Both the position numbers and the translations under genes were made by a program. Positions 1 through 64,000 of a stretch of DNA of 64,000 nt are shown here, piece by piece (position 1 is the stretch's first letter; the number at the start of each line of letters is the position of its first letter). Below the pieces are notes generated by a model. The model did not search any database. It saw nothing but the letters and a program-made list of their open reading frames with translations, and had not been told where the DNA came from. Source of the stretch: Prorocentrum cordatum (lineage: Eukaryota; Sar; Dinophyceae; Prorocentrales; Prorocentraceae); NCBI GenBank assembly GCA_963575745.1, contig CAUYUJ010017800.1, positions 90,001 to 154,000 on the forward strand, written 5' to 3'.

Positions 1-328
1 AGAGAGGATGAGGATGAGGAGGAGGAGGAGGAGAAGAGGACGAGGATGAGGATGAGGAGGAGGAGGGAGGAGGGAGGAGGATGAGGATGGAGGAGAGAGG
101 GGAGGAGGAGGAGGAGGAGGAGGAGGGGAGGAGGAGGAGGAGGAGGAGGAGGAGGAGGAGGAGGAGGAGGAGGAGGAGGAGGAAGAGGAGGAGGAGGAGG
201 AGGAGGAGGAGGAGGAGGAGGAGGAGGAGGAGGAGGAGAGTAGGAGGAATTTGGGAAAGAGAAGGAGGAGGACGATGAGGAGTAACAGGGGGCGGGAGGA
301 GGAAGAGGATGTGTAGGAGGAGGAGGTC
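1..328. repeat. GGA/GAGGAT purine microsatellite
   Basis: Almost pure purine array of GGA units with GAT and GAA interruptions. It reads as poly-Arg, poly-Glu or poly-Gly in the three plus frames, so the Arg-rich frame at 81-278 is a by-product and not a gene. Confidence 0.95.
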
Positions 329-1151
329 CCACTACCCGCGTCTCTTCTTCTACCTCTTCCGGCGGGCTCTCCGTCAACCTTCTCTCGCTGCTCCTCGCTT
401 TGAGCTCGCGCCGCGTTTCGGCTCCGAATGCCTGCGCCGCCTGGGTATTCATGCACTTCATTCATGTATACTTGACGAGAGCGAGATCGGCACAACAGTG
501 TCCACCGATTCGTGGCGGGAGAGGTGCTGCTGGTGTCTCAGCATCTAAGAGGGTTTGGGTGCAGCAAGCGTCAGAAAAGCGAGGGTCGTTCGATCGAGAG
601 TGGTGGTCGCCTTGAGGCCCGAACCTGTTTGCGTGCTGATTTACTTTCGTGCCTTCCTCGTGTCGTCGAGATGCCGTGCTTGTCTCCATCATGTGTGTGG
701 CCAGGGCACACCTTGTGGTTAACCCCGCAGCTCGGTTTTCTGTCACCACTATCGCCTAGCTGGCACACGGATAATCTACGATTTTCGTGTCGAGCTGGTG
801 GTATCATTTTGAGCTGCAACGTGCAAGGGAATAGAGTCGTATTCCTTCTCGATCATAGTCCTTCCTCCTCCCCTCCTCTTCCCAATCCTCCTTCACCGCG
901 TCGGGCAACGTGGCAGACCTGCCGCGTGCCTTGGAGCACGGCTGCTTTTGCGGATCCCACTGCGCTGGCGTGGTTCCCGCGATTGGATCTCCAGCTCGGC
1001 GGAACGCAGTGCTCTGCGTTGACTGGAGAAGGGCGAGAGGGAATCGTGGGATCATGAACATAGCAGGACAAGAGCGAGAGACAACCTGTAGGAGGAAAGG
1101 ACGGATGGAATGCCCGAGGGGAGGGAGGGAGCGACTGGCAGACACGGCCGG

Positions 1152-1212
1152 GCTATAGCTCTATACCCCTATAGCTCAACGGCCCTATAGCCCCCCTAGC
1201 CCTATAGCCCTG
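1152..1212. repeat. CTATAGC short tandem cluster
   Basis: CTATAG(C) recurs about five times in 60 bp, with variable C-rich spacers. It is the palindrome-like core CTATAG repeated. Confidence 0.7.
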
Positions 1213-1832
1213 ATTGGGTTTTTCTCGGGTATCATGAGTCTGAGAAAGCCAGAGGGGAGCATGGGGGTGTTGCGAAGGGGGGCTGAGGTGCTGTCGAACT
1301 CTGCCGGTGCGTGCGGGGCGGACCAGCTTACCCTTGAGCATGTCCGCGGTCGAGGCCAGTCTGCTGCATGCGGACTCTCACGCGTTGGCTTGCCCGCTCC
1401 TCTTTCAGGCCTAATGTTGCCGAGTCTCCCTGACCACTGCTGCGGATCTGGTTCTGTTTCCATGCATGGTCTTCAGTCCAGATTCCATATCCTCGAAGGT
1501 GCTCGCGATCGAGGTCCATGTGCTGATGGTGTCTCTTACATCCGCTTTCTTGCTCGTTCTGTGGACTATTGTTGTGGTGTGGCCAGATGTCTCGCACCTT
1601 TGTTGTCAGGTTACGTATTCTTCCTTGCAAGTTCGAATATCTGTCTGCCTGATCGGATTTCGTCAGGCCGCCGTGAGGAAAGCGGCTCCACGCCCGCTTA
1701 CCGGTTTCTGCTGCGGCTGCTCACTGGACGTGGGGGTGAAGGCGAGCTCCTTCTTTTCTTGTGCTTTGCAATTTGAAGCTGTTCGCGTATCTATTTGAAG
1801 GGTTTCGCCCCCTGCGGCCAGCCCCTGCACTG

Positions 1833-1932
1833 ATTGGTTGCATGGCTGGTTTGGTTGAGTTGGTTGGTTGGATGACGGATTGGTAGGCGGATTGGAGACT
1901 CGGCCAGGCTGGTTGTCTGGCTGGTTGGATGG
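1833..1932. repeat. TGGT-rich degenerate tetranucleotide tract
   Basis: TTGGTTGG-type units alternate with short non-matching stretches. It is a decayed TGGT microsatellite. Confidence 0.7.
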
Positions 1933-2350
1933 GGCCCAGCAGGCTTTGAGGGATTTGCTTTCTGGGAGCGCCAAGCTGGTCTCCAGAAGCAGCCCCAGGG
2001 AATCATTTTCGTATGCGAAAGTGGCTCGCACTCCGTTCTGCAGAGTGTCAGCGCCAGGAGCGCAGATCCATAGTGCCATCCTTCTTTCATTTGTTTTTCT
2101 TGTGTGGATATCAAAGGAGTGGCCCACGGATTCTGCGGTCTGCTGTGTTCGTGACCTCCGCAGGTTGTCTTGGTCACATGCGTCTCAACTTGTACTGTGC
2201 GTGCACGCGCGCTTGTAGAACAGCTGTTGGCTCGAATACGTCGGTCACGGTAGCTCGTTCCGAGGCTGCTGGGGCGGCCAAGAGCAACCACACCACCCCA
2301 CCTTCCTCTCTTACACTTCATAAGTTAGACAAACAGAGTAGGGTCTGCCC

Positions 2351-2843
<493 letters not shown>

Positions 2844-2967
2844 GGCCACCCGTCGTCTATGGCCGGCCTGTTTATGGCCGGTAGTTTGGTTGGGTTTCTA
2901 TACAGGTGTACGAAAACCCAGTATAAACTACGCGTCCTGCACACTTGACTTACGGCCGGCACGCTGT
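2844..2967. other. short unique spacer
   Basis: About 120 bp between two repeats. A GGCCGG motif occurs three times (around 2862, 2877 and 2954). No gene seen. Confidence 0.5.
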
Positions 2968-3756
2968 GAGGAGTCCCAAGGATTTTTCGAGGAATCTTCA
3001 GGAATTCTCAAGGGAAGTTTAGGATTTCCCCAGGATTCCTAAGGAATTCTCCAGGAATCCTAAGGAATTCCGGAGGAACCCGGAGGTATTCACTAGGAAT
3101 CCTTAGGAATCCCTGAGGAGTCCTGAGCGAATCTCCAGGAATCCGGAGGAAATCTCTTGGAATCCCAACGAATTCTTCAGGAATCCCAAGGAAGCCTGCA
3201 GGGGACCTAAGGATTTTTCCAGGAAGCTTCCAGGGATCCGAAGGAATCCCAGGGAATCCGGAAGGAATCTTTAGGACAATTTCAGGAATCCTTAGGAATT
3301 CTTCCGGAGTCCCAAGGAAGCCTCCAGGAAACCTAACGAATTTTAGGAATCTTAAGGAAGTCTCCAGGAATCCCAAGGAATTCTTTTTAGGAGTCCTAAG
3401 GAATGCCAAAGGAATCCTTAGGAATTCTTCCGGAATCCCAAGGAATTCAACAGGAATCTTAAGGAATCTCGGAGGAATCCGAAGGAATCTCGGAGAAATT
3501 CCAAGGAATCCCGGAGAAAAACCCGAAGGAATTCACCAGGAATTCTTAGGAAGCCTCAAGGAATCTGAAGGCATCCCCGACGAATCCTAAAGAGTCCTTG
3601 AGATTCCTAAGGAATTCTCCGGGAATCCGAACTAATTCGTAAGGATTCCTTAGGAATTCTCCAAGAATCCTAAGGAAGTCTCCAGGAATCCTAAGGAAGT
3701 CTCCAGGAATCCTAAGGAAGTCTCCAGGAATCTAAGGAAGTCCAGGAATCCTAAAG
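2968..3756. repeat. AGGAATCCTA-type degenerate minisatellite
   Basis: Several dozen imperfect units built on AAGGAATCC and CAGGAATCCT at roughly 10-12 bp spacing over about 790 bp. Late units (3660-3745) repeat as a nearly identical 22-bp block, so the array is still homogenising at its right end. One minus frame stays open for 133 codons only because the unit lacks stops in that frame. Confidence 0.9.
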
Positions 3757-3765
3757 TATCTGAGA

Positions 3766-4556
3766 AAACTAATGAAAACCAATGGTTTCCAATAGAAACC
3801 TATTAAAAACGATTGGTTTCCAATGCGAAAATAATTTAAACAATTTGTTTCCAATGGGCAACTACGTAAATTCCAATAGAAAATTAATAAAATCAATTTG
3901 TTCCCAATCGAAAACTAATCCAAACCATTGGTTTCCAATGGGCAACGAATTGAAACCATTGGTGTCCAATAGAAAACTAATACAAACCATTGGTTTCCAA
4001 CAGAAAACTAATAAAAACCATTGGTTGCCAATAAAAAACAAATAAAGAATTATTGTTTTCCAATAGAAAACTGATCAAAACAATTTGCTTCCAATAGAAA
4101 ACTAATAAAAACCATTGGTTCCCAATAGAGAACTAATTACAACCATTGGTTTCCAGTGGGGAACTAATTAAAACCATTGGTTCCCAAAAGAAAACTGATA
4201 AGAACCATTGGTTCTCATAGGAACAATTGGTTTCCAATACAGAACTAATGAAAACCATTGGTTTCGAATAGAAAACTAATTTTAATCATGGCTTCCAAAT
4301 AGAAAAGTAATTAAAGCCATTGGTTTCCAATAGAAACTGATTGAAACAAGTGGTTTCCAATCGGGAACTAATAAGAACCATTGGTTCCCAATCGAAAACT
4401 AATTAAAACCATGGGTCCCAATAGAAAACTAATTAAAACCATTGGTCCCAAATAGAAAACTAATTTGAACCATCGGTGTTCAATAGAAGACGAAGCCAAA
4501 CCATTGGTTTTCAATAGAAAACTAGTTAAAACAATTGGTTCCCAATAGAAAACAAA
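3766..4556. repeat. 31-bp AT-rich satellite
   Basis: About 25 imperfect copies of a unit of about 31 bp built on CCATTGGTTTCCAATAGAAA plus ACTAATTAAAA. Each unit contains CCATTGG/CCAATAG, a near-palindromic pair that could fold. It is much more AT-rich than the flanks and lies directly against the AGGAATCC array and the AAACCC run. Confidence 0.93.
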
Positions 4557-4604
4557 GAAACCCAAACCCAAACCCAAACCCAAACCAAAACCCAAACCCA
4601 AACT
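4557..4604. repeat. AAACCC hexanucleotide run
   Basis: Seven or so AAACCC units with one irregular AAAACC. It resembles, but does not match, the plant/alveolate telomere unit CCCTAAA, because the T is missing throughout. Confidence 0.85.
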
Positions 4605-4631
4605 TCACCGGCCATAAGTCAGGTGTGACCC

Positions 4632-4677
<46 letters not shown>

Positions 4678-4739
4678 CGTAGTAGTAGTAGTAGTAGTAG
4701 TAAGCGTAGCACCAGTAGTAGTACTCGTAGTCGTAGTAA

Positions 4740-4772
<33 letters not shown>

Positions 4773-4777
4773 CAGTG

Positions 4778-4817
<40 letters not shown>

Positions 4818-4870
4818 AATTAGTAGCAGCAGTAGTCGAAGTGGTGGTCGTATCAGTAGTAATAGTAGTC

Positions 4871-4910
<40 letters not shown>

Positions 4911-5105
4911 CAGTNNNNNNNNNNNNNNNNNNNNNNNNNNNNNNNNNNNNNNNNNNNNNNNNNNNNNNNNNNNNNNNNNNNNNNNNNNNNNNNNNNNNNN
5001 NNNNNNNNNNNNNNAGTCGTAGTCGTAGTCGTAGTCGTAGTCGTAGTCGTAGTCGTAGTCGTAGTCGTAGTCGTAGTCGTAGTCGTAGTCGTAGTCGTAG
5101 GTCGT

Positions 5106-5137
<32 letters not shown>

Positions 5138-5145
5138 TCGTAGTC

Positions 5146-5186
<41 letters not shown>

Positions 5187-5187
5187 C

Positions 5188-5230
<43 letters not shown>

Positions 5231-5276
5231 AAGTAGTAGTAGTAGCAGTAGTAGTAGTAGTAGTAGTAGTAGTAGT
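4632..5276. repeat. AGT / AGTCGT array with assembly gap
   Basis: AGT array on the left, AGTCGT hexanucleotide (5015-5125) right of the gap, then AGT again. The different unit on each side of the gap shows that the missing part contains at least one unit transition. Confidence 0.95.
4915..5014. other. 100-N assembly gap
   Basis: Exactly 100 N inside a trinucleotide array, the usual fixed-size scaffold placeholder. The true array length is unknown. Confidence 0.98.
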
Positions 5277-5284
5277 TGCAAGGG

Positions 5285-6110
5285 GTCTTAGGGGCCGCAT
5301 GAAAGGCCAAGAGGCGAACGTGTTGAAAATATGTGCTTTCCACCAGAAATGGGACGGTTGTTGCTTCTGGAAGGCCTCTTGGGGCGCCTCTGTGTAGCGT
5401 CTTGAGGCGTCTTGGGGGCCTGTAGGGCTGTCGGGAGACAATGTTGGACGACTTGGGGCACTGTTGAACGACTTGGGCCGACCAGGGGGCCTTTGAAGAA
5501 CCCTCTTGGCCCGTCCTGGGGCCCTCTTGGGACCGTCCTGCGGTTCTCCAGGGCCGTTGCTATGGTTGCTGGGGCCTTCGCGGGGCGCCCAGAGGCCGTC
5601 TTGGAACCCTCTTGAAAGCCTCTGGGGCTGCAGGGGGTCGATGTTGGATGCTTCTTGGGCCGTTGCAGGCCTCGTGGAAGCCCAAGAGGCGAACGTGCTG
5701 AAAATGTACGGTTTCCATCGGGCTTCTGGAGGCGTTCGTGGAACGCCTCGTAGTAGCTTCAAACGTCTCGGGGGCCTATGGGGAATCGTCTGCAGGCAAG
5801 CTGGGGCGGTTTCGACCGAATCGTCTCCCTCGTGGGCCGTCCAGAAGGCCTTTGGGGACCCCCTTGGCCCGCTGTGAGGCTCTCGTGGGACCGTTCTGCG
5901 ACTGTCCTGGGCCTTCGCTGTAGTTTCTGAGGCCTTCGTGGTGCGCTCGGAAGCCGTCGTGGAGCCTTTTTGAGAGCCTCTTTGGGGTGTCGTGGGTCGA
6001 ACTTGGAGGTTTCCTGTGCCGTTGTAGGCCTCGTGGGAGCCCAAGAGGCGAGTGGACTGAAACTGCATGTTTTCCTGAGTTAATGGGGCGATTTTTGCTT
6101 TTGGAGGCCC
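5285..6110. repeat. about 365-bp tandem repeat, copies 1-3
   Basis: The anchor GAGGCGAACGTG (or close variant) followed by the GAAAATG/TTTCC block recurs at 5311, 5686 and 6045, spacings of 375 and 359 bp. Between anchors the units share ordered blocks such as CTCTTGGGACCGTCCTGC, GGGCCGTTGCTATGGTTG and CTTCTTGGGCCGTT. On the minus strand short peptides are conserved (HFQHIRLLGFHAA-like), but stops and shifts interrupt every copy, so I treat it as noncoding satellite. Confidence 0.85.
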
Positions 6111-6311
6111 TCTTGGAATAATTGGAATAATTGTCTCAAGGTTGCTACCTACCTTGCTGCCTACTTCCACCAAGACGGTGGTGCAGCTCGAGTTAGAGCG
6201 TGGAAGCGCGCGGTGAAGGCTTGGGCCGGAAGCTGAACGCATTCTGGCTGCATTTGGTGATTATTTCCTATACGTTTCACCCCTGCTCACGCACCGTCTG
6301 GTGCAAGGCGT
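6111..6311. other. insertion between satellite copies
   Basis: About 200 bp without the 365-bp unit separate copies 3 and 4. They start with a doubled GGAATAATT and end at the ACTTG run. No gene seen. Confidence 0.5.
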
Positions 6312-6336
6312 ACTTGACTTGACTTGACTTGACTTG
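6312..6336. repeat. five perfect ACTTG units
   Basis: ACTTG repeated five times without error, immediately before the satellite resumes. Confidence 0.95.
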
Positions 6337-6865
6337 AGGCCCTCTTGGAGCGCCTCGTGGACGCGTTTTCAAACGTCTTGGGGGCCTATGGGGCCGTCTG
6401 GAGGCAATCTTGGGCGGTTTGGACCGAATCGTCCCCCGCGTGGGTTGTTTGGGGAGCGTTTGGGGACCCTGTTTGCCCGTTTTGGAGCCCTCTTGGGACC
6501 GTCCTGCAGCTCTTCAGGGCCGTTGCTATGGTTGTTGGAGCCTTTGTGGATCGCCTGAAAGCAGTCGTGGAGCCTTTTTGGGTGTCTCTTGGGCTGCGGA
6601 GGGTCGATCTTGAAGGCTTCTTGGGCCGTTGTGGGCCGCGTGGAAGCCCAAAAGGCGAATGTGCTGAAAATGTACGTTTTCCATCGGGAATGGGACGATT
6701 CTTGCTTCTGGAGGGCCTTCGTGGGGCGCCTCGTAGTACTTTTTCAAGAGTCTTGGGGGCTGATGGGGCCGTCTGGAGGCAATCTGTGGCGATTTGGAAC
6801 GATCTTTCGTCGGACCGTTTCGGGACCCTTTTATACCTTTTGGCCCGTTTTGTGGCCTCCTGAGG
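6337..6865. repeat. about 365-bp satellite, fourth copy and partial fifth
   Basis: Same ordered blocks as 5285-6110. The anchor AAGGCGAATGTG is at 6652, followed by the TTTTCCATCGGGAATGGGACG block also present near 5336 and 5711. Confidence 0.85.
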
Positions 6866-7479
6866 CTCCAAGTGTGCGGCCAGGACCTTTGCCCCCCCCC
6901 CCCCCTCCTCCAAGCCGGCCGGACCGGGCCTCCGGGGGAGGGGTTTGGGGAGGGGGAAGCATCTCACACGCCGTGACCCCAAGGGGTCGGCGGATTTGGA
7001 GTAAGCAGCTAGGTTTCGATCGTCGGGCAGCGTCGTTCCAAAGGGAGCGTGTGCGCTCCAAGGTGGAGTCGGGTCGTGTCGCTTGCTCCTCCTTCCCAGG
7101 GGTCCGGCCGCCCGTGGAGAGGACGGGGAGGGGGGGGTGTGAGGGGCGTCGCTGGCTGCCCATGCCAGTGCTGCCCTGGTGCCATTTGCAGGTGATCACC
7201 TTCTCGCACCTCGCAGTCAACGTCGCCGTGCTCCTCGCGGTGCCCGTAGGGCATGTGGTGCTGTAAAAGCAGCATGGTGCGATCAGTCACGTGCTCATGC
7301 TTCGGGGCGCATGGCCAACAGGCTTTCTCTGCATTGTTTCATGTTTCGGGGATCCTGCTGCAGCTGTAGCGAGGACAAGTTCTCTTCACGTGGATGAGCC
7401 ATTTTCATTTTTGGAGTACTCCCAACCGTCTCGAAGTCTTTAGGGGTCTTCGTTTCCTTTCGACGATTCCTACCTGCAG
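6866..7479. other. GC-rich spacer, no gene recognised
   Basis: Contains a run of 14 C (6892-6905) and GC-rich DNA. Open frames on both strands have no recognisable domain. Confidence 0.5.
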
Positions 7480-8168
7480 AGGGGGCCACACTTCGGCTCC
7501 AGTGCGTGTGTTGTCGGACCGTCATGGGCCATCCCTCACGAGACTCCTGATCCCCACGGGGACTAAGCCCCAGTGCGTATATTTGTATACTGTGCCTGAG
7601 CTGTCCCTGGCCACCCTCACGAGAGTTCCATTCCCATCAGTCCTGTCCAGTCTCCGGTGAATTCGTTCGCACATTGCTGTGACCATTTTTGGCCCCCCCC
7701 GTCGAGGATCCCTGTCCCCATGCAGGCCCCGGTGAGTGAGTTTGCTCCGTGTGGCCGGGCCGCACTGGACCACCTACCACGAGGACTCTTGCCTCGCAGC
7801 CCCAAGCAGACCTCGGTGAGTTCGTTCGCATCATGCGGCCAGGCTGTCCAGGATCACCCCTCACGAGGGACCCGCACGCATCATGGGACCCGAGCTGGAC
7901 CCCAGTCACTGCGTTTGCACGCTGCGGCCTGACGTGTGTGGTTGCCCCTCGCGACGTGCCGCACTCTCTGGGTGTTTTCGACCAGGCCTCGTTGTGTGCG
8001 TTTGCACAGCGTGCCCAGGCCCTGTGGGGCCGTCCCTTGCTAGCTTTCCTGTCAGTCTTGGGAGCGCCAGCCAAGCCGCAGTCGTTGCGTTTGCATTCCG
8101 TGTCATCCCTCATGAGGGTTCCCACTCGTAAGGGGCACCACACGGGCCCCGGTAAGAGGGTTCACATA
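7480..8168. repeat. about 85-bp degenerate tandem repeat
   Basis: Eight or nine units anchored on a G(A/C)GTTTGCAC/TTCGTTCGCAC motif at about 7499, 7575, 7662, 7740, 7821, 7912, 7999, 8088 and 8158. Each is followed by a GGCC(A/G)GGCTGTCC-like block and CCCTCACGAGGG. Spacing is 70-91 bp. The array runs straight into the GAT microsatellite. Confidence 0.8.
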
Positions 8169-8171
8169 CAC

Positions 8172-8273
8172 GATGATGATGAGGATGATGATGATGATGA
8201 TGATGGTGATGATGCTGATGCTAAAGATGCTGATGATGATGATGCTCATGATGACGAGGCTAGTGATAATGAT

Positions 8274-8304
<31 letters not shown>

Positions 8305-8419
8305 ATGATGATTACGATGATTACGATGATCATGGTGACGATGACGATGATGATGATGATGCTGCTGCTGATGAGGCTGATGATGATGCTGCTGCTGCTG
8401 ATGATGATGCTGATCATTG

Positions 8420-8461
<42 letters not shown>

Positions 8462-9098
8462 GGATGATGATGAAGATGATGGCGATGATGAAAAGGAAGG
8501 ATGATGCTGCTGATGAGGATGCCAATGTTGATGATGCTGATGTTGTTATTGTTGTTGTTGGGGTTCTTTCTGGCGATGGTGCCATATGAGGATCATGCTG
8601 GTGATCATGCTGATGCTGATGCTGGTGCTGATGCTGCTGATGAGATGATGGTGCTGCCGATGATGATGCTGATGTTGATATTGCTGCTGATGTTGACTAT
8701 GATGGGGATGGTGATTATGATGATACTGATGTTGATAATGCTGGTAATGTTGTTGCTGATGGTGCTATGCGGTGATGACGCTGCTGACGATCATGATACT
8801 GATGCTGATGATGATGCTGATGACGATGATGATACTTATGATGATGATGATGCTGCTGATGATGATGATGATGATTATGATCATGGTGGAGGTACTGATG
8901 CCAATGACGATATTGAAGATGATGATTGTGCTGATGATCATGAGGATGATGACGATGATGATGTTGATGATGATGTTGATGATGCTGAGGATGACGACGA
9001 CGATGACGATGACGATGACGATGATGATGATGATGACGATGATACTGTCGATGCTGATGACGATGACGATGATGGCGATGATGACGCTGATGATGACA

Positions 9099-9134
<36 letters not shown>

Positions 9135-9681
9135 CTGATGATGCTGATTCTGATGCTGATGATGATGATGATGCTAATGTTGTTGATGATGATAGCGATG
9201 CAGCTGCTGATGATGCTGATGATGATGATGATGATGCTGATGATGATGATGATGATGATGAGGATGATGGCGATGATGATGATGATGATGATAATGTCGT
9301 TGGTGATGATGATGACAGTGATGATGATGGTGATGATGATGATGATGCTGCTGACACTGAGGATGATGATGCTGATGATGATGATGATGATGATGAGGAT
9401 GATGGCGATGATGATGATGATGATGATAATGTCGTTGGTGATGATGATGACAGTGATGATGATGGTGATGATGATGATGATGCTGCTGACACTGAGGATG
9501 ATGATGCTGATGATGATGATGCTGACAATGCTGGCTGCTGCTTCTGCTGATGATGATGATGATTATTATTATTATGATGATGACGATGATGAGATGATAG
9601 TGATGATGCTGCTGCTGATGATGATGCTGATGATGATGATGACGATGACGATGACGATGACGACGACGATGATGATGATGC

Positions 9682-9727
<46 letters not shown>

Positions 9728-9755
9728 GCTGATGATGATGCTGATGATGATGATG
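8172..9755. repeat. GAT/GCT trinucleotide array
   Basis: About 1.6 kb of GAT with GCT, GAC, GGT and AAT substitutions. One frame reads poly-Asp with Ala, another poly-Met with Leu, and the minus frames poly-Ser, poly-Ile and poly-His. A 135-bp block is duplicated head to tail (marker ATAATGTCGT at 9291 and 9426). I see no non-repeat protein sequence at either end, so the 349- and 343-codon frames are not called as genes. Confidence 0.95.
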
Positions 9756-10340
9756 GTTACGGCCGCGGCGGCGGTGGTGCTCACGGTGACTTTTATGATG
9801 TGAGCCATCAGTCTGGAGAATACTGCAGGAGGAAGGTGAAGGGAAGGATTGGGTATATTGTCTCTGGCATTGGAGGCACCGACCTGCGGCACGACGGAAT
9901 GCCATCGTTTCCACGCTGTGCAGCTGGACGCGCTGCGCGCGCGCCCAAGCAGCGCCTTTGTGTGCGGCCAGGTTTTCAACGATGTCGTCGGCAAGTCGTC
10001 GAATTTCGCGATCTGGTGCCCTTCTGCTGCTCCTCGCTTGTGAGCTGTTCTTCTGCGACCGCTTGTGAGCCCTGCCACCGCGGGTCCAGTCGACGCTGGG
10101 GCTTCGGGCAGCCCCGCTGAGGTTCGCCTGGCTGCAGATATCCTTCGGGCCAGCGTTTCGGAGATCTGGCCTTCCTGTAAAGGGTTCATACCTTGAGGTA
10201 CCTTCTCAGGTGTGCTTCTTCCCTGTTGTGGAGAAGATGGCTCGTATTTGGAGTGCTGCCGTGGTGGCGCTGTCGACCCTCAAGCTGCAAGCGTGTAAGC
10301 CAAGTACGCTTCAGGGCCTGGCATAGCCTGCTGGCCTTCT
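9756..10340. other. spacer, no gene recognised
   Basis: Mixed sequence. Frames of 60-200 codons overlap on both strands and none has a recognisable motif. Confidence 0.5.
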
Positions 10341-10935
10341 CTGGTGTCGTGCAGCCCATCTCGCCATCGTGCCTTGAGGGCTTCCAAGGGCTTCATTGGG
10401 TCCCCAGTGTCTCTGGGGATCTTCTTCGGGCCCCTAGGGGAGCGTGCACTACTCCAACATTCTCTTTGCTCGGTTTCGCTTCCGGGGGTTCTCTGGATGG
10501 CTCCGGCTCCGGGGGGCCGCCGTGAGGGCTCGAGGCTTCGGGGGTAGTCTTGGGGTTCTCTGGATGGCTCTGGGGTTCTTGGGGGGTAGTCTTGGGGCTC
10601 TCTTTGCCTGGATGCGCTTCGGGGGCTCTCTTTGCCTGGCTTCGCTCCGGGGGGCCGCCGTGAGGGCTCGAGGCCTCGGGGGCAGTCGTGGGGGCCTTCT
10701 TGGGGGGGTTGGCGGCCCTGGGCGCCCGGGGATTTTCTCGGGCCCCCGGGGCGTCTCGGGGGGTGTCCTTCGGGCCCCCAAGGGGGGGGTCTCTCTGGAC
10801 GGCCCTGGCTACGGGGGGCCTCCTCGGGGGGCTCGGGGGCTGCGGGGGCAGTCCTGGGGGCCGTCGTGGGGGGGATGGCGGGCGGCCCTGGGCGCCCGGC
10901 CCTAGAGCGGCCTCCGGGGCCGAGGCTGTGGAAGC
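10341..10935. repeat. G-rich TTCGGGGG/CTCTGG minisatellite
   Basis: Degenerate units such as GGGGTTCTCTGGATGGCTC and CTTGGGG recur. A block around GGGGGCCGCCGTGAGGGCTCGAGG is repeated at about 10514 and 10649. The Pro-rich minus frames (317 and 253 codons) and Gly-rich plus frames come from this composition. Confidence 0.75.
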
Positions 10936-10942
10936 AGCAGTC

Positions 10943-11060
10943 GGGAGGTGACAAGAACACGCAGGCACAGTGGATCGTCGATTCCCCAGAAGAAATGCGG
11001 AAATGAGTGGGAAGTGGGGGGAAGACAAGAGCCCAGAGCATATTGGAAAATGTGGGGAGT
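10943..11060 (+). repeat. dispersed repeat F, copy 1
   Basis: About 118 bp matching the reverse complement of 32078-32185. Shared landmarks are TCGTCGATTCCCCAGAA and GGGGGGAAGACA in the same order and spacing. No coding meaning seen. Confidence 0.75.
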
Positions 11061-11500
11061 CGTGTTGTTTGTGTCTATTTGTTTGTGTATTCCAGGGCCC
11101 CTTCAGACATGTTTTTCGGCAGTGAAGGCGCCATGCCTCAGTAGCGCTCAAGAGTTCTGACCAATCGGGGTCCCAGATCTGGAGAAGCTTGTGATCTTGT
11201 CCTTCTACCACCCCGAACCACGTGAGCCTGAGGGCACTCCGCTCCGTGACCAAAGCAGGGCGGCGGATTGCTATTACCAGAGTGGAGTGTGCATGCTTTC
11301 CGAGAGCGTGGGGAAAGCATCTGAGTGTGCGATTCGTGCGTTGCAATTTTGGGTCCTCGTCGGCCGTCTTGGGCCTCTTGGATCACCTTGGGGGCCCTTC
11401 TGGGCAGTCCGTCAAGCTTGAAGGCGCGATACTCCCCAAATCTTTCAAGACCGTGCGGAGCACGATTCCAGCAAAGCACCCAGCCCTTACGATAGCAGGA
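11061..11500. other. spacer, no gene recognised
   Basis: Mixed sequence, no domain in any frame. Confidence 0.5.
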
Positions 11501-11504
11501 TGAT

Positions 11505-11625
11505 GAAATGCTCCTGAGAGGGACCCGAGAAGCTCCTGAGAGGCTGCGGAGAGCCTCTTGAGATTCAAGAGACTCCTGAGAAGATCCTGAAGGTCCTGAG
11601 AAGGTCCTGCGATTGGCTCGCAAAG
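11505..11625. repeat. CTCCTGAGA minisatellite
   Basis: GATGAAATGCTCCTGAGAG is followed by about ten degenerate CTCCTGAGA/GTCCTGAGAAG units. Confidence 0.8.
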
Positions 11626-11930
11626 AAAAGCAACTGGAAGACGAGGCTCCTGTTCGAGATGTTTCTCTCACACATCATCGTTCTTCTCAATGACAATCCA
11701 GCGACGGCAGGGTCTGGGGAAGCGTCCGGGAAAGCTCCCAGGACCCCCCTGGGAGAGATCCTGGATCCTTTGCGAACCCTACTCGAAACTCGACTAGGAT
11801 ATTGTAACTTTGGCCTCTTGCGGCTCCCTCGGGGGTCCTCTTCGAGACCTCTTGGAGCGTGATGTCTCTTGGACTTATTCTGGTAGTGTAATCGATGGGT
11901 AGATAGCGAGACCGATATCTAATGGCCTTC
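11626..11930. other. spacer, no gene recognised
   Basis: No recognisable coding sequence. Confidence 0.5.
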
Positions 11931-12480
11931 GGCCCATCCCGCCACCGTGCCTGGATTGCGGGTCAGAGTCCTCAGGGATGCTTCTTGGGGTCTCTTCGGA
12001 GCGTTCTCGGGGGCCTCTTGGTGACAGTTTTGGGGCTTGTTGGGACAGTTTTGGGGCTCCTTGAGCCTCTTGAGAGCCTCTTGGGGGCCTCTTAGGGGCC
12101 TCCTGGGGGCCTCTTTGGGGCCCCTTCGGGCCTCATTGGGGCCTCGTGTGGGCTTCTCGTGACCTCCTGAGGGCCTTTCGAGATCGAGGGCTCTCCGTCG
12201 TGGGGTGTCGTGGGTCGTCTTGGGGCCCCCTTTGGCCTCTTGTGCTGTCTTGGGGCCCCCGTGGGGCTGTTTTGGGGCCCTCCTGGAGTCCTATTGGGCA
12301 GTCTCGGGGCGATCCTGGGGACTCTTGGGAGGCCTCTCGTGAGCCTCTGGGGTCGTCTTGGGGGCATCTAGGGCAGTCCTGACGCTGTCTTGGGCGTCTT
12401 GGAGCGATCTTTCGGAGACTCGGGGCCCTCCGAGACCGTCCTGGGGGCCTGTTGGGTAGCCCGTTTCGGGGCCCCCTTGG
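11931..12480. repeat. GGCCTCTTGGGG minisatellite with dispersed head
   Basis: Starts with a block of about 55 bp (CGGCCCATCCCGCCACCGTG) that recurs at about 48537. It then continues as degenerate GGGGCCTCTTGGG/CTTGGGGCC units for about 500 bp. Related units occur elsewhere in the window in both orientations. Confidence 0.8.
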
Positions 12481-12759
12481 GCCCGAAAAAATCGCGCGAC
12501 AGGACGCGGCACATCCCGGGGTCCACGCGACGCGCCCCAGGGGCCACGCGGCGCGTTCCAGCTGATGTGGCAATCTTGGGCCTGGGCCCCTGAAATCATT
12601 TTCAGGATTGAGGATTCAGGCTTAAGGGAACAGGCCAAGGACCAGAGGACACTCTAGCTCGTGCCGGAGGGGCACGGTGGCGGGCTTGGGGATATCGTCT
12701 TTTTCCGAACGAAGCCTTTTTTTCGTTCGGTCACATATGGGGTTATCATTTCTCTTCGG
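12481..12759. other. spacer, no gene recognised
   Basis: Short unique stretch before the TTGCATTGC array. Confidence 0.45.
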
Positions 12760-14405
12760 AGGAGCTGGGCCTGGTTGTTGGTCTCGCCGGCTTCTGCATT
12801 GCTTTGCCTTGCTTTGCACTGCTTTGCATTGCTTTGCATGTTTTGCATTCGCTTGCATCCCCCAAGCAGTGCTTGCACTTCGGGGTTCTCATTGCGAAGG
12901 CCTTACGGCGGGTGCCGCCGACCCTGAAGGCGGGACCTCCACTGGGACCCCCGCTGGCGACCACCGCCTGGGACCCGCTGGGACCCCGGGGGGCGGTATT
13001 CTGGCCAGGGCCCCCCCCTCCCTCCCCCCCCCCCGCAGGGAAGGGATAAAGGGAAGGGGCTTCCCTTCGTCCTAAGTCAGACTTTTTGTGTTGCTGCTCA
13101 ATTTCCATGGGATTGACGACGACGACAGCTTCCTCCACACGTCGAAGGGCCGGCGGATTTCTCTTTGAGGAACTGGGCCTGGTTGTCAGTCGGGCTGGCT
13201 TGTGGCTGCCCGTCGCGGCCCTTCGCCGCCGTCGTTGGTCATTTTGATTGCGTTGCAGTGTATTGCTTTGCCTTGCTTTGTATAGTTTTGCATCGCTTGA
13301 TATGTATTTGCGTCGCATTGCAATGCCTTGCATTGCTTTGCTTTACTTTGGAGTGCTTCGTATTGCTTATTTCTTTGCATTGCTTTGCATTGATTGGCAT
13401 TGCTTTGCATTGCTCTGCACCACATAGACTGCAGCACATGGAGTGCACCACCTAGACTGCACCACATCGATTGCACAACCTAGAATGCACTACGTACGTT
13501 ACTTTGTATTGCTTTGCATTGCTTTGCATTGCTTCGCATTGCCTTGCATTGCCTTGTATAGCTTTGCATCGCTTTGCATTACTTTGCATTGCAAGGCACT
13601 CCTTTGCAATGCTGTGCGTTGCTTTTCATTGCTTTGCATTCCGCAAACAGTGCTTGCTTTTTGGAGTCTTTATTTCTCCTCAAGAGCTGGGCCTGGTTGT
13701 CGATCCGGCCAGCTTGATGCCGCCTGTCGCCGCTGTCTTTGGTCACGATTTTGATTGTGCGAGGCTCGCACTTTGCGTGGCATTGCATTGCTTCGCCATG
13801 CTTCGCATTGCTTTGCATTGCTCAGCATAGATTTGCATTATGCATTGCTTTGCTTTGCCTTGCTTGGCCTTGCTTAGAATTGAGTTGCATTGCTGTTCAT
13901 TGCTGGGCATTGCTTTGTATTGCTTTGCCTTCGTTACATTGCTTCGCATTGTTTTGCATTGCATCGCATTGCTTCGCATTGCTTTGCATTGCTTTGCATC
14001 TCAAGTCATCGCTTTTCATTGCGTCGTCTTGCTTCGCATTGCTTCGCATTGATACGCATTGCTGTTCATTTCTTCTTTTCGCATTACATTGCTTTGCATT
14101 GCAAGGTATCGCTTTACGTTGCTTTGCAGTGTTTTGCTTTGTTTTGCGGTGCTTTGCATTGCTTTGTTTCGCATTGCATTGCATTGCGTTGCGTTGCATT
14201 GTATTGCATGGCCTTGCAATTCTTGTCATTACATTGCCTTGCATGTCCTTCATTGCTCTGCATTGCTTCAAGTTGCTTTGCGTTGCTTTCGTATTTGTTT
14301 TCATTGCTTTGCAGTTATTCATTGCTTTGTATTGTTTTGTTTTGCATTGCTTTGCAGCGCTTTTCACTGCTTTGCGTTGATTTGCTTTGCTTTGCACTGA
14401 TTTGC
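12760..14405. repeat. TTGCATTGCTTTGC array with three GAGCTGGGCCTGGTTGT heads
   Basis: A pentanucleotide-based array (GCATT/GCTTT) is arranged in three higher-order units, each headed by a block around GGGCCTGGTTGT at about 12766, 13169 and 13687. Around 13422-13495 a second simple unit (GCACCACCTAGACTGCA) intervenes. The His/Phe/Leu-rich plus frames and Lys/Gln/Asn-rich minus frames are repeat by-products. Confidence 0.9.
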
Positions 14406-14937
14406 GCTACATGGCTGCACCACATGGATTGCACCAGCTGCTTTCCACCACATTGACTGTACCACCTAGATTGCGCCGCGCATATTGCAATCAATCACTG
14501 TCTTGGGTCCACGCTGGCTGATATACTTCTAGGTAGCGTGATCGCTAGAAGGGTCGCGCATCCGATCCGACGCCAGCCACACACCGAGAGCTGCAGCCAT
14601 GTCCACCACACCTCTCCATCACACGAAGGGTTGCCCATATCGATATGCAAGGCGTTGGTATTCAGTTGCTTGGTGCGTTGGGAACTCGTCCTTGACTTGG
14701 ACGCACAGGCAATGGCTATCCTAGTAGGTTTGTGTGGCTGCGAAGACGGAGGCACGTTCGAAACCCCTGCCGCCCAGGGCGGGACCCAAACGCTTCTCTG
14801 CCCCCTTCCACCACCGTGATGTGCAGGCCAGGTCGCCCGCGGGGACGCGAATGCAGCTGCGCTTCGCGCCTCGCGGCCTGGGCCGAAGCGCTGCCATTCC
14901 AGGGGAGCCGTTCGACCGCGCGAAGCCAGGGGACCTA
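14406..14937. other. array tail and unique spacer
   Basis: 14408-14480 repeats the CACCACATGGATTGCACC unit seen near 13430. The rest is GC-rich with no recognisable gene. Confidence 0.5.
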
Positions 14938-15005
14938 TTGCTCCTCCTCCTCCTCCTCCTCCTCCTCCTCCTCCTCCTCCTCCCTCCTCCTTTTCCTCCT
15001 CCTGC
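14938..15005. repeat. CTC microsatellite
   Basis: Near-pure CTC run with a few T-rich interruptions. Confidence 0.95.
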
Positions 15006-15149
15006 GTTCCTTTTCCTCATCAGTAATTTCTCCCTGTCGCACCCCGAGGCCAGTTTTTTCTGGCGGGCCGGGCGTTTCGCCTGAGACTTCCTCACCATTT
15101 ATAAGTCTGAAGCGAAAACATCGGCAACAGGTTCACATATGGAGGGCGG

Positions 15150-15600
15150 GGCGTTTTCAAAATGTGGCTCTCGCCTTAGCGCGGCGCAGATTCGTTTTAA
15201 CATTAGCAGTCGTTTCGCGGATTGAGGGCGGGTCGTTTTCAAAATGTGTCTCTCGCCTCACCGCGGCGGGCGGGTTGGTTTTCAACACGCCTTAGCGCGG
15301 CGCGCATTCGTTTTAAACATTTGCAAGAGTTTCACGGATTGAGGGCGGGTGGTTTTCAACATGTCGTTTGGTTTTAGCGCGGCGCATATTCGTTTAAACA
15401 ATTGCAAACGTTTGACGGATTGAGGGCGAGTGGTTTTCAACATGTGGCTCTCGCCTCTAGCACGGCGCAGATTCGTTTTAAACATTTGCAAGGGTTTCAC
15501 GGATTGATGGCGGTTCCTTTTCAAAATGCGGCTCTCGTCTTAGCGCCGCGCACATTCGTTTACAGAAGTTCCAAGAGTTTCACGGATTCCCATCATCAAC
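15150..15600 (+). repeat. 82-bp satellite, plus orientation
   Basis: Five to six units of about 80-85 bp with the order GAGGGCGGGT, GTTTTCAAAATGTG, GCTCTCGCCTTAGCGCGGCG, CATTCGTTTTAAACA, TTGCAAGAGTTTCACGGATT. The same family occurs inverted at 47330-47520. Confidence 0.9.
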
Positions 15601-16554
15601 GTATTCAGGATTATGCGGGTGCAGCAGTTACGTTGATTCTCTGTCCTGAAGTCCTGGGAATGGTGTTCTGGCACGATTCAGGATCGTCAAGACGTAACCA
15701 TCAGATCGATCCGTGGCGTTGGAATCCCGACAATAATGTTTTGGCATGTTTCAGGGTCTTCAAATGGGCGTCTTCCAACGAGGCAGTTCCATCAATGGAA
15801 ATGAACCTTCGTAGCGGCCTATAGAGAGGGAGTTTGGAGGGAGGGTTCACTCCAACATCGTTGATGACTTTCTTGGGGTTACACTGGTCCTCCTCCTCCT
15901 CCTTCTCCTCCCTCTTCACCCTCCACCCTCCTCCTCCTCCTCCTCCTCCTCCTCCATCCCCCTCCTTCTCCTCGGTAGTTGTTGGGAGCTAAACATTCCA
16001 GAGACAGGTACGAGAACGACCTGACGCTGGCCATGATGCTGTCCGGATGGACGCTGTGCGGCGTCCTCTTCTGTGTGGCCGGATTCTGGGGCAGCAGCCA
16101 TAGATCCTATTCTGAACGGGATGGTAGGGAATATGGCAGTTCCCTCTGCAAGCCCAGACGTCAAGCGTCGCGAAAACATGAGGCTGCGATGTTTTCCACA
16201 ATTTCAGGCCGAGGGTTTTGACTTCGGGCCCAGGTAGCTGCAAAGAACGACCCGCGACGAGGACGGTCCTGTGGAAGCAGTCGAGACCCACGTCGTGAAA
16301 CATGTCGCGACGTCGGTTGCTTGAGCAGCTGCCATTTTTCACCGTTCTTTCAGTCCTTCGTTCCGTTCTCTTCCCTCCTCTTCCTCCTCCTCCTCCTCCT
16401 CCATTTTTACCTAAAAGCGAAGACTGATAGGTTTCTAGTGGTGTCAAAAGAGAGCATCATGACTCCTCAGGGGGGTCGGGGCGGGACCCGGGGCGGCTGC
16501 CGCCGAAGCCGAAATCGCTTGGGACATCCTCGCAAAATCGCTCTTGGCGCTCCC
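15601..16554. other. spacer with short CTC tracts, no gene recognised
   Basis: Contains CTC-rich tracts at about 15890-15972 and 16372-16402. No domain in the open frames. Confidence 0.55.
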
Positions 16555-16878
16555 AGAACTCCATTCCCGGGCCACATTTTGAATGCCCGGAGCCAACTGT
16601 AGGCCACTTCGTGCTCTTCGACTTCCCAGAACTCCATTCCCGGGCCACATTTTGGATGCCCGGAGCCAACTGTAGGCCACTTCGTGGTCTTCGAGTTCCC
16701 AGAACTCCATTCCCGGGCCACATTTTGGATGCCCGGAGCCAACTGTAGGCCACTTCGTGGTCTTCGAGTTCCCAGAACTCCATTCCCGGGCATGATTTTG
16801 AATGCCCGGAGCCAACTGTAGGCCACTTCGTGTTCTTCGAGTTCCCAGAACTCCATTCCCGGGCCACATTTTGAATGC
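16555..16878. repeat. 73-bp satellite, 4.4 copies
   Basis: AGAACTCCATTCCCGGGC begins at 16555, 16628, 16701, 16774 and 16847, an exact 73-bp period. Units differ at only a few positions. All three minus-strand frames stay open through the array, and because 73 is one more than a multiple of three each frame cycles through the three possible peptides. Confidence 0.97.
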
Positions 16879-17205
16879 TGAGGCAGGCTGATGCTGAGGC
16901 TGAGGCAGGCTGAGGCTGAGGCAGGCTGAGGCTGAGGCCGAGGCTGAAGGCAGACTGAGGCTGAGGCTGAAGCAGGCTGAGGCTGAGGCTGAGGAGGCTG
17001 AGGCTGAGGCTGAGGCAGGCTGATGCTGAGGCAGGCTGAGGCTGAGGCTGAGGCTGATGCAGGCTGAGGCTGAGGCAGGCTGAGGCTGAGGCCGAGGCTG
17101 AAGGCAGACTGAGGCTGAGGCTGAAGCAGGCTGAGGCTGAGGCTGAGGCAGGCTGAGGCTGAGGCAGGCTGAGGCTGAGGCTGAGGCAGGCTGAGGCTGA
17201 GGCTG
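16879..17205. repeat. GGCTGA hexanucleotide array
   Basis: GGCTGA/GGCTGAGGCA units over about 330 bp. A block of about 190 bp beginning near 16895 recurs from about 17065 with the same variants (AGGCCGAGGCTGAAGGCAGA), so the array contains an internal duplication. The Ser/Leu/Gln/Pro-rich minus frame reflects this repeat. Confidence 0.93.
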
Positions 17206-18021
17206 TGACTGCGACTGCCGTTGCCACTGCGACTGTCATCGCGAATGCGACTACGACTGCGAGAACAGCAGAATTCTACAACTGGATTCTCATCTGAATC
17301 TTAAGGGGAATGCTTCCAGATATGCTCCTACACATCGCTGTTAGGTTGCTTTGCCGGGATAATTTCTTTCCCGCTCTTCCTCGGCTGGCCGTGCCCCAAA
17401 GTGCAGGATCGGCGTTGGTGCGAGTAAGCATCTACGGTTCAGGCGCGCGAGTGCACAGACCTTCACAGCTCAACGGAACCCTGGGCAGATGGCGGCTCAA
17501 AGTCTGCAGCAGCCGATCTCCCGACCACGATCGGCACAGGAAGGGCGGGTCAGCACGGCCAGCCTTTTTGCGCCTCCACGGGCGCCTCGCATCGGGCGGA
17601 TTGTTTTCTGCTTCTCTTCGTCGACGCGAGATTCTCTCTACGTTTGAAGCCGCGAAAACTCCATGTACTTTTACCTGGAGAGCTGATAGCTGTGCTCAGG
17701 GTCCTTCATTTCCTGAACGGGGCATGCTGGAGGGCCCTCTCTACCCAGTTGTATAGTTGTTTAGGGGTGCAGATCCTGAAATACTGTATCGTAATTTTAT
17801 CGTGGCTCTCATGTGCGGGGTGGGGCTTGCAGGTCGTTTCGATTTCCTTTGGCCCCCGCGTGTAGTCGCGTGTGAGTGTATTTGTGTGTGTGTAGCTGTG
17901 TCGCCAATGCGCGCTTGGGAGTCTCGTTCAGCCACGCTGCTTCACAAAGAAGCGAGTGACTTTGAGCGTAGCCCGCCCTCGTGACTGCCCACTGATCGGA
18001 TTCTTCGGCGCGTCGGAGGAA
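17206..18021. other. spacer, no gene recognised
   Basis: Starts with a CTGCGACTG-type tail of the preceding array (to about 17262). The rest has no recognisable coding sequence. Confidence 0.5.
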
Positions 18022-18678
18022 ACGTGTGTGTGTGTGTGTGTGTTTGTGTGTTGCGCATCCTCCCTCCTCCCTCTGCACGGTGGCCGAATTCGCGTTCCTT
18101 CAACTTTCAACGCCTCATCGCCGGCGCAGCCACTCTGCCCGGCCGCCGACGCAAAATGTGTGTGTGTGTGTGTGTGTGTGAGTGTGTGTGTGTGAGTGTG
18201 TGTGTGTGTGTCCGCGTGGAGGTAGCTTGGCCTCTCGGTCAGGCCTGGCTGCCAGCCGCCCCTTCCGCCGGTCCCGGTGCTGCGGGCCGAGCTCTGCCCG
18301 CCAAGCCTTGGCGCGGCGCCCCACCTGCGCGCCGCGCAGTGCCCGCCTGCTCTTGGGCGCGGCGCCCCGCTTGCTGCCCCGCCCCCGCTCGCCGCCCCGC
18401 CGTCCTGCCCCGCCTCGGCGCCCCGACCTGCGGCCGCCGCCCGCTCCCTTTGGCCGCCTCCGCCGCTCGCGGGCGTCTGCCCGCTGCCTCGCTGCCCCGG
18501 CGCCCCCGCGCCGCTCCCGGCCTCTGCCCCGTGAGGGGCCGAGCGCCTCGTCCTTTCCCTGCCCCTTCTCGCCGACGGGGGTGCGCGTGTGCGGTTTTTC
18601 GCGCGTGCCCTGGCCGCCATTGCGGTGCGCCTGGCCGCGACGTCCGAAGACAGGCTAAGTGTATGTGCGCGCGCGCGC

Positions 18679-18734
<56 letters not shown>

Positions 18735-18765
18735 ATGTGTGTGTATGTGTGTGTATGGTCCCAAA
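18022..18765. repeat. GT arrays flanking a GC-rich core
   Basis: GT runs at about 18022-18049 and 18155-18213, then GC-rich DNA (CCGCC/GCCCC-rich), then a compound GC-to-GT run at 18666-18765 (GCGCGC followed by GTGTGT and GTAT). Z-DNA-prone alternating purine/pyrimidine. Arg/Ala/Pro-rich frames on both strands are compositional. Confidence 0.85.
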
Positions 18766-20655
18766 ACGGGCGTTCCGTGGCAGAGGATGAGTTTGAGGCC
18801 TGGTGCCTCACCCAGGCTGCACTACACGGTGCCCCTGAGGCACTACGACGCTGCAGGGAGTGCGAAGAGGTGGATCGGAGGGCCTCGTTGTATGATGGCA
18901 GCTCCTCCCTGGCGACCGCAGCACGCGAGGCAAGGGTGCAGGGACCAATCGGAATATGGTGGAGCTTCGCTCGCGCTCGTAGCACAATGGACACGGTCCC
19001 TGGACATCTGTTGTCAATACCATGGGAATATATGACCAGGCTTGACATGGTCACGGTTCATCGCATGCTGTTGTGGATGCGCCCCGCCCGTGCCAGGTAT
19101 TTGAAACGATACTGTCAGAGCGGCCGTACGCCAGAGTGGCGTTTCTCCGACCCATCGGTGGCTTGGTGCGTGAGGTGGCTAAGCATGGGGGCGAGACATG
19201 ACGGGCAAGGACACTGTGAGCTGGATGACTCATGGCTGCAGCACAATGGCAACGACTGCCTGGACGTAGGCAGTGACCCCTGCCATCACGACGTGATGGT
19301 TCCCAACAGCTTTCCGGCCAAGTGCGGGCGCGATCCGCGACCTGGATGAGTTCCTCTGCGCGCTCTGGGAGCTCGCCATGGCGGAGGCGGATGGCACCCC
19401 GGGCCCTCCCTCGTCTTTTCCCGTGGCAGCTCATCCTGAGCTGGGCGGGAGTTCGAGGCGGTATGGGGACCAGTATTTCAGCAGACTGCCCGAAAAGGAG
19501 CTGCGTGGCCTACTCGATCCCTCTCGGCAAACGGGACCGGGGGCCAACGCCTGCATGCAGCTGTTTGCATGTATCATGTTCACAACGGACGCGACACCAA
19601 AAAGGCAACCAACATCGGGTTCTATCGGGAGCTTGTCGTTCGAGGAGAAACAAAACGTAATGCGAACGCTCTACCCATTTAGTTGGGTTCCTACGGGCGA
19701 GCAGCGTGCGCGAGCGTTCAGTGGAGTACGGGGAGCCTTAGCAGACGCGGTGGCATGCGTCATTGTCACGGGGGATAATCCCATTTCCGTTGCGGCACGC
19801 TGGGGGCCTACACTGTGAAGTGAAGGCGCGTGCAGACCAGGGGCAGGCGTCCCGTGTCGTTGCGAGGCGCGGCGTCATCGCAGTGCGCGCGCCGCCGATA
19901 TGCAGTGGAGTGCGCTGTCCCGCTGGCTTTTGCCGCCGTCGTCCCGAGGGCCAATTTGCGACCTCGAGGGGCTGCGTGGGCGCCGTCTGCGGACGCGATG
20001 AACGTTGGCGGCCAGGGGTCGAGAGCCAGCCAGTCAGGATGGCACTGGGTCCAGGCCCATGAGGAGCGCCAGAATGCAGTTCAGGAGGGGGGGGCAAGGT
20101 TCGACATGACCTGTGGGGGGCCAACAAAGGGGTCATCCACCGATGGATCGCATCAACGAGCAGCCGCGGCAGATGCCCAAGCTAACCGAGCCATATAGGT
20201 GGGGGGCCTCGCAGCACGACGAGAACGCACAGTCAAAACCCGCGGCTTTCATCGAGCGCCTCCAACGCAGCGACGACGCGGGGCGGGGCGCGCCAGATTT
20301 GAGGCTCCAGTGGAGTTTGGCGGAGACGCATCGCCGATCGAACAGGTATGCCACGGCTGCCCAAGCCAGAGCAGCTGCGAGCTTTCTTTTGGGCGCCCAG
20401 ATGTTCGCGGAGTGCGCAGAATACAACTCGACGGGCATGGTTCGAGTGGCTGCCCCCCTGGCAGCGAAGGGGGCAACGCGAGGGGGGCAGAAACCCGTGC
20501 CGTGCCAATCGGAACCGGCCCGATCGGGACCGCCGCTGGCAGTGCACTTCAGGCTGACACCCAGGGCGATTCCACCGCCTGCGCGCGTCCGCCCATGGCC
20601 CTCCCAGATCTCGGGGCTTCTGACGAGGCCAACCGCCATCGCGGGTTAATGCGAC
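18766..20655 (+). pseudogene. decayed coding-like block, possibly retroelement-derived
   Basis: Plus-strand frames look protein-like in successive pieces. 18766-19349 reads DEFEAWCLTQAALHGAPEAL followed by a Trp- and Arg-rich stretch. 19330-19818 has DLDEFLCALWELAMAEADG and later FEEKQNVMRTLYPFSW. Near 20100 a third frame reads HDLWGANKGVIHRWI. Pieces are linked only by frameshifts. Composition and the last motif resemble the poorly conserved region upstream of RT in large LINE ORFs, but no RT, endonuclease or RNase H motif is visible, so this is a weak inference. It could instead be a decayed host gene with unseen introns. Confidence 0.3.
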
Positions 20656-22689
20656 CATGCGTGCTCTGTGGCGCCGAGGCGTTTAAGGGCTGTCTGGGGG
20701 CGCGGGCGGGCGGGTTGTGTTGCGGTGCCGCTGCCGGCCAGTCAGTGGCGGTGCGGACCTCTTGCGCGGCCGATCTTTTCCCATCCGAATAATGGCTGCC
20801 AATGCAGAAGACTCCAGTCTGTGGAACGTGCTTTGGAGACGTGCCTACATGTTTTGCTTGCGGGTGACTTCGATGGGCGTGCCTTCCCATTCATGCCGGG
20901 TCTGCAGGGCGCATCGCAGTGCGTTATTGCTAAGGAAGCTGCACGCGTCAGGTAGAATCCGCTCTTCTACGAGGCTGTTCGCAGCGCGCTGGTGAGACCA
21001 CGTGTAAATGGTGGTTTGGCTGCGTCGGCGGGCTGCCAGGGTTGCCGGGCTCTGCGGGGGATCCTTCCAGAGGATTGGGTGCCTGGACTACGCGCTCCTG
21101 TTTGCGTCGCGTGTAATTCGATAGGAGGAGGGCCGCGTCTACCGTGGCCAGCTACATGTCCATACTGGGCCCCCACCCATCTACAGGCCGCAGCATATCT
21201 GCCAGGCGCGGGGAAGCGAGGCTGATCGAGAATGCTGAGGCGACGTCGTTCAACTGTCGTGTGCGTGAGCTCTCTCTAGGGCCTCGGCTTTGCTCGCGCC
21301 TACCCGCGGCCCTGGGAATGCTCGCTCTCCCGCTACTGCTCGCGCTCTCGCCTCCTGGGAGCGCTTCTGCGTGTCTCAATTGAGAGCTGTTGAGTCCCTT
21401 GCTCAGCAACTCCTTTGTCAATGCCTGTTGCGCGCCACCCATGCGGCCTAGCCGCCCTTGGTGCCTAGTCTCTTTTTGCGCCCTGTCCTCGTGGTGCGCG
21501 GCGCGCCCCGTGCGTTGCGGTCTGCGCTTTTGCCGCGGTGGCCACCTTGGGCGGCGTCGCGCCGTCAGCTCGGCACCGCTGACATCTCGCCAGCTCTATT
21601 GAGCCCAGCTGCCAGAGCTTCGGCTCGGTCGGTCGACCGATTTTTTTTCCGTCGAGCCGCGTGGCGCGACCGTCCGTCTACTCGCGCTATCCTCGCTTTC
21701 CGCCGCTTCCTTTCCCGTTTGTCTGCTGAGGCGACGGTGGCGCCTGCGGTCTCTGGTCGCTTGTGCTTTTGCGCCTTTCCCTTGCAGCGTGGCCGGCGTA
21801 GGTGCTTTTCGTTGGCTGCCCAGGCTGGGCCAGCCAGAGGGGGCCCGCGCGGCTGCCGGGCGCGCCCGGCAGCTTTTCGTGACTTTGCCGCTTTGAGCGG
21901 CGTCGCGCGTCTCTTTCGGCCCCCCGCGCGGCGCCGCCGCCGCCCCCTGGCCCCCCAGCCGCGCCGAAAGGCTGCCGTGGATCGGCGGCGGCTGCAGGGC
22001 CGCCTCGCCACCTTGTCCCCCCGTCGCAGAAGGCCATGGCCCCAGTCTCTTTTTTGGGCCCTCTGGCTGGCCGAGCTGCGGGGGGCCTGGGCAAGGGGTC
22101 GGTGCCCGGGGGGCGCGGTGATGCGGCGCCCGTCAGGGTGCTCCTTCTGGAGGGCTTCGTCGCTGCGGCTGGTGCGGCGCTCTTTGCTGAGTGCCCTGGC
22201 TGCCTGACTTTCCTGGCGCGCAGTCGCGGTGCGCGCGCCGTGGGCGGATGCGTCGCTCGTGGCCGCCATGTCGTGTGGCACGACCGCGCGTTTTCCCGCG
22301 CTACTCCATTTTGCTCGTCTTCTATTTGTAACTTCCATTGTTTTCGATCTTGGCGGCGGTCTTGGCTGGGCGGCCAATCCGCGCTCGTTTGCCTTTTCAG
22401 TGGCACGGTACATTGATGTTGTTCACATTTGTCCGTTTGACAGGCGTTGGGATGCGGCAGGTTTATGTTTGCTGACAGGTTGTGCGATCAAGCTTTCATT
22501 CGCGCGCCATTCGTGGGTGAATATTGGGCGCGCTGATGACAACGTCTTTGTTTCGCTGCGGCCAGCGTTGTCACGCGTCGTTGGATACCCCACCTATCAT
22601 CGTGGTCGGATTGCGGTGCGGGTCCTTTTGCTGCCAATGCTGTACCCATCCGCTTCGTTGGACCGTTGGTTTGGCCACAGCACCCATCT
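20656..22689. other. GC-rich spacer, no gene recognised
   Basis: Open frames up to 282 codons exist on both strands (21458-22207 plus, 21565-22413 minus), but they overlap in all frames, are Arg/Ala/Pro-rich and show no domain. I do not call a gene. Confidence 0.5.
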
Positions 22690-22835
22690 GCCTAGCATAT
22701 TAGCATCATTATCATCATTATCATCATTCTTATTATTATTTTTTTTATTAGAATTAATGTATAGTATATATGTATATATATTTTAACTACCATTATTCCG
22801 TTAATGATTATTATCATTATTATTCACTGTCTAAC
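22690..22835. repeat. TTA/ATC AT-rich patch
   Basis: TTATCATCATT and TTATTATTTTTTTTATTA sequence in otherwise GC-rich DNA, followed by TATATATGTATATATAT. Confidence 0.8.
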
Positions 22836-23077
22836 CCCGCACTGGTGATCCAGCGGCCACAATTCGCCTCGGGCTGTCGCGCTTCAGTTCGCTTTGAGTT
22901 GAGTGCTCTCCTCATTTTCTGGCCGCGGCATGTGCTTATGGACTTACAGATCCTCTGACCCACCCATCGCTTGCACGTCGCACTGTGCGACGCTCGTTCG
23001 CTGCGCTATCGGCGGTCCTCGGTCGCAAAAAGTGCTTCCTTCTGCTGCTCGCGCCTGAGGACCCTCTGCGCCGAGGA

Positions 23078-23080
<3 letters not shown>
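22836..23080. other. spacer, no gene recognised
   Basis: Short unique stretch ending at the TA run. Confidence 0.45.
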
Positions 23081-23118
<38 letters not shown>

Positions 23119-23905
23119 TTCGCACCTCTCCGAGGGAGTAGAGTTCAGAGGCGAGTGATGCGTACGCGCCGCGTTCGCGATTTTTCTGGCCGTTTCGGTA
23201 GGGACACCCTCGAAACTCTGAAAATCGTCGGCACCCCTTACACAGATCGTGACGTCAGGGTCCAAAAACACATGGGAATTTCAACATTCTAACAGAACAC
23301 CTTCAAGAACACATAGTCATTTCAAGGGTTTTGACCCCGATTCTCAGAGAATGGCGGTTTCGCTTGAGACATCCTCCCAAAATCGAGCCCCGACGTACAT
23401 TCTGGTACCCCAGACCCCGCCTCCGAGCCTTCTGGGGGCCTCCGGGAACCTCCTGGGGCCTCCTGGGGCTTTCTGTACCTTCTGGTACCCCAGACCCGCC
23501 TCGGAGCTTCCTCGGTGTCTCCTGGAACCTCCTGGGGCCTCCTGGGGCATCCTCCGGCCTCCTGGAGCCTCTTGGGGCCTCCTGGAGGCTCCTGGGGTCT
23601 CTTGGGGCCTCCTGAGGCCGCCTGGGGCCTCCTGGAGCTTCCTGGGGCCTCCTGGCCGCCTGGGGCCTCCTGCTCGATCCCCAATCCTTTGGGGGGGGGC
23701 TCCTACTCGATCTTAGATTCTTCTGCGTTCACCTCCTGCCTCTTCCCCCTTCGCTTCGGCACGCCCTGGCGGCGCCGCCCCCGCTTCCCCTTCTCCATCT
23801 CCGATCCCGCCGTCATGGTGTCTTCCTGCTTCAAACGCCCTTTCAGTTTTTTTTTGTATGAGCCTGGGCACACACGTGCCACTTGTGTGTGTATATATAC
23901 ATATA
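23081..23905 (+). repeat. inverted dispersed repeat, left copy
   Basis: TA run (23081-23115), then CGCACCTCTCCGAGGGAGTA (23121), then a block with TGACGTCAGGGTCCAAAAAC, a GGGGCCTCCTGG minisatellite (23420-23680), CTTAGATTCTTCTGCGTTCA and GCCGTCATGGTGTCTTCCTG, ending in GTGTATATATACATA. The same order appears reversed at 28134-29127. The peptide TSGSKNTWE, seen in both copies, is a by-product of the shared DNA. No TIRs or RT found, so the class is unknown. Confidence 0.88.
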
Positions 23906-23929
23906 TATATATATACATATGTGTGTGTG

Positions 23930-23989
<60 letters not shown>

Positions 23990-23996
23990 TGTGCGT

Positions 23997-24028
<32 letters not shown>

Positions 24029-24044
24029 ATGTGTGTGTAAGTGT
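23906..24044. repeat. GTGC/GT array
   Basis: GT run, then about 16 GTGC units, then GT again. Confidence 0.95.
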
Positions 24045-24048
24045 GTCT

Positions 24049-24117
24049 GCCTAGTCCGGCCTATTCCCGTTCAGTTCCGCCTAATCCGGCCTAGTGGTTT
24101 AGTCCGGCTTCGTCCTT
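24049..24117. repeat. degenerate GGCCTAATCC decamer repeat
   Basis: About six 10-bp units (GGCCTATTCC, CGCCTAATCC, GGCTTCGTCC). It matches the cleaner decamer array at 52099-52178. Confidence 0.75.
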
Positions 24118-24239
24118 GGCAGGTTAATTCCCTACCTAGGCTCTGCCTAGAAGGGTTCTTACTCTCTGAGCTTAAAGGGGCCGGGCAGTGTTCCTCGCCC
24201 CGGGCGGTTCCCCCGGCATCCGCCCCGCGGTTCCCCCAG

Positions 24240-24970
24240 TTGCGTCCCCTTAGCTTAGCGTTGCTTATCTCATCTTAGCTTAGCTTATTTCATCTTAGCT
24301 TAGCTTAGCTTCATCCTAGCTCAGGTTTATCTTAGCTTAGCTTACCTTCATCTTAGCTTCGCTGAGCTTTAGCATAGCAGAGCACAGCATAGCATAGCAT
24401 AGCGTAGCATAGCATAGCGCAGCACAGCATATCATAGCATAACCCAACATATCATAGCATAACGCAGCATAGCATAGCATAGCATTGCATAGCGCAGCAC
24501 AGCACAGCACAGCATAGCACAGCGCAGCATAGCATAGCATAGCGTAGCATAGCAGAGCGTAGCATAGCATTAGCATGGGTGTAATTCCCTACCTAGGCTC
24601 TGTCTAGAGGGTTAGCTTAGCTTAGCTTAGCTTAGCTCAACTTAGCTTAGCTTAGCATAGCGCAGCGCTGCATTAGCATAGCTTATCATAGCATGACATA
24701 GCCAATCATATCATAGCATAGCATAGCGCAGCAAAGCATAGCATAGCATAGCGTAGCATAGCGCAGCTTATCATAGCATATTATAGCATAGCATAGCTTA
24801 GCATAGCACAGCGCAGCAGGACACAGCATAGCTTAGCATATCATATCATAGCATAGTATAGCGCAGCATAGCATAGCCTAGCCTAGCATAACATAGCATA
24901 GCATAGCATAGCATAGCGCAGCATAGCATGGCATAGCATAGCATAGCATAGCAGAGCATAGCATAGCAAC
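24240..24970. repeat. TTAGC / ATAGC pentanucleotide arrays
   Basis: TTAGC units at 24246-24370, AGCAT/AGCGC units at 24370-24575, then after a 35-bp break (which repeats CCCTACCTAGGCTCTG from 24131) TTAGC and AGCAT again to 24970. Cys/Tyr/Ala/Met/Leu-rich minus frames derive from this. Confidence 0.93.
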
Positions 24971-25829
24971 TAATGCTGCTTTCCCAGGGGCTCCAACTTC
25001 TAGGTCGGGTCGCACTGGGGTAATTTCGGTTAATTCGGCTTAACGGTTTCCCAGGCACGTTTCAATCGCTGCAAAAATCACTGGTTCTCTGCTTCCCCCA
25101 TCAAGGCTGACCGCTTCCACCCTTCACATCTCTGCCCATCTCTACGTGAGATCAGGGGCCGCGTGCGCGAGCCCGTCGGCCGCGCAACATGCGGATGGAA
25201 ATTCCGTCCGCATCTTGTGCGGTGGACGAAGAGAGGACGAGACGGAGGAGCAGGAGGAGTAGGAGGAGTGGAGAAGATGTTGGAGGGTAGCTCGAGATGG
25301 AGGTTTGGTGGAGGACCGCAGTCAAGATAACGCAATGTAGAATCAGCCGATCATCGTTCCCTTGCTTTGCACGGCCAGGGGGTAGTCGCTATTCATGCAC
25401 GTACTTCGGACCGCACGTCCGTCTGCGGCTCCCTCGGGTCCGCGGCGCTCATCGAATGAATTGTTTGGTACAATTGGTGAAGTCTTCGTCGCCCGCTCTT
25501 CGCTGTGAATGGCGCTTGGGTGATTTGTGCTGACGAAGAGGCTGACTTTTTGCTCGTTCGTTCTCTCGCCATTCCCCTTGCGCTACTCGTCCGGTCTGCT
25601 CTCAGATTCGGAGCCCAGCCAACCTGCGCGGGGGCGCACACCGGCAGCGTGATCGCGCTTCTCTCCGCGGTGAGGCGGGGAGCCGTGGGCGGTTGCGCGC
25701 GTGCTCTTGGCGGGGGGGGGAGGGGCTCCCGCGGGTGGCCGGCGGCCCGCACCGGAGTGTCCGGGGGGAGGCGGAGGTCCGGCAGGGGCGTGCGCTCCGC
25801 CGACCAGTCGCGTGCTGCCAGTCGCGTGT
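24971..25829. other. spacer, no gene recognised
   Basis: GC-rich. Open frames on both strands without domains. Confidence 0.5.
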
Positions 25830-25980
25830 ACCCCGACACGTGGATCAGTGAATTGGCCGTTTTCGGTGCGCGGGAGGGCGTCACGGCCGTCATTCTTGCG
25901 GGTCCAGGTCCGTCGGTGTGGGCCCCAGGCAGTGTTCACCGAAGGGGGGTTTGCTGAAGGGAGGTTTGTCCACCGCCGAC
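25830..25980 (+). repeat. dispersed repeat A, copy 1
   Basis: 151 bp matching 34413-34563 in the same orientation and at the same length. Shared landmarks are GAATTGGCCGTTTTCGGT, GCGGGTCCAGGTCCGTCGGT and GGGAGGTTTGTCCACCGCCG. In one plus frame both copies read NWPFSVR.RASRPSFLRVQV with mostly similar residues, so a decayed coding origin is possible. Confidence 0.88.
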
Positions 25981-26351
25981 AATCGCGGGCTGCCAGAGGT
26001 GCCCCTGGCCCAAGGTGCCCCCAGGAGTTCCAAGGAGGCCCCCGCGGCCTCCAGGGCACCCCTCACGATGCCCAGAGGGCGCGAGGGGCTCCAGAATGGA
26101 GCGAAAAGCCGGGGGCACCTTGGGCCGGGGGCACTTCTAGCAACCCCAGAAACAAGGGTTCAGGCAACTCGATGGGCGGCGGAGGTGGGGTTCGGAAGTC
26201 CTCGATTACGTGGCGGAATTCGAACCCTGCCCTCGCCGTCCATCGATTCGGGAGAATCGATGGTTGGTGGGGGCCAGAGTTCGGATGTATCGCCTACGAG
26301 CACCAGCGCGCCGAGAAGGGCCCGTCGCCGAGGGAGGAAGCGCAGCGGCCA
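25981..26351. other. GGCCCC-rich spacer with hairpin
   Basis: Degenerate CCCAGGAGTTCCAAGGAGG-type units to about 26130, then unique DNA containing the hairpin at 26240-26263. Confidence 0.5.
26240..26263. other. perfect 10-bp hairpin with GGGA loop
   Basis: CCATCGATTC (26240-26249), loop GGGA, GAATCGATGG (26254-26263). GGGA fits the GNRA tetraloop pattern if transcribed on the plus strand. Confidence 0.7.
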
Positions 26352-26527
26352 TGGCCAAGATCTCGTGGGATCCTGTCGGCGCCAGCCTCCGTCGTGTTCC
26401 ATGCTGGCCGTCGCCGATTCGCGAAGATGATCCTCGAATTGACGATGTCCAAGACGGACGATGATCAAGATCGGCACCGACGGCTGCGCGTTCAGTCTGG
26501 GTCATGGTCATTGTTGTCTTTCCCTCC
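26352..26527 (+). repeat. dispersed repeat B, copy 1
   Basis: About 176 bp matching 37381-37554, same orientation. Landmarks are GGCCGTCGCCGATTCGCGA, GACCAAGA/GTCCAAGA and GTCATGGTC.TTGTTGT. Confidence 0.85.
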
Positions 26528-27028
26528 ACGTCGCTAGCCCCAGTGGTCCCCGTGGCTCGGGGCGAAAGCTTTGGGATCAAACGGATCACGACGTCGGAGG
26601 TCTGCGGCAGGCGCGGGCTTTTGTTCCCGGTCGGCGCCACTTCTGCGGGTCGGCGAGGCGGACTACGAGGTGAGCCGCTGCCGATTGAGGCCAACCGCGC
26701 GCGATTTCTGGTGCTGGCGGTGCCTCTCTGGCCTGTCGAGGGAAGGGCAGAACCGATCTTGGGGCATACAGGGCGTATTCTGTGAAGACGGTCGCGTGGC
26801 GTCCACGTATGGCACTCTAGAGAGGGCCTCGTCTTCGAGGAACTCAGGAGTTGGCTTCTCGCTCTCGGCGGAAGGTCCGCGGAAGGCCGGCGGAAGCTGG
26901 CGAGCGTGAAATGAGAACGGCTTTGCTGGCGGAAGCGATTGAAGGTTGGCGCACGCCGCCAAGAAAAACGAAGACCCCGAAGGGAGAGAGAGAGAGAGAG
27001 AGCGATCTTGGGGTATCCAGGATGTGCA
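26528..27028. other. spacer, no gene recognised
   Basis: Contains a short AG run (26985-27001). No domain seen. Confidence 0.45.
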
Positions 27029-27310
27029 ATGTCCGCCACGTTCCTTTTGCGGGTGCGCCAAGGCACCATTCTCAAGTCGGAGACGATTGTGCGTGTCTAC
27101 TGGTATTACGCAGTAGCGTGCTACATCATCATGATGGGATTCGTGATCAAGGACGCGCAAGCCCTTGTCCCTTGTGCCCACTCTAGCCTAGGAGGTTCTG
27201 AAAGTACCGTCTGCTACGAAGTGCTGTGGGGTTTATCAATGCGCCTGATGATGCCTGTTTATTCTTCGTGCGTGGCCTGCATGGCGAAGGCCATCTTTCG
27301 CCGTTTCTCG
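27029..27310 (+). CDS. possible exon, hydrophobic segment, unknown
   Basis: From ATG at 27029 the frame reads about 95 residues of ordinary-looking protein, with VRVYWYYAVACYIIMMGFVI (about residues 22-41) as a likely membrane segment, before running into GTAT-rich DNA at about 27320. I do not recognise a family. It may be a lone exon or chance. The GTAT tract that follows is not coding-like, so an exon end near 27310-27320 would be needed. No promoter or spliced-leader evidence. Confidence 0.2.
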
Positions 27311-27520
27311 GCTCAGCGTACGTACATGTTTGTGTGTCTATATAACTGTTTGTACACATGTACGAATGTATATATGCAGATATGTGTATAAGTATCTTTG
27401 TATATGAGCTTATACGTATATATGTATGTATGCAGGTATGTGTAATCGTATGTGTAAGTGCGTGTCTATGTGCAGGTGTGTGTGTGTGTGTGTGTAAGCC
27501 GAACGTGCATGTATTTATTC
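27311..27520. repeat. GTAT/GTGT-rich degenerate tract
   Basis: TGTATATATGCAGATATGTG-like sequence with a pure GT run at 27477-27495. Confidence 0.75.
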
Positions 27521-28065
27521 ATGTGCACATGTGTGCGCATGGGAGTCGCTCAAAGAGCTTCTCTCGTCAGCTGTTCCCCCAGCGGCTCACTCTGCCCTAA
27601 TCAAGACCTGGGCGGGTGGATGGACCACCAGTCGTCGCCTGCACACCTCCTCGGGGAGCATAGATGCACCCTGTGCTTTCGGATGCTGCCGCGCTGAGAC
27701 CCCGAGTGCCCTTGACGCCATGCCTCACTAAGTGCACTGCTCCCCCGTTTGGAGCACCATCCGCAGTGCCTGGGGTCCCAACGTCCCCATTTCCTGATCC
27801 ACTCCCTGCGCGCCTCGGCCTCTGTTGCGAGATCGCAGATGTTTACTCACAGCGCCTGGCTTTGGAGCGCGCGACTATTGCTTTTCATGTCGACAACATA
27901 CATTCGAAGTTGGACCCAGCCAAGCGATCCCAGCCTACTGCAGATTTGGAGAGTGTCCGCTCTGCGAGAGCGACGCTCCTTGCTAGATACAAGCCCGCTG
28001 GGCACTGAGTCGCCGAACGTTGAACACTGCTGTGCCACGAGGGATAATTGAGCGTGTATATGCCT
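27521..28065. other. spacer, no gene recognised
   Basis: A plus frame at 27664-28008 is mildly protein-like but has no recognisable domain. Confidence 0.4.
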
Positions 28066-28079
28066 ATGTGTATGTGTGT

Positions 28080-28152
28080 ATTTTCGCATATATATATATG
28101 TATATATATGTATAGATGTATACACACACATATATATATATATATACACACG
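28080..28152. repeat. TATG/TA run at repeat end
   Basis: TATATATGTATA and TACACACATATATATATA sequence marking the left end of the inverted repeat copy. Confidence 0.85.
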
Positions 28153-29127
28153 TGTCACGTGTGTGCCCAGGCTCATACAACAAACAACTGAAAGGGAGTT
28201 TGAAGCAGGAAGACACCATGACTGCAGGATCGGAGATGGAGAAGGGGAAGCTGGGACGGCGCCGCCAGGGCGTGCCTAAGAAAAGGGGAAGAGGCAGGGG
28301 GTGAACGCAGAAGAATCTAAGATCGAGGTCGCACTCGAGCGCAAGTGGAGTTGCCACACCTTGCGATGTGTGTACCAGGGCCCCCCAGGAAACCTCAGGA
28401 GGCCCGACTTGGATACCGGAAGAGGCTCCAGGAGGCCCCGGGATTGTGAGTGTTGTGTGTGTGTGTGTGTGTGTGTGATATGTGCTCTGTGTTGTGCGGG
28501 TTTTCTGTGCGTTGTAGGTGTTATGTGTGTGTTATGTTTGTCTAGCGTGTGATGTGTTGGGTGTGATTTGTGTCTCTGTGTGTGCATGTAGTTCTGAGGC
28601 CCCAGGAGGCCCCAGGAGGCCCCAGGCGGCCTCGGGAGGCCCCAGAAGACCCCAGGAGGCTCCAGGAGGCCCCAAGAGGCTCCAGGAGGCCGCAGGAGGC
28701 CCCAGGAGGTTCCAGGAGACCCCCAGGAGGCTCCGAGGCGGGGTCTGGGGTACCAGAAGATATAGAAGGCCCCAGGAGGCCCCAGGAGGTTCCAGGAGGC
28801 TCCCAAGAGGCTCCGCGGCGGGGTCTGAGGTACCAGAAGGTACGTCGGGGCTCGATTTTGGGAGGATGTCTCAGGCGAAATCGCCATTCTCTGAGAATCG
28901 GGGTCAAAATCACTGAAATTACAATGTTGTTTGGATGGTTTTATGTTAGAATGTTGACATTCCCATGTGTTTTTGGACCCTGACGTCACGATCTGCGTGA
29001 GGGGTGCCACCGATTTTCAGAATTTCGAGGATGTCCCCAGCGAAACGGCAGAAACATCGCGAACGCCGCCTTCAATTAACCGGCTCTGAGCTCTACTCCC
29101 TCGGAGAGGTGCGTATGATAATATATA
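28134..29127 (-). repeat. inverted dispersed repeat, right copy
   Basis: Reverse complement of 23081-23905, ending in CTCTACTCCCTCGGAGAGGT (29091-29110) and a TATATAT stretch. It is longer than the left copy because of extra sequence at about 28330-28600 (including a GT run at 28457-28479) and a longer CCAGGAGGCC minisatellite. Confidence 0.88.
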
Positions 29128-30768
29128 GGTGTATGCTTTTGCACATGCATATGTTTGCACATATGGAATTACATACTACATATATGTAGATGTATATGGA
29201 GACGTATTTGCCTATGTCCACATACATGTATGTAAGCTTGTAACTGCATCTGCAAATGGTAGTCGCATGTTTTTTTTTGTTTGTTTATGTATATGCATAT
29301 GCATATGTATGCGTATATGCATGTGCAAATACACCCATATATACACAGACATACGTATATACAAACGCACACACACATGCATGCATACATACATGCGCGT
29401 ACATTTATACATGCACATATGCATACACGGATACATACGTACATACATCTCTCTCTATATACATATATACACATGCATACATATGTACGTACATACATAC
29501 ACACATGCACAAACACATACGCATAAACATACACATACAAATACACATACCTAAACACATACACATACATACATGCATCCATACGCGAATGCATACGTAC
29601 ACACATTCATACATACATTCATGCAGACATACATAACGACATACCGACATACAGACATATTGACCAGGCGGACACACATACATACATGCATGCACATATC
29701 CATCCATACATTACGTACATACATGTGTGTATGCATGCATGTATGTATGTATATATGTAGCTATATATGGGTGTACATACACATATCAACTCACACATGT
29801 ATGTGTATACGTATGTCTATATGTATGTATGTATGCATGCATGCATGCATGCATGTATGTATGTAAGTGTGTATGTATGTATGTATGTCTGTATGTATGC
29901 ATGTATGTATGTATGTATGTATGTATGTATGTATGCATGCATGTATGTATGTATGTATGCATGTATGTATATAGGTATGTATGTATGTATGTATGTATGT
30001 ATGTATGTACGTATGTATATATGTATGTATGTATGTATGTATGCATGTATGTATGTATGTATGTGTGTATGTATGTACGTACGTACGTACGTACGTACGT
30101 ACGTACGTATGTATGTATGTATGTATGTATGTATGTATGTATGTATGTGTGCATGCGTATGTATGTATGTATGTATGTGTGGTATGTATGTATGCTTAGG
30201 TGGTAGGTGGGTAGGTGGGTAGGTGGGTAGGTGGGTAGGTAGGTAGGGTAGGTAGGTAGGTAGGTAGGTAGGTATGTATGTATGTATGTATGTGTATATG
30301 CATGCATGCATGCATGCATGTATGTATGTATGTATGTATGTATGTATGTATGTGTGCATGCTGTATGTATGTATGTGTATGTATGTATGTATGTATGTAA
30401 TGTATGTATGTATGTATGCATGCATGCCTGCATGTATGCATGTATGTATGCATGTATGCATGCTTTTATGTATGTATGTATGTATGTATGTATGTATGTA
30501 TGTATGTAGGTAGGTAGGTAGGTAGGTAGGTAGGTAGGTAGGTAGGTAGGTAGGTAGGTAGGTGGCTAGGTGGCTAGGTGGGTAGGTGGGTAGGTGGGTA
30601 GGTGGGTAGGTGGGTAGGTAGGTAGGTAGGTAGGTAGGTAGGTAGGTAGGTAGGTAGGTATGTATGTATGTATGTATGTATGTATGTATGCATGCATGCA
30701 TGCATGCATGTATGTATGTATGTATGTATGTATGTATGTATGTATGTATGTATGTGTGCGTATATACA
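29128..30768. repeat. ATGT / GTAG / CATG tetranucleotide complex
   Basis: Degenerate ACAT/TATG to about 29800, then near-pure ATGT, with ACGT (30076-30107), GTAGGTGG/GTAG (30200-30270 and 30505-30658) and GCATGCAT islands. The blocks ATGT, GTAG, ATGT with GCAT recur in the same order at 30260-30500 and 30500-30760, a second-order duplication. Tyr/Met/Val/Cys and His/Thr/Ile/Tyr frames are by-products. Confidence 0.95.
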
Positions 30769-31270
30769 TACGGTGGGGAAGCGGGTCCAGAGGCCTCCCG
30801 GCCAGTCCCCCGACCACAAATGTATGGACCGGGCTGCCCAGGGCCCTGCCGGCGCGCGGGGGGGCCTTCCGAAATCGCCCGAAGACGGCCCAGGATTGCG
30901 TGAACACGTGCTGCGCTACTGCCAAACTGGCCCATGACGGCCCCAGATTGGCCAGAATTGGCGCCGCTTTGTCCAAGAGGCCTCCAAGACGCCCGAAGAG
31001 GCTCCACGAGGTCTCCAAGAGCAGCCTCGAGGCCTCCCGAGAGGCGCAATTCATTCATGAATCGGGGATTTTTGGGGTATTTTGGTTTTCTCGCCTTCTC
31101 GGCGTCCCAACGCTCCCAGGAGGCCCGAGACGCCTCCAGGGACGCCCCAATGCTGCCCAAGAGACTCAATAGAGCTCCAAGACACCCCGAGAGAGCTCCA
31201 AGACGGCCCCGAGAAAGCTCCAAGACGGCCACAGAGGCCCCCAGGACGATTCCGGAGAGGGCCCATACGG
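30769..31270. repeat. GGCCTCC/GCTCCAAGA degenerate minisatellite
   Basis: After about 200 bp of unique GC-rich sequence, degenerate CCAAGAGGCC/GCTCCAAGACGGCC units run from about 30970 to 31260, the reverse orientation of the GGCCTCTTGG family at 11931-12480. Confidence 0.7.
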
Positions 31271-31474
31271 GGCCCGACAACGACGACGACGACGGCTACG
31301 GCGACGGCGGCAACAGCGGCCATTGCATTGACAACGATGGCGGCGAGAGCGCATTGAACGGCTCGCACAATGCAGGGCACAGCACTACGGATGTGAATTT
31401 GTCAAGGCGTTGCGAGCAGCTGTGAACAACATGCGTACATGCCCGCAGCAGTGAACTTGCCAAGGGCCGATGCT
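31271..31474. other. short spacer
   Basis: Begins with a CGACGACGACGACGG run. No gene seen. Confidence 0.45.
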
Positions 31475-31516
31475 TACTAGAACCTGAGCGCGCGCGAAGC
31501 GCGCGTGGTTCTGGTA
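31475..31516. other. long two-part hairpin
   Basis: Outer arms TACTAGAACC (31475-31484) and GGTTCTGGTA (31507-31516) pair with one G-T. The inner arms CGCGCGC (31489-31495) and GCGCGCG (31499-31505) pair perfectly around a GAA loop. Confidence 0.75.
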
Positions 31517-32077
31517 GTTGTATTCCTAGCACTGTAGGGCACGGTTGGGCGATATGTGGCGCATGGCCTGAAAGGGGAGGCGTTCTTGCTACCGGTGCCG
31601 GATCTATCGAATAGATCAACATGTTTGTCGACTTCGCATCGCCCCCGAACTCGGGTGCCCTTGGCTTCCTTCGATTCGCGCCGAATGCTCCTGGCTGGCC
31701 CTCACGCCCGCTGCTGGGCGCAGGGCCTCGTTGTTGGCTCGCGCAGCACTCGTGCAGCTCTGCGCAGTGGGCCGGCCACGGGCGCTCCCACCTGCCGCCA
31801 CCGACGGGTGACCTCGGAGACTCGCGGCGCCCTCGACCGCCTCCTGGGAAGTCTGCCCTCCCGCCGCCGCGGGCAGCGCGGCCCTCCTCTCCCCGCCCGC
31901 CTCTGCCCGCCGCTCCCGTGCGTGGGGGGAGCCACGCCCTGCGCCCCTGCCGCAGGCCAGGGCGTGCACGTGCGCGCGAGGAGGCGCGCCGGCGTGGGCC
32001 CGCCTGCGCCTGGAAGGTTCTCCAGGGGCCCAAGGGCACACACATAAGGATACACAAACCACAGGATCCCCCTCTAC
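31517..32077. other. GC-rich spacer, no gene recognised
   Basis: Overlapping open frames on both strands, Ala/Pro/Arg-rich, no domains. Confidence 0.45.
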
Positions 32078-32185
32078 TTTGCTATATTTTCTGGGTCTGT
32101 GTCTTCCCCCCGCTTCCCGTACTTTCCCATATGTTCTGGGGAATCGACGACTCATTGTGTCTCTGTGCTTCTTTCCCTCCTGAGG
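32078..32185 (-). repeat. dispersed repeat F, copy 2
   Basis: Reverse-complement match to 10943-11060, with TTCTGGGGAATCGACGA and TGTCTTCCCCCC in order. Confidence 0.75.
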
Positions 32186-32692
32186 TTTGTCGGTCGGTCG
32201 CCCCCCGCTGCCTCTCGGCGTCCCCGCCTTTCTCTCTCTCTCTCTCTTCCCACTCTTCGCCCCGCATGCGGCGCAGCCCTCGATCCGCTCAGCTCTCCTT
32301 GCGCGTGCATGTCTCGGGAGATGGCGTGTTCGTGCCAACGCGGGCCACAGTACAGACAGGTAGGCTTTGGGCCACCGGGGTCATGATTCGCGAGCATCCC
32401 CCGGGATGAGGAGACGTGCGGCCAGGGCACCGTACGCAAACGGGGGAGGGGGGCCAGTGGAGGAGAAGACAGAGGGCGTGATCGAGAGGGGAGAGATGGA
32501 CCCAGACCCTCGACATGTTTTTTTCCATGACTCCGACCTCCAGAGGCCCTGACCCATCCCCCAAGACTGGCTTCCCATCCCGAGCCGTTCTTTGACGCTC
32601 CCGGGGTCCGGCGAGGGCCCTCCGCGGCAGGAAACAGCCTCCCGCCGTGACCTTCTCACGACGCGAGGGGGACTGGGGACGAGGCAGGGTGT
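32186..32692. other. spacer, no gene recognised
   Basis: Includes a TCTC run at about 32231-32249. No gene seen. Confidence 0.45.
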
Positions 32693-32900
32693 GACGAGAC
32701 TGAAGTCGGGCCTGTCCCTCTACAGGAGGAACAGTCAAAACGGTAAAGAAATAGTCTGGGGACGGCTGTTGGACCATTTTTGCATATGGTTGGTGTAATT
32801 TTTTTTTGTTTTTTTTTTTTTTTTTTTTTTTTTTTGCACATTTTTCATTCTCCGCCCCAAAATCCGCTTGTAGGGGGACGCGCCCGACCTAAGACGAGAC
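32693..32900. mobile_element. MITE-like TIR element, copy 1, with 8-bp TSD
   Basis: Element 32701-32892 (192 bp) flanked by the direct repeat GACGAGAC (32693-32700 and 32893-32900). The left end TGAAGTCGGGCCTGTCCC pairs with the right end, whose reverse complement is TTAGGTCGGGCGCGTCCC; the terminal inverted repeat continues about 8 bp further (CTACA core). Internally there is AATAGTCTGGGGAC and a long T run (32800-32835). No ORF, so it depends on a transposase elsewhere. An 8-bp duplication fits the hAT, P or Merlin superfamilies by size, but the superfamily is not decided by this alone. Confidence 0.85.
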
Positions 32901-34412
32901 GCGCGTGCAGGCGGTGCCCGGCCTGGTTTCTGCCCCCGCCCTGCCCGCAGGATCTCGTCCTCTCCGGCCCCTGCCGGGGGCTCGGCCGGGCGCCGGTGCC
33001 CTCTGGAGGGGCGGCTGGGGGAGCGGGGCGGATGGCGTGGCCGGGGGGCCACGCCGTCTCCCCAGATGTCATGGCCCCTGTCCTTTTTGGAGACACGAAC
33101 CCCCCTGGCCCCCCCGTCGTCCGCGCACTTGTCGATGGCCACGATCGGTGAGCTCCCCTCTCGGACGCCCCCAAGTGGGGGGGGGGGGCGCGCCTGCGCT
33201 CGCGCGGCGCCGCCCGCGGGGCGGGAGGCACCCCGCAGGGGGGGTACGGCCTGGGGAGGGCCCGAGTCACGAGTTCCCGACGCCGCCAGGGGCACCCCTG
33301 GCCTGGGGCTCTTCGGGGGGATGGGGTGGCCAAGAGGGGGGGGCATGACCAGGGGCCCTGATATCTTGCCAGATTTCACGGCCCTTGCTTTCCCATTCTG
33401 GACGACGCTTGCGCGTCGCTCGTGCCCCGGACACCCCTCTCGGCGACAGCTTTACGCGTCTGCCCGCGACCAAAAAGTATCCCCATCGGCCCATTAACAT
33501 CCAGCAACAGACGCCAGTCGAGATGCTCTAATGAGGGATGCATCGCAGAATGCGGCCCAGCAGTTCATCGCATCCGTCTTCGTGGGTTTTGGAAAGATCC
33601 ATTTCCAGCCATCGCTGGCCATTTTTCGGCACCCTGACACCTCGCGGACCCCCCAATCAACCTCAGGGAGGGGAGGGGGAGGGTACCCCTGCCCGAAGGG
33701 AAGATGGTGGTTTGGAAGAGGAGCACATGTACCTTAGCGCAAAGGGCTGGTGGGGTTTCAGTGCGTCCCCTGCCCCCCCTCCCCCCGCGCCGCGCACGTG
33801 CCTCGGACCATGATTGGCTCTCCTCCCCGGGCCGCGAACGTGCCTCCTGGACGCTCCCCCTTGCACGACCCCGACTGGCCCGGGGCTCCAGGCTGCCCAA
33901 GGTTCGGTACGATCGACGTGGGTACGGAAAGAACGGGTACGATAGACCAGCAGCGGCTCCTGCTGCTTTTGAACAGGACTCGCTGTCGGTGTCGCCGCGA
34001 ACGCTGTCCATCCGAGGCGGAAGGCCGTCTGCCCAACAGCGACCACCGTCGGCTTTGGACAGCATTTGTTGTTGGGCATCGTGCCCATATTTTCCCCGCC
34101 CGTCCAAAAATGTGAGGCCAGAGTGGACGGGGTCGGATGGTGACACCGCGCACCGCGTCACCGAGGTGGCTCGATCCAGGGCAGGATCTTCTCCGCGCCG
34201 GTTTCGCCGACGAATTCGCCGATGCATGGGCGATGCGGCGCGATTCTCCGACCCCACCTGCTCTGGCTCGATCTGTTGGTGGCGCGCACGAGGTGGTGGC
34301 GCGAGGTGGCCTTCCGGAGAAGGGGGGGGTGCTTCTGAAAAGGTGGGGGCGTTCCTGGAGGCACGGGGAAGGCCCGTTTCCCGTCCCTCCCTCGGGGGTG
34401 GACAGACCTCCT
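32901..34412. other. GC-rich spacer, no gene recognised
   Basis: Open frames up to 394 codons overlap on both strands (33758-34942 minus is the longest) with Arg/Pro/Gly-rich composition and no recognisable domain. Not called. Confidence 0.5.
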
Positions 34413-34563
34413 ACCCTGACACGTCGATTGAGGAATTGGCCGTTTTCGGTTCGCGAGAGGGCGTCGCGTCCGTCATTTTTGCGGGTCCAGGTCCGTCGGT
34501 TTCGGTCCCAGGCCGTTTTTACTAAAGGGAGATTTACTAAAGGGAGGTTTGTCCACCGCCGAC
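34413..34563 (+). repeat. dispersed repeat A, copy 2
   Basis: Same 151-bp block as 25830-25980. This copy carries two adjacent TTTACTAAAGGGAG units near its right end. Confidence 0.88.
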
Positions 34564-34896
34564 TCCCATTCCCAGCACAGAGCCCACTTCGATCCGATCC
34601 ATCCGATCGATCCGGGGCCGGTTCTGGCCCGCTCGATCGGGTTCGACTCTCCGATTTCCAGGCGATCTGATGCGGCCCGATGCAGTCGGGGCCCTGAAGA
34701 AGGAACCCTTTTGGTTGGGGAGGGGCTCCGCGTTCCTTAAGTGTTTCACTGCTTGCCTCAGGTTTCCCTTGTGTTTTCGATAGGAAATCGAAGTTTAACT
34801 TATGGAACAAAAAGGGCATCCTGGCACAGCGTTGCTGTGCATCCTGGCGCAGCCGCTCCAATCCGGTCCCGACTCCGTGCCCATGCGGCTGGATCC
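34564..34896. other. spacer, no gene recognised
   Basis: GATC-rich stretch around 34590-34680. No gene seen. Confidence 0.45.
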
Positions 34897-35084
34897 GACT
34901 CGCGTTAAGTGGGGCCTGTCCCTCTACAAGGGGAATCTTCAAAATAGTCCAAAAATAGTCTGGGGACTATTTTTGGAGAATTTTTTTGACTTCTTTTGGG
35001 TGTTATAGATATATTCTTTGTCATGAAAAACAATTTTCGTCGAAAATCCCCCTGTAGGGGGACACGCCCGACATAAGACTCGCG
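34897..35084. mobile_element. MITE-like TIR element, copy 2, with 8-bp TSD
   Basis: Element 34905-35076 (172 bp) flanked by GACTCGCG at 34897-34904 and 35077-35084. The left end TTAAGTGGGGCCTGTCCC and the right end (reverse complement TTATGTCGGGCGTGTCCC) match those of copy 1. It shares the internal AATAGTCTGGGGAC and T-rich middle with copy 1 but has a different target sequence, which shows two independent insertions. Confidence 0.87.
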
Positions 35085-35253
35085 TCCCGACCTTGTCCGA
35101 TCTCCCAATCCGAGGCTGACCGATCCTGCTGCAGGGGCGGTGGGGGCCACCGCCGCGGGGAGGCCACGCCCCGACGAGCACGGCACCGCGCCCTCCGCCC
35201 ACCTGCCGGTGCCTGGTCTCCCTCGCGTTTGTTGGCGAGGACCATCGATGATG
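35085..35253. other. short spacer
   Basis: GC-rich unique DNA; no gene. Confidence 0.45.
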
Positions 35254-36550
35254 GGGCGTGTTTTCCACCACCACCACCATAAGTTGCAGGGGGGTCCTCC
35301 TCCTCCTCCGCCTCCTCCTCCTCCTCCTCCTCCGCCTCCTCCTCCTCCTCCATCCCTCCTCCATCCCTCCTCCTCCTCCTCCTCCTCCTCCTCCTCCTCC
35401 TCCTCCTCCTCCTCCTCCTCCTCCTACTCCTTCCCCCCCTCCAACTTCTGGTGGTGGTGGTGGTGGAGAACGGGCTGCTCAATCGAGGAGCACCTGGGAC
35501 CATCTCGCGGCAGGAGCGTACACGCCCGACGCCGAAGGGTGCGCGGCGAGTGGGCGCCCGAGCGATGGTGAGCCTGCCCGGCAGAGCGGCGGGGCGCCGC
35601 CCTTCGCCGGAGGGCCGCCGCGGGCGCCCGCGGCTGCACCGCCCGCGGCCGGCGCGGCCGGCGGCCGCCGCTCCTCAAGGAGGAGGAGGAGGAGGAGGAG
35701 GAGGAGGAGGAGGAGGAGGAGGAGGAGGAGGAGGAGGAGGGGAGGACGAGGAGCAGGAGGAGGAGGAGCAGGAGCAGGAGGCAGGAGGAGGAGGAGGAGG
35801 AGGAGGAGGAGGAGGAGGAGGAGAGGAGGAGGAGGAGGAGGAGGGCGTGCTTTCCACCACTCCTCCTCCTCCTCCTCCCCTCCTCCTCCTCCTCCTCCTC
35901 CTCCTTCTCCTCCTCCTCCTCTTCCTCCTCCTCCTCCTCCTCCGCCTCCTCCTCCTCCTCCTCCTCCTCCTCCTCCTACTCCGCCTCCTCCTCCTCCTCC
36001 TCCTCCTCCTCCTCCTCCTCCTCCTCCTCCTCCTCCTCCTCCTCCTCCTCCTCCTCCCTCCTCCCTCCTCCTCCTCCTCTCCTCCCCCCCTCCAACTTCT
36101 GGTGGTGGTGGTGGTGGTGGTGGAGAACGGGCTCCTCAGTCGAGGAGCACCTGGGACCACCTCGCGACAGGAGCGTACACGCCCGACGCCGAAGGGTGCG
36201 CGGCGAGTGGGCGCCCGAGCGATGGTGAGCCTGCCCGGCAGAGCGGCGGGGCGCCGCCCTTGGCCGGAGGGCCGCCGCGGGCGCCCGCGGCTGCACCGCC
36301 CGCGGCCGGCGCGGCCGGCGGCCGCCGCTCCTCAAGGAGGAGGAGGAGGAGGAGGAGGAGGAGGAGGAGGAGGAGGAGGAGGAGGAGGAGGAGGAGGAGG
36401 AGGAGGAAGGAGGACGAAGAGGACGAGGAGCAGGAGGAGGAGGAGGAGGGGAGGACGAGGAGCAGGAGGAGGAGGAGGAGCAGCAGGAGGAGGAGGAGGA
36501 GGAGGAGGAGGAGGAGGAGGAGGAGGAGGACGAGGAGGAGGAGGAGGAGG
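35254..36550. repeat. tandem duplication of CTC array, unique block and GGA array
   Basis: Two units of about 590-700 bp (start marker GGGCGTG.TTTCCACCAC at 35254 and 35843). Each has a CTC array, CCCCCTCCAACTTCTGG, a unique block of about 240 bp (35444-35680 and 36095-36337, near identical except for two extra GGT), then a GGA array. Where unit 1 ends and unit 2 begins, a GGA array (about 35680-35840) faces a CTC array (about 35860-36090), forming a large inverted repeat. Pro/Gly/Arg/Ser/Glu frames are by-products. Confidence 0.93.
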
Positions 36551-36882
36551 AGCGGCCGCCGGCGGCCAGCGGTGCCCTCGCCGGCCGTAAGGCGAGAGCA
36601 TCCCGGTGCTCCTCAACGGCGTGGTGCCTCCGCTGCTGCCGCAGGGGGGGGAAAAGAGGGGGGTGATGACCAGGGGGGGTGGATCTCATGGCGTGGGCCA
36701 TGATATTCTCCAGGTTTCATAGCGCCTCTTCTTATTTCATTACGTCCCGGCCCCCCTGCTGGGCCGCGCACATGCCGCCGGTCATGATTTGCACCCCCCC
36801 CCTCTTGGACACCCCCCTCTTTACCGCTCCCGACCACTGCCGCAGGGGGGGGAGGGCGGGAGGGCAGGGGGGCAACGCCAGA
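36551..36882. other. GC-rich spacer, no gene recognised
   Basis: Poly-G tracts (for example 36643-36664 and 36844-36872). No gene. Confidence 0.5.
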
Positions 36883-37072
36883 GTTGTGGCAGTCGGTGAA
36901 TGGAGAGGGAGCGTGCTGCCAAATCGATCCCAGATGTCCAGAACATGTTTCAAACATGTTTTAGTATGTAAAACATGTTTGAAACGTTCTTAGAACATGT
37001 TTTCCACATTTTAAGCGCATCTTTAGTTCAATGATAAGATTGTTAGAGTGTCCATTGTCATGACATCCACAA
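36883..37072 (+). repeat. dispersed repeat D, copy 1, with 17-bp hairpin
   Basis: 190 bp matching 47111-47305 in the same orientation. It contains a perfect 17-bp stem, GTTTCAAACATGTTTTA (36947-36963) with its complement at 36969-36985, around the 5-nt loop GTATG. Downstream TTTAGTTCAATGATAAGATT resembles a tRNA D-arm/A-box. No B box was found. Confidence 0.9.
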
Positions 37073-37380
37073 CGCTAGGGAGGCGGGGGAGCCCGTGCCC
37101 CTGTTCGTTGTCCCTCAGGAAGGGAGGGGGGAGAGGGCGGGGAATCGTCATCGTCAGAGCCATCCGAATCCCTGCTGGGACAGGGCAGTGCGGCTCTCAC
37201 AGCATGCAGCCCCCTCGGTGGGGATGGATGCTGCGAAACCCAAGGGGCGTTACCCATCCCACCCTGGGGGGGGGTGTCGGTCGGCCGGCGGGGCGAATGG
37301 GTTCCGTGGTGGGGTGGGGGATGGCTTCAATCGTCCAGAAGGAAGGCGAGTGCGAATCGAGGGAACAAGAACGGGGACCA
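37073..37380. other. spacer, no gene recognised
   Basis: GC-rich; no domain. Confidence 0.45.
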
Positions 37381-37554
37381 TGACCAAGCTGTCGCGGGAT
37401 CTTGTCGATGCCGACCTTGGTCATAATCCATGTCGGCCGTCGCCGATTCGCGAGGGGGATCCACGAAATGACGCTGACCAAGATCGACGGTAAGCAAGAC
37501 CGACACGACGTTTCCGCGTACAGTCTTTGTCATGGTCCTTGTTGTTTTACCCTC
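37381..37554 (+). repeat. dispersed repeat B, copy 2
   Basis: Matches 26352-26527 in the same orientation with only small length differences. Confidence 0.85.
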
Positions 37555-39624
37555 CAGAAGCAATGGGCGGGCAAGGATGGGGACGTGGGAAGGTAGTGAG
37601 GGAGGGTGCATGGCAGTGGGATGCGGCTTCGACCGTGTGGCGCCGCGCTCGCGAGTGGAGGCTTCTAGGTTCCTGGAGGCCGCAAGGCTCTTTGGAGGTT
37701 GCTAGGTGCCCTCGGACACTCCCTGTGGCTTTCTGGAAGCATCTGGAGGTTCCCTGGTGTGCACAAGGCAGCATGCTCGAGTGTGTATTCATGAGTTGGT
37801 GTTTACATGCGTATGCCGAGAAGTGTGCTGCGACAGCGCTGTGCATAGAGTCAGTTTCGCGAGCACGTACACACTCTTTGGAACACTTGGTGTTCAATTT
37901 TCTGTGCATGTGCGTCGGTGCGTGCATTGCGTACTATCATACGTGGTGTGGTTTCTGAATGCTCAAGGATCATCAGGTGGGGGCGAACTCACGACTCTAC
38001 GAGTAATCGAGCGCATGGGAGTTACGAGTGTATGTGCGCATTTGTGTGTCTGAGGGAACTCTTATAGCGTCGCATGCGCGGTGCGTTCGCAAGACGCACA
38101 ACTATCATTTTGACGGTACCCTTGTTGCGTTCAAGCTGCAATGCACGAGCCGCTTGTTGCCACGATTGTTATGTGAAGGGTCTCCTGTCCCCCCGCAGGC
38201 CACCGCAGTGACATGCGGCGTATTCCGCATCGTGAACACCCTTGTCGTTGGGGAGCGGCCCGGGGGGTATCCATCCAAGCTTTTTTTGGAGGGAGAATGG
38301 TACGGATGTCGATGGGCTGGCTGGTCGGCGCTCCCGATCTGCTGGCATCGCATGGCTTCACACGTGCAGGCCCAACAAGGATTCGCATAATCGTGATCAT
38401 GACGAGTAGGCCATTTTTCTCATGGCTTTGACCTGCCCATGAACCAATTTTTAGTAGTCCCTTCAAGTGCGAATCTGCAATTCAGAAGTACAACGCGATA
38501 TGCACGTACACAGCACATATTAGTTCATAGAGAATGAAGAATTATCCCTCACGTGTAGATGCGATAAGGTGTGTCTAGCTGCCATGTCTCTCTTGCTTTT
38601 GCATGCCGCCTGTGGAAGTCGGGGTGGCTGGAGGGCTTGGCAATCGTGCCACTGTACTTCATCTTCGTTGTGAACGCGTATTGTGACAGCATCGCCTACG
38701 GAAGGGGCTGGGCGCTGGGCACGAGAGAGGGGCCAGGCAGCAGACACGAATCTCCTCCTTCACTGCCGTGGGTGTACGTGGTCTGCGGCGTTATGTACAC
38801 AGAGTATTGAAGTGGAACAGCGTTCCTGAATCATATCCTATGTGTCTCTTGTTTTTTTCGCTAGCCAGAGCGGAGCAAAAACTTCAAGCCTGTTTTGAGA
38901 GGAGCGGTATATTTTTACCGTCACAACCTTACGCGTCACTCGTATTGCGCTCTGTCCAGAGAGTATTCGCGCTTTGAGGTCGCATGTCTGGGGTTAATGG
39001 CTGAATTTTGTGAGCTGCACATGTCATGAACACCATGTATCGTGTCCAGACGTCTTTCTGGCAATCGTGTTTGCGCAGTTGGGCACAGCACACATCAGTA
39101 TTGCATCAGGCGGACTTCTGAATGCGCACGGCTCTCCACAAGCGCAGATATTCTTCAGCGGTCGCGGCACAAGCTTCGACGGTGCCTGTAGGTGTGCACA
39201 CTGTGCGTTCAGGCATGCAGTAGTCTTCGGAGGGCCGCAGACGCGGCTGCACCCCGCGCGCTCCCGCTCGCGAGCGGGGCGAGGGGGCAGGAGGGAGGTC
39301 GAGGGTGAGGAGCAGTCGCGATCTATTCCTGGGCATTGGAGGCAATGCCGGGCCCGGCTTCAGCGACCTCGTGGGTGGCAGCGACCGCTTCTACAGGCAC
39401 GGCACAGGGTTGCGCTGCATTCAGATAGCTGCAGGTTGGGCTGGCAGTCGAAGGATAGGGCCGTCGCCATTCAATCAAGATATGTGCGACGAAGAAACAC
39501 GGGGGGGGTGGGGAAGGGGGGAACTGCGCAGACAAGAGCTGTCCGCGTGAGGTCGCGCAGAAGCACCTCCGTTTTACACGTGATGTGCGGAGTTGGCCGC
39601 TTGCGTAAGCCAACGCCTGAAGTA
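37555..39624. other. unique-looking spacer, no gene recognised
   Basis: About 2 kb with few simple repeats. A plus frame at 39010-39250 contains short protein-like text (AHISIASGGLLNAHGS) but ends in Arg-rich noise. Could hide exons that I cannot recognise. Confidence 0.4.
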
Positions 39625-39763
39625 CGGGGCCCAAAAGTATACACCACCACCACCACCACCACCTCCCTCACCCCCTCCCTCTCCCAGGAGAGGATAGGAA
39701 GAGGAGGGTAGTAGAGGAGGGAGGAGGAGTCGATGTGGTGGTGGTGTATATTCTTGGGGCCCG
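39625..39763. repeat. 139-bp imperfect palindrome
   Basis: The left arm starts CGGGGCCCAAAAGTATACAC and the right arm, reverse-complemented, starts CGGGCCCCAAGAATATACAC. Inside are ACC repeats and a CTCCC tract on the left facing a GGGAGG tract and GGT repeats on the right, with the centre near CTCTCCCAGGAGAG (about 39688-39701). It could form a cruciform or transcript hairpin. Confidence 0.85.
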
Positions 39764-40346
39764 CATGAAGTCGCATGCCCCTCTTCTGTGTTCACGCGCC
39801 CTGGAGGCTTGCGCCGTTCCGCCGGCGCCCAGACGAGACCCTCCTGGAACAGGGGGCTCACGAGTCCTGGACTGCTCGGGAGCCTCGGAGGGGGCAGACT
39901 GGAGAAGAAGGATTTTGATGATGAGGAGGAGGGCCAGAGTGAACCCAAGATGTGTCAGAGATGTTGCAATGTACTCCAGATTTCGTAATAAAAGTGTGGG
40001 GGCCACAACCCTCCCAGACCAGAAGTTTTAGACCCCCCCAGACCATCCATGAAAGGGCGGCACTTTGCCCAGACCCTCCCCAACCCTTCAAGACAGCTCA
40101 AATCAGACCCCCCGCCAAATGTGACCCCCCTACTTTATTATGGAATCCGAAGTACCCTCCCGTCCCCGAGCCCCCTCACGCACCCCGCACAGGCCTTCCG
40201 CTGCACTGCAAGAGGCGCCCTCTGGAACGAGCAGCGCCCTGTTGGCCTACCGCTCGGGCGCGAGCCCCCCTGTTTTGAGCTAGAGCTGCCCGCACTCTCT
40301 GTGCAGCGGGTGCTCCTTATGTCCGTACAAATCAACGGGATGTCCA
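39764..40346. other. spacer, no gene recognised
   Basis: C-rich stretches (for example CAGACCCCCCG). No domain. Confidence 0.45.
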
Positions 40347-40419
40347 GTGGCACGTAATAGTAGCCGTAATAGTCGTAGTCGTAGCCGTAGTAGTCGTAGT
40401 AGTCGTAGTGCTAGTAGTC

Positions 40420-40508
<89 letters not shown>

Positions 40509-40668
40509 TGTAGTAGTAGTAGTCGTAGTAGTCGTAGTAGTAGTAGTAGTAGTAGNNNNNNNNNNNNNNNNNNNNNNNNNNNNNNNNNNNNNNNNNNNNN
40601 NNNNNNNNNNNNNNNNNNNNNNNNNNNNNNNNNNNNNNNNNNNNNNNNNNNNNNNAGTAGTGGTAGTC

Positions 40669-40733
<65 letters not shown>
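40347..40733. repeat. AGT array with assembly gap, outer left flank of the retroelement
   Basis: AGT with CGT and CCGT variants. It ends exactly where the 279-bp direct repeat begins. 100 N at 40556-40655. Confidence 0.95.
40556..40655. other. 100-N assembly gap
   Basis: Exactly 100 N inside the AGT array. Confidence 0.98.
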
Positions 40734-40734
<1 letters not shown>

Positions 40735-41010
40735 TGGTTACGGCGAAAGTGAAGCTGTATTTCTGTTTTCCTGCACTCCACTGCTGTCCAGCCCGTGGAC
40801 TCTGAGGGCCACGGACTTCCGCCTCGCGAGACGCCTATGAGCGCGGCCTGGGGCGACCGCGAGGGACAGGAAGATGCTTGAGCCCGAACGGGCTACGAAG
40901 GGAATGCCCCGCCAGATTTTGCTTCCCGTGGCACTGTGCAGGAATGCCCCGCCAGATTTCGCTTCCCGGTCCCCGGATTGTCTGCCCGTCTCCCTCAGGA
41001 ACTAGTAGTA
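40732..41010 (-). repeat. pseudo-LTR A (3' end of the element on the minus strand)
   Basis: 279 bp matching 45941-46219 with about six substitutions and no indel (constant offset 5209). It contains two units of about 40 bp, GGAATGCCCCGCCAGATTT at 40901 and 40941, and ends in ACTAGTAGTA, then unique element sequence. Confidence 0.93.
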
Positions 41011-41138
41011 CCCACACTGACAGCGCTGGGGAATGAGCGCAACAAGGGATCGAAACAGCTGAGACTATTCAGGCTGGCAGGCCTTCACAGGAGACTCAGA
41101 TGAATCAAAAACGAGATGCTGCGCACAGGATTCGGCAA

Positions 41139-41459
41139 CTAAGCACGGATGCGGGCGCGAATCATACTCCCAGCTTTCAACATCAGTGCCACGGTTCCCC
41201 ACTGAACGATCTGAGGACTGCTCCCACCAATAATAAGAGTCGAACTCGAGCCAAAAGGAGTTCCCGCGTGCGGTACTTTGATGCCTAGGCCTGTCGCAAG
41301 GCCTTGGGCTGCCCAAGCTGCGATATTTTGCTTCCAATCGATTGCATTAAAACCCATATAATGACCAATCTGGAAGCCCACGACAAAGCCCAAAAGAACA
41401 AAAAAGCCCATGATGATGACCATATTCAGGTCGACGTTGTAGATAGGGTTCGAGAACAA
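41139..41459 (-). CDS. retroelement ORF with a membrane segment, unknown
   Basis: This stretch is in the same frame as the RS-rich ORF upstream (42260-41535) and separated from it only by a TGA at 41532-41534. The sequence between the stop and this segment is acidic and open (PEEREEPDVPDP), so the two may be one protein read through the TGA or two ORFs. Residues from about 13 on, MVIIMGFFVLLGFVVGFQIG, form one clear hydrophobic helix with Gly spacing; the rest is small and Ala/Gly/Ser-rich. No family is recognised. A membrane protein would be unusual in a Penelope-like element, so capture of a host sequence is a possibility. The first in-frame ATG is at about 41423. Confidence 0.45.
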   Translation of the reverse strand: MFSNPIYNVDLNMVIIMGFFVLLGFVVGFQIGHYMGFNAIDWKQNIAAWAAQGLATGLGIKVPHAGTPFGSSSTLIIGGSSPQIVQWGTVALMLKAGSMIRARIRA

Positions 41460-41534
41460 CCAGGGGGAAGAGGATTCGCAAGAAGGTGGATCAGGAACAT
41501 CTGGCTCTTCTCTTTCTTCGGGGTCGGCGTTTCA

Positions 41535-42260
41535 GTCGGAGTCCCGAAGAATCTCGAATACCCTCTGGAGCCTCGCATCCCTGGCCCTGGGCGGGTGGTC
41601 ATCGGGGGCATAGTCCCTGAAGATCCTGTCGATGGTCTTTTTGAGATTGCGTGACTGCCCATCCTCTTTCGGCCAAATAGCTTTGGTGACTTTGACGAAC
41701 TCCTGGCACGTACCATCCTTAAGCTTGAACGTGTGGCCGAACTCTGCCAGGAGAAGGCGCCTCTTGGCAACGGAGAGGGCGTCGGTCTTCCCGTCGGTGT
41801 TGCCCTTGACTAGAGCGCTCTCAGGTTCGGGAGGTTCCTGAGGCGCCGGCTGTCCAGGAGGAGCGGGCGGGTGTGCTGCAATCAGACCCGCGGACATCCT
41901 GTGAACCTGGAGGTAGGCGTCGAACTCGGACTTCACGGCGTTGGTGATCGCGGCGCCTTGTTCTTTCGCAGCCGCTTCTTGCGCCTGCTTCTGGTGCTGG
42001 TCCATGATCTTCTTGTGCTCGGGGTCGTACTTGTAGAGGATGCGCTGCGCCTCGGAGACCTGGTTGCGAAGGCGGGACTCCGAGCTGCTTGAACGGCCAC
42101 GGCGAGAAGAGTGCCTGCGGGGTGAGCGGTCGCGATGATCACGACGGTCACCGCGGTTGTCGCCCCACCAGTTCTGGCCCCACTGCTTGCTGGACTGGTA
42201 GCCCGACCCTCGGTTGTGTGAGCTCGACGATCTGGGTTGCCAACTCTGGGGCTTGCCCAT
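41535..42260 (-). CDS. RS-rich nucleic-acid-binding-like ORF, unknown
   Basis: From ATG at 42260 (MGKPQSWQPRSSSS) about 242 residues run to a TGA at 41532-41534. Residues 1-65 are rich in Ser, Arg, Trp, Gly and Asp (GQNWWGDNRGDRRDHRDRSP, then RRGRSSSS), resembling RS or RG RNA-binding tails. About 68-120 is helical and charged (SEAQRILYKYDPEHKKIMDQ), about 120-150 is Pro-rich (PPAPPGQPAPQEPPEPES), and the C-terminal 80 residues look globular (FGHTFKLKDGTCQEFVKVTK). The frame is open upstream into the RT end. A gag-like or RNP-binding role is an inference. No zinc knuckle is present. Confidence 0.5.
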
Positions 42261-42332
42261 CGCTGCTCCCCCGCTGCGATGGACGTTGCGCAGTGACACT
42301 CGGTACCACACACGCAGGGACTTTCGAGCCAT

Positions 42333-42575
42333 ACGAGCAGCGGGAATGGTAGGCAATGAGTGAGCGAGAGCACGCAATACTGAGAATGGAAACCCAATCA
42401 AAAACAGCTCCAGCAAGAATTCTTGAATGTTAATGCACTCCATCGCAGGACACGTTTTAAGGCTATATGCTCTGGCTAGCTTGCCCAAGATAAGTGCCCG
42501 AAGTCTTCCAAACGGTACTGCCAGGGTCCCCGGCCAGGCAAAAGTAATAGGTTTCGGCCTATCATTCGGGGACGT
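42333..42575 (-). pseudogene. C-terminal (thumb-like) end of the RT in a shifted frame
   Basis: The RT frame stops at TGA (42559-42561). A second minus frame is open across that point and reads RPKPITFAWPGTLAVPFGRL and on to EFLLELFLIGFPFSVLRALA. Leu-rich helices with a GFP turn, about 100 residues after YVDD, are what the RT thumb of Penelope-like and related RTs looks like. I infer a one-base frameshift near 42562-42575. It could be programmed, but a mutation is simpler. Confidence 0.55.
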
Positions 42576-44517
42576 CGGGCTCCATAACTATGGACGGTTC
42601 GCATTCCTCGGAACCCAGGGACAGCTTGCTGCCACAAATACCCATGGTTAGATCCAGCCATTCCCAGACTTCCCAGTTTCCTTCATGCAGGATTTGGGGG
42701 GACTGGTAACACATGGACAGGTTCTCCGAGCACGCTGTTTTTATGATGGCGCCCTGGCATTTGGAACATACTCGACGTGATGAAGACAAAACATCATCGA
42801 CATATCGACGCCACGACAGTTGGGAATACAACGGGTGCCCCTGGAGGCCAAGTGAGCGCCCCAGATCACCTCCTAGTGCTAGAAGTCCTCGATCCTCCTC
42901 ATCGCCAAGATGCGCACCTACACACGCACTGGACATTGTTCCACCGATCGAGATTCCTGTAATACTGAAGATGAGCTCCCCACAACTCACAAGCGTTAGA
43001 GCAGCTGTCGCCGCGACTGCGCGGTGAAGCCATTCAAGGGACAGAGACCACCATCCACGACTATACGCCTGAGGATTATGAGATACCTGATAACTCTTCC
43101 CCCTCTTGACAAGAATATGCGAATGATGGTGGTGATGACGACGATAGCGTTCTTCAGTGCGGGCCCATGCGCCGGCTAATCCTGCACTGTTGCACGCTTC
43201 AAAGGCTTGATCAATATCAGCCGTCATGCAGTGGAGGCCCGCGGACATGGGCTCACGACAACACAGACAAGTCAGAAAACCATCATCACGAAATTGATGA
43301 GAAAGAGGGGGGCCGAGTTCTGCTTGAAGAGCTTCAAGGCATCCTGCAACCTGATCCATATCTGGAATTTCTCGAGATAGCGGTAAGGCGTTGACGACTC
43401 CCCGTGTACCTCGAGCAGCAACCTTCCACCCACGGGCATGGCAGATCGCACTCATGTCGATGACGCGTCTCCAGCATGAGTGGCCCACCTTAGTGCAGGT
43501 ACGCCGATGAGATTGCCAGCATTTAGACTTGACGAAGGCGAACAGCTTGGGCACGGTTGCGGGTCGTTTGAATTGTCGCGGCCAACGGCGAAGAAAACCC
43601 GGAAGACCGAGACAAGCTTTGGCATGCATCCAGAGAAATACGCCTTGAATAGTGAGATCAGGTCTGTAAACCCATTGAGGATCAAGTAGCAGTTCATGTA
43701 GGAGGTGTGACACAAGCTGCAAACCTGGCAAAGACCAGCCCCGGCCTTGGTGACGGTCATCTTGCATAAATCCATGCTTAAAAGAGTGACGTGTATGGCG
43801 TAATCGGCGAGCAACTTCTTGAAGGGGACGCTGTAGGTCTTGCCACTGCTCCGGAGCTTCTGAATGCGAATAAGTGGAGAACCATTTGCGAAGAAAGTCA
43901 TGACCACGTCGTCGGAGTCGAGGACGTAGTTGGAGTTGGCCAACCCAGGCATCCCAATTCTGCAGACTCTGCGAACGAAGCTCCCGCGATGTTGGCCATT
44001 GTCCCAGCTTCCATCGGCCGTCAATCGAAACAGTATCTGGGCACTGACAAGCTTGGCCAAGTATGTCGGGCTGAAGGTTCAAGATGACTTCTTTCTTGAC
44101 ACTTTGAATGATCTGCTTGCAGTTAAACTTCTCACACCATGGTGGAACCTTTTGCACAACAATTGAAAAATGATCGTGGAGCCATTTGCGCGCGGCTGGT
44201 GTACGAACGTCTGCGATGACGACTTTGGCAAGATGGCGCACCGTGCCCACGTGGCGGCACAAACCTCCAGGAACGCGAAGTGGAGGCACTGCTAGAGGAG
44301 GAAGGTGTCGAGACTGAAGTAGCCATGAGAGTGGGCGTCTCGCCGCAAACTGTGCTGATGAGCCTTTGACATGCTTCTTAAGTGAATCTGCGCACGAATA
44401 AAGCCAAGATGCACATTCTTCTCGCGTCCAAGTGCTCGGCAAACGAATCCAAGGCTTCTTGGAGGCAGCGTAGCCTAAGAAAATCGTCTGGTCGGTGAAG
44501 AGATAAATAGGGCCCAT
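42562..44517 (-). CDS. reverse transcriptase of Penelope-like element
   Basis: 651 residues. Residues 130-170 contain a CxC motif (Cys157, Cys159 in GQACQCPD), the hallmark of the linker between endonuclease and RT in N-terminal-endonuclease Penelope-like elements. RT motif A is TADIDQAFE (432-440, catalytic Asp434), motif B GISIGGTMSS (521-530), motif C RRYVDDVL (571-578, Asp574 and Asp575); a conserved-looking LDLTMGICGSKLSL (621-634) follows. The role is copying element RNA at a nicked chromosomal target. The ATG at 44517 is internal to a longer frame: upstream codons stay open to a TAA at 44617-44619, beyond which the same frame encodes the GIY-YIG domain. It ends early by a frameshift (see the thumb piece at 42333-42575). 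All catalytic residues are present. Confidence 0.85.
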   Translation of the reverse strand: MGPIYLFTDQTIFLGYAASKKPWIRLPSTWTREECASWLYSCADSLKKHVKGSSAQFAARRPLSWLLQSRHLPPLAVPPLRVPGGLCRHVGTVRHLAKVVIADVRTPAARKWLHDHFSIVVQKVPPWCEKFNCKQIIQSVKKEVILNLQPDILGQACQCPDTVSIDGRWKLGQWPTSRELRSQSLQNWDAWVGQLQLRPRLRRRGHDFLRKWFSTYSHSEAPEQWQDLQRPLQEVARRLRHTRHSFKHGFMQDDRHQGRGWSLPGLQLVSHLLHELLLDPQWVYRPDLTIQGVFLWMHAKACLGLPGFLRRWPRQFKRPATVPKLFAFVKSKCWQSHRRTCTKVGHSCWRRVIDMSAICHARGWKVAARGTRGVVNALPLSREIPDMDQVAGCLEALQAELGPPLSHQFRDDGFLTCLCCREPMSAGLHCMTADIDQAFEACNSAGLAGAWARTEERYRRHHHHHSHILVKRGKSYQVSHNPQAYSRGWWSLSLEWLHRAVAATAALTLVSCGELIFSITGISIGGTMSSACVGAHLGDEEDRGLLALGGDLGRSLGLQGHPLYSQLSWRRYVDDVLSSSRRVCSKCQGAIIKTACSENLSMCYQSPQILHEGNWEVWEWLDLTMGICGSKLSLGSEECEPSIVMEPDVPE

Positions 44518-44616
44518 AGAACCATCTACTGCTTGCCATTCCCTCTGGTAGATGCGATATAAACGGCCATATGGAGCCCGCGCACGAGGTACCTGTTGTG
44601 CATCCGGATGTGGATC

Positions 44617-45990
44617 TTAAAGAAATACACGCTTGTGAGCCGCTGCTGCAAAAATTGGCAGAGACCAAACTGACGTGGGGCCCTGGACTTCACGAAAGAG
44701 GCGAGGGGGCCGTCGACGCCGTCTGTTACCAAGAGGTTGCAAAGGGTCTTTCTGTGCGCCAACTGACTTGAGCGCGGAGCCACCGGCGATGTTAGACTCA
44801 GGACGCACGGCTTGAATGAGAAGGCCCTCTATCGCGTAGCACTGCCCCTCTGTGTCGCCGCTGACAATAGGAAGCATAAAGGTACTGCCAAGACTGCGAC
44901 GAAGAGGTTTGTATTTGAGTAACATTCCAGCAGGCGCATCTGGACGTAGAAGAGCTTGAACGTGTTCAAAATGCCGTTGAGGATAACCTGGTAGCGTTGC
45001 TGCTCGCTGCAACTTAGCTTTGCCAATATATTGAGCTGAGTGACATTGGAGCGAATAAACCACGGCGTTGGAGTTGTCCATCGGGCTGTTATCAATGACC
45101 CCCCTGGCGAATACTTCGTATCGAGAGCCAGGAACGTGGAGATCAGTTTTTGCCCAAGGCGGTGCAACTCTGAGAAACTGGCCAACCCAACGCTGGATGT
45201 GCTCGTGTCGCTGTAAACTCTGAGATAGCCTGCGCAACCCAAAAGCTGCCGATATGTGAGCCAAGAGACGATGGATAACATGATCTTTACGGCCAAACCG
45301 AAGGTGACGAGGAAGAGCTGCTTCGACGACATATGCATATGCCAATTGAGGACTTGCCAAGTCTGAGCTGTACTTTAACTCCCACATAGACGAAATGGTG
45401 GACGATATCGTACTTGCATTCGGGCATATCAGAGAACCAAGAAAGGGCTGAAGTCGCTTGCGCGCATGCTGATGGGCTTCTCCACTCTTGACAGGCCATT
45501 GAAATTGGTGCTGCCCATCAGGTGAAAAAACGCAACGCTCGAGGCGGTCGGCGACGATGAACTGGACTGGGATATTCCATGGCTGTGCACGGCGCGTCAG
45601 ACAGCCAGTCCCAACGCCTGAAGAGACAAACAGAGAATGAGACCCCAATCGCGCTGATGAGTACGGTGTACAGCTCGCAGTCAACAGAGAAGGTGAATCC
45701 CAAAATTGAAGCTTCAGAAAGTCCACGGTATAGCCACCCGCGCAGCACGTGGACACCGAAGAGAGAGATCCCAAAATTGACGGTATAGCCACACGCGCAG
45801 CACGTACACACCAGGGAAGATGAGGAAGAAGGCGTCCTGGTCGGACCAGTCGTCGAAACGCGTCGCACACAAAACAATATGAACGGGTGAATCTCAACGC
45901 CACCGTAGCAGTACAGCCGGTGTAGACGCTGAGGAACGACGTATGGTTACGGCGAAAGTGAAGCTGTATTTCTGTTTTCCTGCGCTCCAC
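44617..45990 (-). CDS. GIY-YIG endonuclease domain of Penelope-like element
   Basis: 457 codons open. The first codon (45990) is a GTG inside pseudo-LTR B; the first ATG is at 45387 (MWELKYSSD), about 108 residues before the domain, and is the likelier start. GIY-YIG signature by residue of the open frame: VVY (310-312), YIGK (321-324), Arg339 with His343, Glu388 in YAIEGLLIQAVRPESN, and Asn400. Only one Cys (316) lies between VVY and YIG, so the CCHH zinc signature of canonical Penelope endonucleases is absent, as reported for Chlamys. It should nick the target to prime reverse transcription. The frame ends at TAA 44617-44619, then continues open into the RT; 45990 and 44517 differ by 491 whole codons. 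Placement before RT defines the permuted class. Confidence 0.82.
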   Translation of the reverse strand: MERRKTEIQLHFRRNHTSFLSVYTGCTATVALRFTRSYCFVCDAFRRLVRPGRLLPHLPWCVRAARVAIPSILGSLSSVSTCCAGGYTVDFLKLQFWDSPSLLTASCTPYSSARLGSHSLFVSSGVGTGCLTRRAQPWNIPVQFIVADRLERCVFSPDGQHQFQWPVKSGEAHQHARKRLQPFLGSLICPNASTISSTISSMWELKYSSDLASPQLAYAYVVEAALPRHLRFGRKDHVIHRLLAHISAAFGLRRLSQSLQRHEHIQRWVGQFLRVAPPWAKTDLHVPGSRYEVFARGVIDNSPMDNSNAVVYSLQCHSAQYIGKAKLQRAATLPGYPQRHFEHVQALLRPDAPAGMLLKYKPLRRSLGSTFMLPIVSGDTEGQCYAIEGLLIQAVRPESNIAGGSALKSVGAQKDPLQPLGNRRRRRPPRLFREVQGPTSVWSLPIFAAAAHKRVFL

Positions 45991-46210
45991 TGCTGTCCAG
46001 CCCGTGGACTCTGACGGCCGCGGACTTCCGCCTCGCGAGACGCCTGTGAGCGCGGCCTGGGGCGACCGCGAGGGACAGGAAGATGCTTGAGCCCCAACGG
46101 GCTACGAAAGGAATGCCCCGCCAGATTTTGCTTCCCGTGGCACTGTGCAGGAATGCCCCGCCAGATTTCGCTTCCCGGTCCCCGGATTGTCTGCCCGTCT
46201 CCCTCAGGAA

Positions 46211-46219
<9 letters not shown>
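45941..46219 (-). repeat. pseudo-LTR B (5' end of the element on the minus strand)
   Basis: 279-bp partner of 40732-41010. On its outer side it runs directly into AGT repeats. In Penelope-like elements such repeats arise from tandem, partly truncated insertions rather than from retroviral LTR synthesis. Confidence 0.93.
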
Positions 46220-46949
<730 letters not shown>

Positions 46950-47110
46950 GTCGACAGAGGGCCGCCACCACTTGTGTAAGGTATGCGCAGGTTTACGCTT
47001 CTGGCCGTGCTTTCTTTCCGAGGAAGTCTTGCGGGAGGGCCCCGGTTTGAGAAAAGGAACCGCCCTCTGTCCGTGCAGCTGTTGCATGTGTTCCAGGTTC
47101 GTGGTCTTCA
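46950..47110. other. short spacer
   Basis: Unique sequence between the AGT array and repeat D. Confidence 0.45.
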
Positions 47111-47305
47111 GTTGTGGAAGTCGATTAATGGAGAGGAAGCATGCTGCCAAATACTTTCCAGATGTCTAAAGCATGTTTCAAACATTTTTGAAAAATATGT
47201 AAAAACCATGTTTGAAACATGTTTAGAACATGTTTTACGCATTATAAGCACATTTTTAATTCAATGATAGGATTGTTAGAGTGTCTATTGTCATGGCATC
47301 CACAA
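47111..47305 (+). repeat. dispersed repeat D, copy 2
   Basis: Same block as 36883-37072. The hairpin here is weaker: GTTTCAAACAT and ATGTTTGAAAC (11-bp stem) around a longer loop. Confidence 0.9.
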
Positions 47306-47329
47306 GTCTTCATGTTCACAGAAGTCTCA

Positions 47330-47520
47330 AGCCATATCGTCATTTTGCGAAGGAGACGTCCTCCACCCTTGTAACTGCTGCAAGATTTTACGACGATTGT
47401 TCGCGGCGCTCAGGGGAAAACCACACTTTGAAAAGGAGGCGTCCTCCATCCTTGTAACTCTTGCAAGCTTTTGTGACGAATGTGCGCGGCGCTGAGGTGA
47501 GAGCTTGATTTTGACAACCA
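47330..47520 (-). repeat. 82-bp satellite, minus orientation
   Basis: Two diverged units; reverse-complemented they read GTGGTTTTCCCCTGAGCGCC, CGTCGTAAAATCTTGCA and AGAGTTACAAGGATGGAGG, aligning to the units at 15150-15600. Confidence 0.8.
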
Positions 47521-48056
47521 GGTGGGGGACGGACAGCTCCCAAGAGTCGCCTGGTGCCCCGCGGGCTTGCGCCTTGCTGTCAACTGCGCGTTTCTGCGCC
47601 CTTCCTGGCCTGACGTGCCCCGTGGCGAGAGGCGTTCTGAGATCCGTGTTCTCGTCGGGGTCGACGGAAGGTGGAACGGACAGGCGGGACGGGTACATGG
47701 AAGACACGCAATCACTGGGGCGCGTGGACGATCGACGGGTCCCACTTCCATGCAGAGTCGGCGCGCTGCGCCGCCAAATGAGGGGGGGCACCGGCTTCCT
47801 GGTTTGGGGGGGTTCTTGTCCCGATCTGTGGACGGGGCGCCCACGTGCCAGACCCCAGGATCCACAATCCGTGTTAGCGTCTGCTTGGTATACAGGGTCC
47901 GACGAGATGAATCATGAGCTTCGCCTGCGCAGCCGTCACCCCAATCGCTCGCTACTCCTCCTCTCCTTGACCTCCGCCAGCCCACACAATCAGGCCTTGG
48001 CTGTATTCGAAGACGGACCAGAACGAGGTCTGCTTTTCAGCCCCCCTGGGGAAAGG
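47521..48056. other. spacer, no gene recognised
   Basis: Open frames on both strands without domains. Confidence 0.45.
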
Positions 48057-48480
48057 GATGATGACTGCGGTGGCGATGGTTGTGGTCATGGTGGTGGTGA
48101 TAGTCGTGGCGATGGTGACGCTGGCGATGTTGCAGGTGTTCAATGGCGACCCTGAGGCACATGGTGAAGCTATGGCGGTGGTGATGGTGGTCATGGGATG
48201 ATGATGGTGATGATGATGATGCTGATGATGATGGTGATGATGATGCTGATGCTGAGTATGCTGACGATGCTGATGATGCTGATGCTGATGCTGATGCTGC
48301 TGATGATGACGATGCTGCTGCTGCTGCTGATGATGATGATGATTATGATGATGACACCCATGACGATGTTGTTGTCGATGATGATGCTGCTGAAGCTGAT
48401 GATGATGTTGATGATTACGATGATCGTGGTGGTGGTTGTGGTGGTGGTGGTTGGGATTAGGATGGTGTTGATGCGGGCAA
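48057..48480. repeat. GAT/GGT trinucleotide array
   Basis: GGTGAT-rich at the left, GAT/GCT from 48197 to 48425, then GGT. Met/Leu and His/Gln frames are by-products. Confidence 0.93.
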
Positions 48481-48839
48481 TGATCACGACGAATGTACAC
48501 CTGGTTATTGTGATGTTTCTCGGATTATAGTGGCCATCGGCCCATCCCGCCACCGTGCTTGGGTTGTAGGTCAGATGCTTCTGGGATGCCTGCTGGTGAT
48601 ATCTTGGGAGGCCTTTCGGCAGCCTCGCATTTGCACGCGCTCGCACTCTGGACCCACTGTCACCGCTGTGTCGCAGGGGGCACAGCTTTCTGGCGTCGTC
48701 GCACAAGTTGATACTTGATTTAGTCGGGGCAGTACGGGCCCGCCCGTCCCACCAGGCACGACTGGTCACCCTCGCGGGTCTATCCCCTCTTTTTATGCGG
48801 TGCTGCGGGTCATACATCAATGCGTAGTTGTAGCGTCCT
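48481..48839. other. spacer with dispersed short repeat
   Basis: CGGCCCATCCCGCCACCGTG (48537) and the following about 30 bp match the head of the minisatellite at 11937. No gene seen. Confidence 0.6.
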
Positions 48840-49015
48840 CGGACAGGGCTAGTGAAGGCTTCCTAGGGGCCCTGGGGCTGTCCGCTCTTGGAGGCAGTTT
48901 TTGGGGCCTCTGGGGGGCCTCTTGGGGCCTCTGTTGGTCTCTCGGGGGCCTCTGGGGGCTTCTTGGGGTCCTCTTGGAGGCCTGCTGACAGTCTCTGGGG
49001 TCATCTTTGGGCGGA
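48840..49015. repeat. GGGGCCTCTTGGGG minisatellite
   Basis: Degenerate GGGGCCTCTGGGGGCCTCTTG units over about 170 bp, same family as 11931-12480. Confidence 0.8.
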
Positions 49016-49183
49016 GGACTTGGACTGTCAATGCGTGTTTCCATGGTCTTGTGGTAATGATGGTGCTGATGCCGAGGAGGATAATTTCTGTTCCTGCGAT
49101 TGCACCGCCAGCTGAGCGCGCAAAAGCTTGGCACCACGCGCGCTCCGGGACCAGCTTCGCGCCGCTGGCGAGGGCGAGGAGGG
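49016..49183. other. short spacer
   Basis: Unique sequence before the GAT array. Confidence 0.4.
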
Positions 49184-49719
49184 CATGATGGTGATGATGA
49201 TTGTCATACTTATGATGCTGATGATGATGATGATGATGCTGATGCTGATGATGATGATGCTTACGATGACGATGACGATGACGATGACGGTGACGACGAT
49301 GATGATGATGCTGATTATGATGCTGATGATGATGCTGATGGTGATAACGATGATGATGATTCTGGTGATGACGATGATGATGCTGATGATGCTGCTGCTG
49401 CTGATGATTATGATGATGCTGATTATGATGATGATGATGCTTATGATTATGATGATGATGCTGCTGATGATGATGCTTATTCTGATTATGATGATGATTT
49501 CGCTGATGATGATGATGATGATGATGAACTTGATGTTGTTGATGCTGCTGCTGCTGCTGATGATGATGATGCTGATGACGGTGGTGGTGGTGCTGCTGCT
49601 GATGATGATGATGACGCTCATGATGCTGCTGATGATGATGATGATGCTGATGATGATGCTGATCATGATGATGGTGGTGGTGGTGATGATGAGGATGCAG
49701 CTGATGATGCTGATGAAGC

Positions 49720-49750
<31 letters not shown>

Positions 49751-49797
49751 CATGATGATGATGATGATGATGATGCTGATGCTGATGATGATGAAGG

Positions 49798-49856
<59 letters not shown>

Positions 49857-49925
49857 GCGGTGGTGGTGGTGGTGGTGGTGATGGTGGTGATGATCATGCT
49901 GATGATGGTGATGATGACGTCCCGC
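49184..49925. repeat. GAT/GCT trinucleotide array
   Basis: About 700 bp of GAT with GCT, GAC and TAT variants. Asp/Ala, Met/Leu and His/Ile/Ser frames are by-products. Confidence 0.95.
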
Positions 49926-49927
49926 AC

Positions 49928-50905
49928 GGAACGATAACACGAGATTATCTAGGCATATGGTTGTTCATTTGCCCCATCGAAGACGTGATGGACGAGGTGA
50001 ACAAGGAATGGATGAAGGAAGAGTAGGGCCCGAAGCTTGGTCACGGAGTGCTCGCAGCTCGTGAACTCGCGTTTTGTGGGCGGCACCCGCTTTGTTGCTG
50101 GAACGCTCAAACTGGCCATGGCCATGCTGAGGGATATCAGGCACATCGCAGCAAACGTGGGCCTCGAATTATATGCCGGCAAAATCAGCATCTTGAGCGA
50201 CGCGGCCCGCGGAACAGGCAAACCGAAGGGCCCGAAGGTGATGATCGAAGGCGTGGGTATTGATTTCGTGCCGTGCAGCGGCAGCTTAAGTATCTTGGCA
50301 GGCCTGTGGGTTGCGAGAGATCTCGTGATGCAGGAACCGCAGTCGGAACTCTGGGATCTGTTTCGCGCAACATCGATCGGACATTGAGAGAAACAGTAAG
50401 GCAAGGAGTACTCGTTGAATTCACGCTTCTTGTTTGTTTGATTTCGCATTGACCGCCTTGATGTTCTACGGCACGGCTGCATGGGCACTCGGCGGACGCG
50501 GAAGGGGATGATCGCTGGCGCAACCAGTCGCACATAATGTGCGCGATATGCTACTACATCGTCGTCGTCGTCGTCGTCTTGCACGTCTTCGTCTCCTTCT
50601 TCTCCAAGTGCTTCGCGTTCTCACAGCAATCTCGGACCGTAGGTCGATTTTTTTCGGCGCTCGACGCACGACGCGGAGAAGCGAATGACTGACTTGGGTT
50701 TGCGTGATTTGGTTGCGGAGCGCCACGGGGTAGCCGTTCAATGGGCAAGCCAGATGCGCGCAGAAAGTAGGAACTGGGCTGCAGTCGAGTGGGAACCAGA
50801 CGGCTCCGCTCGACGCGCAGACGGACCTCAGAAAAATGGATCGACACAGCCAGCGGCTACAACAACCGTTGATGCACTGAGGCGCCATCGTTCCGTCCTT
50901 CGAGG
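49928..50905 (+). pseudogene. LINE reverse-transcriptase remnant, C-terminal part
   Basis: Plus-strand pieces in shifting frames: 49928-50024 reads GTITRDYLGIWLFICPIEDV; 50100-50400 reads AMAMLRDIRHIAANVGLELY then GKISILSDA and VMIEGVGIDFVPCSGS, the pattern of the LINE RT segment after the YADD box (MLxDIxxxxxxxGLxLxxxK, then a loop and xxLPxxGSxKYLG); 50685-50860 reads VAVQWASQMRAESRNWAAVE, like the short conserved C-terminal Trp motif of such ORFs. Catalytic motifs A-C are missing, so the 5' part is lost. It begins immediately after the GAT array, as a 5'-truncated insertion would. Stops and frameshifts make it nonfunctional. Confidence 0.7.
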
Positions 50906-51049
50906 ACCGCGTTCCAGCGCGCATGTGGGCGCCCGCCCGTCCGTCCGCGATAAGGCCGCGCAGTCATTCCTTTTCGCATCGGGCAGCCCCTCCTCGAAGA
51001 CGAACGCTCCGGGCGCCAGCCGTTCGGGCGAGAGCCCCCGTGTCGAAAG
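50906..51049. other. short spacer
   Basis: GC-rich stretch leading into the GGA array. Confidence 0.4.
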
Positions 51050-51172
51050 AAGGTGTAGGAGGAGGAAGAGGAGGAGGAGGAGGAGGAGGAGGAGGAGGAG
51101 GAGGAGGGGGAGGAGAAGGTGGAGGAGGAGGAGGAGGAGGAGGAGGAGGAGGAGGAGGAGGAGGAGGTTGAT
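51050..51172. repeat. GGA microsatellite
   Basis: Near-pure GGA with a GTGGA break at 51119. Confidence 0.95.
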
Positions 51173-52098
51173 GAGCTTGACGAGGAGCAAGCAATCCCCG
51201 TTCTGAACAGGCGCCGCCCTCCATTTTGTAGCAGGTGCGCAAGTGAACCCTTATAGCAGCTGTCGTGATCTTCTAGACAGCCCAGGTTGAACATATGCCG
51301 CCTTCCGTCCGTGCATTTGTTGGAAAGTGCTGTCCGTCGTGGACATGGTTGGAAAATAACATGAACGCGTGCGGTTCTGAGGCGCGATCCCCAGTTTGGA
51401 ATGCCGCCATCCATCCATGTAAGTGTTGAGCTGTTTGGAAGACCAGTGTGCCTGGCGGTAAAACAGTGAGTTGCGAATGGACACGACACGCCGTATATCA
51501 TGATGTGGTATGCTTCAGGGTTTTCGTTCGAGCGGGAAGCCCAGACGAGAGGGAGGGATGGAAGGGAAGGAACGGGCCAAGGAGAAGGCTTATAAACAAC
51601 AGGGATGGGAAAATGCGGGGGAGACAGAGAGTTGCCTCGGTTGTCCGCGAGGGAGAGGTCGCCGAGCCCCTTTGGGGCCGACGGCCGAAACCGCCTTTGC
51701 AGGAACAAGTGGGTCCCCAGAGCCCCCAACAAAAATGGTGGACTCTCGCAATCCGCATATACTGTCCCAGAGAGACCATCCACGAAGAACAACATGTTCG
51801 CAGGACGCCCGCGAAACCCCAGAGACTATCAACAAAACAAACGATCGACGCTCACCCTCGGCGCAAATACCGCGACCGAAAAGCCACCAGCTTGCGACCC
51901 CAGCGGGGGGGGTCCCTCTCCGTGGGACTGGAATCCCCGAAGGAGGAGAAGGGCCCAGTCCCACCACGGACTGCCCCCGTCCCCTGGAGGAGGCGCCCCC
52001 GCAGCCCTGGGACAAAAAAGGCCCCGCTTCCGCCGGTCCTTGGCTTCGGATGCAACTCCTGGGAGGTCAAATTCTGATTTTGCCCTGGTCCGACGTCT
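51173..52098. other. spacer, no gene recognised
   Basis: Overlapping open frames (51448-52077, 51510-52115 and 51605-52105 plus) with no domain. Confidence 0.45.
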
Positions 52099-52178
52099 GG
52101 CTTAGTCCGGCTTAATCCCGCTTAATCCCGCTCAATCCCGCTGAATCCCGCTGAATCCCGCTGAATCTGGCTTAATCC
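52099..52178 (+). repeat. eight-unit decamer array GGCTTAATCC
   Basis: Eight consecutive 10-bp units (GGCTTAGTCC, GGCTTAATCC, CGCTTAATCC, CGCTCAATCC, CGCTGAATCC and variants). Related to 24049-24117. Confidence 0.93.
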
Positions 52179-53039
52179 AAGGCCCACTCTGGCGTAACAG
52201 CCCCGCAATGGGGCTCAATCCTCCTTAGTCTTTCCGACGAAGACCTCCCAGCAGTTGCTTCCTAACCTGTGCTTTTGCATTCCGCCCATTTTGCGGCACC
52301 GACCACCCCGTCAGCATCCAACCGACGGGGGGTGCCCCGGCTACACCCGAGTCCTTGACGGGTCCTGCCGTCCAAGCAGAGAGGGCAGGAGGCGGAGCGG
52401 GGGGTGGACTATTGAGGAGAAAGAAGGAAAAACACTGAACGTGGGGCCGCATTTGTCTCTTGCTCACCCCCGTTTTGCCTCGTTCACACATGCCAGCGCT
52501 ACTGGTGGAGCGGAAATGGGGGGCGCAGTTCCTAAGGAGGAGGATGACAAGAAACTGGGGACGCCGTTGGTGCAATGTTTACTGGTGGTCGATCTCGGAG
52601 GCGCAGTGACAGTTTTCAGGCACACACGTTCGCGTGGCCCCAGCGCGCTCGCGGCTAACTGTGCATGCATGCAGTTGGGCCAGTTGCCGTAGCGCTTTTG
52701 TCTGTTTGTTTGCATTGATTTATCCCATCTAGTTTTGCCAGCATGTATTCGCCCGGTAAGCTGATATCAGCAGGTTTCCGACTACATCATGAGCAGTAGC
52801 ATGCAGGCGCCGGGCTGAGCAGAATGAGAGGGTATGGTGAGCGTTGTCGAAGGGTCAGCGGAGGTATTTCGACATGCTTCTTGCTTCTTCTGCTTCTTCA
52901 TTCCCTGGCCCTCCTTATCCGCGTTCGTCTGCAGCCAAGCTGGCAGGCCCCCTCGCAGGCGCGTGTATGGAGCCTCATCAGGGCCCCGAGAGCACGCCCA
53001 AAGAGTTCTAAACGTTTGACGTCGGCTGGTCCACTGCTT
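52179..53039. other. spacer, no gene recognised
   Basis: No recognisable coding sequence or RNA. Confidence 0.45.
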
Positions 53040-53935
53040 TCGTGGCACAATGCGAGGATGTCTCGGGAACGAAATGCTTGCCCCGCCGGCCCAAAGAGGA
53101 TCCGCTGGGGGATAGGCCATTCGCCCGATCGAGGCGAGATCGTGGGGATGTCTCGGGCGAGGTGTTCTTTTCGGCGTCGGCGGCCGCTCTGCTTTGTAGC
53201 AGGTTGTCAGGATGTCCCGAGGGATTCGCTTGTTTCAGCACGCCCAGAGGGGGTCGCCAGAGGCTAGGACGTTCGCCCGTTCGAGGCGAGGTTGTGGCAA
53301 TGTCCAGAGCGAGGCGCCCGCCTGGCGTCAGCGATTTCCTTGGCTTCAAGGCAGGGAGTCAGGATGTCTCGAGCGATGCGCTTGTTTCACAAGCCCAAGG
53401 GGGAGCCGCCAGGGTTGACGTCTCCAGTGGGGCGCCCGCTTGGCGTCTGCGACTCCCTAGCTTTCGGAGCAGATTGCGTGGCTATTGCTCGAGCCAGGAG
53501 CGAGGATATTGTGTGAACACCCTCAATGCGGGACGTGCCATGGAGTAGGCCACTCGCCCGTCCGCGGCCAGATCATAGGGATTTCTCAAGCGAGGCGCCC
53601 GTGATGTGTCGGCGACCCTTTAGCTTTCAGAGCAGACTGCGCGGATGTTTCGGGCGAGGCGATTAATTGAGCACCCCAAGGGGGAGCCGCCAGGGGGTAT
53701 GACACCCGCCCATTCGAGAACGGATCGTGGGGACGTCTCGGGCTGGGCGTCCTTTTGGCGTCGGCGACACATTTGTTTTCAGAACATGCGGTGATCATGT
53801 CTCGAGCGAGGCCGTTGTTTCAGCACCTGGGAGGGCGCCGCCAGGGATTAGATCATTCGCCCGTTCGCGGCCGGACTGGGGATGTCCCGAGGGAAGCGCT
53901 CGTTTTGCACCTCCGACCCCTCTGCTTTGAGGGCC
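53040..53935 (+). repeat. about 150-bp tandem repeat
   Basis: Five to six diverged units. The marker CA/TTCGCCCGTTCGAGGCGAG.TCGTGG falls at about 53118, 53270, 53551, 53704 and 53853, with a damaged unit near 53412. Other shared blocks in order are GATGTCTCGGGCGAGG, GGCGTCGGCGA, CAAGCCCAAGGGGGAGCCGCCAGGG. Frames through the array are by-products. Confidence 0.87.
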
Positions 53936-54574
53936 CCACGATCCCAGCAATGCATCAGGTTAAGGCCCTTCACCAGACTTCGAGAGCCACGGGAGAGCCC
54001 CACGAGGGCTTCGTCAGAGCCTCCGCAGGGCCCAGAGGCCACCCCCAAGGGAGCTCCAGAGGAGTCCCAGCGTGCCTTCCCGGACCATAAGCTCCGAAGC
54101 CCCCCGCCCAACGAGGATTTTCCTCCGTGCCTGGCCCTGCTCTCCACGGTTGGTCGGGGACGGCCGCCGCGCCAAACTGCCAGCCACATCTCGTCCACCG
54201 GGGGGAGGTGCTGCAGCGTGGTCCTCCCCTGGCAAGGCGGGCGAGCCCTCCAGTCCCGGCCTGTGCAGGGAGGGTTGCGTCTTGGCCTGGCAGGTCTCCA
54301 AGACGATCCATGACGACACGACAAAACAGGACCAACCGAGACCAGTTGTGACAGCAGAAGACATGATGATGCAAGACGATGCAAGACAAGCCAAGACAGC
54401 CTCCAGGTCGGCCCAAGACACGACGGAGCAAAATGGCTCCAAGGCGGCCGCAGAGGCTGGCAAGACGCCCCCTGACGAACTCCCAGGAGGCGCCCAAGAG
54501 GTTCCTCATGATGACATTGTCGGCTTTTCGCTCTTCACGGCGTCCAAGATGGCCCACGCGACTCCCAATCTTGC
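53936..54574. other. spacer, no gene recognised
   Basis: C- and A-rich DNA with a GATGCAAGACAAGCCAAGAC patch. No gene. Confidence 0.45.
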
Positions 54575-54740
54575 CCTTCGACAGCCCAAGACAGCCCAGG
54601 AGGACCTCACGCGGGCTCCAAGAGGGCCCCAGAGGGCCCCAAGAGGGCCCCAAGAGGGCCCCCAGAGCACCAGGAGGGCCCACAAGACCCTTTGTGGAGG
54701 GCCCAGGAACGGCCCAAGACTGCCCCAGAGGCCCGCAAGA
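54575..54740. repeat. CCAAGAGGGCCCC minisatellite
   Basis: Degenerate CCAAGAGGGCCCCAGAGGG units, the reverse orientation of the GGCCTCTTGG family. Confidence 0.8.
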
Positions 54741-54942
54741 GAGCCACAGGAGAGAGCAAGAAACCAGCCGTCCAGCGTCCTTGGGGCCAACATTGCTCCA
54801 AGATGCCCCCAGAAATCCCCGGGAGGCAGACATGCTTACACTGGCTTTATTTTTTCCAACCATCCTGTGGTGTTGGGTCCTCGTTTTGAAGAGACAGCGC
54901 CCCGCGTTCCTCTTCATTCCTCCTCCCCCTCCCTCCTCCCGT
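54741..54942. other. short spacer
   Basis: No gene seen. Confidence 0.4.
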
Positions 54943-55805
<863 letters not shown>

Positions 55806-55815
<10 letters not shown>

Positions 55816-55880
55816 GAGGAGGAGGTGGTGGTGGAGGACGAGGAGAAGGAGGCAGGAGGCAGGAGGCAGGAGGCAGGGGG
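55806..55880. repeat. GGA / GGCAGGA array
   Basis: GGAGGAGG, GGTGGTGG, then five GGCAGGA units. Confidence 0.9.
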
Positions 55881-55884
55881 ACTA

Positions 55885-56035
55885 TCGGCTGGCTCCCCCC
55901 CCGCCCGCACGTTCGAGACCATCAACGCGCCCGCGGGCTACGGCAACCCGAGCCGCGGCGGCGGCTACGGGGCGGTCTACCAGCAGGCCGCGACGCCCTC
56001 GCGCGCGGGCAGTGGCGGCGTACGGGGAGGAGGAG
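55885..56035 (+). CDS. possible exon, Gly/Ala/Pro/Tyr-rich, unknown
   Basis: One plus frame reads SPPARTFETINAPAGYGNPS and continues GGYGAVYQQAATPSRAG, which looks like genuine low-complexity protein, unlike the noise of its neighbours. It is bounded by a GGCAGGA array and a purine-rich tract (56030-56205), so splice sites cannot be judged. No family is recognised, and it may be chance. Confidence 0.22.
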
Positions 56036-56369
56036 AAGTAGGAGGGGCAGGTTGGGGCAGGAGGGGCAGGAGGAGGGAGGAGGGAGGAGTGATGGAGGTG
56101 GAGAGGAGCAGGAGCAGGAGGTTGAGGAGGAAGAGGAGGAGCAGGAGGAGGAGGGACAGGAGGAAGAGGAGGAGGATGAGGTGGAGGAGGAGAATGAAGA
56201 CCAGAGTAACTCCAGTCGATGCTGCAACACACCCCCCCCGTCCCAAGTCCACTCCGAAGCGGTCCTTACATTGAACGTATCAGTACATTGGCGGAACGTC
56301 TCCTGCGCCTGGCGTTGCGCCAGGAGGGAGGGGGAGGGCGCAGGAACACGGTTAAACGGTGGATGCTGC
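56036..56369. other. GGA-rich tract and short spacer
   Basis: GGAGGAG and GAAGAGGAGGAG sequence to about 56205, then unique DNA with no gene. Confidence 0.6.
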
Positions 56370-56397
56370 TGACGATCATGGTGAGGTTGACGATGTT

Positions 56398-56428
<31 letters not shown>

Positions 56429-57722
56429 ATGCTGATGGCGATGATGATGACGGTTATGATAAATATACATTTGGTGATGATGATGTTGATGATGCTGATA
56501 GTGATGATACTGATGATGACTATGATGCTGCTGCTGATGCTGATGGTGATGCTGCTGATGCTGATGACGATGCCGATGCTGATGACGATGCAGATGCAGA
56601 TGCTGATGCCGATGATAATGCTGATGATGCGGATGATGACGATGCTGATGATGGTGATCGTGGTGGTGGTGATGGCGAGGGCGATGGTGACGACGAGGAT
56701 GAGGCCGATGATGACTAGGATGATGGTGAGGAGGATGTGAATCACGTAAATGATGTCGATGCTGCTGCTGGTGACGATCGTGGTGTTTACGAAAACGTTG
56801 ATGACGTTGATGCTGATGCTGACGATGATGATGCGGATGGTGGTGATGAGTATACAGATACCGATGGCGACATGGATGATGTTGATGATGCGCATGAGGC
56901 TGCTGCTGATGACGACGATGATGATTATGCGGCTGCTGCTGATATGGATGCTGATGATGCTGATGATGCGGTTGATGCTGCTGCTGCTGATGATGCTGAT
57001 GACGATGATGATGATGATGTTGATGATGATGATTCTGATGATGCTGGTGATGATGATGATACTGATGACGGCCACGATGATGTTGATGCTGATGATGATG
57101 ACGATGCTGATGAAGAGGTTGATGATGATGATGGTGCCGACGCTGATGCAGATGATGGTTATGACGATGAGGATGCTGATGCTGGTGATGCTAATGCTGC
57201 TGATGATACTGCTGATGCTGATGCTGATGCTGCTGTTGATGATGATGAAGACGATGATGACGATGCTGATCATGATGAGGAATCCGATAATGACGACGAA
57301 GCTGAGGATGCTGATGATGTTGCTGATGCTGATATTGATGATGATACTGATGCCGACGATGAGGACGACGATGCTGACGATGATGAGGATGATGATACTG
57401 ATGCTGATGATGATGATGATAATGCTGATGAGGATGATGATGTGGATGATGCTGATGGTTATGGTGATGGTGATGATGATGATGATGACGATGACGATGC
57501 TGATGCTGATGATGCTGATGATGCTGATGCTGATGCTGATGCTGATGATGCTGCTGATGATGCTGATGATGCTGCTGCTGCTGATGATGATGATGATGAG
57601 GATGAGGATGATAGTGAGGATGTGGATGAGGATGCTGGTGCTGATGATGATACTGATGATGATGTGGATAATGCTGGTGTTGCTTTTGATGATGAGGATG
57701 ATGCTGATGGTTGTGATGATGG

Positions 57723-57773
<51 letters not shown>

Positions 57774-57855
57774 CGATGACGATGACGATGACGATGCTGA
57801 TGCTGATGCTGACGCTGCTGATGCTGATGCTGATGGTGCTGAATCAGGTGATGAT
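56370..57855. repeat. GAT/GCT trinucleotide array
   Basis: About 1.5 kb of GAT with GCT, GAC, GGT and GAG variants. Frames of 408 (Asp/Ala), 610 (Met/Leu) and 335 (Ile/Ser) codons pass through and are by-products; the 610-codon plus frame merely reads on antisense through the LINE. The right edge abuts the 3' end of the LINE. Confidence 0.95.
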
Positions 57856-57937
57856 TTTTGTAGCAGAGGGGCTGCGCCGCCAGTCGCCCAGGCTAGGCCC
57901 AGCGCCTCGGACACTCGCGCGCAAACGGCGCGCGACG

Positions 57938-58435
57938 TCAGAGGTTCAGCTTCTTCTTGTTGAACTCGGTCGCGAGCTTGGAGGTGCCAGGCTGCAACCC
58001 TCGTTCGATCCTGCTCAGGCTCTGCTTGCCCATCTGCTCGGACGTCGCATTGCACTCCGCCAGGTCCTTCATCGTCTCCCCGGCGATGCTCCCGCACAGC
58101 TCGCAGTAGTGCAGCTCCAGCACCTTGTCGTGCTCCGTCTGATGGCTGGCGTGGGCAACCATGTTGCCGATCCTCGACTGGCTCCTCTGCGCCCCGAACT
58201 GGGCCCTGCGCTCGCTCACAGTCGGGACGCACTCGCTCGCCGGCCAGCCGTTCGCCGTGGAGATCGGCACCCTGTCGCCGCACGCCGAACACTTGTAGTG
58301 CTTGCCGTCCACGTCGTAGCCGATCTTGTGCTGGGTTTCCTTCAGCAACTTCTCGCGCCTCCGCTTCTTCACGAAGGCCTCCTTCCGCTCCGCTCTGGCT
58401 GGGTATTGCGACTGCTCCACCTCGATGCGCGCCAT
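57938..58435 (-). CDS. C-terminal domain of LINE ORF, two Cys pairs
   Basis: 165 residues from MARIEVEQSQYPARAERKEA to the stop at the LNL end. Basic helix (KKRRREKLLKET), then YKCSACGDRVP and, about 70 residues later, YCELCG, two CxxC pairs that could bind one zinc. In the same frame as the RNase H piece upstream, separated by a TGA (58484-58486). Probably nucleic-acid binding. The ATG is internal to the ORF and not a true start. Confidence 0.65.
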   Translation of the reverse strand: MARIEVEQSQYPARAERKEAFVKKRRREKLLKETQHKIGYDVDGKHYKCSACGDRVPISTANGWPASECVPTVSERRAQFGAQRSQSRIGNMVAHASHQTEHDKVLELHYCELCGSIAGETMKDLAECNATSEQMGKQSLSRIERGLQPGTSKLATEFNKKKLNL

Positions 58436-58483
58436 GAGGTTGGCGTGGGCCCTGGCGCGGATGGAGGCTGCGCTCCCTTCTGC

Positions 58484-58985
58484 TCAGCCCATGCGCGGCG
58501 CCACTGCCTTCGGTACCTGCACGCCCTCGATGATGTGCTCCACGAAGTGGTCGGCCAACGAATTTCCCATGCAATGCACTAGTTCCACTCCTGCGCCGAT
58601 GGGCTCCGCCGCCGTCATGTGGCCCTCGATCTTGATCATGTCCAGCTGCCTGCCCTGCATGGCCGCGCGCATGTCGTTCAACAGGTTCACGCGCGTCATG
58701 GGTCTCATCCCTTGCTTCAGCTTGGCCACGCCCCGCACACGTACGAGGAGTCGGCGACGTATTTTACCTTCTGAATACCGCTCGTGTGGATCAGCAGCTC
58801 CCTCAGCGCCTGCAACTCCCCACGGTTGACTCTCTGCAGCCATTTTGCGAGAGCTCCACGTCCGCCAGGCAGTACCATCGGCTCGGTCTCACCCGTCGTC
58901 TGCAGGATGACTCGACCCCAGGCAATCCGACGAAGCCGCGGGTCCTCGGTGTACTCGCCGCCGGGCGACCCCGCTGCGATCAGCT
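58484..58985 (-). pseudogene. RNase H domain of LINE, frameshifted
   Basis: Acidic residues in RNase H order: GGEYTEDPRLRRIAWGRVIL (strand with first acidic residues), RGELQALRELL (Glu), KVKYVADSSYVC (Asp), then after a one-base shift near 58735 GNSLADHFVEHII (last Asp). It would degrade RNA in the RNA-DNA hybrid after reverse transcription. The frame change after ADSSYVC breaks the domain. Confidence 0.7.
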
Positions 58986-59280
58986 AGCCGTCCTTGTCAA
59001 GGTGGTCGTGGCTCCCGATGCGCAGGAGCAGCTCTTCTCCTGGTTCTGGCGGTGGCCTGACCTCCATCCACGACTTGGGCAGCAGATCTCTGAGCCACAA
59101 GCACGGCTGGATGCTTTGCTCCAGCTGGTCCATGGCCCTCGCCACCAGGTGCTTCGACTTATGGCGATCCTCCACGAGCTCGTTGCACTTGCACTTCCAC
59201 ATGCGACGCTCCCACGACTCTGCCTGCCCGCCACACCTGGGGCACGTCGCGTCATCGATCTCGATACCCGGGTCGTCCAC
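58984..59280 (-). CDS. zinc-finger segment of LINE between RT and RNase H
   Basis: Reads DPGIEIDDATCPRCGGQAES, then WKCKCNELVEDRHKSKHLVA: CxxC plus CxC with a following His, a likely zinc site. It is followed by WLRDLLPKSW. The frame stops at about 58984, just before the RNase H strand, which is in another frame. Confidence 0.6.
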   Translation of the reverse strand: MDDPGIEIDDATCPRCGGQAESWERRMWKCKCNELVEDRHKSKHLVARAMDQLEQSIQPCLWLRDLLPKSWMEVRPPPEPGEELLLRIGSHDHLDKDG

Positions 59281-60065
59281 GCGCTGCCTCGGCTACACTC
59301 CGCCCGTTATGATGGCCATGTGCGCCCCGACCTTGTCGTACTCGTCCTTCTGCTTGAGCCTCTTGATAAGCCCCCTCGCTGGCCGAAGGTCGGCGCCGTC
59401 CTCCAGCCCTGCCCTCCGTGGTGCTTCGCCGCCTCCGGCCGCTGCCGCTTCTCGATGGCCGCACCCAGCGAATGCTTGAGATCGCTGACGTCCACGTGGC
59501 CATCAAGCGCCTCCGTCGACTCGTCGCCTCCAAAGAGCTCGCCGCTGTCCGAGATCCAGTGCCGCGGCCCCTTCGGCGTCCAGCCCAGGTCGATGATGGT
59601 GTTGACTATCGCGCTCGTATACTCGTGACGCCTCGCCACCGCTGCTTCGCCTCCTCCTTCGCAACTGCGGCCACAATCCTCGGCCAGATCAGCTTGGCCT
59701 TCCTCCTCCTCGCCTCGCTGCTGATGATGCGCATCCAGGAGCACAGCAGCGCGAACACGGAGCCGAACGCTGGGTCGCCTTTGGCGCAGCGCCCTCGCAG
59801 CCTCGGTGCAATCACCGACGCCAGCCGCCTCCTCCACTTGCGCACCGTGCTCGGCGCCATACCGAATACTTAGCACGAGTAGGCGGAAGGGAACCTCGCT
59901 GGGCGACTGCTCGAGCTCCTCTGGCGCGGCTGCCGCTTCGCGCCATCTTGATGGGCCGTGCCACTTGAAGATCAGCGCGCGCCGTCCTCTTGGCGTGCTT
60001 CCCCTTGCCACCTGCGATGCTGTGGCCTCGGTCGATCCCAAGGTCTGGCGCCTGGCTCTTCGCCT
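59281..60065 (-). pseudogene. post-RT region of LINE, shifting frames
   Basis: Protein-like pieces appear in different minus frames: KEVALKLHSRSIKVKAKSQA near 60100, PRLRGRCAKGDPAFGSVFAL near 59790 and IIDLGWTPKGPRHWISDSGE near 59590. The order is consistent with one ORF broken by several indels. Confidence 0.6.
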
Positions 60066-60923
60066 TCACCTTGATGCTTCGGGAGTGCAGCTTGAGCGCC
60101 ACTTCCTTGACCACGTCCATGCCATTCCCGATCGTCGCCGACTTGGTGGACAGCGCGAGCTCACCCTGCCGAAGTCCATCCCTCGGTGAGCACCTGCCCA
60201 TATGGACCTGTCAGGCGCTGTGGGCTCCGCGTGCGCCGGCCTCTTCCTGACGAGCCCAGCGCTCGGGTGGCGCAGCTTCTCCAAGTGCAAAGTGCGAGCC
60301 GGGATGCCGAGCCTGAGCCTTTCGTCCAGAGTGAGGACGGGCTCCAGCGTGTCGTAGAACTCCGCCAAGTCCCACAAGGCCGTCACTGCGTATACCTTCA
60401 TGGGCGACCGCTCCAGGACCTCGTCGGCGAAGGAGCGGACCAAAGCCTCCTTGACAGTGCTGTTGCCCGCGATCGCCGCGTCCCACTTGCCCGCCATGTT
60501 GGTGGCCCACTCGTCGGTGTACTCGCTGCGCACCTTGGACCAGAACTTCACCACTTCGGGCAGCAGCGCGATCGCTCGATCGCCTCTTGTGTCTTTCCGC
60601 AAAAGGCTCACCAGTGTAACCATCATCCGCCATGGCCAAGTTCCCTGACGCTCGACCTCCCAGATGAGCTTTCTGAGCTCATTCCTCGCGCTGGGGGCAA
60701 GCCACTTGAACGCCAGGGCTCCGAACTGCTCGATCCCCTTCGCCTTGCTCTTCGCCATGGTGTCGATCGAGCTGTTCAGGCTCTCGACAGTGATGGGTGT
60801 CCAGTCCTCTTCCTGCGCGGCCTCCCTCGACTGTTCGGGCTTGTCCAATATGGCGGCTCTGCTGAAGCTGCTCTTCCACTTCTTCGACCACTGCGCGCCC
60901 TTCGCCTCCATGTAGTCGACCAT
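60066..60923 (-). pseudogene. LINE reverse transcriptase, fingers and palm start only
   Basis: Residues of this frame: ALAFKWLAPSARNELRKLIW (about 70-89), VTLVSLLRKDTRGDRAIALL (102-121), KFWSKVR (126-132) and motif A ALWDLAEFYDTLEP (182-195, Asp185). Next is a GC-like box in a shifted frame (GRCSPRDGLRQGELALSTK) that leads directly to the region normally found after the catalytic F/YxDD box; no xxDD motif is seen. I infer a deletion of roughly 100 codons that removed motif C. The block upstream (to about 61134) is open in pieces and reads ASWAQEQEAADSGRLHKKTK. Confidence 0.75.
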
Positions 60924-61130
60924 GCTGGCAGCCGTTACACCCTCGCAGCGAACCCCGCTGTCGCACCGCGGCTTGTCCTTCGTCTTCTTGTGCAGCCTGC
61001 CACTGTCCGCTGCCTCCTGCTCCTGCGCCCAGCTGGCGCAGGCGAGCAGGGCCTTGCCGACCTCCGCGCCTCTTGCCCCTCCTCGCGGTGGCCAGGGCCG
61101 TCGCGCCGAGACTCTCGAGCTGCCCCTCGC
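60924..61130 (-). pseudogene. pre-RT linker of LINE
   Basis: Minus-strand coding-like text (MSEGQLESLGATALATARRG, then a frame shift) joins the poly-acidic region to RT. Confidence 0.45.
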
Positions 61131-61589
61131 TCATGGACTCGACCTCCTCCTCCTCCTCCTCCTCCTCCTCCTTTTCCTCCTCCTCCTCCTACCCGCTCCT
61201 CCTCCTCCTCCTCCTCCTCCTCCTCCTCCTCCTCCTACTCCTCCCCTCCTCCTTCCTCCTCCTCCTCCTCCCTGCTCCCCCCTGCTCCTCCTCCTCCTCT
61301 TCCTCCTCCTCCTCCTCTTCCTCCTCCTCCTCCTCCTCCTCCTCCTGATGTCGCTGAGTGCGGTGCGCCACTTGCTCTCCCGCTTGCCCGTCATCTTCAC
61401 GATGCCCCCGCGGCTACGGAGCCGCCGGCGTCTCCGCGCGGCGCTCGAAGGCGAACGGCCCTCGCGCCCGTGCCGCCCACCGCACCTCTGCGGATCCACA
61501 GAGTAGGACGCTAGCGTACCCCTCCTCCTCCCCCCTCCCTCCTCCTCCTCCTCCTCCTCCTCCTCCTCCTCCTCCTCCTCCCTCCTCCT

Positions 61590-61620
<31 letters not shown>

Positions 61621-62261
61621 TCCTCCCCCTCCTCCCCCCCTGCCCGTCCCTGCCCCTTCGTGAACCGCACCTCCTCCGCTCTGCCGCTGAAGTTGCGCCT
61701 TCCGGTGATCTTGATCTTAAGCGTTGTGCAGTAGTGCTGTTCCACCGCGTGCGCCCGAGCTTTGGACTGCGCGCCCATCTCGCTGGCGCCGTGGGCGTCG
61801 AATTGGTGCGCCGTGTTCTGCTGGACGTACTCGGGTGGTGACCTCCACGGTTTGCGATCCTCAACTTGGGCCCTGTCTAGCTTGAGCTGCCACAGCGCCT
61901 CCTTCTCCTCGACATTCAGATCGAGCTCCTCCCCGGCGGCACGGCCGCACTCGACGGCCTCCTTCTCGACGCCGCAGTCGCTGACCTCGCCGTCCTCTAC
62001 GCTCGGCTCGTACTCGCCGAACAGGTCCTCCATCTCGCCGACGACCTGGCACTCCTGCGTCAGCTCCTCGCACGTGACCGGCTTTACCCTGCTGCTGTGC
62101 ACACCTGGGAGGGTGGGCTCCGAGGAGGGCGGGGGATCCGCATCTCCCCGCGGCGCACAATAGGCCCTCGCTGAAACCGCCGCTCTGCTGCGTCGCGTCT
62201 GTGCCTTCTTCCTGGACCTCTTGCTGCGGGGGTCTGCCTTCCGCTTGGGCCTGTCCCGCAA
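61131..62261 (-). CDS. LINE linker with in-frame CTC/GGA expansions
   Basis: A single open frame of 376 codons. Residues 1-205 are ordinary protein, with VTCEELTQECQVVGEMEDLF and a long acidic stretch EYEPSVEDGEVSD, followed by TTLKIKITGRRNFSGRAEEV. Then poly-Glu/Arg (from the CTC array at 61523-61650) and, after VKMTGKRESKWRTALSDI, poly-Arg/Lys (61143-61346). Both arrays keep the frame, so the expansions sit within coding sequence. Function unknown; it links endonuclease and RT. Confidence 0.55.
61143..61346. repeat. CTC array inside LINE linker
   Basis: CTC with TTC and TAC variants over about 200 bp. Confidence 0.93.
61523..61650. repeat. second CTC array inside LINE linker
   Basis: CTC with CCC variants over about 130 bp. 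Confidence 0.93.
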
Positions 62262-62280
62262 TGGAACGGCTTGGGGAGCA

Positions 62281-63006
62281 TCAGGCTCCGTTGAATGGCG
62301 ACCTCTGCGTCGCCAGGTGTAGCCGCGCTCCGTAGTAATCTGCAGGATCTGCTTGGTCCGAGTCGTCCTTGTCCAGGACCAGGAGGAAAGACTCCGAGCA
62401 CACCGCGTAGTCCAGCATGCGCACAGGGTTGCGCGTGCCTGTTTGCGAGACGTCCCGCGGCGTCTTGACCTCTGCGTGCAGCAGCTTCAACCACCCCGCC
62501 TTCTGCAACTCGTGCGGCTCCACGTTCCAGTTGCCGACCGCTGCCCAAGGCCCGCTCTGGCCTCGCGTGATGGCAGCTAAGCTCGCCATCTTCGTCTGGT
62601 TCTCCAGCCTCATGCCAGGGGACGAGGAGGGGTACATGCCCACTATCATGGTGGATTGCTCTTTCCACCGCCAAGTCAGCGCCGCCATTCCTGGAAGTCC
62701 ACGAGGCCCGGTGTCCACTTCTCGTCGAGCTGCCTCAGCCCGACAGTCTGCTCCTTCTTCGCTACCAAATGCCGCACCGACCTTACTGTGTGGTGCGCTC
62801 TTGCTGCCCTGCCGATACCACCAGCAAGCTAAGCATAGCTGGCGTCACAACCGCCTCTGAAATCCAACTGCTCCAGGATGTCGTTCGTGCCGTCCTTGCC
62901 GACGTGCGTCTCTTGAAAGATCATGGAGTCGTCCTTGAGCGAGTCGATCTTCTTTTTGAGCCTAGGGCCCCACGATGAGAGATTCTGCATGCAGATGGAG
63001 TAGGTC
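62281..63006 (-). pseudogene. AP-like (EEP) endonuclease of LINE, damaged
   Basis: The N-terminal piece 63006-62829 reads QNLSSWGPRLKKKIDSLKDD and MIFQETHVGKDG, with the catalytic Glu in QETH. After a stop and an apparently missing stretch, 62718-62281 in another frame reads IVGMYPSSSPGMRLENQTKM, AAVGNWNVEPHEL and MLDYAVCSESF. GNWN stands where the family has G-D-x-N, so the catalytic Asp is replaced by Asn. The family nicks target DNA for target-primed reverse transcription. This copy is inactive on three counts: shift, gap and Asp-to-Asn change. Confidence 0.75.
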
Positions 63007-63999
63007 TTGCAAGGACTTTTGCTTGGCGCCGCCGACCTGGCCGCCAGACTGGGCACGGCGCGCCTCCATCGCCTCCGCCAGCTCGCGCTTCTCCTTCGCC
63101 TCCTTCGCCGAAAGCTCACCCGCGGTTGGGCTGCTCGCGGCCGTGCCGGCGACAGGTGGAGCTGCTCTGCAGTCGGCGCCGCCGCCGCCGCCGCCAGAGC
63201 CAGATGCTGATGCGCCGCCTCCTGCCGCTGCACCAGCTGGGGGAGCTCCAGCTGGCTGAGGTTGATGCTCGACGCGTCGTTGACCTTGTACTACTTCTTC
63301 TACTGCTGCCCCTGCGCCTTGAGCTGCTCCGGCGCCGCTGCGGATGCTTGTTTGGCTTGGCCGCCTGCGTCGCCGCCACGAAGAACTCCTTCTTGCGCCT
63401 GTCGATCTCCTGCTGGTCCGCTGGGCTGATGTTATCGTGGCAACCTCGAACATGTCGCCAAGGTTCACCTCGGTCTCGGCGTTGCCCTCCAAGAGCGTGC
63501 CGATGTGTAGTAGAGGTTTGTGGCCTCGGGAGCTCCTCTTTGACCTTGGCCTCCGCTTTGACAACCTCCGAGGTCCGCTGCAAGAAGTCCGCCTCCGCCG
63601 TTACAAGCTCCTCCTCTAGGTGCTCCCTCCTGCGGTACGCCTTCTGCTGCGCTGTCTTGCACTTCTCAACTTGGCCTTCTGCTTGCCGAAGGGCTGCTCG
63701 CGAACCTGGCTGTAGTTGCTGAACAGTTGATGCTTGGATCGGTTTCGCCTCTGCGAGCAGCTGCTCAAGCTTGCTCTTCTGGTCGCCCTCGGCCACTGCT
63801 GCTGCACGCTCGAGAAGTTACTGTGCGGATTCTTCTCCTCGGCCCTGGTGCTGCTGAGCTTCTGGGCCGCCTGGCCTCTTGCGCTGGTTTGGCCAATATC
63901 CTCCGTCATGAACACCTCTACCACGAAGTAGGGCTGCATCCGATCCTGGGGGAGGTTCAGCCCCCAAGCGCTGGCACCGCATTTGCACTTGAAAGATTC
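63007..63999 (-). pseudogene. N-terminal zinc-finger and coiled-coil part of LINE ORF, runs off window
   Basis: The first visible codons (from 63999) read SFKCKCGASAWGLNL, half of a Cys-x-Cys finger. VEVFMTEDIGQ follows, then after a shift near 63796 a coiled coil, GDQKSKLEQLLAEAKPIQAS, CKTAQQKAYRRREHLEEELV and FLQRTSEVVKAEAKVKEEL (to about 63529). Further pieces ADQQEIDRRKKEFFVAATQA and KEKRELAEAMEARRAQSGG occur in alternating frames. A Gly/Ala/Ser-rich spacer (63150-63240) precedes the endonuclease. The role of the finger/coiled coil is probably RNA binding and self-association. Confidence 0.6.
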
Positions 64000-64000
64000 C

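Follow-up and report, generated by a model that had tools for sequence, protein, structure and literature searches.

The window, a stretch of 64,000 nucleotides of Prorocentrum cordatum DNA, contains at positions 40732-46219, on the minus strand, a retroelement with terminal direct repeats. Probably it is a decayed copy of a dinoflagellate Penelope-like family in which a GIY-YIG endonuclease precedes a telomerase-type reverse transcriptase (RT), and which would combine target-primed insertion with an occasional readthrough tail. The family is a real, old dinoflagellate lineage of several subfamilies that resembles Penelope-like elements (PLEs), with the endonuclease first and without the conserved CxC linker of the Chlamys/Naiad group. 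It would extend PLEs to dinoflagellates, with RT motifs and a linker peculiar to this lineage.

Organization of the element

The following features were located in the window.

40353-40731, no strand: AGT-rich microsatellite, downstream flank of the element (contains an N gap, 40556-40655)
40732-46219, minus: whole element, a decayed copy within an (AGT)n / (TAC)n microsatellite, delimited by terminal direct repeats and microsatellite flanks
40732-41010, minus: 3' pseudo-LTR; on the inner side it starts with TACTACTAG, a match to the target repeat
41142-41531, minus: in-frame extension of 130 codons, with a single hydrophobic segment and a basic C-terminal end
41532-41534, minus: main TGA stop, at a conserved position
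41535-42488, minus: C-terminal part of the polyprotein, a Ser/Arg-rich stretch and a conserved C-terminal domain (matches the C-terminus of the relatives' polyprotein)
42562-44517, minus: ORF of the linker and the RT
42793-42804, minus: RT motif C, YVDD
42928-42957, minus: RT motif B, GISIGGTMSS
43198-43224, minus: RT motif A, TADIDQAFE
43474-43530, minus: putative zinc site in the RT, KSKC-x7-C-x4-H-x-C (in relatives the first spacer is 7 or 8 long)
44617-44619, minus: in-frame TAG separating endonuclease and RT in this copy
44617-45990, minus: N-terminal ORF, a helical region and the GIY-YIG endonuclease (ORF listing; AlphaFold model)
44776-45078, minus: GIY-YIG endonuclease domain, about residues 305-405 of the ORF
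45941-46219, minus: 5' pseudo-LTR, 279 bp
46220-46943, no strand: AGT-rich microsatellite, briefly interrupted in places, on the upstream side of the element

The first-pass annotation of this DNA had described 279-bp direct repeats and AGT flanks. Both were confirmed: the segments 40732-41010 and 45941-46219 are 98% identical, and AGT arrays lie on both sides. The minus-strand GIY-YIG signature followed by RT motifs A, B and C, also described there, was found in full in ORFs 45990-44617 and 44517-42562, the signature in the former being VVY-x8-YIG ... R ... EH ... E ... N. The C-terminal domain (42488-41535) and the extension beyond the stop (41531-41142) are additions to that description.

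The window copy is broken; intact relatives have one ORF. Since ORFs 45990-44617 and 44517-42562 are in the same frame with an in-frame TAG between them, and correspond to a single ORF in the relatives, they are, on the sequence evidence, remnants of one polyprotein. The frame of the C-terminal part differs from that of the RT in this copy, and the start of ORF 42488-41535 matches protein P0001 within residues 498-607. A 40-nt direct repeat (85% alike) was noticed at 45718-45812, in the N-terminal coding part.

Copies of the element in the host genome

The host assembly (G000; 4.13 Gb, 21,875 contigs) contains 14,218 exact sites of the dinoflagellate spliced leader CCGTAGCCATTTTGGCTCAAG and none of the reversed control. 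The leader sequence is printed in an excerpt of PMC12014239. The RT ORF had at least 71 matching stretches in this genome, some of which are several pieces of one copy. Near copies were 64-94% identical, and many others 29-44%. Among 20 fetched loci of 9-10 kb, 13 have direct repeats that enclose the whole element; two of these 13 (L028 and L029) look identical. At seven loci (L030, L032, L033, L035, L036, L037 and L039) one uninterrupted ORF, longer than 1,200 codons, matches all three parts; the 1,208-codon ORF of L040 matches just the start of the C-terminal part. The polyprotein of intact relatives is about 1,330 amino acids long and has the order helical domain, GIY-YIG, linker, RT, C-terminal domain. 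The endonuclease motifs, the RT motifs and the C-terminal domain are common to 10 aligned polyproteins. A profile made of the linker, the RT and the C-terminal part retrieved four further full-length proteins (1,234-1,324 amino acids), one of which, P0006, is an assembled eukaryotic transcript.

In a tree of 18 RT cores (L034 and L031 were left out) rows from this genome and rows from other records interleave, which indicates that the family is old. The row of the window copy had no firm placement. A prokaryotic or viral origin was rejected: no relative was found in IMG/VR, GTDB contigs or plasmids at the sensitivity of those searches. The enzymes that make the many retrocopied, spliced-leader-tagged genes of dinoflagellates are not settled according to the excerpt of PMC12014239, and the present family is a candidate for this role.

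L028 (contig C1707) and L029 (contig C20140) agree in matches, repeats and junctions as far as these were printed. They are possibly haplotigs or a duplication, and the copy counts may include such pairs.

Identity of the endonuclease and the reverse transcriptase

The signature residues of the endonuclease are invariant or nearly so in an alignment of 11 rows, and the best structural match of the AlphaFold model of the endonuclease ORF was I-TevI. For the RT, P0001 was modelled (AlphaFold, 8 sequences; the best of five models had a mean pLDDT of 65.6, the others 48-52). With the reverse TRANSCRIPTASE model of P0001 telomerase came first in both structure comparisons, and R2, group II intron and retroviral RTs came lower. 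All 14 Foldseek matches with E<=0.001 were telomerase, as were the top 14 rows of the VIA comparison. The Foldseek TM-scores to these 14 were low (0.19-0.33) and the rmsd values large (9.6-22), in a long, multi-domain and partly disordered model. The kinship of the RT with telomerase was judged through fold comparison rather than a tree.

Because I-TevI was the best match of the endonuclease and telomerase accounted for every Foldseek match with E<=0.001, the element was identified as Penelope-like with the endonuclease first. This is what the first-pass annotation had proposed, and the single ORF of the relatives agrees with it. The number of RT-ORF matches, the near-invariant endonuclease signature and the I-TevI match together argue that the GIY-YIG/RT observation is not due to chance. 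As modelled, telomerase reverse transcriptase is the closest solved fold of the family RT; in contrast to telomerase, the family is a mobile element present in many copies, with terminal repeats and an endonuclease of its own. The alignment of the RT model to telomerase begins upstream of the RT core, and this region may be an RNA-binding domain.

As regards a possible insertion-in-fingers domain, motifs A and B are 88-91 residues apart in 14 of 14 sequences, and the model shows a helix and strands in this interval. Eight Cys/His positions of the RT are identical in 8/8 rows, which suggests zinc sites. At the KSKC-x7-C-x4-H-x-C site, where zinc binding is predicted from the sequence, the first two Cys and the His are present in 8/8 rows and the last Cys in 7/8.

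The GIY-YIG profile match on which the annotation had made its reading depend was not obtained: Pfam scans of the family proteins gave none above a weak row at E 0.2, and these scans missed the RT, too. When the whole genome was searched with PF01541, none of the 74 rows was on a contig with a listed RT-ORF match (compared by eye). The endonuclease domain was identified through structure and through locus L052, which served as a bridge to PF01541. Further PF01541 matches were seen in ORFs of at least 1,000 codons, such as those on C14963, C17078, C2800, C16720 and C2987.

Relationship to known Penelope-like elements

Chlamys elements, as described by Craig et al. in 2021, reportedly have a GIY-YIG domain followed by the RT, a CxC linker, pseudo-LTRs and a microsatellite bias, and lack the CCHH Cys pair. 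Their hosts are green algae, spike mosses and slime moulds. The PLEs with N-terminal endonuclease of the Chlamys/Naiad group are not known to have a hammerhead ribozyme. The dinoflagellate family resembles Chlamys (for Ectocarpus, as given in PMC12477816) in the order of GIY-YIG and RT, in its pseudo-LTRs and microsatellite bias and in an endonuclease without a conserved Cys pair. None of the Cys residues was invariant or nearly invariant in the 11 aligned endonuclease domains, where Cys positions vary. The family differs in lacking a conserved CxC linker, in its RT motifs DxDQAFEAC (A) and IGGxMSSA (B), in its RT Cys/His sites and in its dinoflagellate host. The C-terminal domain and the in-frame extension beyond the stop may be further differences.

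The first-pass annotation had regarded the element as a dinoflagellate branch of the Chlamys/Naiad group with a CxC linker. The window copy does have such a motif (GQACQCPD), but a linker CxC of any kind occurs in just 1 of 14 relatives, which rules out Chlamys membership by way of this motif. The RT motifs differ as well, and the genome encodes another, distinct GIY-YIG/RT protein that does have a CxC. Of the earlier assignment the dinoflagellate host stands, in view of the CCGTAGCCATTTTGGCTCAAG counts; membership of the group is not supported. According to an excerpt of the 2025 Ectocarpus paper (PMC12477816), Chlamys PLEs occur also in Ectocarpus, and earlier reports of PLEs in TSAR are lacking. 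Within the reach of this statement and of the literature searches, an alveolate host would therefore be new. Among the papers listed for PLEs in dinoflagellates or alveolates, the sole one containing 'Penelope-like' concerns foraminiferan mitochondria.

Canonical Penelope/Poseidon PLEs have a C-terminal endonuclease, a hammerhead ribozyme and an RT start site without target homology (PMC11167929). They share with the family the telomerase-like RT, the GIY-YIG endonuclease and the pseudo-LTRs (PMC11167929), whereas the endonuclease of the family is N-terminal and no Rfam hammerhead was found at E<=1 in the six loci scanned, out of 40 family loci other than the window copy.

The same genome encodes a second kind of GIY-YIG/RT protein, L052 (G000:C1259:189950-192500), which looks more like a typical PLE with N-terminal endonuclease. 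It has a CxC in the linker (WPCACHLHP) and RT motifs that were read by eye as SDITNCFSNIP, AMGSSLAG and YMDD. Both L052 and the family have an N-terminal GIY-YIG domain, and L033 is 36% identical to L052 over 100 residues; in contrast, the family RT gives no profile match to the L052 RT. This pattern is what would be seen if a Chlamys-like PLE endonuclease had been joined to a separate telomerase-like RT lineage, making the element Penelope-like in its working and not in its descent. The endonuclease aligns to that of L052 at 35-40% identity and the RT profile comparison yields no alignment, and the RT has motifs of its own and conserved Cys pairs. However, a higher rate of evolution in the RT than in the endonuclease could be enough to explain this, the comparison used L052 as a single sequence and not in an alignment, and telomerase as the best structural match is as expected for a PLE. 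We consider such a chimeric origin unlikely.

An in-frame extension beyond the main stop

One copy was chosen from each of 10 subfamilies, copies with an unbroken extension being preferred (L034 over L037 and L050; L042 over L039). In these representatives the main stop is TGA (nine) or TAA (one), and is followed by 109-146 open codons in frame. TGA is the stop in all 16 listed copies that have a stop at the polyprotein end; in L039 a sense codon takes its place and the ORF continues without a break. Another 14 loci, three of them without a match, added three subfamilies (two with TGA, one with TAA), all with an in-frame extension, and more copies of the known subfamilies. Broken extensions were found in L025 (81 codons), L026 (34), L037 (84) and L050 (58). 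The extension was unreadable in L022 and L033, which run into N, in L044, which has an earlier TAA, and in L051, L010 and L016, which have no C-terminal match. Proteins P0001, P0003, P0005 and P0006 likewise end near the position of the main stop (by eye).

The other two frames of the 10 representatives have a median of 24 open codons, with one of the 20 stretches (in L035) reaching 160; at that composition the chance of 109 open codons is 0.018 each. Hydropathy over 19 residues is at least 1.9 in nine of the 10 extensions. When compared with 1,000 residue shuffles, eight extensions were equalled by at most 54 of these, and L045 (156) and L040 (176) were unremarkable; in L034 another frame scores higher. 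A basic stretch ends eight of the 10 extensions (judged by eye). In the L028/L030/L032 subfamily the dN/dS of the extension was 0.32-0.43 in frame and 0.93-1.24 out of frame. The value for L034/L037 (0.64) did not differ from those of the other frames (0.56 and 0.60), and the L038 and L040 sequences are too alike to tell. No constraint on the extension was detected between the window copy and L021 (2.0; other frames 0.20 and 0.75) or L025 (0.87), nor on the main ORF between the window copy and L021 (1.8). Purifying selection on the extension was thus detected in one of the four subfamilies tested.

The best reading of these data is programmed stop-codon readthrough, which would add a membrane anchor to the main protein. 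As conservation suggests, ribosomes would sometimes read through the main stop to produce a tail of about 110-145 amino acids with one transmembrane helix, so that a minor part of the protein would be made in a form anchored in a membrane. On a retrotransposon polymerase, a conserved tail of this kind would be unusual; it is the most surprising possible feature of the family. Selenocysteine at the main TGA was rejected, since one subfamily has TAA and no SECIS family row was found at E<=1 in the six loci scanned.

The stretch could instead be a separate small ORF, translated by reinitiation or from a spliced-leader trans-spliced mRNA. It lies downstream of a stop that is conserved in nearly all copies, and dinoflagellates trans-splice a leader onto nuclear mRNAs (excerpt of PMC12014239). 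An ATG precedes the most hydrophobic segment in three of the 10 representatives (L040, L041 and L045) and also in L030, L032, L048, L049 and L019 of the L028 subfamily, although not in L028 itself. However, seven representatives have no ATG ahead of the segment, and two of them (L034 and L035) have none at all. In all 10 the extension shares its reading frame with the main ORF, which a separate ORF would not need, and L039, with its sense codon at the stop position, continues directly. A separate ORF therefore appears rather improbable, and readthrough is preferred.

Microsatellite targeting and the ends of the element

In 13 copies, 20 of the 26 flanks showed high periodicity, compared with 12.8% of control 60-mers. 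The controls came from the window alone, and L029 was omitted because its junction sequences match those of L028. Insertion into microsatellites, as stated in the earlier annotation, was thus borne out. The target repeat differs between subfamilies (TAC, CAT, AC and GGA) and follows the RT-core tree: CAT, AC and GGA elements form one group each, with support of 83/81 for CAT and 100/99 for the other two. The tree labels of L038 (GGA) and L033 (AC) were assigned by way of near copies rather than by the flanks of these two loci; L038 itself is not in a microsatellite.

Four of seven subfamilies have 6-8 nt of the target repeat at the element ends. The inner start of the pseudo-LTR is TACTACTA, CATCATC, ACACAC and TCATCAT in subfamilies targeting TAC, CAT, AC and CAT, respectively, and in all four TCCC(C)AG-N-GGG precedes this repeat-like start. 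L045 has the same layout, with ACACAC, at its inner junction. A repeat-matching inner junction was absent from three further subfamilies (L036, L038/L040 and L039). The 3' boundary is identical in three TAC insertions (the window copy, L021 and L025), where CCATAC is followed by TAC-type repeats. As judged from the junctions alone, this points to a fixed initiation site beside a short target-matching stretch. A link between CCGTAACCAT at the pseudo-LTR end and the dinoflagellate spliced leader was ruled out, as this sequence is not common to other subfamilies.

Insertion may proceed as follows. The endonuclease would nick a microsatellite. The 3' end set free in this way would pair with those repeat units of the element RNA that match it, at the 3' end of the pseudo-LTR. 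From there the RT would copy toward the 5' end by target-primed reverse transcription, and the other side would be joined with the help of the 6-8 nt of target repeat found at the 5' terminus of the element. With four targets, and end-matching repeat units for three of them, target choice and priming of PLEs become directly testable. A broader picture, for which we see the chances as evenly balanced, is that these are ancient telomerase-related dinoflagellate retroelements with a soluble endonuclease-RT and a minor readthrough form, whose transmembrane tail could hold the ribonucleoprotein at a membrane, for example the nuclear envelope; the microsatellite units at their own ends would be the address label for target-primed insertion.

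That the element is an LTR, DIRS or LINE retrotransposon with true LTRs was rejected as highly improbable: terminal direct repeats do span the element in the window and at the 13 loci, but in the proteins scanned Pfam, which also missed the RT, detected neither an integrase or protease nor a recombinase or RNase H, telomerase ranks ahead of LINE, group II and retroviral RTs among the matches of the RT model, and the element has a GIY-YIG endonuclease and targets microsatellites with target homology at the junctions.

Two other repeats were observed in and near the element ends. A unit of about 40 nt is repeated inside both pseudo-LTRs (40901-40968 and 46110-46177) and 41 related matches to it lie on contigs that do not carry the close element copies. 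Just beyond the upstream microsatellite, at 47326-47491, there are two tandem 83-bp units that are 77% alike.
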